Origin: an uncultured Flavobacteriales bacterium
GTDB lineage: Bacteria; Bacteroidota; Bacteroidia; Palsa-965
Direction of reading: 5' to 3'
DNA: 64,000 nucleotides
Assembly: GCA_903873905.1 (NCBI GenBank)
Contig: CAIQQJ010000106.1
Location: forward strand, 1-64,000
Positions 1-64,000 of the stretch are shown here, piece after piece. The notes under the pieces are model-generated. The model made no database searches, was not told where the DNA came from, and saw nothing but the letters and a program-made list of their open reading frames with translations. A program made the position numbers and the translations under genes. How positions within the stretch are numbered: position 1 is the stretch's first letter; the number at the start of each line of letters is the position of its first letter.

Positions 1-1280
1 AGAGATCCCCAATAAGCACCGTTTACATCAGCTCCGAATGTACCACCACAACGAGAATAGTCATTGTAGTTCCATCCACCAACACCGAATGTGTAAAGGT
101 CTCCCCAGAAGTTGTAACCACGAGCAGCATCGTTAGCAGCAACTTGTGAATAAGCGGTGCCATCATTTTGTGAATCACGAGTACGGAAACCATAAAGTGT
201 TGACTGGCCATCGCCAGTTGCGGTTAATTGCATACGGTAAACATAATCTTGGTATAAAGTCGAAGGAGGTATCGAACCATTTGAAGTCGAGGTTCCATTA
301 TCTTGAATCTGGGAATTTCCAAGTGTGGTAGCTGCAGTAAACTTCGAAATGTAATTAATAGTTCCATTTACAGTTCCTGGACCCGTTGGTCCAATAGGAC
401 CTGTTAATCCTGTCAAACCTTGAATTCCTTGTGCACCTGTTGGACCTGCTGGGCCTGCCGCGCCTGTCAATCCTGTCAAACCTTGAATTCCTTGTGCGCC
501 GGTTGCACCTGCTGCGCCTGCTGGACCTGCAGGGCCTGTCAATCCAGTTAGACCTTGAATTCCTTGTGCGCCTGTTGCGCCTGTTAATCCTGTCAAACCT
601 TGAATTCCTTGTGCGCCTGTTGCACCTGTTAATCCAGTCAATCCTTGAATTCCTTGCGCGCCTGTTGCACCTGTTAATCCTGTCAAACCTTGAATTCCTT
701 GTGCACCTGTTGCACCATCTGCTCCTGTTGCACCAGTCAAACCTTGAATTCCTTGTGCGCCTGTTGCGCCATCTGCTCCTGTTGCGCCAGCAACACCTTG
801 TGCACCTGTTGCGCCATCAGCTCCCGCTGCACCTGTTGCTCCATTAGCTCCTGTTGGTCCAGCTGGGCCACCAGTACCAGATGTTTCAGCGTACAATGCA
901 TAAGGAACAGAAATCAATTCGCTTGTTCCTGCTGCAACATAGGCATTACCACCTGTAGGATCCATCGCTACTTCCATGAAGTGTGAATCGGTTCCCCAAG
1001 AGATAGCAGAAAATGTTCCGCTAACGGGAGTGCCACGACCAACTTGAACTGCGTACAAACCAAATTGGTTGGTTGTTACAGAAAATGTTTCCTGATAAAC
1101 TGTTGGGCCTGTAGCAGAAGTTGAATGAACGGTTAATTGCAAACCAATTGCCTGTGAAGCAAGTGGATTTCCGAGTAGATCTCGCGCAATTCCTTGATAG
1201 TTGATTGCCTGCGGGGCTTGGCCAAACAAATTGGAAGCGGCACAAACAAATGCGATTAAAAGTAGACGTGTGATTTTCAT
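1..1280 (-). CDS. Collagen-like repeat secreted protein, 3' end outside window (partial)
   Basis: Minus frame from ATG at 1278-1280 reads [39 protein letters not shown], then [17 protein letters not shown] repeats, open to the window edge. Not in the ORF track because there is no stop in the window. Close paralogue of 2056..3312. Confidence 0.85.
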
Positions 1281-1307
1281 CGATCAGTTTTAAGGGGTTA
1301 GAAAAAA

Positions 1308-1818
1308 TTATTTGGTAAGGGTAATTGGGGATACAAAAGAATTGTAATTGCCATCATTCATCAGAACTGTACATCTGATCGAATAAAAACCATTTGCAAA
1401 AGTTGAAAGATCAACATGGTCGTGTTGTACGCCTACTGATTTTTCTTCAAGGCTATTGAAGACAATTTGTCCAAGAGCATTGTAAACTTCAGTGCGAACT
1501 TTTCCAGAAGAAATCATTGAATAATCCAGATTTATTGATCCGTTGGAAGGATTTGGATATTCTGAAAATTCCAGAAAATGGTTGTTTTCAACAATTCCCG
1601 TAGCGGGGGCGGCTGGTTGTTGAAATCCTTGGGTCAGAATAAAACTTCCAGTGGTTGCAGTGGAAACCATTGCCATTTCACCTATTGTAAAGGAATTGGT
1701 AAAGGATCCTGCAACAAAATAATCACCACCAGAAGCAATTACGGTTGGGGAATTGGTTTGCGCCTTTGAGCAAAACGCAAGCAGAATTCCAATAGAAAAA
1801 AGTAGGGTTTTTTTTCAT
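1308..1818 (-). pseudogene. Small T9SS type A sorting-domain protein, reading frame interrupted by an 8-A homopolymer just after the start codon (track ORF 1308..1676 is the in-frame remainder)
   Basis: Paralogue of 3335..3844. Ends ..[37 protein letters not shown] (T9SS CTD). ATG plus A8 puts the signal peptide out of frame; with A7 it reads MKKTLLFSIGILLAFCSKAQTNSPTVIA.. continuous with the track ORF. Confidence 0.7.
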
Positions 1819-2055
1819 TGTATTCAAATTAGTTTTCGTAAAAATAAAAATAAACCATGATGCGCAACATGGTTTGGTGCTGTTTTTTTAAGTATACAAC
1901 GGTGGTTTTATATTAACTTATTGTTTTTCAGTATTTTATTTTTTCGAAAAACAATACAGGAACACATATCTTATTTCAAGTAATAAAGTGAAGCCAAAAA
2001 AAATCTCCTGAAATTTTTCAGGAGAGATTTTTATTTTATTTTTTTTTCGAATCGG

Positions 2056-3312
2056 CTAATTTGACCAACCTCCTGTTGCAGTATCTAGATCATCAACAAA
2101 TGACAATCCAGCAGGAAGAACCAAACTATTATTATAGAATGCCAATCGACAAAGACGAGCATTTAAATTACCAGTTGATTGCGGGAACCCAGAGGTAGAA
2201 ACAAAAATCACCGTGCTTACTTGACCTGAAGGAATTGATAAAGTCACAGCACCATTTCCGGATGCCCCAGATGACCATGTATTGGCACCATTTACGGTGA
2301 TACTTGCCATTTCGCTCCAAGGATTATAAGCTGAATAATAAAAGCTTGGGGTCCAATTGATGGCAGATCCCGTTGAATTATTTATTCTGAACAACACTGT
2401 AAATACTTCTCCATCGGTGGAACTGTAGCATTCCCAAACATCATTGCACATCATTGCATTCTCCTTGGCATACCCTTTATTCTGATACAAGGTTCTTTGC
2501 ACATCCTTATTTGGAGAAATTTGATAGGCTAAAGCATTGCCATCTGTCCAAGATGAAGGAGGAATTCCGCCAAAAAAACTTGGATCATTTCCAAACGCCC
2601 AACCAATTGTTGCATTATCATATGTATGGAAAGTTGCCCAACGATAGGTTGCCAACAAACCAGCACCTGTTGGACCTGTGGCACCTGTTACACCAGTCGC
2701 ACCTGTCGCACCAATTAATCCCGTTGCTCCAGTTGCGCCAGTCAAGCCCATTGAGCCTGTCGATCCTGTTGCGCCAGTTACACCTTGCACACCAACATCA
2801 CCTGAAGGGCCTGTTGGACCGGCAACACCTTGCGAACCAGTTGCACCATCATTTCCTGTTGCACCCTGCAAACCTGTTGCACCTGCAGGACCAGTAGGAC
2901 CACCGGTTCCAGAAGTTTCGGCGTAGAGCGCATACGGAACAGAAATCAATTCGCTTGTTCCTGCTGCAATGTAATTGCTTCCTCCAGTTGGATCCATGGC
3001 CACTTCAAGAAAGTGTGAATTTGTTCCCCAGGTAATTGCAGAAAAAGTTCCTGTCGTTGGAGCGCCTCTACCAATTTGAACGGAATATAATCCGAACTGA
3101 TTGGTTGTAACCGTAAAAGTTTCCTGATACACAGTTGGGCCAGTTAAAAACGAAGAATGAATGGTCAACTTCAATCCAACGGCTTGATTTGAAAGTGGAT
3201 TTCCCAAAAGATCTCGAGCAATTCCTTGATAGTTGATTGCTTGTGGGGCTTGGCCAAACAAATTGGAAGCGGCACAAACAAAAATGAGGAGGAGTAATCG
3301 TGTAATTTTCAT
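2056..3312 (-). CDS. Collagen-like repeat secreted protein
   Basis: Signal peptide, [25 protein letters not shown] domain, GxTGxTG repeats, unique C-terminal domain. Confidence 0.85.
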
Positions 3313-3334
3313 TTTTGAATTGGTTAGGGGTAAA

Positions 3335-3844
3335 TTACTTGGTTAATGTAATTGGTGATATGAAAGAATTGTAATTGCCATCATTCATCAGAATAGTGCA
3401 TCGGATTGAATAAAAACCATTGGCAAAAGTTGAAAGGTCAAGATGGTCGTGTTGCACGCCCACTGATTTTTCTTCAAGGTTATTGAAGACAATTTGTCCA
3501 AGAGCATTGTAGACTTCAGTGCGCACTTTCCCAGCAGTAATCATGGAATAATCTAGGTTTATTGATCCGTTGGAAGGATTTGGATATTCTGAAAATTCCA
3601 AGAGATGATTGCTCTCAACAATTCCTGTTGCGGCGTCAGCGGGTTGCTGAAATCCTTGGGTGAGAATAAAACTTGCAGTGCTTGCAGTGGAAACCATTGC
3701 CATTTCACCTATGGTGAAGGAATTGGTAAATGATCCTGCAACAAAATAATTTCCACCTACTGCAATAACATTTGGAGAATTAATCTGTGCTTGAGAAATT
3801 ATTGCAAGGGAAATTCCGAGGGAAAACAATAGTGATTTTTTCAT
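3335..3844 (-). CDS. Small secreted protein with T9SS type A sorting domain
   Basis: [20 protein letters not shown] signal peptide and C-terminal CTD ending [10 protein letters not shown]. Confidence 0.8.
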
Positions 3845-4012
3845 TGGGGTTACTGTATTTTTGGCAAAGGTATTTTAATTCTTTAACCACTGAATATTAT
3901 TTTTAAAAACGCCTGCAATTCCAAACATTTGCTTCTCAAAGTATCAAACCACAAACTCATTTTGTAAAGACTTTTTGAGAACTTTTACTTAAAGAAGACT
4001 TACTTTTGATTT

Positions 4013-4384
4013 ATGAAAAACATCTTCCTATTCTTGATTTTGCTATTCACGGCGAAAGTTGGTTATGCTCAGGATGCTGCCACTACGCATGCAGAATTTA
4101 ATTTTCAGGGTAAAACTTACATCGCTGACTATGATGAAGTGAAACATGTTTTGAAAATGAATGAAGAAGTTTCATTTGAGGTTTATGATGAAACAGGGGA
4201 ATGTATCAAACGTTCTTCCGGATTGACAATTGATTTCAAATCAATTCTGAAGGTTGGCGAGGAAAAAACTTTAACGGTTCGCTTTTTCAAAAAATCGAAG
4301 AAAAAGAAATCCACTTCAAATAAAAATGCCTCCATTAAACAGAAGGGCGAAATCGGCATAATGGTAATTAGGGATCAGAAATAG
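4013..4384 (+). CDS. Hypothetical secreted protein
   Basis: Signal peptide MKNIFLFLILLFTAKVGYAQ; no family recognised. Confidence 0.6.
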   Translation: MKNIFLFLILLFTAKVGYAQDAATTHAEFNFQGKTYIADYDEVKHVLKMNEEVSFEVYDETGECIKRSSGLTIDFKSILKVGEEKTLTVRFFKKSKKKKSTSNKNASIKQKGEIGIMVIRDQK

Positions 4385-4433
4385 TATTGAGTATTGGGTA
4401 TTGAGTATTGAGTATTGGGTATTGGGTATTGAG
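4383..4433 (+). repeat. Tandem heptamer array (RGTATTG)x7
   Basis: agtattg agtattg ggtattg agtattg agtattg ggtattg ggtattg ag, beginning within the TAG stop of the upstream ORF. Confidence 0.9.
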
Positions 4434-4483
4434 ATGGTGGTGGAATATTAAAATAATATTTCCAAAAAAAAACTATACCCTAC

Positions 4484-7400
4484 TCAATTCGGAAGCGTTA
4501 TTGTAAACGTTGTTCCTTTTCCCAATTCACTTTCCACTTTTATTTCTCCTCCAAGTGCTTCCACTTGTGTTTTTGTCATATGCAAACCAAGACCTCTTCC
4601 TTCCTTCGAAAGGTCAAAACGTTTGTAAAGTCCGAACAATTGCTTTTGAAACATGGCAAGATCGATTCCATTGCCATTATCTACAACAGAAATCACTGTA
4701 CTTTCCTTTTGTTTGATACATGAGATTCTAATGATGGGATTTCTATTATCTGATCTATATTTTATTGAGTTGCTGACCAAATTATAAAGTATACTTTGAA
4801 GATAACTTTTGATGGTGTATAAAGTGTCATTATCACTGGCAATATCGGAAATGATCATTGCTGAACTTTCAACAATCTGTGTGTGAAGATTGTTTTTTAT
4901 GGTCTCAATTACATTGATCAACGATAGATCTTCCTTGTGCTCGTTGATCGCAGTCTGCGTTGCAAGGATCATGTTCAAATCCTTGACGAGTCCATCCATT
5001 GACAAGGCGGAATTTTGAATGTGTTTGATGATTTCTTTTTGTTCCTTGGCGTCAGTGGAAGGTTCAAACATATTGGTTAAACCAAGCAGGTTTGTAATTG
5101 GAGAACGCAGATTATGCGAAACGATATAATTGAATTGCATGAGCTGATTGTATTTATTTGTCAGTTCCAACAATAATTTTTCACGTTCAAGTTCGTTTTT
5201 CTTTTTCTCGGAAATATCCCTTGTAATTCCTTGTGTGCCTAAAACCTTTCCTTCATTATCATATCTCAGTGATAAATTACTAGATACAAAAATTCGTTTT
5301 CCGTTTTTTGTAATGTATGACGTTTCAAAATTTCGTACTGTTCCCTTTTCCATCACTTGACCAATTAACGCATCTCTAACTTCCGGAAATTCATAAATAA
5401 AGCCAATGTTTTTCCCAACAAGTTCTTCTTGTTCATAACCTAATATGTTAATACAAGAAGGGCTCACCGTGGTACATATTCCAATCAAATCTGCTTGAAA
5501 ATAAATGTCATCAATACTTTCAAATATTTTCTTGAACTTTTGCTCCGTTTCAAATAAAGCTTCGTGAGAAGTCCATATTTCTGTTATGTCTAGAAGCGTA
5601 CCGTAAACAATATTCATAGGGCCACTCAAATCTTTTTGATCGGCTCCACGAATTAAAAGTTTTTTCTCATTTCCATTCGGAGTTACAATTTTCACTTCTA
5701 CATCTTCCGATTTATACCGATTGACTGCATTTGAAAGCGCCTCTGTGAATCGTGCTACTGATTCTGGGCTCACCAATTCAATTAAATTTTTAACTTTTCC
5801 ACCGAAAGTTTCCTTACTGATTTCGAGAATATTGAACATTTCATCGCTAAGTAAAATCTGGTCTGTATCCAAATTCCATTCCCACATTCCCAGTTTTGCA
5901 ATTCGCTGTGCTTCCCTTAGAAGTGATTCACGCTTCAACAATTCTTCTTCCGCTTTTTTTCTTTCGTCAATGTTCTTGACAGAACCATACAATTCAATTA
6001 TTTCTCCCGTGTTATCCAAATGCGGACATGCATAATCTTCCACCCAACAATACTGTTCTGAAAGTCTATTTTTGACTCTATAAATTAGAGTGAGTGGTTT
6101 TTTTGTCTTGTACAATTCTTTGGCCGCCTCCATGACCAATGGAAAATCCTGCGGATGGATACTTTGATGCCAAATGGAAATAGCACTAATGAATTCTGAA
6201 GGTGAAACTCCAAATATTTCCTCCACTTGAGGGCTTGCAAAAATTATCTTGTTTCCTGAAATTTCAGGTGGATTAACTTTGCTGATGTAAAAAAACTGAT
6301 CGGAAGTTTCAATGATTTCCCGACTTTGTTTAGTAGATCTTTCAATTTGTTTTTCTCTCTGCAGTAGTGCTTTTTCGAAATCCTTGGTTTCTGTAACATC
6401 CTGAATGACTCCAATAAATGTTTTTTCTCCCCCTTCGTCTATTACCATTTCACAAGTCTCTCGCACGTTTTTTTCTGTCCCTGAAAAAGTGACAATCCGA
6501 TAATCAATCGTAAAGGAGTATGGTTTTATTTTCTGATTTTCCAGAAACTCTTTCATACGATCGAAATCATCTTCATGAATCAATTTCAAAAACAAGTCAA
6601 ATGATGGGACAATAAACTCACTGTCGATTTCAAACAAGGCATACAATTCATCACTCCAGAAAGGAACGGACTTGGAATCTTTCAGCGAATAATAACCCGT
6701 CTTGGAAAGTTTATGACTGAACGCCAACATTACTTCCCGTCGGATTAATTCCTGTTCGGCTAATTTCTTTGCGGTAATATTTTGAATAATACCAACACCA
6801 CCGATAACAACACCTTCGTCACTAAATTCCAAACGGGCAATTTCCCGCACCCATTTTGTTTCCTGATTTACAATTATTCGATGCTCAAAATCGTATTCCC
6901 TACTCTTTAATGCTGCAGCCCATTGTATCTTGAAATAATCCAAATCACTTGGATGCACAAAGGCAAAAAACTGTTCAAGTGTCATTTTTGTGCCCGGATC
7001 CACTAGGAAAAGCCTACAGGTTTCATCGGACCAATCGAGCACATTATTGACTAAATCAAAATGCCAACTTCCCAACTCTGCAATTTTCTGCGCCTCGTTT
7101 AGCTTTCTTTCATTTTCATGAATTAATGATTCTTGTTCTTTTTTAACTGTGATATCACGAACTATTAAAATAAGTTCATCGAGCGCATTTGCCTTAATTC
7201 GAGTTTCAAAAAACAGGGATTTTTCTTGAGGCATTTTTATTTCAAAATCATAACTCACAACCTTCCCGGAGTTCAAAGCTTCCCTTGCGCATTGTTTGTG
7301 TATTTCGATGCAATTCTTTGGGATCAACTTAAGGTAGCTGAGTCCCATAAGACTTCCCACCTTAGAATTAGAAAGTGATCCACCATCATTTAATTTATAA

Positions 7401-9019
7401 TCGAGTATTTTTCCTTCAGCATCAATTCTAAAAAGCAAGTCAGGGATGGATGCAATAAGTGTGGACAAATATTTTTCACTTTCCTCTAAATCATGTTCGG
7501 CTTTCTTCTTGCTCGTGATATCATGGCCTACACCAATTTGTGTTCCATTCAAGCCCATCGATTTTTTCCAACCAATCCATTTCAATTGGCCGTCTTTTGT
7601 AGATAGGAGCCTTTCGGAATAACTGTTATGTTCATTTAGTCCATGTGCAAAGATCCCCTTAACGCGATCAATTTCCCTTTGCATAAAAACATGCCCCATG
7701 GTTGTTTTTTCCCACCACATTTTTCCAAGCAATTCTTCTGGTTCAAAACCTAAAATGCTTTTTACAGAAGGACTGACAAAAGAGATGTTCGTATCGGGTT
7801 CAACAACAAGCACAATGGAATCAATGAGATTGAGTATTTCTGCCGACTCTTTAAGTTTTTTCTCGACAGCTTGTTTTTCAGTAATGTCGTTGGAATTAAA
7901 GACAACGGTTCGTTCGCCCTTACCCTTCGTAATTATTTTTCCTGTGGTTTGAAAAACCCTGTAGGTGCCGTTTGCCGCTAATATTTTATGAATGAAAACA
8001 TGATTTTTATTTGAATGAAAAAACAGTTCTTTAAAATTATTCATTGCCTCATTAGAAACTTTTTTCTGAAATAAATTAAACACCGAAGTGTCTACAATTT
8101 CATCAACTTCATATCCCAGAATGTTTTTTACGTTAGGGCTACAATAAATAATTTTTCCTGTTTCATCACAAATGCTGTAAATGTCAAATGAATTTTCCAC
8201 CAACATTCGGAATCTAGATTCATTCTCGGCCAATTTGATTTCAGCCTTTTTTTCATCCGTAATGTCGCGACCAACAGATTGATAAATGGTGACAGTGCCT
8301 TTGTCGTCAAAAAAAGCCCTGTCCGTCCATTCATGCCAAAAGAAACCGCGTTCATGGCGATAACCTTGGTGTGAGTCGGTACAAACAGGTGAGTTGGATT
8401 TTAATGAGGAAATTTTCTTTTGAACACGTTCCATTTCTTTTTTCGGAACCAAATCGAAGAAGTTTTTTTTCAACATTTCCACTTCAGAGGAATCGTGAAA
8501 ATCCAAATAACTCTTATTTACAAATACAATTTTCCCATTGGGAAGCCATCGAATGATATATTCGGTTTGATCATCTGCAACACTTCTGTATTTCTGATCA
8601 TTTTCTTCAAGTTTCCTTATTGCCGCCTTTTTCGCTTTTATTAAGGCCTCCTCCTTAAAGGCGCGTTGCAAAACAAAAGAAAGTTTTTCAAGATTGCTTT
8701 TCAAAACATAATCTGTTGCGCCATGTTTCAATACTTCCACCGCCTTTTCTTCTCCGCCATTTCCTAAAACAAAAATGAAAGGAATAGTTTCATCCAATAA
8801 TCTCACTTGAGATAAAATATCAATTCCAGAAACTTCACGCACACCAAAATCACACAAAATGGCTTTGTACTTGCCAGGAACAAAACAATTCAAAAACTCC
8901 TTGTTGTTCAAGGCGTGATCAACAGATGGCATTCCCATCTTTTTCAATTCCAATTTCACCAATTCAGCATCGGCTAGATTTTCATTTACAAGCAAAATAT
9001 TCAAATCAATTTCTGCCAT
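4484..9019 (-). CDS. Multi-PAS sensor histidine kinase with N-terminal receiver-like domain
   Basis: REC-like N-terminus (NILLVNENLADAE..AILCDFG..DYVLKSNLEKL), about nine PAS/PAC units, H-box NYIVSHNLRSPITNLLGL, HATPase DNGNGID and GRGLGLHM. Start chosen at MAEIDL; track start is 9061. Confidence 0.85.
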   Translation of the reverse strand: MAEIDLNILLVNENLADAELVKLELKKMGMPSVDHALNNKEFLNCFVPGKYKAILCDFGVREVSGIDILSQVRLLDETIPFIFVLGNGGEEKAVEVLKHGATDYVLKSNLEKLSFVLQRAFKEEALIKAKKAAIRKLEENDQKYRSVADDQTEYIIRWLPNGKIVFVNKSYLDFHDSSEVEMLKKNFFDLVPKKEMERVQKKISSLKSNSPVCTDSHQGYRHERGFFWHEWTDRAFFDDKGTVTIYQSVGRDITDEKKAEIKLAENESRFRMLVENSFDIYSICDETGKIIYCSPNVKNILGYEVDEIVDTSVFNLFQKKVSNEAMNNFKELFFHSNKNHVFIHKILAANGTYRVFQTTGKIITKGKGERTVVFNSNDITEKQAVEKKLKESAEILNLIDSIVLVVEPDTNISFVSPSVKSILGFEPEELLGKMWWEKTTMGHVFMQREIDRVKGIFAHGLNEHNSYSERLLSTKDGQLKWIGWKKSMGLNGTQIGVGHDITSKKKAEHDLEESEKYLSTLIASIPDLLFRIDAEGKILDYKLNDGGSLSNSKVGSLMGLSYLKLIPKNCIEIHKQCAREALNSGKVVSYDFEIKMPQEKSLFFETRIKANALDELILIVRDITVKKEQESLIHENERKLNEAQKIAELGSWHFDLVNNVLDWSDETCRLFLVDPGTKMTLEQFFAFVHPSDLDYFKIQWAAALKSREYDFEHRIIVNQETKWVREIARLEFSDEGVVIGGVGIIQNITAKKLAEQELIRREVMLAFSHKLSKTGYYSLKDSKSVPFWSDELYALFEIDSEFIVPSFDLFLKLIHEDDFDRMKEFLENQKIKPYSFTIDYRIVTFSGTEKNVRETCEMVIDEGGEKTFIGVIQDVTETKDFEKALLQREKQIERSTKQSREIIETSDQFFYISKVNPPEISGNKIIFASPQVEEIFGVSPSEFISAISIWHQSIHPQDFPLVMEAAKELYKTKKPLTLIYRVKNRLSEQYCWVEDYACPHLDNTGEIIELYGSVKNIDERKKAEEELLKRESLLREAQRIAKLGMWEWNLDTDQILLSDEMFNILEISKETFGGKVKNLIELVSPESVARFTEALSNAVNRYKSEDVEVKIVTPNGNEKKLLIRGADQKDLSGPMNIVYGTLLDITEIWTSHEALFETEQKFKKIFESIDDIYFQADLIGICTTVSPSCINILGYEQEELVGKNIGFIYEFPEVRDALIGQVMEKGTVRNFETSYITKNGKRIFVSSNLSLRYDNEGKVLGTQGITRDISEKKKNELEREKLLLELTNKYNQLMQFNYIVSHNLRSPITNLLGLTNMFEPSTDAKEQKEIIKHIQNSALSMDGLVKDLNMILATQTAINEHKEDLSLINVIETIKNNLHTQIVESSAMIISDIASDNDTLYTIKSYLQSILYNLVSNSIKYRSDNRNPIIRISCIKQKESTVISVVDNGNGIDLAMFQKQLFGLYKRFDLSKEGRGLGLHMTKTQVEALGGEIKVESELGKGTTFTITLPN

Positions 9020-9041
9020 ATGACTAAAATAATAATAGTCC

Positions 9042-11090
9042 CTAATTGTTGAATTTGTCATCCAAACGCAATCCGATTATGGTTACATCGTCAACCTGTT
9101 CAAATTCCCCTTTCCAATCAAGAAAAGTCTTTCTCAAAATTTCCTTCTGCGCTGAAAGTGAAAGGTTACGCGTGCTAAAAAATAATTCCACCAAACGTTT
9201 CTTCATGAATTTCTTTTCGTGTGGCCCGCCAAATTGATCTGCAAAACCATCTGTCAATAAATAAAAAATTGTTCCTGGAATATTTTTGACGTGCTGTGTT
9301 GTAAAGGGGAGGTGCCGAACAAAACTTCCAATTGGCTGTTTATCGGCACGCAGTTTATTCAATCGATTGTCTTGAATGTAATACAAGGGACTGTTGGCTC
9401 CCGCCCAAAAAATTTCCTTGGTTTCCATGTTAATTACCAATAAGGAAATATCCATTCCATCATTTATGGTCTGATGTGATTTATCGTTAAGAGATTCTTT
9501 TCTGACAAACGTTTCCAAAACAATTTCAGTTGCCTTGTCGAGAATTTTTCCTGGGTCAACCAAATTATATTCATTCACTGCCTTTTCAAGCGCATTTGAA
9601 CAAACCACACTTACCATCGCACCTGGAACGCCATGCCCTGTGCAATCGGCAACAGCAATCATAAAATAGTTTTTGTTTTCATGTGCCCAGAAAAAATCTC
9701 CTGCGACAATATCCTTAGGCTTGTAAATAATAAAATTTTCAGAAAAAACTGAACTGATATGATCGATGGTTGGATGAATAGCATCCTGCAGTCTTTTTGC
9801 ATATTGAATGCTGTCAGTAAAGTCTTTGTTTTTTTGCTCAATGATTTTTCTTTGCCTTACTACCTCTTCCGTTCGTTGTGAAACAAGATCCTCCAGCATG
9901 GAAAAAACTTTTTGTTGCATTTCATTTTTTTCCCTTTCCAGCTTTCTGATTTCAGTGATATCCTGGCCAACACCGATAATGGAACCATCGGTCGCCTTCG
10001 ATTTTTCCCAAGCAATCCATTTTATTCCACCCTCTTTTGTACGAAGCGCCCGCTCATCATATTGATCTTTTTCTCCAACACCGTTTTGAAGAAGTTTTTT
10101 TACACTTTTCTCTCTTTGCTCCGCTTCAAGACCACTGATCGAAGTTTTTATCCAGTATTCTTTCCCAAAAAGTTCTTCCGGTTCATATCCCAATACTTTT
10201 TTTACGGAAGGACTTACATATGAAATTTCATTGTCTGCATTCACCATTATCACAATGGAATTTACCCGTTTCAAGATTTCTTCAGAAGTTCTTCGCAGCT
10301 TTTCGTTTTCAAATTTTTCAGTAATGTCATTGGAATTCAAAATCAGAATATTCCTACCAGCGCTATCGATGGTTGACCTTGCTGCCGATTCAATAATTCG
10401 GAATTCGTTGGTAATGGAAAGAAATTTATGAATGAAAGTGAATTGACTTTCAGGCGAATTGAAAACAGTTTTCCATGTTTCTTTCACGGAATTATGATGT
10501 TCAAATGGAATAAGATCAAGACAATTTTTTTTCAAAAACTCTTCTTCATTATAACCAAGAATTCTTTCGACGTTTGGGCTGCAATAGATAAACTTTCCAT
10601 TCTCATCAATAATTGTGATAAGTCCTGCAGCGTTTTCCACCAACATTTTGAAATGCCCTTCTCGAAAGGCCGCGTCCTTTGCTGCCACCGCCTCCGCTTT
10701 TTTTACTTTTGCTTCGTTGATTGCACGTGTCAATACAAAAGGGAGCTTCTCCAATTTTTCTTTTAAAACATAATCGGTTGCGCCTTTTTTCAAAACCTCA
10801 ACGGCTCGCTCCTCTCCCACTGACTCAGAAACAAAAATGAAAGGGATGCTTGCGTCCAATAATCGGACTTCCTCTAATATTTTGATGCCTAAGTTTTCCC
10901 CAAGCAGATAATCACAGAGGATTGCATCAAATTTACCGGGAATAAAATATTGCTCATTGTCCTTTTTGTTCACAACGTGCACCACGGAAGTAATTCCCAG
11001 TTTTCTCAATTCGACTTTGATCAATTCAGCAGCTTTTTGATTCTGCTCAACAATCAAAATACTCCATTTACTGTTTTCCGTATCCATCAA
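9042..11090 (-). CDS. REC-PAS-PAS-SpoIIE type PP2C phosphatase
   Basis: ILIVEQNQKAAELIKVELRKLG receiver-like domain, two PAS domains, coiled coil, then VAGDFFWA..ADCTGHGVPGAMVS..TDGFADQFGG..DDVTIIGLRL (SpoIIE). Confidence 0.85.
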   Translation of the reverse strand: MMDTENSKWSILIVEQNQKAAELIKVELRKLGITSVVHVVNKKDNEQYFIPGKFDAILCDYLLGENLGIKILEEVRLLDASIPFIFVSESVGEERAVEVLKKGATDYVLKEKLEKLPFVLTRAINEAKVKKAEAVAAKDAAFREGHFKMLVENAAGLITIIDENGKFIYCSPNVERILGYNEEEFLKKNCLDLIPFEHHNSVKETWKTVFNSPESQFTFIHKFLSITNEFRIIESAARSTIDSAGRNILILNSNDITEKFENEKLRRTSEEILKRVNSIVIMVNADNEISYVSPSVKKVLGYEPEELFGKEYWIKTSISGLEAEQREKSVKKLLQNGVGEKDQYDERALRTKEGGIKWIAWEKSKATDGSIIGVGQDITEIRKLEREKNEMQQKVFSMLEDLVSQRTEEVVRQRKIIEQKNKDFTDSIQYAKRLQDAIHPTIDHISSVFSENFIIYKPKDIVAGDFFWAHENKNYFMIAVADCTGHGVPGAMVSVVCSNALEKAVNEYNLVDPGKILDKATEIVLETFVRKESLNDKSHQTINDGMDISLLVINMETKEIFWAGANSPLYYIQDNRLNKLRADKQPIGSFVRHLPFTTQHVKNIPGTIFYLLTDGFADQFGGPHEKKFMKKRLVELFFSTRNLSLSAQKEILRKTFLDWKGEFEQVDDVTIIGLRLDDKFNN

Positions 11091-11559
11091 ACACTTTTTT
11101 CACTTTAAGATTGAATTTATCTTCTAAATGCAATCTTAGTAGGGGTTAATCACTAAGCTGTTTACTTTATCGTAATCGTAACAAGCGAAAAACAATTTTA
11201 TAAATTCACAACATTCAAAATAAGTTTGCCATGAAAAGCCGAATTGAAATGGGCAACTAATTTACCACAAAGCTATTGCTATTATTAACTTAACAACCAA
11301 AGTTAAGTGTCATTAACTTATCCGATTTCCCTGATTTCTTTCATGTGTAAGGTAAAAGCGTTTTTTGTTTAACAAAATTCAATCCGATGCTTGACTTTTG
11401 TTTCTCAAACGTTCATGATTCAAGCATTTACAATTTTTAAAACAGTTGGTTAAGCTAAACAAACCTCAAGGGCTTTAAAAATATTTTTCTTTTGAAATTT
11501 CCTATTCTATTTATATTTACATTTATGTATCATTATTAACTAGAAAACACACTTTTCAA

Positions 11560-11985
11560 ATGGCCCCTAAACCCCCAAAAAGCACCTTTGAAATTGTCAT
11601 GCTAATTGATGATAATGAAATCGATAATTTCATTAATGATCGAATGATAAAGGGCTGCAACTTTTCCGAAAATGTTTATGTGAATACCGGAACGCAAAGC
11701 GCACTTGAGTTTCTAAAAAATATGACCATCAAAAAAGATGTTCGCAAGGAACATCTTCCGTCTATTATTTTTCTGGATATCAACATGCCGATTCTGGATG
11801 GGTTTCATTTTCTTGAAGAATTTGAAAAACTTGATCAAAGTCTCATCAAGGATATTAAAATTTACATGCTCACCAGCTCTATTGACCCAAGTGATCTAAG
11901 CCGTTCTGAAAAATATAAAAGTGTGAAGGGATTCCTATATAAGCCACTTACACAGGACGCACTTCAGAAATTGGCAACGGCCTGA
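11560..11985 (+). CDS. Single-domain response regulator
   Basis: IDDNEIDNFI..IIFLDINMPILDG..KIYMLTSS..KGFLYKPLT. Confidence 0.85.
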   Translation: MAPKPPKSTFEIVMLIDDNEIDNFINDRMIKGCNFSENVYVNTGTQSALEFLKNMTIKKDVRKEHLPSIIFLDINMPILDGFHFLEEFEKLDQSLIKDIKIYMLTSSIDPSDLSRSEKYKSVKGFLYKPLTQDALQKLATA

Positions 11986-12086
11986 CAATTTTGTTTGTTT
12001 TCTTACACACGTAACCCCTAGTATGATAATGGATTTCAAGAAAATTAGCCAGCGTGTAGTTTTGATTTACAATAAAAATCAGAACT

Positions 12087-12599
12087 ATGAGACCCCCACA
12101 CATTTTTCAGTTCATCGCAACAATAGCAATGTTGTTTTTGAATCAGGCAATAAACGCCAATCCAAAATTTATTAATCAAGAAGGTCCTGGACTACAGATA
12201 TCTTCAACACTTATGTACAATGAGGAAAGGGTTCCCGATTATCAGTTGATCATTTATGATGAAAACCAATTAACGGATACAATTTTTGTTGCAAAGGCAA
12301 AACCAGTTTGTCTGAAACTAAGTTATGGTCACAATTATTCAATTCGATATATTAAACAAGGATTTCATGAAAGAGTTGTAATGATCGACACCAGAGTCTG
12401 TACCGCGAAACAAAACAAAATGTCAGATTTCGATTTTGAAATAGAAATGATTCCGACATACAAAAATGGGAATACGCTTTATGGTTTGCCTGTTGCGCTG
12501 ATCAATTACGATTACACCGATAATAAATTTGAATACAGCAGGAATTATCACCGACAAGTAAGAGGAAAAGAAATAAAAGAAATAGATATTGACAATTAA
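12087..12599 (+). CDS. Hypothetical secreted protein
   Basis: Signal peptide-like N-terminus; no family recognised. Confidence 0.5.
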   Translation: MRPPHIFQFIATIAMLFLNQAINANPKFINQEGPGLQISSTLMYNEERVPDYQLIIYDENQLTDTIFVAKAKPVCLKLSYGHNYSIRYIKQGFHERVVMIDTRVCTAKQNKMSDFDFEIEMIPTYKNGNTLYGLPVALINYDYTDNKFEYSRNYHRQVRGKEIKEIDIDN

Positions 12600-12699
12600 A
12601 CGCAAACTGTTTACCTTCATTGGCGTAGTTTAGCCATTAGCGATTTTTTAAATTCTAAATGGTTTTCTGACAACAAGGATGTAAGCACTTTATGATGTT

Positions 12700-14139
12700 T
12701 TGGTTTATATGATTAAAAAAGTAATTGAACAGCTTAACCCTGAAAATTATGAGGCCCTACACAGGGAGCTCAGTCAGAATCGTGGGGAAAAATTTTCAAA
12801 ATTATTGGAATTATATAGGGAAGGTAAATTGGAAGATGATGCAATCCGTGAGACAATTGGCATCAACTCAACTGCGTATTATGCACTCAAATCCAGATTG
12901 CTGGATAAAACCCAGGAATATCTTTTTCGCATTGCAAGTGATACGCGTGGTGATCTACTGAAAAACATTTCTTCCGTTCCGCAGCTGGTGAACAATACTC
13001 CTAGGGAAACTGCAATCAGTCTATTGGAACATCTGGAGACTGAATTAATCAAAGCCGATTTGCCAAGGGAACTTTCGAGCGTATACAACGGATTAAAAAA
13101 ACTACACCTTCATACCGATCAATATTATCATTACCAGCAATTGTACAATAAGTCTGTTGCTTATTCCTTGGCAATTGACAAGGCGGATGAACTGCTTTGT
13201 TCGTTTAATCGTGAGTTGGGTTATTACCTGCTTTCCGGTGATCAATCCAAAGTTGATATCCTTGGCCTTTACATAAAGGAATTGCGTCATCTGAATAAAT
13301 TATATGATTCGCATCGACTAAAATCCTTTTTGTATCTGGCCACTATTTCCTATTCCCTTTTCGCAGGAAATGAAAATGACATTCCTGAAACGGAAGAGAC
13401 AACAGAGGGTTTGCTGAAATTGTTTTGGGAAATTCTTGAGAAATATCCGGATGACAAACAATATAAGTTTCTGATTACTGCTTGGCATTTTTTGAATTTT
13501 GAATATTACCACAAATTAAATCTGCATAAAAACAGTATTGTTTCCTATGAATATGTAAACAGGGACCTTTCCCTCTTTCTCTTATTGGGACACACGTGTC
13601 CTGCTCCACATTTTTTCTGTTCGAAAATTGAATACGAGATACAAAACAAAAAAACATCAACGCTGTCAAATGAATATTTGGAAAATGGAATAAAGCCTTC
13701 TACTGAGAATGTGATGGAGTATTTCTATTATTCAATTTATGGCGCTGCTTGTTTTTTCCATTCCGAAAAATACCAGGAGGGCGCAGCAATTTTAAATAAT
13801 TGTCTGAATGAAATCAGTTTCAAGAATTTCCCTTTCGCGGAATTTCAGGTAAAATTATTCCAAACCTTACTGTTGCTGCTAAGTGAAAAAAACGAGTCTG
13901 CTGAAATAGTTTACCGAAGTGTTTCCAGAAAATTACAATCGGAAGATTTTCCAAATCAATTTCCTCAGGCAGTTGCATTTTCAAAATTCCTGAAAATCGC
14001 AATCAATGATAAATCAGCTGGGAAAATAAAAAAACTAAATGAGGCTTACTCCTTATTCTCATTGATAAATTCCGGTCAGCATAAATTACTGAAATTTGTT
14101 CCCCTCAGCGAAAATCAAATTCGAATTTTGACAAAATAA
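12700..14139 (+). CDS. Hypothetical protein (alpha-helical, TPR-like)
   Basis: 479-aa ORF with Bacteroidota-like codon usage. Confidence 0.65.
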   Translation: MVYMIKKVIEQLNPENYEALHRELSQNRGEKFSKLLELYREGKLEDDAIRETIGINSTAYYALKSRLLDKTQEYLFRIASDTRGDLLKNISSVPQLVNNTPRETAISLLEHLETELIKADLPRELSSVYNGLKKLHLHTDQYYHYQQLYNKSVAYSLAIDKADELLCSFNRELGYYLLSGDQSKVDILGLYIKELRHLNKLYDSHRLKSFLYLATISYSLFAGNENDIPETEETTEGLLKLFWEILEKYPDDKQYKFLITAWHFLNFEYYHKLNLHKNSIVSYEYVNRDLSLFLLLGHTCPAPHFFCSKIEYEIQNKKTSTLSNEYLENGIKPSTENVMEYFYYSIYGAACFFHSEKYQEGAAILNNCLNEISFKNFPFAEFQVKLFQTLLLLLSEKNESAEIVYRSVSRKLQSEDFPNQFPQAVAFSKFLKIAINDKSAGKIKKLNEAYSLFSLINSGQHKLLKFVPLSENQIRILTK

Positions 14140-14358
14140 ATTCAGTTTCATTTCCCTTTTTATTCCATCATCCTATTTTCACTTTTCATTGCCAATCTTC
14201 ATTGGTGAAAAGTGCAATTCTTAAATTGTGTTTCAGCATTTTGCAGTTTCACAACAATTCCCCAAATCTTACACACAGTAGTTCTTGAAGGTCATTGGCT
14301 TTCTTGTCCCTGCAATGATTTTTATGTTTGTCATGTATTAACCCTAGCACCTACTACC

Positions 14359-15681
14359 ATGACACGCTCTACCACTCTCGCACTACTCACTGCAACCTTG
14401 ATCAGTGCTTCTGTCTTTTCCGCTCCAATAACACACGCATTGAAAATTAGCGTTGTTTACAATTCCAACCTCAGCACGCAGCAGCCCACTGCACTACTAA
14501 TGTCCTTTTCTTCCAACGGCACAGACGCATTGGACGCTTTTGATATTGGAGATCAGAATTCTGTTGGCCCAATGGGGACAATGGTTTATCCTTTCACCAT
14601 GACAAGTGACAATACCATCGTAACAAATGAAGATGCACGACCAGTCTTGGAAGGTTATACAAGAATTGCATTTGGATTTGCAACAAAGTTTCCTGTAACC
14701 ATCAAACTGCTTGCAAGCCTTTTAAGTAACAGCCTAGATACAACGAACCGACCTGCATATGCATGGCTTGAACAAATTTCTACTGGTAACATTTATCCAA
14801 TAGTTGGTGACACACTAGAACTAACGCTTCCCGCAAACCTTGCCTTCGCATCTGATTTTTATTTGCATACAGGCCCGGAAATTCTCAAAACAACAGCTAA
14901 CGCAACTTGTTTCAATTCAAATAATGGCAAAATTTCAGTTATCAATCCAAATGTCACCAATTGGAATCTTTCCATTTATAAAAATAATTTATTGGTAAAT
15001 TCTACCGCTGTAAATCAACAAGACACTACTATTGCAAATCTTGCAGCTGGCAATTATACCGTAATCTCCTCTGTAAATTCAGTCAATGTTGATTCTGCAT
15101 TTGTATTAGTAAAAAGTCCGCCTCAAATCATTCCTGCCTTCACTATCGACAATTATCATCCAACAACTGATGATGTTGTGAATTTCACCAATATTTCTGC
15201 AGGCGGAATCACTTACAATTGGAGTTTCGGAGATGGAAATACGGACACACAGAATAACACAGCACATCAATATAACAACGCTGGAAATTACGAAGTGATC
15301 CTAACAGCAATAAATAATTCAGGCTGTCAAGAAACAACATTAGATTCTGTGTTTGTAACAGCTCCTTCCTTCAGTATTCATCAAGGTCCGAACATCCATC
15401 CAAACTTTGATAATTCATCTGTGGACAATGGGGAATTCAACCATACAAGCAAATTTGATCCTGCTATAATTAATGATCAGAGCAATGAGAGAATCATGAT
15501 CATCCAAAATGAAACTGTGGAAATGACCGTGCGGATTTTGGACATGAGTGGTCGCTTCATCAGTTCCGTCACAAGTTCAAATCTCACTATCGAAATAGCA
15601 TTGCCGCAAACAGGAATTTATTTGGTGCAACTGATTTCCAAAAACGGTGAAATGAAATCAAAAACAATTTTCATCAACTAA
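14359..15681 (+). CDS. PKD-domain protein with T9SS type A sorting domain
   Basis: PKD motif YNWSFGDGNTDTQNNTAHQYNNAGNYEVIL and CTD VRILDMSGRFISS..GIYLVQLISKNGEMKSKTIFIN. Start at MTRSTT preferred over 14212. Confidence 0.8.
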   Translation: MTRSTTLALLTATLISASVFSAPITHALKISVVYNSNLSTQQPTALLMSFSSNGTDALDAFDIGDQNSVGPMGTMVYPFTMTSDNTIVTNEDARPVLEGYTRIAFGFATKFPVTIKLLASLLSNSLDTTNRPAYAWLEQISTGNIYPIVGDTLELTLPANLAFASDFYLHTGPEILKTTANATCFNSNNGKISVINPNVTNWNLSIYKNNLLVNSTAVNQQDTTIANLAAGNYTVISSVNSVNVDSAFVLVKSPPQIIPAFTIDNYHPTTDDVVNFTNISAGGITYNWSFGDGNTDTQNNTAHQYNNAGNYEVILTAINNSGCQETTLDSVFVTAPSFSIHQGPNIHPNFDNSSVDNGEFNHTSKFDPAIINDQSNERIMIIQNETVEMTVRILDMSGRFISSVTSSNLTIEIALPQTGIYLVQLISKNGEMKSKTIFIN

Positions 15682-15764
15682 TATTTCCAAAAAAAAACAT
15701 TTATTGCTGATGTGGAAAATTAATTAAGCAGAAAAGTTAGGGTTCGGGGTTTTTTTACAAAAAT

Positions 15765-15790
15765 GAGGAGTGTGGTAGCTCCTCTTTTTT
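15765..15790 (+). terminator. Rho-independent terminator
   Basis: GAGGAG-TGTGGTAG-CTCCTC followed by T6. Confidence 0.7.
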
Positions 15791-15924
15791 GTTTTTTATA
15801 GTCAAAGATTGCTGAACATATTTGGATTGATTCTTACATCTGCAAGTGCAAAGACCCTATTGGCTTTTTGTTTGCTTCTTTCTTTCGGAATTTTGTTGTG
15901 TACTAATTATTTATCCGCAAACAA

Positions 15925-16629
15925 ATGAAAACTCTCCGCACAACCGCCATGACATTAATTTTGCTACTGACAGGATCATTAGCAATGAACGCCAAAGACA
16001 CCTTACCAACAGAAAAAAAAATTGCCATTAATAATATTTCCTGCAATGGAACTATAAGTGGCGATGGTTTCGAAATGCAATATGTTCCATCAATAGGAAT
16101 TCGTTTTGGTAAAAGAATCGTTTTTTCAGGAGCGCCAATTTTTAGTTCTTCAAACTGGAAGAACGAAGGATACGCTTTAAGTTCTCAATATATATTAATG
16201 CGGGAAGAAGCTAGCTATAGCGGCCATATGATTTTGTCTGCAAATGTTTCCTATGATCACTTTTCCAACATTGGCCTTAGTGCTGCTACTGTCAGAAATG
16301 AAAATCGTGCATTTTCCAGTAAGGATTTTGAAAACCTTCCAAATTTCAAAGATGTCCGCTATGCTGGATATGAAGTTGCCGCAGGTTTTGGAATTAGTTA
16401 TCGCTTTCGTTGCGGATTACTTTTAAATACAGAAGCTGGATTTTCATATTACGACACAAAGCAAAAAGCGTCGAGCCAAATACTTACCATAAAGGAAAAC
16501 CAAGGTATGGGTATCTGTTTAAGCGCAGGAATTGGTTGGAAATTTGGGAAAATGATGAGTCGTCAAAAACATGATGAACTAATGAAAGACCAAGAACAAC
16601 AAGAAGAAAAATATGCTGATCAGAACTGA
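15925..16629 (+). CDS. Hypothetical outer-membrane beta-barrel-like protein
   Basis: Signal peptide and alternating amphipathic glycine/aromatic strands. Confidence 0.5.
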   Translation: MKTLRTTAMTLILLLTGSLAMNAKDTLPTEKKIAINNISCNGTISGDGFEMQYVPSIGIRFGKRIVFSGAPIFSSSNWKNEGYALSSQYILMREEASYSGHMILSANVSYDHFSNIGLSAATVRNENRAFSSKDFENLPNFKDVRYAGYEVAAGFGISYRFRCGLLLNTEAGFSYYDTKQKASSQILTIKENQGMGICLSAGIGWKFGKMMSRQKHDELMKDQEQQEEKYADQN

Positions 16630-16700
16630 TTTTTGATTCTATCTATTGAATTCAAAAAAACTTTCATTCAAAATATCCGAGTCTGTCAAAAAAATAAAAA

Positions 16701-17747
16701 TTATTTTCCCAACAAAGCATCCCATCCCTGAGCAGTAATCGGATGTTCTGTATTACTCCTTGTTACAAGATTTACTCCTGCTTCTTTTGAGGTGATATGT
16801 CCAATGAAAGTAATATCAGGGTTGTTCTGCAACTTCTCAAAATCTTTCATGGCAATGGTGAACAACAATTCATAATCTTCGCCTCCATTCATCGCACACA
16901 TGGTAGGATCAAGACTGAATTCTCTTGCACGATCAAAAGTCATTGGATCCATAGGAATTTTTTCTTCGTACAGCTGTGCTCCCACTCCCGACTGCGTGCA
17001 AATGTGTAAGAGTTCTGAAGCAAGTCCATCAGAAATATCGATCATGGAGGTTGGTTGCACTCCACGCTCAGCAAGCATTTGAATGATATCAATTCTCGCT
17101 TCTGGTTTTAATTGTCGTTCCAAGATGTAATCATTTCCTTCAAGGTCCGGTTGAATTTTTGGATCGGATTTGAAAACTTCTTTTTCCCGCTCAAGCATTA
17201 GCAATCCCATATATGCACCACCGAGATCGCCTGTAACGCACAAAAGGTTTTTTTCCCTGGCGCCATCTCTATAAACCAACTTTTCTTTTTCAGCTTCTCC
17301 AATTGCAGTGCAGGAAATAATCAATCCACTTGTCGATGATGTAGTGTCGCCTCCAACTAAATCAACTCCGTACCGCTCACAAGCAACTAACATTCCGGAA
17401 TACAATTCTTCAATTGCATCCAATGAAAATTTGCTGGATATAGCAATGGAAACCAACAACTGTTTCGGTATTGCATTCATCGCAAAAATGTCTGAAAAAT
17501 TAACTGTCGCCGCTTTGTATCCCAAATGTTTTAAGGGAACATACGACAAGTCGAAATGAACACCTTCTACCAACATGTCAGTTGAAACAACGCTCACCTT
17601 CTTGCCACCATAATCAATGACAGCCGCATCATCACCCACTCCTTTTAGCGAAGTGGGATTTTTTATTTCAATGTTTTGGGTAAGATGATGAATTAGTCCA
17701 AATTCGCCGAGCTTGGAAAGTTCCGTTGTAGATTGATTGTCGAGCAT
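16701..17747 (-). CDS. thiL: Thiamine-monophosphate kinase
   Basis: GEFGLIHHL..KGVGDDAAVID..STDMLVEGVHFDLSY..VGGDTTSS..MIDISDGLASEL..NGGEDYELLFT. Confidence 0.95.
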   Translation of the reverse strand: MLDNQSTTELSKLGEFGLIHHLTQNIEIKNPTSLKGVGDDAAVIDYGGKKVSVVSTDMLVEGVHFDLSYVPLKHLGYKAATVNFSDIFAMNAIPKQLLVSIAISSKFSLDAIEELYSGMLVACERYGVDLVGGDTTSSTSGLIISCTAIGEAEKEKLVYRDGAREKNLLCVTGDLGGAYMGLLMLEREKEVFKSDPKIQPDLEGNDYILERQLKPEARIDIIQMLAERGVQPTSMIDISDGLASELLHICTQSGVGAQLYEEKIPMDPMTFDRAREFSLDPTMCAMNGGEDYELLFTIAMKDFEKLQNNPDITFIGHITSKEAGVNLVTRSNTEHPITAQGWDALLGK

Positions 17748-18001
17748 TGTGTAAAGGTAGTTCGGAGTGGGGAATAGAAAGTTAGCGGATTATAGAAAAA
17801 AACATAAAATCCATTTATTGCCTCCAATGTTTTTTCCTATCCCTGCTGCAAGGAAAGACAAGAGCCTCCATTATTGAAGCAATCATAAAAAACATGAATT
17901 TTCCTGACCAAATCATTGCAAATGACCGTAAAAGTAGGTAATTTTGACCACTAATTAGATTTAGTCTAAATAAACGCGGTTTCATATAAAACTGATAACC
18001 A

Positions 18002-18328
18002 ATGATTACGGTAACTGAAAATGCCAAACAACATGCAATTAATCTCATCAAGGAGGAAAATCGCCCAGCTGATACTTTCATACGAGTTGGAGTAGATAGT
18101 GGTGGATGTTCTGGTCTTTCGTATAAACTTGAATTTGATAACGTCATCCAACCGAATGATCAGGTTTTCGAAGACAAGGGAATCAAAATAGTCGTGGACA
18201 AAAAAAGTTTTTTGTATTTGATCGGGACAGAATTGGATTATTCTGCGGGATTGAATGGAAAAGGTTTTGTGTTTGTCAATCCAAATGCATCGCGCACTTG
18301 CGGTTGTGGTGAAAGTTTTTCAGTATAA
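18002..18328 (+). CDS. HesB/IscA/SufA-type iron-sulfur assembly protein
   Basis: VTENAKQHAINLI..RVGVDSGGCSGLSYKLEFD..NPNASRTCGCGESFSV. Confidence 0.93.
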   Translation: MITVTENAKQHAINLIKEENRPADTFIRVGVDSGGCSGLSYKLEFDNVIQPNDQVFEDKGIKIVVDKKSFLYLIGTELDYSAGLNGKGFVFVNPNASRTCGCGESFSV

Positions 18329-18334
18329 TTTTTT

Positions 18335-19795
18335 ATGGCAGAGAAAAACGAGATTTTAGAAGAGTTCACGCAGGGCGAATACAAATACGGATTCACTTCT
18401 GACATTGACACGGAGTTTGCGCCGAAAGGTTTGAATGAGGATATCGTGCGATTCATTTCCAAGAAAAAGAATGAGCCAGAGTGGATGTTGGAATTTCGCT
18501 TGAAAGCATTTCGTCATTGGTTGAAAATGGAACATCCCGATCATTGGGCGCATGTGAATTTTCCTCCAATTGATTTTCAAGATTCTAGTTATTACGCAGC
18601 TCCGAAAAAAACAAAAGTGGTTGGAAGTTTGGACGAAGTGGATCAGGAATTACTGAAGACGTTTGAAAAACTCGGAATTTCATTGGAAGAACAAAAACGT
18701 TTGGTGGGAATGGAATCGAGAATTGCAGTGGATGCTGTCATTGATTCCGTTTCTGTAAAAACAACTTTCAAGGAAGTGCTCGCTGAAAAAGGAATTATTT
18801 TCTGCTCGTTTTCAGAAGCAGTGCAAGAGCATCCAGAACTGATTAAAAAATACATGGGATCAGTTGTTCCCTACACCGATAATTTTTACGCAACATTAAA
18901 TTCCGCAGTTTTCTCTGACGGATCTTTCTGTTACATTCCAAAAGGCGTTCGTTGTCCAATGGAATTGTCAACTTATTTCAGAATAAATTCTTCCGGCACA
19001 GGACAATTCGAAAGAACATTGATTGTTGCGGATGAGGGTGCTTATGTTTCATATCTAGAAGGTTGCACGGCACCCATGCGCGATGAAAACCAATTGCATG
19101 CAGCTATTGTTGAAATTGTAACACACAAGGATGCAGAAGTGAAATATTCAACTGTACAAAATTGGTATCCTGGAAACAAGGAAGGTATTGGAGGCATTTA
19201 CAATTTTGTAACTAAACGGGGGATTTGTTTAGGTGATAATTCAAAAATTTCCTGGACACAAGTCGAAACCGGTTCAGCGATTACCTGGAAATACCCATCG
19301 GTTATCTTAAAAGGCAACCATTCTGTTGGTGAGTTTTATTCTGTTGCTGTCACCAATAATTATCAGCAAGCCGATACGGGAACAAAAATGCTGCACATCG
19401 GAAAAAACACACGCAGCACCATTATCTCGAAAGGGATTTCAGTAGGGAAAAGCCAGAATTCCTATCGTGGTTTGGTTCGTATCAGCAAAGGCGCAACTAA
19501 CGCAAGAAATTTTTCACAATGTGATTCTCTTTTGATGGGCGATAAATGTGGCGCACACACTTTCCCTTATATTGAGATACATGATAAGTCGGCAGTTGTT
19601 GAACATGAAGCAACAACTTCAAAAATCGGTGAAGACCAGATTTTCTATTGCAAGCAACGTGGCATTGACACCGAAAAGGCAATTGGATTAATCGTGAATG
19701 GATATTGCAGGGAAGTTCTAAATCAATTGCCAATGGAATTTGCTGTGGAAGCACAGAAATTATTATCGGTAAGTTTAGAAGGTTCTGTTGGATAA
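18335..19795 (+). CDS. sufB: Fe-S cluster assembly protein SufB
   Basis: Full-length SufB-like translation, e.g. [47 protein letters not shown]. Confidence 0.97.
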
Positions 19796-19800
19796 AAAGA

Positions 19801-19840
19801 GTTGGAAAGTTTGAAAGTTGCAACGTTGGAAAGTTTAAAA
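19801..19840 (+). repeat. Left inverted-repeat arm: octamer array gttggaaa gtttgaaa gttgcaac gttggaaa gtttaaaa
   Basis: Five tandem 8-nt words starting 5 nt after the sufB stop; inverted partner at 20275-20310. Confidence 0.85.
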
Positions 19841-19848
19841 TAAATAAA

Positions 19849-20313
19849 ATGGGAAAGATTAATCGATTTGAAGATATCATTGCGTGGCAAAAATCTCGTG
19901 AGTTAAATAAATTTATTTACGAAGCGACTCTTAAACATCCCTTTGTAAAAGATTTTGCATTGGTTGATCAGGTTCGACGTTCCAGCATTTCCATTCTTTC
20001 AAATATTGCTGAGGGTTTTGAGCGAAAAGGAGTTCAGGAGTTTATTCAGTTTCTAAATATTGCAAAAGCATCCTGCGCAGAATTAAGAGCACAATTATAT
20101 GTTGCATCCGATTTGGAATACATATCAATAGAAAATGGGAAAGAATTAATTGAGAAGGCAACTGACATAAGTAAAATGATTAGTGGTTTAATAAAATATC
20201 TTGAAGGGAATAAATTAGATGGTCATAAATTTCATGAACCTGAGGAAGAATACGGTGACAATAAACTTGGACAACAACTTTTCAACTTTCAAACATTTCA
20301 ACATTCCAACTGA
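19849..20313 (+). CDS. Four-helix-bundle protein (S23 / 23S rRNA intervening-sequence protein-like), between sufB and sufC
   Basis: MGKINRFEDIIAWQKSRELNKFIYEA..QVRRSSISILSNIAEGFERKGVQEFIQFLNIAKASCAELRAQLYVASDL; family hallmark QxRRxxxSxxSNIAEG. Confidence 0.9.
   Translation: MGKINRFEDIIAWQKSRELNKFIYEATLKHPFVKDFALVDQVRRSSISILSNIAEGFERKGVQEFIQFLNIAKASCAELRAQLYVASDLEYISIENGKELIEKATDISKMISGLIKYLEGNKLDGHKFHEPEEEYGDNKLGQQLFNFQTFQHSN
20275..20310 (+). repeat. Right inverted-repeat arm: caac ttttcaac tttcaaac atttcaac attccaac
   Basis: 4.5 octamers, reverse complement GTTGGAAT GTTGAAAT GTTTGAAA GTTGAAAA GTTG. Encodes the C-terminus of the four-helix-bundle ORF and ends 5 nt before the sufC ATG. Confidence 0.85.
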
Positions 20314-20315
20314 AA

Positions 20316-21071
20316 ATGATCACAATTAAAAATCTACACGCGTCAGTTGACGGAAAAGAAATCCTAAAGGGATTGAGTCTTGAAGTGAAAGACGGTGAAG
20401 TGCATGCCATCATGGGACCTAATGGTTCCGGAAAAAGCACACTCGCTTCCGTTCTTGCAGGAAAATCAGAATATGAAGTCACTGCAGGTGAAGTGATTTT
20501 CAATGGGAAAAATTTGCTTGAGCTTTCCGCTGAAGATCGTGCACGTGAAGGCGTGTTCTTGGCATTTCAATATCCTGTGGAAATTCCAGGTGTGAGCAAT
20601 ATTAATTTTCTGAAAACTTCCATCAATGAAATTCGCGCTTATAAAGGTCTTGGACCAATTGAGCCTAAAGAATTTCTCGCAATGGTAAAAGAGAAACAAA
20701 AATTGGTTGAACTCGATGGAAAATTAACAGGTCGTTCTGTGAATGAAGGATTTTCAGGTGGCGAGAAAAAAAGAAATGAGATTTTTCAAATGGCAATGCT
20801 AGAACCGAGTTTGGGAATTTTGGATGAAACCGATTCAGGGCTTGATATTGATGCGTTACGAATTGTTGCAAATGGCGTAAATAAATTACGCGACGCAAAA
20901 CGTTCTTTCATTTTAGTAACGCACTACCAACGCTTGCTCGATTATATCGTTCCTGATTTTGTTCACGTTTTGTACAATGGAAGAATTGTAAAATCGGGAA
21001 CAAAGGAATTGGCATTGGAGTTAGAAGAAAAGGGATACGATTGGTTGAAATCAGAATCTGTTGAAGCATAA
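20316..21071 (+). CDS. sufC: Fe-S cluster assembly ATPase SufC
   Basis: Walker A GPNGSGKSTL, signature NEGFSGGEKKRNEI, DETDSGLDID. Confidence 0.97.
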   Translation: MITIKNLHASVDGKEILKGLSLEVKDGEVHAIMGPNGSGKSTLASVLAGKSEYEVTAGEVIFNGKNLLELSAEDRAREGVFLAFQYPVEIPGVSNINFLKTSINEIRAYKGLGPIEPKEFLAMVKEKQKLVELDGKLTGRSVNEGFSGGEKKRNEIFQMAMLEPSLGILDETDSGLDIDALRIVANGVNKLRDAKRSFILVTHYQRLLDYIVPDFVHVLYNGRIVKSGTKELALELEEKGYDWLKSESVEA

Positions 21072-21074
21072 ATT

Positions 21075-22373
21075 ATGAACGCAACAGCAACAATTACATT
21101 TAAGGATTCTTTGCTCGCACATTTTGAGCAATCTCTTCCGTCCCTGTTCGGTGACGCGCAACTTCGTCGAAAGGCCGCTCTTTATTTTGAGGAAAAGGGA
21201 ATTCCAAATCGCAAATGGGAAGATTATAAATACATCAATCCAGAAGCAGTTCTAAAAAGTGATTTTGGTTTCCGCACGAATAGGATGCGTGAAATTACCC
21301 CACACGACATTAATGAATTCAAACTTGTAAAGGACTCGATCGTCATCGTAATTGCAAACGGAATTTATTCTGCGGAACTTTCTCCAATGAATACCTTGCC
21401 TGTTGGAATTACAATTTCGAATATTGCTGACGCTGTTGTTTCAAATGAAATTGCAAAAAAGCATTATGCAAAATACGCGAAGTTTGATGCTGATCCGTTT
21501 GTTGCCTTGAATACTGCAATGTGTGCAGGTGGTGTTTTCGTTCATGTTGCGAAAAATGTTCAGACAAAAACTCCAATTCAAATCATCCACGTTTCCAATT
21601 TCGAAACGCCTTCCATTGCTCAACCAAGAAACCTAATTGTGGTGGAAGAGTCTGCGGAAGCAATTGTGATTGAATCCTATGAAACAATTGGACCGATAAA
21701 AACTTTTCTGAATACACTTACAGAAGTTTATGTTGGGCCCAATGCAAAATTTGATCATTATCGAATTCAAACAGAAGGTGAAAATGCTTTTCAAATGAAC
21801 ACTTTGCAAGCTTCGGTTTGCGGAAATTCATTGTACAACACGTACACTTTTACTTTGGGTGGCATTTTCACCCGAAACAATCTCAACATTCTTTTCACTG
21901 AGAAAAATGGCGAGGCTCATTTGTACGGCTTGTATCCTATCACAAATTCACAAGTTGTTGACAATCACACAATCGTTGACCATGCGGTTCCGAATTGCAT
22001 GAGCAATGAATTGTACAAGGGTGTTGTGAATGAAAAAGCAAGTGCAACATTCAACGGAAAGATTTTCGTCCGTCCTGATGCGCAGAAAACAAATGCATTT
22101 CAGACCAACAGGAATATTTTGCTAAGTGATGATGCAACTGTCAATACAAAACCTCAGTTGGAAATTTATGCTGATGATGTGAAATGTTCGCATGGAACAT
22201 CAACAGGGAAAGTAAATGAAGATGCGATGTTTTATTTGCAGGCACGAGGAATTGGAAAAGAAAGTGCTCGCGCGTTACTCATTCGTGCATTCGCGGAAGA
22301 AGTGGTGGATCAAGTGAAGATTGAGGAGTTGAGAGATTACATTGACAAGAGAATTGATTCTATTTTAAAATGA
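21075..22373 (+). CDS. sufD: Fe-S cluster assembly protein SufD
   Basis: SufD-like: GIPNRKWEDYKY, NTYTFTLGG, CSHGTSTGKVNEDAMFYLQARGI. Confidence 0.95.
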   Translation: MNATATITFKDSLLAHFEQSLPSLFGDAQLRRKAALYFEEKGIPNRKWEDYKYINPEAVLKSDFGFRTNRMREITPHDINEFKLVKDSIVIVIANGIYSAELSPMNTLPVGITISNIADAVVSNEIAKKHYAKYAKFDADPFVALNTAMCAGGVFVHVAKNVQTKTPIQIIHVSNFETPSIAQPRNLIVVEESAEAIVIESYETIGPIKTFLNTLTEVYVGPNAKFDHYRIQTEGENAFQMNTLQASVCGNSLYNTYTFTLGGIFTRNNLNILFTEKNGEAHLYGLYPITNSQVVDNHTIVDHAVPNCMSNELYKGVVNEKASATFNGKIFVRPDAQKTNAFQTNRNILLSDDATVNTKPQLEIYADDVKCSHGTSTGKVNEDAMFYLQARGIGKESARALLIRAFAEEVVDQVKIEELRDYIDKRIDSILK

Positions 22374-23623
22374 ACTCGCTCGTCGAAAAAGAAAACCGGA
22401 AAATGAATTACGACATCAAAAAATACCGTTCAGATTTCCCTATTCTTTCGCGTGAAGTTTATGGAAAACCTCTAGTATATTTTGACAATGGGGCAACCAC
22501 CCAAAAACCAAAATCGGTAATTGATTCCATCAGTGATTATTATTCCCGATACAACTCCAACATTCATCGCGGTGTTCATCATTTAAGTCAGAAAGCATCT
22601 TTTGCCTATGAAAATGCGCGCGCAACGGTGCAAAAACACATCAACGCAAATTCTGCAAACGAAATTATTTTCACTCGCGGCACAACGGAAAGCATTAATC
22701 TTGTTGCGTATTCCTTCTTAAGAAATCGCTTGACTCCCGGTGATGAAATTCTCATTACCGAAATGGAACATCATTCCAATATTCTTCCTTGGCAAAGTTT
22801 GTGTGAAGAAAAAGGTGCCGTTCTCCGAATTGTTCCTGTAAATGATAATGGTGAATTGGAAATTGCTTCTCTGCAAAAACTACTTTCTCCCAAAACAAAA
22901 TTTTTCGCTTTTACACATGTTTCAAACACACTCGGAACAATTAATCAAGCGAAAGAAATTATTGAACTCGCACATGCCGCAAACATCACCGTGCTCGTGG
23001 ATGGCGCGCAAGCCATTCCGCATATGCAGGTCGATGTCCAAGATTTGAATTGCGATTTTTATTGTTTCTCCGCACATAAAATTTATGGCCCAACAGGAAT
23101 TGGCGCGCTGTATGTTAAAGAAGATATTCTTAATGACATGATTCCGTATCAAACAGGAGGAGGAACCATCAAGACAGTTTCATTCGAGAAAACAGTTTAT
23201 GTTGATGGCCCTCTGAAATTTGAAGCCGGCACACCGAACATTGAGGGTGCAATTGGATTTGCAAAAGCATTGGACTATGTGAATGAAATTGGAATGGAAA
23301 ATATCGCAATGCATGAACATAAATTATTGGTGTATGCGACAGAAAAAATGAAGGCAATTCCAGCAATGAGAATCATTGGAACTGCAAAAGAAAAAGCTGG
23401 TGTAATTTCATTTGTCGTTGGAAAAATTCATCCATTCGATCTTGGAACAATTTTGGATCAACAAGGAATTGCAGTTCGCACGGGCCATCATTGCACACAA
23501 CCTTTGATGGAACGTTTCGGAGTTCCTGGAACAGTTCGCGTTTCATTCGGATTGTACAATACAAAAGAGGAAGTGGATTTATTCATTATGGCTTTGGAAA
23601 AAGCACTAAAAATGCTTTCGTAA
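22370..23623 (+). CDS. sufS: Cysteine desulfurase SufS
   Basis: VYFDNGATTQKP, TRGTTESINLVA, CFSAHKIYGPTGIGALYV, VRTGHHCTQPLMERFGVPGTVRVSFGLYNT. Start may be 22403. Confidence 0.96.
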   Translation: MNSLVEKENRKMNYDIKKYRSDFPILSREVYGKPLVYFDNGATTQKPKSVIDSISDYYSRYNSNIHRGVHHLSQKASFAYENARATVQKHINANSANEIIFTRGTTESINLVAYSFLRNRLTPGDEILITEMEHHSNILPWQSLCEEKGAVLRIVPVNDNGELEIASLQKLLSPKTKFFAFTHVSNTLGTINQAKEIIELAHAANITVLVDGAQAIPHMQVDVQDLNCDFYCFSAHKIYGPTGIGALYVKEDILNDMIPYQTGGGTIKTVSFEKTVYVDGPLKFEAGTPNIEGAIGFAKALDYVNEIGMENIAMHEHKLLVYATEKMKAIPAMRIIGTAKEKAGVISFVVGKIHPFDLGTILDQQGIAVRTGHHCTQPLMERFGVPGTVRVSFGLYNTKEEVDLFIMALEKALKMLS

Positions 23624-23624
23624 T

Positions 23625-24053
23625 ATGAGTATTCAGGAAATCGAGAACGAAATAGTTGAAGAGTTTTCCATGTTTGAACAATGGGATGATAAATACCAAT
23701 ATCTCATTGACATGGGAAAATCGCTGACACCCATCGAGGAAAAATATAAAACTCCTGATCGCTTAATTAAAGGTTGTCAGAGTCAGGTTTGGTTGCACAC
23801 GGAATTAACTGGCGGAAAAATTATTTTTCATGCAGACAGCGACGCCATCATTACAAAAGGAATTGTTGCATTGTTAGTTCGCGTTTTTTCAAATCACACA
23901 CCGAAAGAAATCGTCGATGCACAATTGACATTCATTAATAAGATAGGTCTTGCAGAACACCTCTCACCCACTCGCGCGAACGGATTGGTATCAATGATTA
24001 AACAAATGAAATTGGATGCATTTGCATTACAATCAAATTCAAAAATGGAATGA
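23625..24053 (+). CDS. sufE: SufE family protein
   Basis: EFSMFEQWDDKYQYLIDMGKSL..LIKGCQSQVWL..HLSPTRANGLVSMIKQMK. Confidence 0.95.
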   Translation: MSIQEIENEIVEEFSMFEQWDDKYQYLIDMGKSLTPIEEKYKTPDRLIKGCQSQVWLHTELTGGKIIFHADSDAIITKGIVALLVRVFSNHTPKEIVDAQLTFINKIGLAEHLSPTRANGLVSMIKQMKLDAFALQSNSKME

Positions 24054-24388
24054 ACAACATGAACGTTAACATCGTATCCAACGATCCACAATTAACGCAA
24101 CAAGTAATTGATGCATTGAAGACTTGTTATGATCCTGAAATTCCCGTTGACATTTGGGAACTCGGATTGATTTATGAAATTGACATCAATGATGAAAAGG
24201 AAGTCAAGTTGCTCATGACTTTGACTTCTCCGAATTGTCCCGTTGCCGAATCTTTACCTGCTGATATTGCAGATAAAGTAAGAATGGTACGTGGCGTAAA
24301 ATCATGCGATATAAAACTCACCTTCACTCCACCATGGATAAAAGAGATGATGAGTGAAGTGGCACAATTGGAATTAGGGTTTATGTGA
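24050..24388 (+). CDS. DUF59/MIP18-like SufT/PaaD family protein
   Basis: VIDALKTCYDPEIPVDIWELGLIYEIDI..LTSPNCPVAESLP..VRGVKSCDIKLTFTPPW. Confidence 0.92.
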   Translation: MNNMNVNIVSNDPQLTQQVIDALKTCYDPEIPVDIWELGLIYEIDINDEKEVKLLMTLTSPNCPVAESLPADIADKVRMVRGVKSCDIKLTFTPPWIKEMMSEVAQLELGFM

Positions 24389-24391
24389 AAA

Positions 24392-24497
24392 AGTATTGAG
24401 TATTTAGTATTGGGTATTGAGACTGTGTGAGACAAAATATTTTTCACACACTTTCAGAATACCTTTTCTCAATACTCAATTCGCAATACTCAATACT
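24392..24497. repeat. Gene-less inverted repeat filling the sufT-DUF2480 junction
   Basis: Arms 24392-24421 (agtattgagtatttagtattgggtattgag) and 24468-24497 (ctcaatactcaattcgcaatactcaatact) match 26/30 as inverted repeats; inner TGTGTGA/TCACACA stem at 24424-24430/24444-24450. Confidence 0.9.
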
Positions 24498-24502
24498 AGC
24501 AA

Positions 24503-25009
24503 ATGGAGGAAATCACAAACAAAGTCGCCAATAGCGGATTGATCACAATCGATCTTGGAGAATTATATCTTCCTGGCGAACGCGTGGTGATTGACATCAA
24601 GGACCAACTTTTTCAGGAATTGATTTTACGCGAAAAAGATTTTCGTGAATTTATCAAGTCGCACGATTGGTCGCAATACAAGGACAAGTATGTTGCATTA
24701 ACCTGTTCGGCAGATGCAATCATTCCGGATTGGACATGGATGTTATTGGCATCAGCATTGCAACCATTTGCAAAGAAAATTGTTTTTGGTTCAATTGAAG
24801 TTTTGGAAACTGTTTTGTTTGATGAAACACTTTTGAATTTGGATATTGAAAAATACCGCGATGCTCGAATTGTTATTAAAGGTTGTGGAGATAAACCCGT
24901 TCCAAAATCAGCTTACATCGAATTGACAAGAAAACTCCAGCCAATTGTAAAAAGTCTCATGTACGGTGAACCTTGTTCTACCGTTCCGATTTTCAAACAA
25001 GCCAAATAA
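24503..25009 (+). CDS. DUF2480 family protein
   Basis: ITIDLGELYLPGERVVIDIKDQLF..LREKDFREFIKSHDWSQYKDKYVALTCSADAIIPDWTWML. Confidence 0.85.
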   Translation: MEEITNKVANSGLITIDLGELYLPGERVVIDIKDQLFQELILREKDFREFIKSHDWSQYKDKYVALTCSADAIIPDWTWMLLASALQPFAKKIVFGSIEVLETVLFDETLLNLDIEKYRDARIVIKGCGDKPVPKSAYIELTRKLQPIVKSLMYGEPCSTVPIFKQAK

Positions 25010-25012
25010 AAA

Positions 25013-25036
25013 ACGCCCTGTATTTCTACAAGGCGT
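25013..25036. terminator. Bidirectional terminator hairpin between convergent genes
   Basis: ACGCCCTGTA-TTTC-TACAAGGCGT with flanking A6 and T-rich tail; duplicated at 27993-28016. Confidence 0.75.
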
Positions 25037-25058
25037 TTCTTTCAAACAACAATTTCAT

Positions 25059-27779
25059 TTATTTCTGAACAGAAATCTTTTCAAGCTTCTGATCATTTCC
25101 TGAAGAAAGTTTCATCAAGTACATTCCTGAAGAAACATTTTCCAAAATTATTTGTTTCGCGAAACCTGCATTCACATTGTTTTCCTTTGAGGTGAAAACA
25201 ACACGGCCTTCCAGATCCATCACTTCAATTAACAAGTCACCAACATTTTCATTGACAGAAACAGTGAAAATCCCATTGTTCGGATTCGGGAAAATTTCAA
25301 TTCCATTTGCAAATGTATTTTCAATAATTCCTGTACAAGCATTTACATTAATTGTAAGCAAACTTGATGCGGAACAACCGGTGATTGAATCTGTGTAATT
25401 GTAAGTGAGAATGTGCGGACCAACACCAGCACTTGTTGGATTGAATGTTGTTAAGGTTACTGCAGTTCCAGTCCAAACTCCACCAGCAGGTGTTGCTGTA
25501 AGTGAAACAACTCCATCATTCAAACATGGCGTAAAGGTTGATGCGGATGTTGTAACAACTGGATTGGAATTTACCGTTACTGTTGTTGTTGCAGTTCCCA
25601 TACATCCATTCACATCTGTTCCTGTAAGCGTATAAGTTGTGGTGCTTGACGGAAATGCGGAAACTGTATTACCAACTAAATTTCCTGGCATCCAATCATA
25701 AGTACTTGCTCCAGAAGCAGTAAGTGTCACAGATGATCCTGTGCAAATTGCAGTAGGTGATGCAATAGCTGAAACTGTTGGCAATGCATTTACTGAAATG
25801 GTTGCTGTTGTTGTTCCAATACATCCATTCACATCTGTTCCTGCAACTGTGTAAGTTGTAGCTGTTGTTGGTAAAACCATAACTGTTGCACCAGTCAAAT
25901 TTATCGGTTGCCAAACATAACTTGTCGCTCCACTTGCTGAAAGTACTGCAAAACTGCCATAACAAACAGTCAGTGGAGAACCCATTGCAATAATGGTTGG
26001 AAGTGCATTTACTGTAACAGTTGTTGTTGCTGTATTTATACACCCGAAGGCATTTGTTCCTGTTACTGTATAGGTTAATGTAGAAACGGGAACAAAAGAA
26101 ACTGCATTGATAACGCCACCCGACCAAGCATAAGTTGATGCGCCACTTCCAGAAAGTGTTACGCCACCTCCTGCACAAACAGAAGACGCAGTTGAATTCG
26201 CTGTAACCGTTGGAATAGGATTCACTGTTACCGTTGTTGTTGCTGTATTCGTACAACCGAAAGCACCAGTTCCTGTTACTGTATAGGTTAATGTAGAAAT
26301 GGGAACAAAAGAAACTGCATTGATAACTCCACCCGACCACGCATATGTTGATGCACCACTTCCAGAAAGCGTTACGCTACCTCCTGCACAAACTGATGCT
26401 GCCGTGCTATTAGCCACAACTGTTGGAATTGGATTTACTGAAACTGAAACTGAAGCAGTGTTCACACATCCAAAAGCATCAGTTCCTGTTACTGTATAAG
26501 AAGTCAATGTTGTTGGGGAGACTGAAATGGCTGCAGAATTACCGCCAGAACTCCAAGCATAAGTTGAAGCGCCACTTGCTGTGAGTGTAATACTTGATCC
26601 CAAACAAACGGAAGGAGAGGCTGGTGAAATTGCAACCGTTGGCAATGCATGTATCGTAATTGCAAGTTGTGTTGGAAGACTACTTCCGCAAGAATTATTT
26701 GCAGTAACAGTTATTGAACCAGAAGTCGATCCTGCTGACACAACAATGGCTGTCGTTCCTTGACCGCTTGTGATGGAAGATCCTGCTGGAACTGTCCATG
26801 TATAGGATGTTGCACTTGCAACAGCTGTGATTGAATAATTCAAAAGTGTTGAACCACTGCAAACAGAATTGCTTCCTGTGATACTTGTTGGAGAAACTGG
26901 CGCCGAACCTGAATTGTTATAAGTGATTACAACCATTCCATTTCCTGATCGTGTTCCTGCTGTAATTGTTGTACTGCTAAGTGTTCCTGTGAAGCAAGAT
27001 CCGCCACCGCCACCGCCGCCTGGAGTTGTGTCGGAACCATTTCCTCCTGAACCACCGCCATAATATCCACCACCACCACCACCACCGCCACCTGTTCCAT
27101 TGTAGAAAATAGTTGAACCATTGCCACCTTGCGCAAGAGTTCCATCTTGCCCTGCAGTCCAATTGGCACGAAGGCATGCAGCATTACCCGCATATGCACC
27201 ATGAATTCCTCCACCAATTTGTGTTCCACCACCAGCTCCATCTCCACCACCACCCTGACAATTGCATGGCGTTCCAACACCGAATGTTCCGCTGCCGCCT
27301 GTAAGTCCACCACCAGCTCCACCATTTCCAGCAGGACCTGCAACTTGACAACCAGGCCAAGTTCCATTGCTTCCTGCGCCACCGCCACCACCAGCAACAA
27401 TCACACGATTTGCAAGTGCATTCACATTCAAGCGAACATCAGAAGCTCCGCCGCCATTTCCTGCAAAGTCAACAGCAGGATTTCCATTCGTTCCTCCAGT
27501 TCCACCTCCATTGTATCCGTTTTGACCACCAACATAAATGTAAAGGATATCACCAGGTGTAACAGTTAAGTTTCCTGTTGCATATCCACCCAAACCCGAC
27601 GTTCCACCAATAGCAGCAACGCCGCCTTGTGCACCATAAGTCTGAAGTGTAATACTTGAAACGCAGGGCGGAACTGTAAAAGTTTGAACCGCTCCTGTGA
27701 AATTGAATGTTTGTGTTGTTTGTGCAAAGGTTAATAGTGCACAAGCAACCGCAAGGGTTGTAAGTAGGGTTTTTTTCAT
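25059..27779 (-). CDS. Glycine-rich/Ig-like repeat secreted protein with T9SS type A sorting domain
   Basis: MKKTLLTTLAVACALLTFAQ signal peptide, GAQGG..GGGGGAG glycine-rich domain, repeated SVCAGGSVTLSGSGASTYAWSGG modules, CTD ..DLEGRVVFTSKENN..SGMYLMKLSSGNDQKLEKISVQK. Start 27779 preferred over 27866. Confidence 0.85.
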   Translation of the reverse strand: MKKTLLTTLAVACALLTFAQTTQTFNFTGAVQTFTVPPCVSSITLQTYGAQGGVAAIGGTSGLGGYATGNLTVTPGDILYIYVGGQNGYNGGGTGGTNGNPAVDFAGNGGGASDVRLNVNALANRVIVAGGGGGAGSNGTWPGCQVAGPAGNGGAGGGLTGGSGTFGVGTPCNCQGGGGDGAGGGTQIGGGIHGAYAGNAACLRANWTAGQDGTLAQGGNGSTIFYNGTGGGGGGGGGYYGGGSGGNGSDTTPGGGGGGGSCFTGTLSSTTITAGTRSGNGMVVITYNNSGSAPVSPTSITGSNSVCSGSTLLNYSITAVASATSYTWTVPAGSSITSGQGTTAIVVSAGSTSGSITVTANNSCGSSLPTQLAITIHALPTVAISPASPSVCLGSSITLTASGASTYAWSSGGNSAAISVSPTTLTSYTVTGTDAFGCVNTASVSVSVNPIPTVVANSTAASVCAGGSVTLSGSGASTYAWSGGVINAVSFVPISTLTYTVTGTGAFGCTNTATTTVTVNPIPTVTANSTASSVCAGGGVTLSGSGASTYAWSGGVINAVSFVPVSTLTYTVTGTNAFGCINTATTTVTVNALPTIIAMGSPLTVCYGSFAVLSASGATSYVWQPINLTGATVMVLPTTATTYTVAGTDVNGCIGTTTATISVNALPTVSAIASPTAICTGSSVTLTASGASTYDWMPGNLVGNTVSAFPSSTTTYTLTGTDVNGCMGTATTTVTVNSNPVVTTSASTFTPCLNDGVVSLTATPAGGVWTGTAVTLTTFNPTSAGVGPHILTYNYTDSITGCSASSLLTINVNACTGIIENTFANGIEIFPNPNNGIFTVSVNENVGDLLIEVMDLEGRVVFTSKENNVNAGFAKQIILENVSSGMYLMKLSSGNDQKLEKISVQK

Positions 27780-27887
27780 GAAAAGTTTTTTGTGGGGTAA
27801 ATACTGACGGATTTTTAACAGAAGAAAGATACAAAATAAATCTTCTGTGAATAAATAATTCCACAAATTAGAGAATGAAAATTATTC

Positions 27888-27963
27888 GGGCGTGCCCTTC
27901 GTGCCTCAGGTCGGGCTAACCGCTTTTACTCCTTCCCAACAATATTGTTGAGATGGGGTACCG
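27888..27963. repeat. Dispersed structured intergenic repeat (GGGCGTGCC family), copy A
   Basis: gggcgtgccc..ggtcgggctaaccgctt..cccaacaatattgttg; related to 35951 and 50272. Confidence 0.75.
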
Positions 27964-27992
27964 TTTCGATTTTCAAACAAGTCAAATAAAAA

Positions 27993-28016
27993 ACGCCCTG
28001 TATTTCTACAAGGCGT
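27993..28016. terminator. Duplicated terminator hairpin
   Basis: Same hairpin as 25013-25036 within a longer duplicated segment. Confidence 0.75.
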
Positions 28017-28038
28017 TTCTTTCAAACAACAATTTCAT

Positions 28039-30285
28039 TTATTTCTGAACAGAAATCTTTTCAAGCTTCTGATCATTTCCTGAAGAAAGTTTCATCATGT
28101 ACATTCCTGAAGAAATATTTTCAAGACTAATTTGTTTCACGAAGCCAGAAGCAACATTGTTTTCCATAGAAGAGAAAACCACGCGACCTTGAAGATCCAT
28201 TACTTCAATCAACACTTCGGTTGCTGATGCATTGATTGCAACATTGAATGTTCCGCTGTTTGGATTTGGATAAACTGAAATTCCATTTGCGAAGGTGGTT
28301 TCAACAACACCCGCACACGCATCCACAATAACGACATCGGTGGCAAAATCAACACAACCACTTGCACTATCTGTTACAGTGTAAGTAAGGTTAAAAGTTC
28401 CATTACCGGAAAGTGCAGGGAAGAAAACTGTTCCACTAGCATTTGTTCCAACTCCAATGCCGGAATAAGACCCACCCAAAGGCAAACCTTGTGAAAGCAA
28501 TTGTGCGCCATCATTCAAACAAACGGTTGCTGAAGGAAAATTGAAAGTAACATCAGCGGGAACATTTACCGTAACAATTGAAGGACATCCAAGTCCGCTT
28601 GCTGAGCATGATGCTTCTGAAAAAGCAGCATCGGAATAACCCAATGTTTCAGCTGATCCACCGAAAGTAGAAGTAGAACCTTCGTAATGCCAGTACCAAC
28701 GGTTGTTCCAAGGACAGAAAATTAAACTTGCCATGTCACTCAAGTCTCCGAAGCTTCCAACTGATGTAACGGGGCCATTCGGCAATACACGGCGGTGAAT
28801 GTCTGCATCATTATAATCGCGATAAACAACAGAGAAAGTTCCATCGCAAGTTGCTTCAAGTATACCCCAGTCACTCCAGTTTTCAGAACCATAAAACTGT
28901 GGTGAATTCAAATAACCCAAGTCGGTTACAAAACCATTATCCAAATCAACAACATACCAATGTTGTGTGTCTCCACTGTATAATCCTAAATAACCGTAAC
29001 CTGCAAAAATTCCATTCTGCTGATTGTAGGTTCCCATATCAATGGATTGAGAAAGCTGAATGATTTCATTCGTGAATGCAAGATTGCTATCCAAACCACG
29101 GATTGCATCAACTGTAAATTGGCTTGGACCTCCTTGTGGATCAGAAGCGAGTGCATTATTCCATAATGTCCAAATTTTCGCAGAACGAAGATCAGAGAAC
29201 ATTCCATCACGAATTGGCAATGGCACACCTGAAGCAGGATTCAAATCAAGATCATAACGAACACAATTGTTATCACCATTTAAATAAACGTGTGTATGGG
29301 TAATTGCCATTCCACCACGATCATCTCCTGCAATATTATTCTCATCCACAATCAATGAATCAAAAGCCAATAATGTATCAACGGTAAAACTTTCCATAAA
29401 GTCAATAGCCGAAACGTAATAGGCTGTGCTTGTTGTAAGAGAAGGAGTTGTATAAATTATTGCTGAATCCAAAAACTGTGTTTGATTAACATCTGAGAAC
29501 CAAGCGAATTGTGTTCCACCGGAAGCATTCAAATTGATGGAAGTTCCATAACATGCATAATTTGTACTGTTATTATTTACAATTGGACTCGAACCGACAG
29601 CAACATATAAATTTCCTGTTGTCATACATCCATTAGCGTCAGTTGCAGTATACAATAAATTATAGGAGCCTGAATTGAGATTGATGGGGTTGAAATTTGA
29701 ACCCGTAACTCCCGGACCAGAAAACATTCCTCCTGCAGGTGATCCTGTAAGAGGATAAACTCCTCCTAACGCGCATGTAGAAGTGTCACTAATGGAGAGT
29801 GCTGAAAATTGAACAGGAGGTCCATTTAAGCAATAATTATAAGTGAGTTTCATGCGAACCTTATTCAATGCACAGAACCCTGTTCCACCTGAAGGAATCA
29901 AAAGAAAATCGATGGAGTCATTGGCATTCCATGAACTTATATCTACCGAACTGAAGGTCCAAATTGTTGAGTCCTCGGGAGCGCAGTTAAACATACTGTA
30001 GTTTGTACTTCCTTGATAGTTTGTGGTTTCATCGTACAAATTAAGATAATCATTGTAAAAATTTCCTTGGTAATAAACGACCAAAGTTGCCGTCCCAAAA
30101 GGAATGGAATGGGTGTTTGCAAATCGGAATAACAATGAATCGTTTGGTGCATTACTTAGGGTATCAAATAATGAATTGTTGTTATTCACAGCTCTTCCAA
30201 GAGCGGAATAGGTTTGTGCATTCGACAAGTTTGGAACAAACCAAACAGCCAATGCAACTAGTAGGCGGAGTACTAATTTTTTCAT
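28039..30285 (-). CDS. Large secreted protein with T9SS type A sorting domain
   Basis: Signal peptide MKKLVLRLLVALAVWFVPNLSNAQ; CTD nearly identical to that of 25059..27779. Confidence 0.85.
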   Translation of the reverse strand: MKKLVLRLLVALAVWFVPNLSNAQTYSALGRAVNNNNSLFDTLSNAPNDSLLFRFANTHSIPFGTATLVVYYQGNFYNDYLNLYDETTNYQGSTNYSMFNCAPEDSTIWTFSSVDISSWNANDSIDFLLIPSGGTGFCALNKVRMKLTYNYCLNGPPVQFSALSISDTSTCALGGVYPLTGSPAGGMFSGPGVTGSNFNPINLNSGSYNLLYTATDANGCMTTGNLYVAVGSSPIVNNNSTNYACYGTSINLNASGGTQFAWFSDVNQTQFLDSAIIYTTPSLTTSTAYYVSAIDFMESFTVDTLLAFDSLIVDENNIAGDDRGGMAITHTHVYLNGDNNCVRYDLDLNPASGVPLPIRDGMFSDLRSAKIWTLWNNALASDPQGGPSQFTVDAIRGLDSNLAFTNEIIQLSQSIDMGTYNQQNGIFAGYGYLGLYSGDTQHWYVVDLDNGFVTDLGYLNSPQFYGSENWSDWGILEATCDGTFSVVYRDYNDADIHRRVLPNGPVTSVGSFGDLSDMASLIFCPWNNRWYWHYEGSTSTFGGSAETLGYSDAAFSEASCSASGLGCPSIVTVNVPADVTFNFPSATVCLNDGAQLLSQGLPLGGSYSGIGVGTNASGTVFFPALSGNGTFNLTYTVTDSASGCVDFATDVVIVDACAGVVETTFANGISVYPNPNSGTFNVAINASATEVLIEVMDLQGRVVFSSMENNVASGFVKQISLENISSGMYMMKLSSGNDQKLEKISVQK

Positions 30286-30555
30286 TTTGTTTTTTTAAGG
30301 GTTAAGGAAATTTTAAGAGGCGCAAACTTACGCTTATTCAGTTGAAAAAAAACAATAAAATAAAAAACTTCAGCGCTTCTTTGAAATAAAAACAAATAAA
30401 TTCATATGGAAGGAATGTTATTGAAATCAATCGGCATTTAATTGAATTGCGAAAGCCTAAATGAAAATACCTTGTCCTTGAATAATTATTTCAATCGACT
30501 AATTTGTTACCTTTCTATCAACTGCTATAACTTTATAGCAGCGTTAAAAAAAAAC

Positions 30556-30906
30556 ATGAAAAAATATTTTTTATTTATTGCTTTGGGAGTTTTTCAGATC
30601 ATTTTTCTCAATGGACAAACGAATGCTAGAAGTGTCGATGTTCAATCGAAGATTATAAGTGATACAATTGTTGCAAATTCAAAATTAATTCTAGACACCA
30701 ACATAACCGACACCCGTATAATCCGTTTTAATGCAACTTTTACCAGAGGAGGCATTTCCATTACCCAAACTATTAAAGGCAACCATTTCACGCCTTCCTA
30801 CTATGGCTGTAAATCTGGCGACATTATAATTGTAGAGGAAATTTATGCCAAAGATAAAACTGGAAAGAAAATAAAACTTCCCGTTCGAAAATATGTGATC
30901 CGATAA
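30556..30906 (+). CDS. Hypothetical secreted protein
   Basis: MKKYFLFIALGVFQIIFLNGQ signal peptide; start moved from 30442. Confidence 0.5.
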   Translation: MKKYFLFIALGVFQIIFLNGQTNARSVDVQSKIISDTIVANSKLILDTNITDTRIIRFNATFTRGGISITQTIKGNHFTPSYYGCKSGDIIIVEEIYAKDKTGKKIKLPVRKYVIR

Positions 30907-31029
30907 ACTTCATAATGAAGACTTTTGGGATATGCAAAAAACGGTTTTGAAAGGTGAGCTTCCAAATCAATTCAAAACAACCTTTCAGCTCATCTGCACA
31001 TCTGAAATTTGCACATCTACACATCATTC

Positions 31030-32925
31030 TCAATAAGCCCGAACGTTCTTTCCTTCCATGTAATAAATGAAAGCACGGTTCGCTACTTTATTGCCACCAG
31101 GTGTTGGATAATCGCCAGTGAAATACCAATCACCCAAATGTCCTGGACACGCATTGTGAAGTCCTTCTATCGTTTGATAAATTATTTCAACTTTCGTATT
31201 TAGTCCAACTGGCGTAAGCAATTCAGAAATCTTAAGTGAAATTTCTTCTGCAGTAAATAATTTATAAAGCTCCTTCACAACATTGACAACTTGGTCCGCT
31301 GGAAGATGATCAAGCGCTTTTGCTTTTTCATAAACTTCATCCAAAAGATTTTCCTTGTTATTTTCTTTCAATAATTCAACCACCGCTTGGAATGCAATAA
31401 AATCTCCCATCTTCGCCATGTCGATTCCGTAACAATCGGGATAGCGAATTTGTGGTGCGGAAGAAACAATCACTATTTTTTTCGGTTGCAGGCGATCCAG
31501 AATTTTTAGAATGCTTTGCTTCAATGTTGTTCCTCGTACAATGGAATCATCAAGCATGACCAAATTATCTGTAGGATGAATTACTCCGTATGTCGTATCG
31601 TACACATGCGAAACCATATCATCACGCGTGGAATCACTGCTAATGAAGGTGCGCAACTTCGCATCCTTCAATGCAATTTTTTCAATCCGCGGTTGCATGT
31701 TGAGAATTTCAGACAATTCAGGATCAGTTACGGTTTTCATAGTGAGGATCTTTACTTTCTTCACCGTATTGAGATAGGAATGCAATCCTTCCACCAATCC
31801 ATAAAACGCAACCTCCGCAGTATTTGGGATAAACGAAAAAACCGTATTCTTCAAATCAAAACCAATCGACTTCAAAACACCGGATGTCAATTGTCGTCCC
31901 AAACTCTTTCTTTCCTCATAAATATCTTTGTCATTGCCACGCGAAAAATAAATGCGTTCGAAGGAACATGATTTTTTTTCTTTCGGCGTGCGAACCTGAT
32001 GTTCACCGTAATCTCCGTTCTTTTTTATTATGAGCGCGCAGCCTGGTGTGAGTTCTTTTATTTCCTCAACCGGAACATTAAATGCAGTTTGAATTTGTGG
32101 ACGCTCGGAAGTAACAACAACAACCTCATCATTTGCATACCAAAACGCAGGACGAATTCCATTTGGATCACGCAACACAAACGCGTCTCCATGTCCGAAC
32201 ATTCCTGCCATGGTATAACCACCATCCCATTTCTTTCCCGCATCCGTCAGAATTTTTCGAATGTCTAAATCACGTGCAATAAGTTTGGTGATATCCTCAT
32301 TGGAATTTCCCTGTGATTTATAAACACCAAACAATCGATCCACTTCACGATCAAGAAAGTGTCCGATTTTTTCCATCACCGTTACAGTATCCGCTTTCTC
32401 TTTTGGATGTTGTCCCAATTCAACGAGCTGATCAAAAAGTTCATCAACATTGGTGAGATTGAAATTACCTGCAACAACAAGATTTCTGGTAATCCAATTA
32501 TTCTGACGAAGGAATGGATGACAATTTTCAATGCTGTTTCCACCATACGTTCCATATCGCAAATGACCCAGCATTAATTCACCTGCAAATGCAACATGTT
32601 TTTTCACCCACTTCTCATCCGACATTTTTTCCGGATGTTTTTTATTGGCATCAACAAACTTGTCGTTTATTTTTCCGAAAATATCCTTGATCGCAGTTGG
32701 TGCCGTAGAACGGTAACGGGAAATATATTTTGTTCCAGGTGCTACATCAAATTTTATGGTTGCAACACCAGCGCCATCTTGTCCGCGATTGTGTTGCTTT
32801 TCCATTAACAGGTACAGCTTATTCAACCCATACATGGGCGTGCCATACTTGTCGATGTAATATTGGTAAGGTTTGAGTAGACGAATAAGTGCGATCCCGC
32901 ACTCATGCTTGATCTGTTCGCTCAT
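31030..32925 (-). CDS. Amidophosphoribosyltransferase (class II glutamine amidotransferase + PRTase)
   Basis: CGIALIRLLKP..MEKQHNRGQDGAGVAT, GHLRYGTYG, DPNGIRPAF, PRPP motif VMLDDSIVRGTTL. Confidence 0.9.
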   Translation of the reverse strand: MSEQIKHECGIALIRLLKPYQYYIDKYGTPMYGLNKLYLLMEKQHNRGQDGAGVATIKFDVAPGTKYISRYRSTAPTAIKDIFGKINDKFVDANKKHPEKMSDEKWVKKHVAFAGELMLGHLRYGTYGGNSIENCHPFLRQNNWITRNLVVAGNFNLTNVDELFDQLVELGQHPKEKADTVTVMEKIGHFLDREVDRLFGVYKSQGNSNEDITKLIARDLDIRKILTDAGKKWDGGYTMAGMFGHGDAFVLRDPNGIRPAFWYANDEVVVVTSERPQIQTAFNVPVEEIKELTPGCALIIKKNGDYGEHQVRTPKEKKSCSFERIYFSRGNDKDIYEERKSLGRQLTSGVLKSIGFDLKNTVFSFIPNTAEVAFYGLVEGLHSYLNTVKKVKILTMKTVTDPELSEILNMQPRIEKIALKDAKLRTFISSDSTRDDMVSHVYDTTYGVIHPTDNLVMLDDSIVRGTTLKQSILKILDRLQPKKIVIVSSAPQIRYPDCYGIDMAKMGDFIAFQAVVELLKENNKENLLDEVYEKAKALDHLPADQVVNVVKELYKLFTAEEISLKISELLTPVGLNTKVEIIYQTIEGLHNACPGHLGDWYFTGDYPTPGGNKVANRAFIYYMEGKNVRAY

Positions 32926-33169
32926 GGTATTTTCCGTTGACCCTTTTTTTCCAACTGTGCTGTCCTGAACGAATCAGTTTTCGCAGTTCAATTTTTCAAT
33001 CATCCGGGGCACAAATTTACGATTTTACAACAGACAAAATATTTAAAATGACGAATGCGTGAAACTAAACATTGAGGAAGGTTTTAGGTAAGATGATCCA
33101 ACTAAATTTTGAATGCTGATATTAGAACTTAACGCCAATTCTAAATTCACAACTAATAATTCAAAATGA

Positions 33170-35764
33170 TCAATAGCTCCACTTATTCGTAAACGTATTG
33201 AAAAAGCTTACACCAACTTTCCAGGTAATGGTTGGATTCGAAAGATTGTTATCGGCCGTAACGGCAAAGATTCCATAACGGAATAATTGTTTTCTGATTC
33301 TCACAATTCGTTCAACACCTACAAAAAATTCTTCGTGATGAAAATTCTGACTTGGAATCATCAACAATCCTCCACCTACCGTTGTTGTGATTTTCAATTT
33401 ATTGTACAAGGGAATTTTGCTCCCGAAACACCCATCGAAATGATGAATACAGTTTAATCTGAAATAAGCATCAGCAGTATTCAAGGATGGACCTAACAAT
33501 TGAAAGGATCGCGTCGGATCGGAAAAAATGAAGGAATCTGAACCCCGGAAATATTTGTATTCGAGCACACGCAAATTATTTTTGTTCACGAATGCGCCCA
33601 TGCAAATATTCCAATCACTCGTGCCGAATCGGGCAAATTTGAATTCATCGGAGGAACTGAATTCGATGTAATCATAATTCACTTCACTTCCGAAAATCCC
33701 AGGAATTCCTTTGCGATACAAAAACCTGATCTCAGGATATTTTGTTCCAACAATGATTTTCTTGTTTTTCTTAATGATGTATTTCTGACGGAAACGGTAT
33801 TTCAATTCCAACCGAACTTCTGATTTTATGTACCGTTGAAATTCCACCGGTTTATTGATGCTCAAAGTATCATAAATGTAATGCGTCCAATAATCCGATT
33901 TCATTCCTGTAATCGGATTTTGATCACTGTATTCTAAAGTCAATTCACCAAACAAACCATTTACGATTTCCATGCGCTGTGCGATGCTGAATTGTTTTGC
34001 ACGCACATAGTTGCTTCTGCTGAAAAGTGTCGAAATGGAAGAATAATTATTGATCATGTCGTAATAATCTCCGAAGCGCACAAACGTTCGAACAAAATGC
34101 AATGGAAAATAAGTCAAACCGATTCCGCCTTTTCCTCGCACATCCTTATTCCCAAAACCATAATCAACATGCTCTTCCGTTTCCAACAACATGCCATTGT
34201 GCAAATCATAATTGAAATACCCTCCAAAGCGATAACGAAATCCGCCCACTCCAAATGGAACCAATTGTGCTAAAAGCGGATCAATGCCCCACTCCGTTCC
34301 ATGCACCCGACTGCGATGATAAACGCCATTGAGCACAAAACTCCAAATATTTAAATGATTGAAAACCGAATCAGCATGCGACAAATATTTCGGGCTGTCA
34401 TAATAGGCAACCAAACTGTCCGCTTCGTGTATGTAGGAAATTTCCTTGTCATCCAAACTGATGGTGCGATGTTGTGACCAATACAAACTATCCTTATCAT
34501 AAGCATCAACCGAATAATGTTTCACTTCATCATTGAAAAGTTTTGCAGGCAATTCCCCATTGACAACATAATCGGAATGATCCACGCGTGTATTACCAAT
34601 GACATTATATTTTCCATCACGAATTGTATACATAAACTCCCTACGCACGGGTAGAAAAATTTTCGGAGCTGCTTCTTCATAATCAATGATCACACAAAAT
34701 TCCTTGCAGAACAAAAGCACATCCGCATCAACACACAAATTCACAGATACAATTGCCCATGTATCCTTCTGAACAAAAATCAATCCCGAAAAAAGCGCAT
34801 CCGATTTGAAAATGGGATTCACTCCAATTTTGTAAACCATCTTTCCATTTTCCTCAATGGAATCGAGCAAGTCAAATTTGTAATTCAGAAAGGCGGTTGC
34901 TGCTGCCGGCGAAAGCAAGGGGCGTGAACAAATGTTCGGAACATCAATTTCATTTTTATAAATATTGAAATCCATACTCTGCGCATCACTCACCAGCAAA
35001 TAAGGATTTTCGGCAGAATATTCTATCGGTGCAATTTCATGTTCACCATATTCAATACTTCCTTCATATCCTTTCCCCTCATAATGTTTTTGCTCTGCAT
35101 AATCATGATAGGCAAGAATGTTTTCCTTGAAGGTGTTCGGTGAACGGAAATAAGTCTCCGTCACACTCTCTATCAAATTCAGCTTTTTGTCTTTGATTGC
35201 GGCTTCCAGATTATCACCCTTATCCTTTTTGTTTTTTTTTGTGCTGGTCGTGTCTTTTGGTAACGGCGGAGCAATCACCAATCCGGGAATAGAATCATGC
35301 GGTTTCTCAATCAGAAATTTTTCAAGCGAGGATTTTACATAGGTGTTGCATTTGTAATTCTCCACACGATTCCAGTAATCATTTCTGCTGTCAATCACAT
35401 GATGCATGATTTCTTTTCCCTTATCGCGATCACCATGCGCTTTTACTTCGAAGGTGCTCAGTTCTTTCGCTGATGTTTTCATTTTCACATTCAGCACAAC
35501 TGATTTTTCATCCGCAATCGTAACAACATGCTCTTGCGTCAACAATCCGATTTGCGAAAACACAAGGGTGTAATTTCCCGGTTTCAATTCCAGAAAATAT
35601 TCTCCCGCCATATTGGAATTGACTCCGTAAGAGGAATTTTTTACACCCACCACAACATAAGGAATCGGCTGACCGGTAGTGTCACGAATCACACCCTTCA
35701 CAATTCCTGCCCGGACTGCAAAAGACGAAGTGAAAAGAAATATAAAAAGTAAAAGTTTTCGCAT
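33170..35764 (-). CDS. DUF5686 / carboxypeptidase-regulatory-like domain outer-membrane protein
   Basis: GIVKGVIRDTTGQPIPYVVVGVKNSSYGVNSNMAGEYFLELKPGNYTLVFSQIG followed by a long beta-rich domain. Confidence 0.8.
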   Translation of the reverse strand: MRKLLLFIFLFTSSFAVRAGIVKGVIRDTTGQPIPYVVVGVKNSSYGVNSNMAGEYFLELKPGNYTLVFSQIGLLTQEHVVTIADEKSVVLNVKMKTSAKELSTFEVKAHGDRDKGKEIMHHVIDSRNDYWNRVENYKCNTYVKSSLEKFLIEKPHDSIPGLVIAPPLPKDTTSTKKNKKDKGDNLEAAIKDKKLNLIESVTETYFRSPNTFKENILAYHDYAEQKHYEGKGYEGSIEYGEHEIAPIEYSAENPYLLVSDAQSMDFNIYKNEIDVPNICSRPLLSPAAATAFLNYKFDLLDSIEENGKMVYKIGVNPIFKSDALFSGLIFVQKDTWAIVSVNLCVDADVLLFCKEFCVIIDYEEAAPKIFLPVRREFMYTIRDGKYNVIGNTRVDHSDYVVNGELPAKLFNDEVKHYSVDAYDKDSLYWSQHRTISLDDKEISYIHEADSLVAYYDSPKYLSHADSVFNHLNIWSFVLNGVYHRSRVHGTEWGIDPLLAQLVPFGVGGFRYRFGGYFNYDLHNGMLLETEEHVDYGFGNKDVRGKGGIGLTYFPLHFVRTFVRFGDYYDMINNYSSISTLFSRSNYVRAKQFSIAQRMEIVNGLFGELTLEYSDQNPITGMKSDYWTHYIYDTLSINKPVEFQRYIKSEVRLELKYRFRQKYIIKKNKKIIVGTKYPEIRFLYRKGIPGIFGSEVNYDYIEFSSSDEFKFARFGTSDWNICMGAFVNKNNLRVLEYKYFRGSDSFIFSDPTRSFQLLGPSLNTADAYFRLNCIHHFDGCFGSKIPLYNKLKITTTVGGGLLMIPSQNFHHEEFFVGVERIVRIRKQLFRYGIFAVTADNNLSNPTITWKVGVSFFNTFTNKWSY

Positions 35765-35950
35765 GCAGGGAAAAGCCTCGCAAATGTAAGATTCTATGAC
35801 TGATGAATGTGTTAATTCACTTTATTACTTAAAAGACGATCTGATCTAATGATTTGTTACAGCTACAATGTTGCTTTTTCATTCATTTTTCAGAAAGAAA
35901 ATTGACAATCATCAAGTTTTCTCCAAATACTGGTTGCGCACTTATTTCTT

Positions 35951-36073
35951 GGGCGTGCCACACACAGTACTGCGGGGTAGGGCTCATTCGCTTCAAGTCT
36001 CCCAACAATACTGTTGGGAGGCTTTCTCCCGAAGGGACCACTATGTGGCGTACTATCCCTCACGCAAAAAAAG
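35951..36073. repeat. GGGCGTGCC-family structured intergenic repeat, copy B
   Basis: gggcgtgcc..ggtagggct..cgcttcaagtctcccaacaatactgttgggag..ctatccctcacgcaaaaaaa; contains perfect stem CTCCCAACA/TGTTGGGAG. Confidence 0.8.
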
Positions 36074-36236
36074 AATTGCCACAAAGGCCCAGCGCCACAG
36101 CGTTTTTCAATCTGCGAAAATCTGCGAAATCTGTGGCTACAATCCCTCACGCAAAAAAAAATTGCCACAAAGGCACTAAAGCACAAAGGCCCGCAGAAAT
36201 TCAACTATCACTTTAATATTCGTTATTCAAAATCGC

Positions 36237-37253
36237 TTAGATAAAATCCGTTTTTTTCATATTCAACCACTCCATAGCAGCTCCACTCAAAACCATTTCC
36301 TTTTTCGCATCATCCCAATTCATAGAACGAATTAGTTCGCCAGGAATATTTTCTCCCAATGGAAAAGGATAATCACTTCCTAAAGCAACACGATTTGCGC
36401 CAAATTGATTCACTACAAAATCCAACATGTTCGGATCGTGCACGAGTGAATCAATCCAGAATTTACCAATGTAATTTTTGGGAGAAACATCATTGTCAAT
36501 CGCAACCAAATCGGGACGACAATCAAAACCGTGTTGCAATCTTCCAACTGTCGAGGGAAAAGATCCCCCACCGTGTGCGAATGCAATTCGAAGTTTGGGT
36601 AATTTTTCCATCACACCGCCAAAAACCAATGAAGCGATTGCACGCGTAGTTTCTGCTGGCATTCCCACGAGCCATGGCAACCAATATTTCTGCATTTCCT
36701 TTTCACCCATCATTTCCCAAGGATGAATAAAAACAGCCATGTCCAATGTTTCACACGCTGAAAATATTTCAAGAAATTTTGATTCATTCAAATTTTCCTG
36801 ATTGATGTTTGTCCCAATCTGAATTCCTTTCAGTCCGATATTTTTACAACGTTCCAATTCCTGTATCGCCAATTTTGAATCTTGCATGGGAATTGTTCCG
36901 AGACCCGCAAACCGTTTTGGATAACGAGTGACGATTTCCGCAATATGATCATTGAGAAATTTTGAAATCTCCAAACAGTCATTCGGTTTTGCCCAATAGG
37001 AAAACATTACCGGCACAGTGGAAAGCACTTGCACATTCACATGATGCTGATCGCATTCTTTCATCCGCTTCTCTGCGCTCCAACAATTATCTTCAATTTC
37101 ACGAAAGAATTTTCCGTCATCACGAATCATCCTCGCACAACAATTTTTATGGTGATCCAATTGAATGAATCCGCCATACCCGAATTTTTCTTTCCAACCC
37201 GGAATGTTTTCTGGAAGAATGTGGGTGTGGATATCGATGGAGAAGTGGTTCAT
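36237..37253 (-). CDS. Amidohydrolase, 2-amino-3-carboxymuconate-6-semialdehyde decarboxylase-like
   Basis: SIDIHTHILPENIPGW..RLGTIPMQ-like GLGTIPMQDSKLAIQELERC..GIQIGTNIN..FIHPWEMMG..FAHGGGSFPSTVGRLQHGFDCRPDL..LGSDYPFPLGE. Confidence 0.85.
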   Translation of the reverse strand: MNHFSIDIHTHILPENIPGWKEKFGYGGFIQLDHHKNCCARMIRDDGKFFREIEDNCWSAEKRMKECDQHHVNVQVLSTVPVMFSYWAKPNDCLEISKFLNDHIAEIVTRYPKRFAGLGTIPMQDSKLAIQELERCKNIGLKGIQIGTNINQENLNESKFLEIFSACETLDMAVFIHPWEMMGEKEMQKYWLPWLVGMPAETTRAIASLVFGGVMEKLPKLRIAFAHGGGSFPSTVGRLQHGFDCRPDLVAIDNDVSPKNYIGKFWIDSLVHDPNMLDFVVNQFGANRVALGSDYPFPLGENIPGELIRSMNWDDAKKEMVLSGAAMEWLNMKKTDFI

Positions 37254-37261
37254 AAAAATTG

Positions 37262-37287
37262 TGTGGTCTGTGCATTGTGCACAGTGC
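37262..37287. repeat. Inverted-repeat arm: heptamers TGTGGTC TGTGCAT TGTGCAC AGTGC(GC)
   Basis: 26-bp core matching the reverse complement of 37684-37709 with one mismatch. Confidence 0.95.
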
Positions 37288-37293
37288 GCGGTT

Positions 37294-37674
37294 TTATTTG
37301 ATTGCGATTTTCTTTTCGTAATGTTTTATGAGTCCGCTCAAAAGTTTTCTTGTGGTTGAAACGCTTTCAAAAATTTGAGCCAGGTCAGTATTCTTTAAAT
37401 AATCTAAATCCTGTGCTAAATAAAGTTGTGTTTCTACTTCATAAAGTGATCCACGAGCAATAAAGAGAAACTTCTTTGTATCCTTTGCGGAATTTCTTCC
37501 AATACCCTCAGCAATATTTGAAGGAATTGAAACAGCAGCTCTCCTGATTTGATTTGTAAGTCCAAATTGTTCCGCATGTGGAAAATCAGTCGATGCTGTA
37601 TAGATTGACTTAACTAATTTTCGTGCTTCTTTCCAAGCATTCAATTCTGTGTAACTTTTACTAGTTGTTTCCAT
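37294..37674 (-). CDS. Four-helix-bundle protein (S23/IVP-like), between 3-hydroxyanthranilate dioxygenase and ACMSD genes
   Basis: METTSKSYTELNAWKEARKLVKSIY..QIRRAAVSIPSNIAEGIGRNSAKDTKKFLFIARGSLYEVETQLYLAQDL; start moved from 37710. Confidence 0.9.
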   Translation of the reverse strand: METTSKSYTELNAWKEARKLVKSIYTASTDFPHAEQFGLTNQIRRAAVSIPSNIAEGIGRNSAKDTKKFLFIARGSLYEVETQLYLAQDLDYLKNTDLAQIFESVSTTRKLLSGLIKHYEKKIAIK

Positions 37675-37683
37675 AAACACACA

Positions 37684-37709
37684 GCACTGTGCACAAAGCA
37701 CAGACCACA
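37684..37709. repeat. Inverted-repeat arm partner of 37262-37287
   Basis: gcactgtgcacaaagcacagaccaca; reverse complement continues as heptamers TGTGGTC TGTGCTT TGTGCAC AGTGCTG TGTGTTT. Confidence 0.95.
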
Positions 37710-37714
37710 TTTTT

Positions 37715-38248
37715 TTAATGACTACTAACTTTTACTTCTTCTGGTGGAATCATTACATAACCACATTTCTTGCATGTCCTTAAATCTTCACTGCCATAAA
37801 ATTTCGCGAACACACCTTGAAATTGATTGACAATATCGGTAAGCGCAAAATATTCTTCGTACAATTTTGAATTGCATTTTTCACAGAACCAAAGCAAACC
37901 ATCTTTTTCATTTGCGTGTCGTTTGCGTTCCATAACGAGCCCAATTGAATTTGCTCCTCGAACAGGATTATGTGGAACATTCGGTGGCAAGAGAAAAATA
38001 TCACCTTCCCTAATCGGAACATCAATTGATTTTCCATCTTCCTGAATTTTCACGAGAATATCCCCTTCGAGTTGATAGAAAAACTCTTCGCTCTCATTGA
38101 AGTGATAATCCTTTCTGGAATTTGGTCCGCCGACCACCATTACGATGAATTCGGTGTCTTTGTAAACAACTTTATTGTTTACGGGCGGTTTTAATAAATG
38201 ACGATTTTCGTCAATCCATTTTTTGAAGTTAAACGGACGTGTGATCAT
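37715..38248 (-). CDS. 3-hydroxyanthranilate 3,4-dioxygenase
   Basis: FNFKKWIDENRHLLKPPVNNKVVYKDTEFIVMVVGGPNSRKDYHFNESEEFFYQLEGD..LPPNVPHNPVR..CEKCNSKLYEE..CKKCGY rubredoxin-like motif. Confidence 0.92.
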   Translation of the reverse strand: MITRPFNFKKWIDENRHLLKPPVNNKVVYKDTEFIVMVVGGPNSRKDYHFNESEEFFYQLEGDILVKIQEDGKSIDVPIREGDIFLLPPNVPHNPVRGANSIGLVMERKRHANEKDGLLWFCEKCNSKLYEEYFALTDIVNQFQGVFAKFYGSEDLRTCKKCGYVMIPPEEVKVSSH

Positions 38249-38411
38249 GGTTTTGGCGGATTTTTTACTTCACGAAGTTAACAAGAAATAAGATTGATTT
38301 GCGAATGAAAATGAATAGAATTAATATTGCATTTCAATTGCTCATTGTGACCATAGGATGGATTTTTTCTCATCTTTGAAGCAAGCTTTTTTACTGAAAA
38401 AATAAAGTAAT

Positions 38412-39752
38412 ATGTCAGGTACAATCCAATGTCCTCAATGTGGGGCGGCAAGTTCTGCAAAGGTTTCTGAAACAGAATATCATTGCGCCTACTGTGAAAG
38501 TAATTTTACGATAGGAATGTCGAAGGAAGACATGATTGCTAATATCTTGAAAAAGGTTGGCGCCAGTCAAGGAACAAGTTCCACTTCATTTACATACAGC
38601 CCTGAAAAAATTGCTGAAATGCGTGCGGCCGCTATGGCTTCAGCACAGGCTTCAAAAAAAGGGGGGAGAATTCTTCTTATTATTTTCCTCGCAATTATCA
38701 TTAGCATTGTTGGTGTTGTTGCTTTTTCCGTCAAAAAAGCTACAAGTGGAATTACAGATGTTGTCAATAACGTCATTAAAAACTCAACCGTTTCCAATTT
38801 CAAGGTAATGAGCGGAAGCAAAGGACCTGTTATTTGGATGTTACAGGAGCAAAGTGCTTCCATGCAAGACAGCACGCATTTTATTTTGTCCATAATTGAT
38901 CCACAAAGCAAAAAACATTTAGAAGATCTTGAATACCTTCCTGCAATGACTTGGGAGGGTGCATTTAATTCGGGCAAATATCTTGGAGAGTTTTATGCAT
39001 TTGGGGATACGTGTTGGATTGTGTCGGAACATTTTGGATTGACTGCGCGCGACATTTACACTGGGAAAATACTTATAGATTCGAAGAAACTGAGCAAGAT
39101 GCATCCTGAATTGGAGCAAGGAATTACAAAAGCGGAATGGGGTTATTCCAACCGATATTTTTCATTGACGACAAATGATGGTTTTGAATTTATTTTCCTT
39201 CCCGATCAAAAGAAGATTTTCAAAAAAGAAGATTTTGACAATCAAAAGAGAGATGAAAGCAAAATGGTTAAAAGAAATTTTTTCATGCTTTCCGAATCCA
39301 AACGCCCAGGCCTTTTTGTTTCAGTGGAAAACACTTCACCTTTTGCAACTTCATCACAAACATATAGCGGTGATCTTGAAAATGCTAACCCGCATTACAA
39401 AAACAGAGCTCTTTTGTCGCTTACGCATATTCTCCCCGATTTGATTTTCTTCAACGGGTATATTCTGCATTCTGATAATGACAAAACGCTCATTGCGTAT
39501 CAAAACACTGTTGCGAAAAATTCCGCTTTGCACTTTTCATGTATTGATTCAAATGGAAAGGTTTTGTGGAATATTTCAGGAAAAGAAATTGAGCCTTTCG
39601 AAAAAGATTTTTCTGATAACAATCGTGCCATTGATTTCGTCGGCTCCAAAAATGTTGCGGTCCTTTTTACCGATTATGCAGATCACGATGCAATTGGAAT
39701 TGATTGGACGAGCGGAAAGATTCTATGGCAATTCTCAACAGCAAAAAAATGA
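38412..39752 (+). CDS. Hypothetical membrane protein with N-terminal zinc ribbon
   Basis: CPQCGAASSAKVSETEYHCAYC, one TM helix, beta-propeller-like C-terminus. Confidence 0.65.
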   Translation: MSGTIQCPQCGAASSAKVSETEYHCAYCESNFTIGMSKEDMIANILKKVGASQGTSSTSFTYSPEKIAEMRAAAMASAQASKKGGRILLIIFLAIIISIVGVVAFSVKKATSGITDVVNNVIKNSTVSNFKVMSGSKGPVIWMLQEQSASMQDSTHFILSIIDPQSKKHLEDLEYLPAMTWEGAFNSGKYLGEFYAFGDTCWIVSEHFGLTARDIYTGKILIDSKKLSKMHPELEQGITKAEWGYSNRYFSLTTNDGFEFIFLPDQKKIFKKEDFDNQKRDESKMVKRNFFMLSESKRPGLFVSVENTSPFATSSQTYSGDLENANPHYKNRALLSLTHILPDLIFFNGYILHSDNDKTLIAYQNTVAKNSALHFSCIDSNGKVLWNISGKEIEPFEKDFSDNNRAIDFVGSKNVAVLFTDYADHDAIGIDWTSGKILWQFSTAKK

Positions 39753-39813
39753 TTGGGCAAAACAAACTTGTCCATGTTACTTGCCCCATGCCACTTGTCA
39801 CTATCTTTACCAA

Positions 39814-40596
39814 ATGAATTTAGATTTAACTGGAAAACACGCGCTTGTTTGTGGGAGCACACAGGGAATTGGCAAGGCCGCTGCAATTGAACTGGCTTCT
39901 TTAGGCGCAGACATAACACTCGTCGCACGTAATGAGGCACGATTGAAAAATGCTGTGGCAGATCTTCCAGGCAAGGGTAAACATGATTATTTCATTGCTG
40001 ATTTTACAAATCCTGAACACCTGAGAACTGCTTTGGGAAAATATTTATTGAAAGAAAAAACCATTCACATTCTCATCAACAATACTGGTGGACCTCCAGG
40101 CGGAGCGATTACTGAAGCAACTCCAGAGGAATTTACAAATGCATTTTCAAATCATTTGTTGTGCAACCATATTCTTGTACAATCACTTTTGCCGGGAATG
40201 AAAAATGCACAATTCGGGCGCATCATAAATATTATTTCCACTTCAGTAAAACAACCTTTGCGTGGACTCGGCGTGTCAAACACCATTCGTGCAGCTGTTG
40301 CCAATTGGGCAAAAACACTTTCACTGGAAGTTGGGCAATTCGGAATTACTGTCAATAACATTTTACCAGGAGCAACTGCAACACAAAGGCTCGCAAGTAT
40401 ACTCGAAAGCAAATCCGTAAAGTCAGGTGTAACAAAAGAAGTTGCGGAAAAAGAAATGCTGGATGAAATTCCTGCAGGAAGATTTGGTCAGCCAGAAGAA
40501 GTTGCTGCAGCCATTGCCTTCCTTGCATCACCTGCAGCTGCGTACATTAACGGAATTAATCTTCCTGTTGATGGTGGACGCACTGGAAATCTTTAA
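39814..40596 (+). CDS. SDR family oxidoreductase
   Basis: LTGKHALVCGSTQGIGKAAAIELASLGADITLVARNE..INNTGGPPGG..AFLASPAAAYINGINLPVDGG; start moved from 39478. Confidence 0.9.
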   Translation: MNLDLTGKHALVCGSTQGIGKAAAIELASLGADITLVARNEARLKNAVADLPGKGKHDYFIADFTNPEHLRTALGKYLLKEKTIHILINNTGGPPGGAITEATPEEFTNAFSNHLLCNHILVQSLLPGMKNAQFGRIINIISTSVKQPLRGLGVSNTIRAAVANWAKTLSLEVGQFGITVNNILPGATATQRLASILESKSVKSGVTKEVAEKEMLDEIPAGRFGQPEEVAAAIAFLASPAAAYINGINLPVDGGRTGNL

Positions 40597-40643
40597 GTCA
40601 AAAATCAAATTATTTTTTCACACAAATCATTAATAAAAATAAA

Positions 40644-41033
40644 ATGGGAGTAATCAAGGAATTCAAGGATTTTGCAATTAAGGGCAATGTAATCGATCTT
40701 GCTATTGGTGTCGTTATTGGTGCCGCCTTCGGAAAAATTGTCAATTCACTTATTGAAGATGTAATTACACCTTTGATTTTGAAACCTGCATTGGATGCAG
40801 CTCATTTGACAAAACTATCAGAGCTAACAGTATTGGGATCTGTAAAATACGGTAGTTTTTTGGCTGCTGTTATCAATTTTATTTTAGTTGCCCTCACCCT
40901 TTTCATGATTATTAAAGGTATCAACGCTGCCAAGAAAAGAGATGCGGCAAAACCAAAACCTCCTGTGGAACCAACAAAACAGGAATTGTTACTTACTGAA
41001 ATTCGTGATCTTCTCGCGGAAAAACAAAAATAA
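40644..41033 (+). CDS. mscL: Large-conductance mechanosensitive channel
   Basis: MGVIKEFKDFAIKGNVIDLAIGVVIGAAFGKIVNSLIEDVITPLI. Confidence 0.95.
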   Translation: MGVIKEFKDFAIKGNVIDLAIGVVIGAAFGKIVNSLIEDVITPLILKPALDAAHLTKLSELTVLGSVKYGSFLAAVINFILVALTLFMIIKGINAAKKRDAAKPKPPVEPTKQELLLTEIRDLLAEKQK

Positions 41034-41052
41034 TCTTAATATTCCCTTTTTT

Positions 41053-41988
41053 ATGAAACGTGTTTTCCTAATTACTCTTGCTTTCGTTAACAGTTGTCTT
41101 TTTGCACAACACCTTCCCGATAGTTTGCGACATTGGCATCGCGGCGGAGCTGTCGGTTTGAATTTTACACAAACCTCATTTACAAATTGGGCTACTGGCG
41201 GTGAAAATTCCGTTTCAGGACAAGGATTACTTGGCTTATTTGTCAACTATAAAAAGGATTCCACGAGTTGGGACAACAGTGTTGATTTCGCTTATGGTGT
41301 GCTACATCAGGGGAAGGATAAGTTCACAAAAAAAACAGACGATAAAATTGACTTTACTTCTAAATATGGACGGTACGCTTTTAAAAAAGTTTGGTATTAC
41401 ACTGCACTCTTTAGTTTCAAAACGCAATCTTCGCCAGGTTATATTTATTCCGACGATACAAGTAAAACGGTGATTTCTGATTTTATGGCACCTGGGTATA
41501 CGCTTCTCGCGCTTGGACTCGATTACAAACCCAACAAGACCGTATCGGTTTTTTTCGCGCCGTTCACAGGGAAAACCACTTATGTGTTGAATCAAACACT
41601 TGCTGATGCAGGAGCATTCGGTGTGGATAAAGCGATTTTTGATAATGCAGGAATTAAAACAAAAGACGGACAGAACATAAGAAATGAATTTGGCGGTTAT
41701 GTTCGCTTTCAGTATAAAGCAGAAGTGATGACCAACATTACACTCAATGCACGTTGCGAATTATTTTCAAATTATCTGAAGGATCCACAAAACATAGATG
41801 TCAATGCAGAAATCATTTTGAACATGAAAGTGAATAAATATTTTTCTGCAAACCTAAATATTCAAGGCGTTTATGATAACGATGTGCTGATTGCAGTAGA
41901 CAGAAACCATGATGGCATTTTGGATGGAGTTGGGCCTCGTTTCCAATTGAGACAAGTTTTGGGAGTTGGGTTTTCTGCGAAATTCTAA
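41053..41988 (+). CDS. DUF3078-like outer-membrane protein
   Basis: HRGGAVGLNFTQTSFTNWATGGENSVSGQGLLGLFVNYKKDSTSWDNSVDFAYGVLHQG; start moved from 40942. Confidence 0.75.
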   Translation: MKRVFLITLAFVNSCLFAQHLPDSLRHWHRGGAVGLNFTQTSFTNWATGGENSVSGQGLLGLFVNYKKDSTSWDNSVDFAYGVLHQGKDKFTKKTDDKIDFTSKYGRYAFKKVWYYTALFSFKTQSSPGYIYSDDTSKTVISDFMAPGYTLLALGLDYKPNKTVSVFFAPFTGKTTYVLNQTLADAGAFGVDKAIFDNAGIKTKDGQNIRNEFGGYVRFQYKAEVMTNITLNARCELFSNYLKDPQNIDVNAEIILNMKVNKYFSANLNIQGVYDNDVLIAVDRNHDGILDGVGPRFQLRQVLGVGFSAKF

Positions 41989-42073
41989 TGAGCAGCTTTT
42001 AAAAAAAATCATTTCGTTTTTTTAATAAACTTAATTTTTCTCTCTACACAAACAACTCCAAAACTTTGACCCC

Positions 42074-43171
42074 ATGAAAATAAAAGTTTCCCTGCTTGCT
42101 ATTTTTATAAGCACATTCCTTTCCGCACAAATTACGGTTTCACTCCTGAGTTCAACTGCAAGTTGTCTTTTGCCATGCAACGGAACCGTGAACGTAATTG
42201 CAACAGGAGGAACTCCACCGTATTCATACACTATTCTTCCCAATGCAATTAACAATGCCACTGGTAGTTTCACAGGTATTTGTTCTGGTTCTTACACTGT
42301 CACTGTTACAGATGCAACTTTTAACATTGGAACTTATTCTTCAACAGTTGCAACCATTTCTGCGCCGAGTATCACAACTGTCACCACAACTGGAATATTG
42401 CCACCTTCAAACTACGAAGCAACTGTTACTTATACAGGTGGACAACCGCGATACATTGTGCAATGGTTCTATGAGCCATCCGGAGTGATGATTAGACAGG
42501 ATCTTGTTTCGACAATGAATGATACAATAACACATCTCTCTCCTGGAGATTATGGTGTGATCGTAACTGATTCCGTCAATAGTGTTTCTGGATGCCAAGG
42601 ATTAAATCAAGCACCCTATTTATTTTCCATCTGTGACCCATCTATTGGTGTAGGCTTTATCAATTACACACCAAATGACACCGTATGTCCTGGCACACCA
42701 ATTACGATCAATTACATTACTGTACCTATGGGTCAGATCAATATTTTATATCAGGTTTTCATGTCCGATAATCCAAATTGTGATCCTTCCGCATCCAATG
42801 GCACTTTTTCATGCAACATAAGTCAAACAACAACATTCACTGGTTTTTGGGCTTATTCAGCTACTTGTGCTCCTATTCCCTTTGCACCAGTCACCATTAC
42901 CGTTCTTCCATGTGTGGGAATAAATGAGCAGCAGTCGACTAATTTTGTTTCCATTTTTCCAAATCCTGGCAATGGAGCTTTCACTTTAAAAACGAATCAG
43001 ACTACTGCAGTTCAATTGGAGATCTTTGATGAAACAGGAAGGAACTGTTATACTTCATCTTCAAAAAATGGAGACGAAATTTTTACTGGACTGAAATCTG
43101 GAATTTATTTCATTCGCATTCTTTCTGATGCTGGAACCAAAATAGAAAAGTTGGTGATTACCAATAAGTAA
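42074..43171 (+). CDS. Secreted protein with T9SS type A sorting domain
   Basis: Signal peptide; SprB-like TGGTPPYSYTI; CTD VSIFPNPGNGAFTL..GIYFIRILSDAGTKIEKLVITNK. Confidence 0.8.
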   Translation: MKIKVSLLAIFISTFLSAQITVSLLSSTASCLLPCNGTVNVIATGGTPPYSYTILPNAINNATGSFTGICSGSYTVTVTDATFNIGTYSSTVATISAPSITTVTTTGILPPSNYEATVTYTGGQPRYIVQWFYEPSGVMIRQDLVSTMNDTITHLSPGDYGVIVTDSVNSVSGCQGLNQAPYLFSICDPSIGVGFINYTPNDTVCPGTPITINYITVPMGQINILYQVFMSDNPNCDPSASNGTFSCNISQTTTFTGFWAYSATCAPIPFAPVTITVLPCVGINEQQSTNFVSIFPNPGNGAFTLKTNQTTAVQLEIFDETGRNCYTSSSKNGDEIFTGLKSGIYFIRILSDAGTKIEKLVITNK

Positions 43172-43415
43172 CCTCACCCCTTTTGTGAGTTTGTTTTAAG
43201 CAGAAACTTTGGAGAATTCCCCTCTCCGAAGGAGAGGGGTGAGTGAGACCTCAGATGAAGGAGAAGCAATTAATATTAGTTTGTTCAGAAATTTCAATTT
43301 CAAAAAACACATACTCGAAATATTTTTGAATACCGAGAACGTTCTCGCCCCTCTCCTTCGGAGAGGGGGATTCTGAAATGTTTCTCACAATTACAAACTC
43401 CGTAAAGGGGTGAGG
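43172..43415. repeat. Long imperfect inverted repeat spanning stop codon to stop codon
   Basis: Outer arms of about 73 bp (43172-43243 and about 43343-43415) with inner palindrome CCCCTCTCCGAAGGAGAGGGG in each arm. Confidence 0.9.
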
Positions 43416-44114
43416 TTATTTTGCAATCAAACGGAATCCTCTTCCGTGAATATTCATGATTTCTACGGTTGGATCATCCTTCAAATATTTTCTAAGCTTC
43501 GCGATATATACATCCATACTGCGTGAATTGAAATAACTGTCGTCACCCCAAATTGTATTCAATGCGAATGAACGATCAAGTACTTCGTTTTTATGAAGCG
43601 CCAGCAAACGCAAAAGATCCGCTTCTTTCGAAGTAAGTTTCTGCGGCTTATTGCCGAATTCCAACATTTGTCTTGTATAATCGTATTTGTAATCGCCGAT
43701 CGTAAAAAGAGTTTGCTCCATGTTGAGCGCGCCACCTTTTGTTCTTCGGAGAATTGCCTTTAAACGCAACAGCAATTCTTCCATGCTGAATGGTTTGGTA
43801 ATATAATCATCGGCACCAGCATTGAATCCCTCAATTGTATCTTCCTTCATCGACTTCGCGGTGAGAAATACAACAGGAATGTCCTTGTTGATGGTTCGGA
43901 TTTCTTTCGCGAGTGTGTAACCGTCTTTAACGGGCATCATCACATCGAGCAGACAGAGATCAAAAGTTCCTTTTCGGAACTGATCAAATCCTTCTTTTCC
44001 GTTTGTCGCGAGAACGGTTGCATATCCCTTCGCGTCGAGATATTCCTGCAGAAGTTTTCCGAGATTCGGATCGTCCTCAGCGAGGAGAATTTTGGCTTTT
44101 GTTTCTGTACTCAT
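43416..44114 (-). CDS. OmpR/PhoB-family response regulator
   Basis: ILLAEDDPNLG..LCLLDVMMPVKDGYTL..VFLTAKS..DDYITKPFS plus winged-helix C-terminus. Confidence 0.93.
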   Translation of the reverse strand: MSTETKAKILLAEDDPNLGKLLQEYLDAKGYATVLATNGKEGFDQFRKGTFDLCLLDVMMPVKDGYTLAKEIRTINKDIPVVFLTAKSMKEDTIEGFNAGADDYITKPFSMEELLLRLKAILRRTKGGALNMEQTLFTIGDYKYDYTRQMLEFGNKPQKLTSKEADLLRLLALHKNEVLDRSFALNTIWGDDSYFNSRSMDVYIAKLRKYLKDDPTVEIMNIHGRGFRLIAK

Positions 44115-45691
44115 GACAATGGTTTTTCATTCAAGATGTATGGCAACCGCACATGAAAATTACTTCCATGTCCCGGTTCACTTTCTACCCACACTTCACC
44201 ACCGTGTTTTTCCACAATTGCTTTTACATAACTCAATCCGAGTCCAAAGCCTTTTACATCGTGAATATTACCGGTGGGAACGCGGTAAAGTTTTTCGAAA
44301 ATCTTTTTCTGATTTTCGCGTGCGATTCCGATTCCATTATCCTGTACACAGAACTCAATTCCATTGGCAAGGTCCTGGGTGTAGATTTTAATACTCGGTT
44401 TTACTGGTGTGTATTTAATCGCGTTATCAAGCAAGTTGTAAATAATATTTTGAATATGTGTATGATCGGCATAAATTTCGTGCTTGTCCGCTTTAAGTTC
44501 AGCAGAAATTTCTCCTTCCTTTTTGTCAATTGCCAACTGCACACTTCCAATAGCCTGAAGAATGATATCGTGCAAATCAATGTTGATCGGTTTGAGTTTG
44601 AAATTGCCTTTGTCGAGAAGTGCCGTTTGCAAAACATTTTCCACCAATATTCCCAATCGCTTATTTTCTTCCTTGATCATGGTGAGATAACGATCAGTCC
44701 GTTCTTTCGTTTTGGAAATATCCTCATCCCCCAACACTTCGCAAGCAAGAGAAATGGTTGAAATTGGCGTCTTCAGCTCATGCGTCATATTGCTGATAAA
44801 ATCGTTTTTGATTTCTGAAAGATGTTTCTGTCGAAAAATGGTGGAGATGGAATAATAAAAAAGCCAAATGATAAACAGAATGAAAAATGCAGAGATGATC
44901 AGCATGATCCACATCGATTTTAAAATAAATCCTCTTTCATTTGGGAAATAAATTGACAACATTTTCGGCTGGGCAAACAAACTTTCCGCAGTAAGATTAA
45001 CGCGATAGTGACTTGTAAGCAAACTGTCTTTTATTGAATTTCCAGTTGAACGTTTGCAATCGAAAGTACAAGGAGGGGAATTAAGAATAGCATAAACATA
45101 ATGCGTATTGATCCCACGACTCACAAATTCATTTCGCAACAAAGAATCAACTAATGAAGTGTCAATGTAATTCGAGTAATCATTGTAAACATTAATGTGA
45201 ACCACTTCATCAAAAAGATTGTTGAACATTCCTGCTGTGGCATTCAAATCATTCGGTGACGAAATATTGGATGGCCGATGTGCATTCGCAGAAATGAGAT
45301 TTGCCGAAACGTTGGCATTAAATTCGCGCCCAAGTGTATCTCCTGGATATGATTTTGTTCTTGAACTCGTGTTGCGTTTTCCTGCAGAATCAGAAACAAA
45401 TTCTTCATACACATTCACTCTTCCCGATTGTGCCATATAAGGATTGGTCACAAAACTTTGCCGGCGATAACTGAGTTGACGACGCAAACGTAAACCCATT
45501 TGATTATGACTATATTTTTTTGAAACCTGCACCAAAGCCTCCCGCACATCCTGCGCGAAATGTTCACGCTTCTGATCTATCGCTCCGCTGATCCAATAAT
45601 ACTGAATCACGCAAAGCCCCATCAAGGCGGCACCTGCAAGAAACGTAATCAGTTTTGGCGATACTATTTTCATTCCTAACAAAATTAACAA
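44111..45691 (-). CDS. Sensor histidine kinase
   Basis: NDFISNMTHELKTPISTI, NLLDNAIKYTP, VQDNGIGIA, GFGLGLSYVKAIVEKHGGEV; overlaps the response regulator start. Confidence 0.93.
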   Translation of the reverse strand: MLILLGMKIVSPKLITFLAGAALMGLCVIQYYWISGAIDQKREHFAQDVREALVQVSKKYSHNQMGLRLRRQLSYRRQSFVTNPYMAQSGRVNVYEEFVSDSAGKRNTSSRTKSYPGDTLGREFNANVSANLISANAHRPSNISSPNDLNATAGMFNNLFDEVVHINVYNDYSNYIDTSLVDSLLRNEFVSRGINTHYVYAILNSPPCTFDCKRSTGNSIKDSLLTSHYRVNLTAESLFAQPKMLSIYFPNERGFILKSMWIMLIISAFFILFIIWLFYYSISTIFRQKHLSEIKNDFISNMTHELKTPISTISLACEVLGDEDISKTKERTDRYLTMIKEENKRLGILVENVLQTALLDKGNFKLKPINIDLHDIILQAIGSVQLAIDKKEGEISAELKADKHEIYADHTHIQNIIYNLLDNAIKYTPVKPSIKIYTQDLANGIEFCVQDNGIGIARENQKKIFEKLYRVPTGNIHDVKGFGLGLSYVKAIVEKHGGEVWVESEPGHGSNFHVRLPYILNEKPLS

Positions 45692-45843
45692 TCAACAACC
45701 CTCCTAAAGCCGAATGAATCATGGGTTAACAATCTTTAACGGCACTAAAAATTAGGTAAAAAAGTGATTTAGGAGACATAAAACCAACTTATCATTCAAT
45801 ACAATCGGTAAAGAATTACTTTTGTAAAAAAAAAATAACCTAC

Positions 45844-47235
45844 ATGAAACATAAATTACTTTTTACCATTAGTCTGTTTGTTGCAATGGCAATGAGCGCT
45901 CAAACAATTCCGAACAGTGGATTTGAATTCTGGAACGCTTCTTCAATTGACAATCCATTGTATTATCCACAAACTTCCAATCAACAGGCACTTCAAGCTG
46001 GCCTTCCGCAAAATGCGTTGAAAGTTACAGATCCACAACAAGGAACATTAGCCATTCAATTAAACACGGTTACCAATGGCGTTGATACAATGTTTGGATA
46101 TTTTCTCAATGGAGATCCAAATTCACTTGCTGGAGGAATTCCTTATTCACAACATCCAATTACGCTAACGGGCTATTACAAATGCAACGTCATGGCGGGT
46201 GACACTGCTTTCGTTTTTATCGTTTTTAAACAAGGAGGAATTGCGGTTAGTCAGGATTTCGCAATATTCACTGGTAATCATTCTTCCGCTTATGTACCAT
46301 TTACACTCACTTTAACAATTCCTGCACTTGCAACTCCCGATAGCATAATCGTTGGGGCGGCATCAAGCAATGCGTTTGTCAACCGTGGAATTCCAGGCAG
46401 CATGTTGCAACTTGATAATCTCACTTTCACTGGAGTTTCTAGTCAACCTACAATGATGAACGGAAGTTTTGAAAATTGGATTTCCATCAACACTAGCACG
46501 CCACAAAATTGGGGAACTGCAGGTGATTTGATTTATCAAACTAATGATGCACACACCGGAACTTACGCAGTGGAGATGAATACTTTTTCATATGGAGGTC
46601 CTAACGTAAGTCCTTCCTACATCACCAATGGAATTTTCCCTCCTCAATCAGGTCCACAAGGTGGGCGTCCTTACACTTTGTTGAATGATACACTTTGCGG
46701 TTGGTATAAATACATCCCAGTTGGCATTGACAGCGCAACAATTTACCTTTCAACATCTCAAAATACAGTTGGTGTTGGAGGCGGAGTTCTTGGATTGCCC
46801 CCAGTTTCTGTTTATACATTTTTCTCGATGCCATTTTCAAGTTTCATGCAACCTGACACCTTGTTGATTGTTCTTGCATCAGGATACAATGGATCGGACG
46901 CTTCGAATGTTGGAAGTGTTTTCAAAGTCGATGATCTTTATTTGAAATCTTCTGCTGTTGGTATTGCTGTTTTGAACTGGAATACTTTTGGAAAAGTTCA
47001 ACTATATCCTAATCCTTCAAGTGTGGATTGTTGGATGGAATTCGACAATAATGAGAATTCCCCAATGAAAATGACAGTCACCGATGAACTTGGAAAAACA
47101 GTTTCTGAAATTGAAATAACAGGAACAGGACACCAGCGTCAGCACATTGACACGTCTGTTTTGTCAAAAGGAATTTATGTTGTTACCCTTACACAAAACG
47201 GAAATCATACTTCTAGAAAGCTTTTCGTAGATTAA
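45844..47235 (+). CDS. Secreted protein with T9SS type A sorting domain
   Basis: MKHKLLFTISLFVAMAMSAQTIPNSGFEFWN; CTD VQLYPNPSSVDCWMEF..GIYVVTLTQNGNHTSRKLFVD. Confidence 0.82.
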   Translation: MKHKLLFTISLFVAMAMSAQTIPNSGFEFWNASSIDNPLYYPQTSNQQALQAGLPQNALKVTDPQQGTLAIQLNTVTNGVDTMFGYFLNGDPNSLAGGIPYSQHPITLTGYYKCNVMAGDTAFVFIVFKQGGIAVSQDFAIFTGNHSSAYVPFTLTLTIPALATPDSIIVGAASSNAFVNRGIPGSMLQLDNLTFTGVSSQPTMMNGSFENWISINTSTPQNWGTAGDLIYQTNDAHTGTYAVEMNTFSYGGPNVSPSYITNGIFPPQSGPQGGRPYTLLNDTLCGWYKYIPVGIDSATIYLSTSQNTVGVGGGVLGLPPVSVYTFFSMPFSSFMQPDTLLIVLASGYNGSDASNVGSVFKVDDLYLKSSAVGIAVLNWNTFGKVQLYPNPSSVDCWMEFDNNENSPMKMTVTDELGKTVSEIEITGTGHQRQHIDTSVLSKGIYVVTLTQNGNHTSRKLFVD

Positions 47236-47242
47236 AATTATT

Positions 47243-47329
47243 GGGTACGAATTACGAATTTTTGCGAATAAATACGAAAAATGAAAATGCAATTCGTAAC
47301 TATTCGTTTTTGATTCGTAATTCGTACCC
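47243..47329. repeat. Gene-less inverted repeat between convergent genes
   Basis: Arms gggtacgaattacgaatttttgcgaataaatacgaa (47243-47278) and attcgtaactattcgtttttgattcgtaattcgtaccc (47292-47329). Confidence 0.9.
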
Positions 47330-47895
47330 TATTTTTTCAACGACCATATCGCAGAATCCCACCAGCCTTTGTAAAAATAATTTTCCTTGTAATAGGCTTC
47401 CATTTGGAATCCTAATTTTTCAAGCACACGTTTCGAAGCCATGTGATCGGGAGTGATATTCGCCTCGATGGAATGTAAATTCATTTTATTGAATCCGAAT
47501 TCAATTACAGCTTTAACGGCTTCCGTCATAATGCCCTTATTCCAAAATTCAGGATTCAATTCATAACCCATATCGGCTCGGAAATGCTGATGAACTATTT
47601 TTTTGAATCCAACAGACCCAATTAATTTTCCGCTTTCCTTTTCCTCAATTCCCCATCGCACCCCATTTCCCTCCGCGAACAGTTTTTGCCAAGAATAAAT
47701 TAATTTTTCGGCTTGTTTTATTTCTTCAAAAACAGGCTCGCCTCGTTGTAACATTACACGCGGATCAGCATATAAATGGAAAATTATTGGAGCATCAATT
47801 CCCGATACCAAACGTAAGCGCAAACGTTCGGTATGTAATGCTGGGAATATTTTTGGAAAACTTAATTCCATTTGATAGCTAAGATAATGGAACAA
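47329..47895 (-). CDS. GNAT family N-acetyltransferase (RimJ/RimL-like)
   Basis: TERLRLRLVSGIDAPIIF..WGIEEKESGKLIGSVGF..ADMGYELNPEFWNKGIMTEAVKAVIEFGFNKMNLHSIEANITPDHMASKRVLEKLGF. Confidence 0.9.
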   Translation of the reverse strand: MFHYLSYQMELSFPKIFPALHTERLRLRLVSGIDAPIIFHLYADPRVMLQRGEPVFEEIKQAEKLIYSWQKLFAEGNGVRWGIEEKESGKLIGSVGFKKIVHQHFRADMGYELNPEFWNKGIMTEAVKAVIEFGFNKMNLHSIEANITPDHMASKRVLEKLGFQMEAYYKENYFYKGWWDSAIWSLKK

Positions 47896-47945
47896 TTGTT
47901 ACAACAAATCATAAGGTCTTCTGCTTATCTTTACAATTCGAAATA

Positions 47946-48758
47946 ATGGAATACTTCGCCTATCCTGCCGCCATCATCATGGGCATACTTCTTGGTTTAA
48001 TCGGTGGTGGAGGATCTATCCTCACACTTCCTTTGCTCGTTTACCTGTTGCACATTCCAACAACGGAGGCTACTACGTATTCACTTTTCATTGTTGGCCT
48101 TACCGCTTTTTTCGGTGCGTCCTATTATGTGAAAAATAATTTTGTCTGCTGGAAAACCATGTTGTTTTTTGGTGTGCCTTCCCTATCCGCCACCTATTTT
48201 ACAAGAGCAAAAATTCTCCCTTCGTTTCCCAATACATTTTCAATTTTCGGTTCTGAAATATCCAAAGATCTTTTCATTATGATCTTATTTGCCGTATTAA
48301 TGCTTGCCGCTTCCTATTCCATGATTCGCCCTCTGAAAGTTATTCGCCAAGGAGATTATCCTGAGACAAAACGTTATCGTTATGTATTAATTCTTCTTGG
48401 AGGATTAATGGTCGGAACAATTGTGGGAATGCTTGGTGCGGGTGGTGGGTTTTTAATTATTCCCACACTTGTTATTCTTGCAAATCTCCCAATGAAAAAA
48501 GCAATCGGAACTTCTTTGGGCTTGATCTTCATTAATTGCACAATTGGTTTTGGTGGCGATTTATTTCACAGCGTCCATCCAGATTGGATTTTGCTTTTGA
48601 GATTCTCTGCCTTCTCTATTGTTGGAATGGCAATTGGTCTTTGGCTTTCACGCTATATTTCTGGAAACAAATTGAAACCGGCCTTCGGTTGGTTTATTCT
48701 CATAATTGGAATTTTCATTTTAGTAAAGGAATATTTAATTCATCATCAACATTCTTAA
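47946..48758 (+). CDS. TauE/SafE family sulfite exporter-like permease
   Basis: IIMGILLGLIGGGGSILTLPLLVYLLHI..GMLGAGGGFLIIPTLVI. Confidence 0.88.
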   Translation: MEYFAYPAAIIMGILLGLIGGGGSILTLPLLVYLLHIPTTEATTYSLFIVGLTAFFGASYYVKNNFVCWKTMLFFGVPSLSATYFTRAKILPSFPNTFSIFGSEISKDLFIMILFAVLMLAASYSMIRPLKVIRQGDYPETKRYRYVLILLGGLMVGTIVGMLGAGGGFLIIPTLVILANLPMKKAIGTSLGLIFINCTIGFGGDLFHSVHPDWILLLRFSAFSIVGMAIGLWLSRYISGNKLKPAFGWFILIIGIFILVKEYLIHHQHS

Positions 48759-48768
48759 AAAATCCGCC

Positions 48769-50166
48769 ATGTACATTGAACAACTTTATACAAATTGTCT
48801 TGCCGAAGCGGCCTATTGGATTGAATCCGATGGCGAAGCTGCGGTCATTGATCCTCTTCGTGAAACGGAACCGTATTTGAAAAAAGCTGCTGAACGCGGA
48901 GTGAAAATTAAATACGTTTTCGAAACACACTTCCATGCCGATTTTGTTTCCGGTCATATCGATTTGGCAAAAGCTACTGGTGCTACAATTGTTTTTGGTC
49001 CAACTGCCGAAACAAATTATGAAGCACACACTGCTGTTGATGGAGAGGAATTTTCATTGGGGAAAATTACTTTGCGCGTTTTGCACACACCCGGTCACAC
49101 ACCTGAATCTACTTGCTATTTATTGCTCGATGAAAATAAAAAAGAACATTCTGTCTTCACAGGAGATACCCTTTTTGTTGGCGATGTTGGCCGTCCCGAT
49201 TTGTTGGATGGAAAAATGTCGAAAGAAACATTGGCTTCCATGTTGTATGATTCCTTGAACAACAAATTAAAAAAATTGGGTGATGATGTAATGGTTTATC
49301 CTGCGCATGGTCCTGGAAGTTCTTGCGGAAAAAACATTGGCAAGGAAACCTGGTCTACCATTGGCGAACAGAAAAAAACAAATTACGCGATGTTGGAAAA
49401 TGATCGTGAGAAATTTATTCTTGCCGTCACTGATGGACTTTCTGCGCCTCCACAATATTTTTTCAAGGATGCGATGATCAATAAAAAGGGTTATGAAAAT
49501 ATTGAAAATATTTTAGAACGAAACAGCATTCCACTCTCTCCTGAAAAAGCGAAACAAGCAATTGAAAATGGTGCGCTTGTTTTAGATACGCGCATTGCCG
49601 ATAATTTTGAAACAGGATTTATTCCCGGCGCAATTAACATTGGTCTTGATGGAACTTTTGCCGTTTGGGTTGGAACTTTAATTGATATCAATGTTCCGAT
49701 TTTAGTTGTTGCCGCTCCTGGAAAAGAAATTGAATCCATCCTGCGGCTTGCTAGAGTTGGATTTGAAAATGTTGTCGGTTTTCTGGAAGGTGGAATTGAA
49801 GCATGGGAAAAAGCGGGATTCCCAACCGAAACAATTCAGTCCATCAATCCCGACGAATTTGCAAAAGCAGTTCGCAGTAGAGAAAATGAAAGAACAATTT
49901 TGGATGTTCGTCGCCCAGGAGAATTTGAAGCGGGGCATGTGAAAGGCGCAAATCTTCTTTGCCTAACCAGTTTTTCCAATCCAAAGAATTTGTCAACGCT
50001 CTCATTGGAAAAACCATATTACATTCATTGCGGAGGTGGATACCGTTCCATGATTGCAGCAACTATTCTGAAAGCAAAAGGCTTCACGAATATTGTGAAT
50101 GTAAGACAAGGTTGGAGTGGAATTAAAAATCAGGATTTGCCTTTGGTGTTGCCGGAGAAAGTTTGA
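48769..50166 (+). CDS. MBL-fold hydrolase with rhodanese domains (persulfide dioxygenase-like)
   Basis: FETHFHADFVSGHIDLA..HTPGHTPES..VFTGDTLFVGDVGRPDL..VYPAHGPGSSCG plus two rhodanese-like domains. Confidence 0.9.
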   Translation: MYIEQLYTNCLAEAAYWIESDGEAAVIDPLRETEPYLKKAAERGVKIKYVFETHFHADFVSGHIDLAKATGATIVFGPTAETNYEAHTAVDGEEFSLGKITLRVLHTPGHTPESTCYLLLDENKKEHSVFTGDTLFVGDVGRPDLLDGKMSKETLASMLYDSLNNKLKKLGDDVMVYPAHGPGSSCGKNIGKETWSTIGEQKKTNYAMLENDREKFILAVTDGLSAPPQYFFKDAMINKKGYENIENILERNSIPLSPEKAKQAIENGALVLDTRIADNFETGFIPGAINIGLDGTFAVWVGTLIDINVPILVVAAPGKEIESILRLARVGFENVVGFLEGGIEAWEKAGFPTETIQSINPDEFAKAVRSRENERTILDVRRPGEFEAGHVKGANLLCLTSFSNPKNLSTLSLEKPYYIHCGGGYRSMIAATILKAKGFTNIVNVRQGWSGIKNQDLPLVLPEKV

Positions 50167-50172
50167 GTTGAC

Positions 50173-50219
50173 GATTTGAAAATTCGACATTCGATATTTT
50201 ACATTGGATATTCGATATT
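50173..50219 (+). repeat. 47-bp direct repeat copy 1 with ATTCGAY heptamers
   Basis: gatttgaaaattcgacattcgatattttacattggatattcgatatt; 46/47 identical to 50701-50747. Confidence 0.9.
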
Positions 50220-50271
50220 CATTTTTCGCCTGCCTCCTGCCCCTTTTTTGCCTGTCCCTCTTTAAAAATCT

Positions 50272-50367
50272 GGGCGTGCCCTAAAGGTCGGGCTATCCGC
50301 TACAAGTCCGTCAACGCTAAATGCAAACGCACTTCGGGCTTTCCACTGCTATCCCTCACGCAAAAAA
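50272..50367. repeat. GGGCGTGCC-family structured intergenic repeat, copy C
   Basis: gggcgtgccctaaaggtcgggctatccgctacaagtc..ctatccctcacgcaaaaaa. Confidence 0.75.
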
Positions 50368-50490
50368 CAATTGTAATACCATTAGCCAATATATAGTAGT
50401 CTGGCGTTTACATAACCTACAAACATTTTCTAAGGAAACTTTATAGCCTAATTTAATAATCGTGGAATAGGAAATTATCTAGTACATGAA

Positions 50491-50605
50491 ACAGGCCGCT
50501 CCTACGGCGCTGATCATGAATTGAGAAAATTTTCAGCTCCAGAGGAGCGCCCCGTTTGTAATAAAAAATGCAAAAAATAATTAAAGCGCTGTAGGCGCGA
50601 CCTGT
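50491..50605. repeat. Inverted repeat element, 21-bp arms
   Basis: acaggccgctcctacggcgct (50491-50511) versus agcgctgtaggcgcgacctgt (50585-50605), 17/21 inverted match, with internal gctccagaggagc hairpin. Confidence 0.8.
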
Positions 50606-50700
50606 TAGGTGCACACCAATAAATTGATTTGGAATCAGAGAAAATGAGATTGAATATTGGTCTATATTATATTGGCAAGTGGTATAAATTGGCAATTAAT

Positions 50701-50747
50701 GATTTGAAAATTCGATATTCGATATTTTACATTGGATATTCGATATT
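50701..50747 (+). repeat. 47-bp direct repeat copy 2
   Basis: See 50173-50219. Confidence 0.9.
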
Positions 50748-50770
50748 TACTTTCATTCACCACACATAAC

Positions 50771-51802
50771 TCAATAAAAAACAAATTCCACTCTTCTGTT
50801 TTTCGCAGGATCATTACTGATTGGTTTTGATGAACCATAACCTTTTGTTTTTATTCGCTTGGGAATTATTCCCTTTGAAATAAAGTAATTTGCAACAGCG
50901 CGTGCGCGTGCCTCCGAAAGTTTTTGATTCGCTTCTGGAGTTCCGGTATTATCTGTGTGACCGTCAATTTCAACTTTTAGGTTGGGTTGCTTTTTTAATT
51001 CTGAAATTATTTCATCCAAGGCAGGATAAGAATCAGCACTCAAAGTGGAATCACCTGTTTTGAAATGAATATTGTCTTTGACTATTTTTTTCCCTGGAGC
51101 GATGGCAGGAGATTCCTTGTCATTCGAAATGATCATTGAAAAATCGTCAAATAAGTAGGATGAGCCAAGTGTATGGCTTACGTTTTTTTTAACCGGTGGC
51201 TGCTTTTTAAAATTCCCAACAATAAAATATTTCTCACCACCAATTGCCGTATAGTATCCTGAAATTTCAACCCATTTACACTTTTCCACAAACGCATTCT
51301 TTATGCCAATTTGCAACTGAGGTATTATGTAGGTCATTACATTATTGGTATTCTGCGAAACCTTACTCTTATTGAAGAAAACACCTACTGTATCAACCGC
51401 ATACGTACTATGAAAACCGAGTGCCATATGCATTGAAAATTTATATCGTTTACCTAATTCAAGTGGTTTTGAAAACTCACCTCCAATATACATCCTCTCA
51501 CCTCCATCCCAATACAAAGCCCCTTGAACATATGAATCTCCTGAGCAGGGTTTGGTTGGTTCAAGAAACCTAATCGGATCAAAATTTTCCGTCGTATCAT
51601 AAAAATGAATGGAAGAATTGGTAGGAACATACCATCCTTTTATATTGTGATTGGCAAAACTATCTGTTACGGAAATATTTGTTACAAATGTATCGTGCTC
51701 TTCAAATCCAGGGTTAATGACAAGGTTTTGAGAAAACAAAACAGAACCAAATCCTAAAATGAAGAAGAAGAAGAAGAAGAAACAAAATGATTTCCTGAAC
51801 AT
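50771..51802 (-). CDS. OmpA-family outer-membrane protein
   Basis: C-terminal NLKVEIDGHTDNTGTPEANQKLSEARARAVANYFISKGI..KGYGSSKPISND..RRVEFVFY. Confidence 0.88.
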   Translation of the reverse strand: MFRKSFCFFFFFFFILGFGSVLFSQNLVINPGFEEHDTFVTNISVTDSFANHNIKGWYVPTNSSIHFYDTTENFDPIRFLEPTKPCSGDSYVQGALYWDGGERMYIGGEFSKPLELGKRYKFSMHMALGFHSTYAVDTVGVFFNKSKVSQNTNNVMTYIIPQLQIGIKNAFVEKCKWVEISGYYTAIGGEKYFIVGNFKKQPPVKKNVSHTLGSSYLFDDFSMIISNDKESPAIAPGKKIVKDNIHFKTGDSTLSADSYPALDEIISELKKQPNLKVEIDGHTDNTGTPEANQKLSEARARAVANYFISKGIIPKRIKTKGYGSSKPISNDPAKNRRVEFVFY

Positions 51803-51945
51803 TATAAGTTCTGTTTTTAATTCATTACAAGTTAGATAAAATAAGGTTCTTCATTGGGTGTTGCTGGAGAAAGTTTGAGTTTTAATTTAAACGAAAAAGA
51901 GCAAGAAAATAAATTTCCTTGCTCTTTCCTTCAAAAACTCCAAAC

Positions 51946-54129
51946 TTATTTCTGCACCATAATTTTTTCCCTAAGTATTCCCTTCTCCGTTTCAATCATC
52001 AAAAAGTAAACACCATTCGGAAAATCTGATAAATCAATTTCAGAATTGCCACTTGCGTTTTTTTGATCCAACAACAATTCTCCTGAGAGATTATAGATTT
52101 TCATTTCCGCATTCACATTGACAGTATTGGGCAACGAAACAAAAAACTTTCCTTCAGAAGGATTCGGGTAAACCAAAATTCCACCGGCATTATTCGCTGC
52201 ATCAATTCCTGAAATAATGGAAACAAGCATCACAAGCGTATCTGCATCACATGAATTACTTGCAATGAGTGTTACGGTAAAATTGCCAATGCCTCCATAC
52301 GTGTGTGAAGGATTTTGTGAAGTGCTGGTATTCGCATCACCGAAATTCCATTGGTAATTTGTCGCATTGGAGGAAGTGTTGGTAAATGTCACCACATTAT
52401 TCACAATGGAATTGGAAGCAATTGCGTGGACGGCAAGATTATTTGTATTCATTGCTGTATCTGAAATCCCTTCACTCAAATTCCAATACGTTCCGCTCGG
52501 AGATTGTTGCAAAAGAATTGCACGAACCATGTAAGTATAAATTCCAGGATACAACAAGCATGGATCAGTAAAAGAATTTCCAATGATGGTGCTTGGGGAA
52601 ACACGAACATAATTGGTCATCGTGTCGTTCTTCATGTAAACGTAATAGCCAAGAACCGTATCAGTCGAAGCTGTCCATGTGATGTTGCAATTTGTTCCCA
52701 CCGTTGTTGCAACCACATTTGAAACTGGAGCAATGATATCATTTCTCAAAGTTGGATCACCCATTAATGCAACGTGTACAAATCGTCCTCCGTAATTGTA
52801 ATAATAAAGCGAGGAATTATTTTGAGAAACACGCACATCATAACCAATGTTTTCTCCCATTGCCATATGGTGAAATTGCCAATGCGGTCTTCCACTCCAA
52901 ACATCTGTGAGTGTTGTACCGGAACAAAGTGGTGCGCGTAAAAAATCATTCTGAGAATCCCAATCGCCGAAATAACTTCCGAACAACATGGAAAAAACAC
53001 CTTGCAAATTGGAACTTGCAAAATCAGAAGTCTGTCCAATTCCACCCGCACTTGTAAATGTTCCACCACCACATCCATACGACCACAAATAACTATTGCC
53101 ATTCATGGCGGTGAAATAATCATTCGCAGTAACGTTACTTGTTCCAACCAAAGGCCCGAAGTTTTTATAGCCGCTTGCTGCAAAAGCTTCACCTGAAAAA
53201 TATCCAAAACCATCATCAATTACAGCGCGATGCACTGCCGTGAAAATTTTATTTCTGTAATCGTGATCCTTGTCCAAATAATTTCCGAGCAATTGTTCTT
53301 CCGTCAATGAAAAAGCGGGCATGTTTGAAAAATCAACTCTTCCAATTTGCAATTCGAGATTACTTGGTATTACGCTCTCATCAAATTTTCCATCACCGGG
53401 AATATTTCGATTGCGTGGATCACCCGCCACCACATCATTAATGGAAACATCCAACCAGAGTCCATCCATATCCGCGTAATAACTATCGGCAGGCCACGCA
53501 CCTAAATGATCAGGATGTCCATCAGGATTTATATCTCCGCTGTACGGAACGGGAACATGTCCCAATAAAAAAACCGCTTGCGTATTGGCAGGATCAAGAT
53601 TGTAATCCGCAAAAATCATCGCTTTCACATGTGTGACTGAATCGGTAGGTGAAACGTAATGCGTAATTATTTTCCAACCATCACCTTCCAAATCATTTTG
53701 CAATCTTTTTATTTTAACGGCGAGTGTAGAAACAAAAGTGCTATCAACAACAAGAATCAAAACACCACGATTTTCCGTTGGAGCAATTGCAATTCCAGAA
53801 TTGATATATCCATAACCGAAAAAATTAGGTCCCACTCGATAGACTTTATATTCATAGGAAATTCCAACAGCAACAGTTGAATCAATGTATTGCGTAGCGG
53901 TTCCTGCTAATGTTGCCACCGCAACTCCCCAAGCGCCGGAGGTTTTTAATTTTCTATAAATCTTGTGTTGTGTGGCTGTAGCATTGGCAACCCAATTAAG
54001 TGTGATTCGAGCTGGCGAATTTTGCACGACAGCACTCAGTTCAACACTTACATCCTGACAGGTTTGGGAAAAACTTTTTTCTGCAAAAAGAAAAAAGAGA
54101 ATTGAAATGAAAAGTAATTTTTGTTTCAT
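51946..54129 (-). CDS. PKD-domain protein with T9SS type A sorting domain
   Basis: TNYQWNFGDANTSTSQNPSHTYGGIGNFTVTLIA and CTD ILVYPNPSEGKFFVSL..GVYFLMIETEKGILREKIMVQK. Confidence 0.85.
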   Translation of the reverse strand: MKQKLLFISILFFLFAEKSFSQTCQDVSVELSAVVQNSPARITLNWVANATATQHKIYRKLKTSGAWGVAVATLAGTATQYIDSTVAVGISYEYKVYRVGPNFFGYGYINSGIAIAPTENRGVLILVVDSTFVSTLAVKIKRLQNDLEGDGWKIITHYVSPTDSVTHVKAMIFADYNLDPANTQAVFLLGHVPVPYSGDINPDGHPDHLGAWPADSYYADMDGLWLDVSINDVVAGDPRNRNIPGDGKFDESVIPSNLELQIGRVDFSNMPAFSLTEEQLLGNYLDKDHDYRNKIFTAVHRAVIDDGFGYFSGEAFAASGYKNFGPLVGTSNVTANDYFTAMNGNSYLWSYGCGGGTFTSAGGIGQTSDFASSNLQGVFSMLFGSYFGDWDSQNDFLRAPLCSGTTLTDVWSGRPHWQFHHMAMGENIGYDVRVSQNNSSLYYYNYGGRFVHVALMGDPTLRNDIIAPVSNVVATTVGTNCNITWTASTDTVLGYYVYMKNDTMTNYVRVSPSTIIGNSFTDPCLLYPGIYTYMVRAILLQQSPSGTYWNLSEGISDTAMNTNNLAVHAIASNSIVNNVVTFTNTSSNATNYQWNFGDANTSTSQNPSHTYGGIGNFTVTLIASNSCDADTLVMLVSIISGIDAANNAGGILVYPNPSEGKFFVSLPNTVNVNAEMKIYNLSGELLLDQKNASGNSEIDLSDFPNGVYFLMIETEKGILREKIMVQK

Positions 54130-54165
54130 GGAAATTGTATTGAGAAAGTAAGGTACAAAATGTTT

Positions 54166-54780
54166 TCAGGCCAATAGCCCAAACTCAAATCCTCTTCCCT
54201 GCATTTCTTCAATAAATTTCGGAAGTGCAAACAACATTCGGTCTTTCGCTTTTTCGCTATCATGAAAAACCACAATTGATCCTTCTCGGGAATATTTCAA
54301 TGCAGTTTGCAAACAATTTTCTCCACTCCATTCCTTGTCAAAATCGTAAGTCAAAACATCCCACAATACAATTTTATATTTCCGCTGTATTTGTTTCCGC
54401 TGAGGTTTGCGCATTCTTCCATAGGGCGGACGGAAAATGTTGGAGGAAAATTGTTCTGAACACAGTTGCACTTCCTTCAAATAATTTTTTGTTGTTGTAT
54501 TCCATCCATCCGCATGACCGAACGTGTGATTGCCAACTGCGTGTCCTTCGGAAATGATTTGTTTGAAAATTTCTGGATGCTTCTGCACATTATTTCCAAC
54601 GCAGAAAAAAGTTGCTTTCACATTGAACTGCTGTAAAACAGAAAGTGCCTCAGGAGTTACCCCGGGCACTGGTCCGTCATCAAATGTGAGATAGATTTTT
54701 TTTTCTGACTTGTTCATTCTCCACAATGCACCAGGAAATAATTTCCTGAACAAATAGGGCGGACGAACAAGCGCTCGCAT
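54166..54780 (-). CDS. Polysaccharide deacetylase family protein
   Basis: KKIYLTFDDGPVPGVTPEAL..GNHTFGHADGWN..FRPPYGR..VLWDVLTYDFDKEW. Confidence 0.9.
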   Translation of the reverse strand: MRALVRPPYLFRKLFPGALWRMNKSEKKIYLTFDDGPVPGVTPEALSVLQQFNVKATFFCVGNNVQKHPEIFKQIISEGHAVGNHTFGHADGWNTTTKNYLKEVQLCSEQFSSNIFRPPYGRMRKPQRKQIQRKYKIVLWDVLTYDFDKEWSGENCLQTALKYSREGSIVVFHDSEKAKDRMLFALPKFIEEMQGRGFEFGLLA

Positions 54781-54783
54781 ATT

Positions 54784-57700
54784 TTATTTTCCTGATTTCG
54801 TAGCAGATGCGCCTGCTTTTGCAGAATCTCTCTGCATAGCTTGCATGAACGAATCGATTTGGTGTTGCGTTGGTCCTTGACCTTGTTGTTGGCCACGCTG
54901 ACTATTCTGTTGTTCCTCTTCAGTTGGAATTCCCATTGCTCTCAATCGAGCTGCATAAGAATCGGCAATATCTTTTTGTCCGTATTGTTTTGCTGAAGCC
55001 TGCAACATTTGCAACGCGCGTTGAATGTTTCCAGAATCACTATCATATGATTCTGTAGCACTTGCTTTCATGGTAAGTGCGCTGTAGAATTTATATTCTT
55101 CTTCACACTGATCAAAAAGTATTTTCGAAAGTTTGTTCGCTTTATCATTTCCATTCGCGACATAGTAGGAACTTACCATGTATGCCATCAATGGTTCATA
55201 AGGAACATGTTCTTGTGGCATCACTTCCAAACAACGATCGAGCACCTTGATAGCCTGTTCGTGTTTGCCATCATCATTCAGGAAGTTTGCAAGCGTAATC
55301 ATTTGCAAACGCTGATTGGTAGTGAAGCGAAGATTATTTTCATCCATGTAAATCTTTTTGGATTTATCTTCCAATCCACCCCATGCAAATCCAGGGAATT
55401 CTTTTGATCCAGCAACACCCATCATTTTATTGTACATGAGTTGAGTATTGCAAAGTACATTTCCATTGAAGCTTTGACGATTTGCAACCATAGGAACAAG
55501 ATGATAAGCAAGTCCTTCTAATTGGAAGAATCCTTCAAGATTGAGATAACTGTCGTTACCAGCAGTCACCGCAAAATACACAGGGCGTTTCCAATTATTA
55601 GTTGCAAGCAAATCAAGAATCATCAAATCAGCTTTCAACAAATATTGTTTGTTGATGGTCCATTCAACACGATCCAAAATTAAACTGTCAGGTGTATTTG
55701 CAGGAACAGTTCCGTTTGCTTTTACAAGCGCTTTGTCAACTGGAATGTAAACTCTGTTTGTAGGAAGAACAAAAACAGTGTCAGGGAAACTTTCGCCGTT
55801 ATCATCTGGGCGATATTGAACTTCCATTGCATCCTTGTTTTCATTCTTGATCAAATCAACAAGTTCGCGAGCGCTCATGGGTTTTCCTTCCTTCGGTTTA
55901 TTTTTATCAAACAAAGTCTGATCAAAGAAAACCTGATCGCAAGATCCTTGACGTGTGCGATAAGTTGGAAGAGAGAAAGGAACGCGATCTGATTCGTAAG
56001 CTTTACGAGAAGCTTGTTCGATATACCAATCCGTATTCAAGAGTGATAAATTCAATACGCGCATGTCGGTTCTATAACCTTCAACTTCTTGCACGTACCA
56101 TAAAGGGAAAGTGTCATTATCGCCATTGGTAAACAGAATCGCGTTTTTGTCACAAGTCGATAAATAATTTTTTGCAAAATCGCGAGCGGTGAAACGGTGC
56201 GAACGATCATGATCATCCCAACCTTGCGATCCCATCATGAAAGGAACAACTCCACTCATGACTACAGCCAAACCGGCCGCGGTCACTTCTTTGAGTTTCA
56301 CATATTTCACTATTAAGTCGTAAAGTCCATAAACTCCGAATCCAATCCAGAATGCAAATGCATAGAATGACCCCGCATACGCATAGTCACGTTCACGCGG
56401 TTGCAAAGGATATTGATTCAGGTAAACCACAATGGCCAGACCCGTAAACATGAACATCAGTGTAACCACCAAAGCGCTTTTCCAATCCTGTTTGAAGTGG
56501 AACCAGAGTCCAAGCAAACCAAGTATAAGCGGAAGCATAAAATAATTATTGTTAGCATAATTGTTACGCATTCGACTTGGCATTTGAACCTTGTCCACTT
56601 TATTTTTATTCAATCCGCTTTGCCAATTTCCATCGGTAAGATTTCCGTGACCTTGAATGTCATTTTGTTTTCCAGCAAAATTCCAAAGGAAATAACGCAT
56701 GTACATCCAATTCAATTGGTACCGTGCAAAATATCGGAGATTCGCACCAAACGTAGGCTTCTTGTATTTTTTCATTTCGCCCGTTTGGCGATCCCGTACT
56801 TCAACGGTTGTGTGATTATTAGCGAAGTCACTCCAGTTTTCATATTCTTTCACATGCGATCGCTGTTGTGATTCCCACATACGAGGGAAAACTGTCGACA
56901 TTTCTGGAGCATAATTGTAAACGGTTTGTTTACGGGAATCAATTATTCCATAGTTGCCATTTTTTGCATCCTGTGCATAAACAGGATTTCCATCATCAGC
57001 AGTATTTTCTGCATCGAGTGGCGCATTGTAATAAGGACCGTATGCAATTGGCCAATCACCATATTGTTCACGATTCAAATAAGCAAGAAGACTGATCGCG
57101 TTCTCTGGATTGTTTTCATCCATTGGTGTATTCGCTTTGGAACGAATAACAAGAACGAAGAAACTGGAATAACCAATGAGCAATACAGTGAAACAAAGAA
57201 TGACTGTATTGAGGATAACACGATGATCGCGGTATTTATAAATTAAGAAACCTACACCTACCACAGTTAAGAATGGCAATAAAATTTTTCCGTAGATCGC
57301 TGCACCAACTAAAGTGAAGAAGAAAAACGTTCCTGTTATTCCCAAGAAAATTTTGAAAAGTTTTTGTCCGCCTTTCGTTGTGTACATCAAACCTGAAACG
57401 ATCATTCCAATTAACAGAAGGAAATAAATAATTGTTCCGGCATTGAATGGAAGTCCAACTGTATTCACGAAAAACAATTCAAAATTCGCAGCAGCAGAAA
57501 CGACACCAGGGATAATTCCATTCTGAATAACACCAAGCAAACCAACAGCACAAAGCATCGCAATGATTAATCCTTTACGGTTTGGCTCTTTGAATTTTTT
57601 GAAATAAATAATAAATACGATGGAAGGAATGGTAAGTAAGTTCAATAAGTGGACTCCAACAGAAAGTCCCATCATATAAGCGATGAACACAATCCATTTG

Positions 57701-58221
57701 TCGGCACGCGGACTATCATCAGCATCCCATTTCAAGATTCCCCAGAACACAAGTGCCGTAAAGAAAGACGACATCGCATAAACCTCACCCTCAACAGCTG
57801 AGAACCAGAACGAATCGCAAAAACAATAAGCCATTGCCCCAACAAATCCGCTACCAAGAATTGCATACATGCGGCCATCTGTCAATTCTTGCTTCATGGC
57901 TGTAATTAATTTTCTGCCAAGAAGTGTGATGGAAAAATACATGAACATAATTGTACCCGCACTAGCAACGGCCGACATGGTATTCACTGCCGCAGCCACA
58001 TATTTTGTATCGCTAGCGAAAAGAGAGAAAAGGCGACCTATGAGAAGGAAAAATGGCGCACCGGGAGGGTGACCAACTTCGAGTTTGAAGCTACAAGCGA
58101 TATATTCCCCACAATCCCAGAAGGAGGCTGTAGGTTCGATTGTGGAAATGAAAACGATGGAGGCGATCACGAAAATGATCAAGCCCAATACGTTATTTAG
58201 CAGTTTGTATCTGGATGTCAT
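54784..58221 (-). CDS. DUF2723 membrane protein
   Basis: TASFWDCGEYIACSFKLEVGHPPGAPFFLLIGRLFSLF plus many TM helices and C-terminal TPR-like region. Confidence 0.85.
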   Translation of the reverse strand: MTSRYKLLNNVLGLIIFVIASIVFISTIEPTASFWDCGEYIACSFKLEVGHPPGAPFFLLIGRLFSLFASDTKYVAAAVNTMSAVASAGTIMFMYFSITLLGRKLITAMKQELTDGRMYAILGSGFVGAMAYCFCDSFWFSAVEGEVYAMSSFFTALVFWGILKWDADDSPRADKWIVFIAYMMGLSVGVHLLNLLTIPSIVFIIYFKKFKEPNRKGLIIAMLCAVGLLGVIQNGIIPGVVSAAANFELFFVNTVGLPFNAGTIIYFLLLIGMIVSGLMYTTKGGQKLFKIFLGITGTFFFFTLVGAAIYGKILLPFLTVVGVGFLIYKYRDHRVILNTVILCFTVLLIGYSSFFVLVIRSKANTPMDENNPENAISLLAYLNREQYGDWPIAYGPYYNAPLDAENTADDGNPVYAQDAKNGNYGIIDSRKQTVYNYAPEMSTVFPRMWESQQRSHVKEYENWSDFANNHTTVEVRDRQTGEMKKYKKPTFGANLRYFARYQLNWMYMRYFLWNFAGKQNDIQGHGNLTDGNWQSGLNKNKVDKVQMPSRMRNNYANNNYFMLPLILGLLGLWFHFKQDWKSALVVTLMFMFTGLAIVVYLNQYPLQPRERDYAYAGSFYAFAFWIGFGVYGLYDLIVKYVKLKEVTAAGLAVVMSGVVPFMMGSQGWDDHDRSHRFTARDFAKNYLSTCDKNAILFTNGDNDTFPLWYVQEVEGYRTDMRVLNLSLLNTDWYIEQASRKAYESDRVPFSLPTYRTRQGSCDQVFFDQTLFDKNKPKEGKPMSARELVDLIKNENKDAMEVQYRPDDNGESFPDTVFVLPTNRVYIPVDKALVKANGTVPANTPDSLILDRVEWTINKQYLLKADLMILDLLATNNWKRPVYFAVTAGNDSYLNLEGFFQLEGLAYHLVPMVANRQSFNGNVLCNTQLMYNKMMGVAGSKEFPGFAWGGLEDKSKKIYMDENNLRFTTNQRLQMITLANFLNDDGKHEQAIKVLDRCLEVMPQEHVPYEPLMAYMVSSYYVANGNDKANKLSKILFDQCEEEYKFYSALTMKASATESYDSDSGNIQRALQMLQASAKQYGQKDIADSYAARLRAMGIPTEEEQQNSQRGQQQGQGPTQHQIDSFMQAMQRDSAKAGASATKSGK

Positions 58222-58373
58222 GGAATTGTGATAAGATTCAACAATTATGCGGGCGAAGATAGGAATTTAGGGTATTTATCTCCTGTTAATTAGGCCAAGT
58301 TGAATCTAAATTTTGTGAAAAAACATATTGTAACTACATTTGCGACCCCGCTGAATAAATAGGTGGTGGAAAT

Positions 58374-58446
58374 TGACCGATGGTGTAACTGGCAACACGT
58401 TTGGTTTTGGTCCAAAAGAGTCCAGGTTCGAGCCCTGGTCGGTCAA
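58374..58446 (+). tRNA. tRNA-Gln (anticodon TTG)
   Basis: Acceptor TGACCGA/TCGGTCA, anticodon arm TTTGG-TTTTGGT-CCAAA, T arm CCAGG-TTCGAGC-CCTGG. Confidence 0.93.
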
Positions 58447-58451
58447 CAGAA

Positions 58452-58480
58452 AAGCTTCTCATTTATGAGAGGCTTTTTTT
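58452..58480 (+). terminator. Terminator downstream of tRNA-Gln
   Basis: aagcttctcatttatgagaggcttttttt hairpin with T tail. Confidence 0.75.
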
Positions 58481-58813
58481 GTTTTGTGCCAATTTTTCAT
58501 TGGGGGAATTGCCAATTGTATAATTGCCGATTTCCAATTGGTTTGTTTTCAAATGCGTTAAAATTCTGTTTATGCGATCACTTGTTTTTGTTTCGTGGCT
58601 TTGCAGCTTGTGTGATTTCAATTTATTGGTGGAGTTTTCAGCGAAAGAATGATTTTTCACATAGAAATGTTATTTATGTTATTGATATCTAAATAGTTAG
58701 GCTTTTTCACAAAAAAAACATTGCCACAAAAGCACCAAAACACAAACCATTTCTAAAAAACCATTTTAAAATTTAAAATCAATAACACCAAAAAATCAAT
58801 CGGAAATTCGAAT

Positions 58814-59048
58814 TCATTTCGCTTCCCTAGACTTCAACATTTGTATTGTCAATATTCCAAGTATAATAATCACGAAGTCATTTGCGACATAGGTAATTAT
58901 TTTGTCTTTGAAATATTTCGAATCGTAAACAAGTGCAATACCTCATCAATGCTGAAAAATAAATTTGCATAATGGAAGGATCAGTTCTTAAAATGAAAGC
59001 AGGTTTGCCAATTGAACTACCTACAAGAACTTCAAATTGAGCATTAGC
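58814..59048 (-). pseudogene. Degraded membrane-protein fragment
   Basis: Minus strand reads [36 protein letters not shown], frameshift, then IALVYDSKYFKDKIITYVANDFVIIILGILTIQMLKSREAK-stop; no intact start. Confidence 0.4.
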
Positions 59049-59103
59049 ATTGCCAATTTATCCGCTTTCATTTTTGGCAGTTTTCAGTACCTTTGACACC
59101 GCT

Positions 59104-59457
59104 ATGACAATTCAAGTTTTAAAATCAAAACTTCACCGTGTCCGTGTTACAGAGGCCGATCTTAATTACATCGGAAGTGTAACCATTGATGAAAATTTAA
59201 TGGATGCGGCGAACTTGATCGAAAACGAACAGGTTCATGTATTTAATTACAGAAATGGTGAACGCATTATTACTTATGTAATCAAAGGCGCTCGTGATTC
59301 TGGCGTGATTTGTTTGAACGGACCTGCAGCTTTGAAATTCTCTCCGAATGACGAAGTGATTATTGTTTCTTATGCGGGAATGACAGTGGAAGAAGCAAAG
59401 TTGTTTCAACCAGCTGTTGTTTTTCCGGAATCAAAGACCAATAAATTAAAATCCTAA
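59104..59457 (+). CDS. panD: Aspartate 1-decarboxylase
   Basis: [50 protein letters not shown]. Confidence 0.96.
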
Positions 59458-59460
59458 GAC

Positions 59461-60471
59461 TTGAAAAAGTCGAAACTTCGTCAACTATTACAATTTGTCC
59501 TGTTCTTCGGACTTGGTGTTGGTTTGATGTATTGGCAATTCAGTCGGTTTGATGCAAATCAAAAAGCTCAATTTTTTATTGGATTAAAAACGGCAAATTA
59601 CAAATGGTTTGTGCTTGCCATTTTCATTGGAGCGCTTGCACATTTGAGTCGCGCAATTCGTTGGCAACAATTACTGCATCCATTGGGCAGAAAAGTTGGA
59701 TTGGGAAATCGTTTTTATGCGGTGATGATCGGTTATCTCGCGAATTATGGATTGCCGCGTTCTGGAGAATTTGTGAGAGGCGGATTATTATTGGAAAGCG
59801 ATGGTGTTCCATTTAGTGAAGCGTTTGGAACCATAGTCGTTGAAAGAATTGTTGATACACTCTGTTTATTATTGGTATTTCTGCTTGTATTACTTTTTCA
59901 ATTTTCCCAATTGCAAACTTTATGGGTTCAATATATTTGGGATCCTGCATTATTGAAAATAACCGCACTTGCAGCGAATACAACGACCTTGATAATTTTG
60001 ATTTCTGCAGTAGTTCTTTTTTTAGGAGTGCTTATTTTTTTCAGAAGAAAAATCGGGAAATTTTTTACTGGCAAACTTGGAAAGTTTTTGACAGGATTCA
60101 AGAATGGTATATTGGCCGTGAAGCGTGTTCCGAATCCTGGTTGGTTTATTTTCCATTCACTTTTCATTTGGACATGTTATTTGTTGTCGCTTTACACTTG
60201 TTTTTTCTGTTTCCCGGAAACATCAGGACTTTCACTCTACACGGCTTTGATACTTTTATTGTTCGGAACATTCGGAGTCATTTTCACTCCCGGCGGAATG
60301 GGCGCATATCAAATCATCATCACTACTTTACTCATTCGCATGTTTGAATCAACAACACCAGCTGCTGCACCATTCTCTTGGTTGAGTTGGGGAGCACAAG
60401 TAATTACGGTAATTATTTTTTGCGGAATTGCTGTTGCCATAAAACCTCTCCTAAATCGCGTCAAGAAATGA
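59461..60471 (+). CDS. Lysylphosphatidylglycerol synthase TM / flippase-like membrane protein
   Basis: [53 protein letters not shown] start. Confidence 0.88.
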
Positions 60472-60992
60472 ACACGCCCGATCTTCTGAAAAATAAAATT
60501 CACACGCGCGAATCGATCAAACATTTATTGGGGCGCCAACATTTTTTCAAAAGGAAAATTGTTTTTACGAATGGCTGTTTCGACATTCTTCACTTAGGAC
60601 ATGTCGATTATTTAGCGAAAGCATCTGATTTCGGCGATTTTTTTGTGTTGGGATTGAACAGCGATGCATCAGTGAAAATGTTGAACAAGGGAAGTAATCG
60701 TCCATTGCAGGATGAACATTCCCGCGCGATGCTAATTGCTGCGATGGATTTTGTAGATGCTGTGGTTTTATTTGATGAGGCAACTCCTTTGGAGTTAATT
60801 CAATTTGTGAAACCGGACGTATTGGTAAAAGGTGCCGATTATGATGCACATGAAAAAGACCCGAAGAACAAAAAATATATTGTGGGATCTGATGTGGTAA
60901 GGGCGAATGGTGGTGAAGTGAAGACGATTGAATTTGTGGAAGGTTATTCTACATCAGCTATTGAAAAGAAAATTAGAGACTCAAAGATTTAA
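60468..60992 (+). CDS. D-glycero-beta-D-manno-heptose 1-phosphate adenylyltransferase-like (RfaE2)
   Basis: [81 protein letters not shown]. Confidence 0.92.
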
Positions 60993-61062
60993 GAATTACT
61001 AAATTCATCTCAAAAAAAAATCAAAAAAAAATTCGCAGACCTTTCGGATAAGTGAAAAATGA

Positions 61063-61087
61063 AAGCCGCACAAAAAATGTGCGGCTT
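61063..61087. terminator. Terminator hairpin between convergent genes
   Basis: AAGCCGCAC-AAAAAAT-GTGCGGCTT. Confidence 0.75.
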
Positions 61088-61114
61088 CTTAATTCATACT
61101 CCACCAATCTAGTA

Positions 61115-62206
61115 CTAATAAAAAATCGATCTAGACATCTTCGGATTGAAAGGGTTGGGGAAAGCAAAGCGCAACGAAAGTTCAAGTCCTCCCTTTTTTG
61201 CACTCGCCGTTTGAAGTCCTGATGTGTTAATGTCATAACTCACACCGAATGAATAACTGGAATATTCTAAAAGAACAGTTGCTGTAACAGCATCTTTTGC
61301 ACGAACAAAAATTCCTGCAGAAATTGCCGCACCACTTTTGAATCCAGTATACCTTGCGTCATCACGTAAGGTGGCATAACGAAAAAGTGCACCAGCAAAT
61401 ATCTCTTGACTCGGCCCTTGTCTGGTGTAAACAAAACTAGGCACCAAAGAAAAACAAGAATTCGGAATTCCATATAACATTCCGCCGTGCACAACAGTCT
61501 TCATATAAAGTTTGGAATCTGAAGAAGCATAATATGAATATCCTGGTTGATTGACATGAAAAAATGCAAGACCAAAATTTCCCTTAAATGCATGGTTGTT
61601 TATTACTGGGTCAGATCCCATGGCGTTATCAAAATTCCAAAATATTCCTCCACTAAGGTCTGCGTATGAAAATGAATTCGACATGTTTGAGGTTTCTCCA
61701 GAAAAGAGACCTGGATTGAATGCGGACACATCGTATTGATTTCCCCATTGAAGAGCACCAGCGTTCATACTGTGTTGAGCAAATCCCACTTGAAATCCGG
61801 CTCCAACAGTATTGTAGGAATTCAAAACAACATGATAAGCGCCTGTCAAATTTCCTTGTGAAGTCCCAATTTTTGCATCGCCTGCTTTATCACTGAAAAA
61901 ATTTATTCCCGCAGCAGCAAAACCTTTCTTTGAAGTTTTTTTTGTTCTGAACCTCATGTCATACGAAAACGCAATTGTTTTATACGGCGTGGCCACACTT
62001 TGCCATTGATCTTTGTAATTAAAAATAGCTTGCATAGCGTGTTGAGCGCCTGCAGTCGCAGGATTTAATGTCAAAGGCGAAAAATCAAATTGCGAAAAAT
62101 GGATGTCTTGCGCTAACGCGCGTTGCGTAACAAAACAAAAAAGAAAAATCGCAACAACAAATAATTTGCTATTTATTTTGGCAGAAACTGTTTTCTTGTC
62201 TTTCAT
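61115..62206 (-). CDS. PorP/SprF family type IX secretion membrane protein
   Basis: QDIHFSQFDFSPLTLNPATAGA..FNYKDQWQSVATPYKTIAFSYDMRF. Confidence 0.93.
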   Translation of the reverse strand: MKDKKTVSAKINSKLFVVAIFLFCFVTQRALAQDIHFSQFDFSPLTLNPATAGAQHAMQAIFNYKDQWQSVATPYKTIAFSYDMRFRTKKTSKKGFAAAGINFFSDKAGDAKIGTSQGNLTGAYHVVLNSYNTVGAGFQVGFAQHSMNAGALQWGNQYDVSAFNPGLFSGETSNMSNSFSYADLSGGIFWNFDNAMGSDPVINNHAFKGNFGLAFFHVNQPGYSYYASSDSKLYMKTVVHGGMLYGIPNSCFSLVPSFVYTRQGPSQEIFAGALFRYATLRDDARYTGFKSGAAISAGIFVRAKDAVTATVLLEYSSYSFGVSYDINTSGLQTASAKKGGLELSLRFAFPNPFNPKMSRSIFY

Positions 62207-62208
62207 TT

Positions 62209-64000
62209 TTATCGTAATAATGTAATGTTTCCTTTTTTAGAAATCTGTTTTCCATCAAAGCCCATACCTTCTAGAAAATAGACAAACACAGCAGAGTCAA
62301 GTGTCTTCCCTTTATATGTTCCATCCCAACAATCATTTGGATTCTCGGTTTCAAAAACCTTTTCTCCCCATCTATCAAAAATGGAAAAGTGAATTGTCTT
62401 GACACATTGTTTTCCATAAATACACAACAGATCATTTTCATTATCTCCATTTGGCGAAAATACATTTGGAACAAAAAGCTCAGGACATGTTTCGTCAACA
62501 GTTACAGTCACACAAGCGGTGTCGGAGCATAAATTTGCATCTGATACGATAACACAATACATGGTCGTTTGAACTGGTGCCGCAACAGGATTCGTGCAAT
62601 TGGTACAATTCAAACCTGTTGAAGGATTCCAATCGTATGTTGTTCCTCCTGTTGCTGAAAGTGTTGTGTTGCTTCCAATTTGAATGGAGATGTCTGTACT
62701 GATTCCTGCAATTGGATTAGCATTTGTTAGAACTATTACACTAGAAGATTGTACACAACCATTTGCATCCGTAATAGTGCAAGAATAATTTCCCGCCGAA
62801 AGTCCACTAATTGTGGAGGAATTTCCCGCTGCAGGATTCCAACTAAACGTCAACGGCGCCGTTCCTCCGTTTGCAATTGCAACTGCATTTCCATTATTCA
62901 ATCCGCACGCAGGAGAAGAGGTTACTGTCAACGAAATTTGTGTTGGTTGGGTAATTGTAAAAGTGGGTGTCAATGTACACCCGTTTGCATCGGTGATAAT
63001 GCAAGAGTAATTTCCTGCAACAAGCGAGGACGCGCTTGCACTCGTTCCACCTGATGGTGACCATACATATGTATAAGTTGGCGTTCCACCTGATGCGTTC
63101 ACTGTTGCCATTCCATTATTACCACCATTGCACAAAATGTCTGTTTGAGTAGACGTTACCGAAATAACAGTTGGCTGCACTATATTAACGGATGCTGTAA
63201 TTGAACAACCGTTTGCATCGGTGATCGTACAAGAATAATTTCCAGCGGTAAGTGAGCTTGCGGTTGCTGCATTTCCTCCTGATGGGGTCCAAGAGTAGGA
63301 ATAACTAGCCGTTCCTCCAGTAGCAATAACAATTGCAGCGCCGGTATTTCCCCCATAACACAAAATGTTGGTTTGTGAGCTTGTTGCCGCTAATACAGAA
63401 GGTTCGGTAATTGTAATTGATTGTGTTGTAATACAACCATTGGCATCTGTGATGGTACAAGAATAATTTCCAGGAGTGAGGGATGATGCTGTTGCTGCAT
63501 TTCCTCCAGAAGGGGCCCAAGCATAGGAATATGCAGGTGTTCCTCCATTTGTAATTACGGTAGCTGAGCCATTCCCATTTCCATTGCATGAAACATTCGA
63601 TTGTGAAGAGGTCGCTGTCAATAAATTTGGTTCAGTAATACTAAATGTTTGTGTCAACGAACAACCATTCGCATCTGTTATAACACAACTATAAATTCCA
63701 GTTGTTAGTGAAGTTGCGTTTGATGCGTTTCCTCCAGTAGGTGACCAGGAATAGGAATACCCAGGATTACCTCCACTTACCACCACAGTTGCAGAACCGG
63801 TATTTCCTCCATTACACAACACATCTGTTTGTGATGCTGTATTGGCAAGGGTGGAGGGTTGTGTTATGACAAAACTTTGATTTAAAGAACAAGAATTTGC
63901 ATCGGTAATGGTGCAAGTATAACTCCCAACTGCCAATGAAGTCGCGGTCGCTCCTGTTCCTCCTGATGGTGCCCATGAGTAGGTATAGGAAGGTGTTCCT
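62209..64000 (-). CDS. SprB-repeat protein with gliding-motility-type (T9SS type B) C-terminal domain, 5' end outside window
   Basis: Tandem SprB repeats (xxLCNGGNTGSATVxxxGGxPxYSYxWSPSGG..YSCTITDANGC) and C-terminus LFVPNVFSPNGDNENDLLCIYG..IFDRWGEKVFETENPNDCWDGTYKG; frame open to the window edge. Confidence 0.92.
   Translation of the reverse strand, partial: GTPSYTYSWAPSGGTGATATSLAVGSYTCTITDANSCSLNQSFVITQPSTLANTASQTDVLCNGGNTGSATVVVSGGNPGYSYSWSPTGGNASNATSLTTGIYSCVITDANGCSLTQTFSITEPNLLTATSSQSNVSCNGNGNGSATVITNGGTPAYSYAWAPSGGNAATASSLTPGNYSCTITDANGCITTQSITITEPSVLAATSSQTNILCYGGNTGAAIVIATGGTASYSYSWTPSGGNAATASSLTAGNYSCTITDANGCSITASVNIVQPTVISVTSTQTDILCNGGNNGMATVNASGGTPTYTYVWSPSGGTSASASSLVAGNYSCIITDANGCTLTPTFTITQPTQISLTVTSSPACGLNNGNAVAIANGGTAPLTFSWNPAAGNSSTISGLSAGNYSCTITDANGCVQSSSVIVLTNANPIAGISTDISIQIGSNTTLSATGGTTYDWNPSTGLNCTNCTNPVAAPVQTTMYCVIVSDANLCSDTACVTVTVDETCPELFVPNVFSPNGDNENDLLCIYGKQCVKTIHFSIFDRWGEKVFETENPNDCWDGTYKGKTLDSAVFVYFLEGMGFDGKQISKKGNITLLR
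62720..64000 (-). repeat. Tandem SprB coding repeats, about 76 aa period
   Basis: At least five units, each containing YSCTITDANGC (top-strand gcaagaataatttcc) recurring about every 228 bp. Confidence 0.85.

Follow-up and report, generated by a model that had tools for sequence, protein, structure and literature searches.

A gene-less inverted repeat between sufT and a DUF2480 gene is a probable member of a mobile, IVP-associated family of heptamer-armed elements in Bacteroidota

In the stretch of DNA analysed here (the window; 64,000 nucleotides from an uncultured Flavobacteriales bacterium), the spacer between sufT and a DUF2480 gene is occupied by a long inverted repeat that carries no gene. 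The question is whether this is a host regulatory hairpin or, as the original prediction had it, a gene-less version of gene-bearing inverted repeats. The two long arms predicted between the genes were confirmed (Table 1); they are 31 nt each, 87% complementary, and separated by 44 nt. The left arm, which had been called heptameric, is indeed a period-7 array, and so is the right arm, with 4.3 copies of GTATTGR heptamers in each. The gene coordinates bear out the predicted spacing, with 3 nt between the sufT stop and the left arm and 5 nt between the right arm and the DUF2480 ATG. Folding of the corresponding RNA gave -40.9 kcal/mol, whereas 200 dinucleotide-shuffled versions averaged -16.7 (z = -9.1; no shuffle was as good), and the computed fold includes the anticipated two-part stem with its inner TGTGTGA/TCACACA helix. 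The inverted repeat is far above the chance level.

Table 1. Coordinates of the focal element, its neighbours, and related elements (window positions unless a contig handle is given)
Feature	Position	Strand	Details
Left arm	24392-24422	.	outer A, then GTATTGA GTATTTA GTATTGG GTATTGA GA (four heptamers)
Loop without gene	24423-24466	.	holds inner TGTGTGA/TCACACA stem
Right arm, inverted	24467-24497	.	TC TCAATAC TCAATTC GCAATAC TCAATAC T (four heptamers)
TA directly outside last CAATAC core	24497-24498	.	possible target-site TA
sufT (PF01883), upstream gene	24050-24388	+	stop TGA
DUF2480 gene (PF10652), downstream gene	24503-25009	+	ATG at 24503
Solo array, same family as focal element	4383-4434	+	seven GTATTGR heptamers; its TA+G is the TAG stop of an upstream 123-aa ORF
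IVP gene (PF05635) element between sufB and sufC	19801-20302	+	8-mer arms (GTTGGAAA type)
IVP gene (PF05635) element	37250-37721	-	TGTGCAT-type arms
IVP gene (PF05635) within GTATTGA arms	C171:44575-45040 of the window's genome		
FRG-domain gene (PF08867) enclosed by GTATTGA arms	C171:42226-43394 (L013:1227-2395)		same gene cluster as the same-armed IVP gene

The element does not meet the criterion for an intrinsic terminator, a GC-rich stem followed by a T-run. As had been claimed, there is no T-run after the right arm; no terminator-like site was detected at the element, and the region's sole such site is 3' of DUF2480. An Rfam search with the element returned only microRNA hairpin matches at chance level.

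The sufT-DUF2480 junction was then compared among Bacteroidota, at the level of species only. The spacer is 0-27 nt long in 19 of 39 distinct junctions (a hand count, omitting two duplicates and one misread junction). Heptamer inverted repeats of different motifs were recognised by eye in six junctions besides the focal one (L048, L051, L058, L104, L106, and L120), repeats of the TTCGAC..GCTCA type are present in four (L046, L047, L050, and L098), and one junction (L166) contains an inserted ORF that reads as DUF4160-like, no family search having been made. The comparison that had been suggested in search of empty alleles showed, between species, a near-empty junction in roughly half of the relatives, and different inverted repeats occupying it in others. 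Judging from these sequences, insertion at sufT-DUF2480 appears to have happened repeatedly, because the repeats that fill the other junctions have different heptamers. The exact fit of the element to its junction, stressed in the original prediction, does recur at other copies but is not special, since it is expected of insertion into a short spacer. At sufB-sufC, where the window has an IVP gene, the closest relative has an empty junction of 29 nt, while a genome of another family has an IVP element there with arms unlike those in the window. Short genes that look nucleotidyltransferase-like, by eye only, occur in the suf operon of relatives between sufA and sufB (G005 and G016) and between sufC and sufD (G003).

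Searching the window's own genome with the focal element yielded dozens of matches, and individual reading of the loci gave about 23 with GTATTGR arms. The majority are gene-less inverted pairs; the commonest form has four heptamers per arm, a variable seventh base, and the inner end GTATTGAGA, and some arrays exceed four units. Eight or nine loci (one of them borderline) consist of a solo array for which no partner could be detected; apart from the borderline one at C167, no candidate partner of a solo arm exceeded the shuffled range. The copies are intergenic and lie at many unrelated gene pairs, often a few nucleotides from a stop or start codon; two solo arrays (C131 and C6) fall within a predicted ORF of >160 aa that is possibly not a genuine gene. 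No similarity beyond the shuffled range was found among the loops of the gene-less copies, the focal loop included. Two GTATTGR elements contain genes, both in one fatty-acid-oxidation gene cluster, and the IVP-bearing one has the same arms as the focal element. The proposed kinship with gene-bearing elements is therefore upheld in the genome, where GTATTGA arms flank IVP and FRG genes, but not with respect to the gene-bearing elements of the window itself, which have other motifs. Apparent large cargos near prfC, lepB, fbp, and a DUF4349-like gene were judged from their protein sequences to be host genes with an array on either side, and they were left uncounted.

Heptamer arrays are not limited to this motif. 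The census took in 460 kb of the window's genome together with targeted loci; the 460 kb contained 54 period-7 arrays versus 1.7 in shuffled sequence, and the excess over shuffles was far smaller for other periods. Several further motifs also make gene-less inverted pairs in this genome. Within the window, a gene-less inverted repeat with TACGAAT-like heptamers is located at 47232-47340, and an inverted repeat of the CCCTCTCC..GGAGAGGGG type, with 78-nt arms that are 81% complementary, at 43166-43421; L174 has a repeat similar to the latter where its DUF2480 begins.

S23/IVP four-helix-bundle genes are common in Bacteroidota; to our knowledge, neither a function nor a catalytic activity has been established for their products. 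The IVP studied here matches the NCBI 'four helix bundle protein', the solved protein XCC0516 of PDB entry 2gsc, and, weakly, Avd. Fourteen IVP genes of the window's genome score above the Pfam cut-off, and most of them lie between inverted 7- or 8-mer arms, with a motif individual to each. When IVP loci of this genome and its relatives were combined, a significant flanking inverted repeat was found at 81 of 104, the best arm period being 7 in 53 and 8 in 19, and 63 passed a stricter period-7/8 test. The corresponding numbers for 344 control genes, all of them from the window's genome, were 14 and 5; loci were delimited in slightly different ways, by the end of the profile match for IVP and by the ORF end for controls. 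The closer two IVPs are in sequence identity, the more similar are their arms (Mantel r = 0.24, a value reached in no permutation out of 2000), and neighbours in the IVP tree have arm motifs in common. The GTATTGA-armed IVP groups with proteins from three other genomes, which have NNTGAGA or NNTTAGA arms. Of 16 gene-less elements in the window's genome, 11 best match the arms of its own IVPs, with about 2.5 expected by chance; for the full set of 21 elements, drawn from four genomes, the expected number is 2.7. An IVP gene 57% identical to the GTATTGA-armed one stands beside the same thiolase gene in a relative (G005:C133:36963-38504) without detectable arms, and is possibly an old shared insertion. 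The hallmark of the family is a pair of inverted arms, each ~30 nt long and composed of about four repeat units, which are 7-mers or, in some subfamilies, 8-mers; full members enclose a gene between the arms, most often IVP/S23 (PF05635).

The outer ends of the arms point to a target site. TA is found directly outside 19 of 36 GTATTG ends, versus a background of 4.5% in the flanks (p about 1e-16). At C44, C80, and the FRG element, the stop codon of the upstream gene consists of a host TA and the element's G, and deletion of the element with one TA produces an in-frame TAA, while deletion of both TAs does not. No in-frame TAA is restored by the former deletion at C171a and C118. One of these three sites is rsgA-dtd, where relatives G001 and G002 have an empty junction with a short spacer, and their stop at the corresponding codon is TAA. 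We consider duplication of a TA target at insertion likely, though not proven, because of the TA excess at ends, the reading-frame logic of the stop codons, and the TAA stops in G001 and G002. The pattern is absent at several sites; at the focal element, the left-side counterpart of the right-hand TA is AA. At rsgA-dtd of another relative (L291, from G003), a direct GAACTTG/GAGTTGA heptamer array follows immediately after TA, so that the stop is TAG, in the codon position where it also lies in the window's genome.

Our preferred reading, to which we assign a probability of about 0.72, is that the focal element belongs, as a gene-less, non-autonomous, IVP-associated copy, to a family of small mobile insertions spread across Bacteroidota. 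It has the arms that define the family, inverted and built of about four 7- or 8-mers each. Dispersal, the presence of gene-bearing and gene-less forms in one genome, near-empty or independently filled junctions, and covariation of arms with IVP are observed. By inference, the element would have been inserted between sufT and DUF2480, with a TA dinucleotide as the probable site, and would spread in trans, helped by or together with the same-armed IVP-bearing element at C171. In the transcript, the arms may form a long hairpin, known only as a predicted stem, which RNase III could cut, and insertion between genes of an operon might be tolerated because of such cutting. No catalytic activity that moves the arms has been identified, and any role of IVP in movement is inferred. 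Several observations weigh against this reading. Insertion was not seen directly, and the empty junctions come from other species only. Solo arms exist, and simple copying of a unit does not predict unrelated loops unless loops diverge fast or arms move separately. The unrelated loops suggest that it is the arm, and not the whole unit, that is conserved or moved, as in REP/BIME. Finally, IVP is not strictly required, since the same arms enclose the FRG gene and, in the control set, such arms enclose host genes.

Other origins can be weighed against the same data. The very stable RNA fold between co-directional genes is what would be expected of a terminator, attenuator, or mRNA-stability element controlling DUF2480 or sufT. 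We regard such a host hairpin as very improbable, given that it lacks a T-run, that half of the relatives have a junction of only 0-27 nt, the filled ones holding unrelated sequences, and that the same arms are found between many unrelated gene pairs; the prediction that the element is not a terminator but a gene-less counterpart of gene-bearing repeats is supported by the same-armed IVP and FRG elements, the variation of the junction, and the missing T-run. Heptamers could also have grown in place by slippage, with the inverted partner made by template switching and no mobility involved, a scheme that suits arms that are tandem arrays, copies whose loops are unrelated, and arrays that are solo or longer than four units. 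It does not readily explain one motif at about 23 sites with a modal four units and defined outer and inner ends, the TA at outer ends, or the association and covariation of arms with IVP genes, and we think it improbable.

A conventional transposon, for example a TA-duplicating one of the IS630/Tc1 type, might instead have given rise to the element as a MITE, IVP genes being mere passengers. TA at the ends agrees with this, as does the FRG gene as another possible cargo. The arm motif, however, co-varies with IVP phylogeny, and no match to the DDE_3 transposase (PF13358; IS630/Tc1-type) was found in the window's genome, other DDE families being outside the search. Nor were heptamer arms found around three Y1_Tnp genes, two of which were flank-tested and one, at a contig edge, inspected. 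A single reverse transcriptase was also found. With transposase families other than DDE_3 and Y1 outside the search, we consider a conventional MITE unlikely. Repeated ATCTATCCCGTTAGGGATTA-type palindromes precede one Y1 transposase gene, which lies close to the start of its contig (C137:300-644 of the window's genome; L195).

A broader and more speculative proposal can be made, which we offer as a conjecture that is doubtful at present: IVP/S23 would be the dedicated partner in a large class of mobile elements, where every oligomeric IVP would recognise a heptamer array of its own, as DNA or as an RNA hairpin, and this recognition would move both IVP-bearing and gene-less copies, in the manner of REP/RAYT but without a classical transposase. 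The location of most IVPs inside heptamer-armed inverted repeats whose motif tracks phylogeny provides a protein of no known function with a testable partner, the arms. It also accounts for many anonymous intergenic hairpins, which would be gene-less relatives of IVP elements, suggests a possible route to the origin of rRNA intervening sequences, and makes the focal hairpin a concrete lead on how four-helix-bundle proteins and their repeats spread. We found no description of IVP with heptamer or inverted repeats in open-access papers; subscription journals may hold one.

Four known systems can be compared with the focal element. Direct TAACTGA heptamer repeats occur in Beggiatoaceae, Cyanobacteria, and some Bacteroidetes (PMC4679880). 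Like the focal family, they are intergenic seven-base tandem repeats, often a few nucleotides from genes, but they are direct, have one motif, and are rarely inverted; a term search of that paper found no link to IVP. In BrickBuilt, a MITE of Porphyromonas gingivalis, small inverted ends enclose a 23-nt tandem repeat, and the distance to genes is 49-591 nt (PMC4596501). BrickBuilt too is small, intergenic, and repeated, with inverted ends and tandem repeats, and comes from Bacteroidota, whereas in the focal family the inverted ends themselves are the tandem array and genes are a few nucleotides away. The 23S rRNA intervening sequence (IVS) of Coxiella has a ~28-bp terminal-repeat stem, which is cut by RNase III, and an S23/IVP ORF, and such sequences are considered selfish and horizontally acquired (PMC4990558). 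Inverted terminal repeats forming a stem, and the same protein family in full members, are shared. The focal element differs in lying between the protein-coding genes sufT and DUF2480 instead of in 23S rRNA and in lacking an ORF, and its family in having heptamer arrays as arms, many copies per genome, and many motifs. REPs occur singly or in inverted pairs and are tied to RAYT (PMC3733652). The focal family shares with REP/BIME and RAYT the form of short extragenic repeats that stand alone or as inverted pairs and that also flank a related gene; in the focal family, the arms co-vary with this gene as well. The gene of the focal family, however, encodes a four-helix bundle and not an HUH tyrosine transposase, and the repeats have a heptamer structure and no GTAG tag. 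Judged by analogy, the focal element resembles IVS, REP/RAYT, MITE/BrickBuilt, and TAACTGA repeats, and would be a member of none of them.
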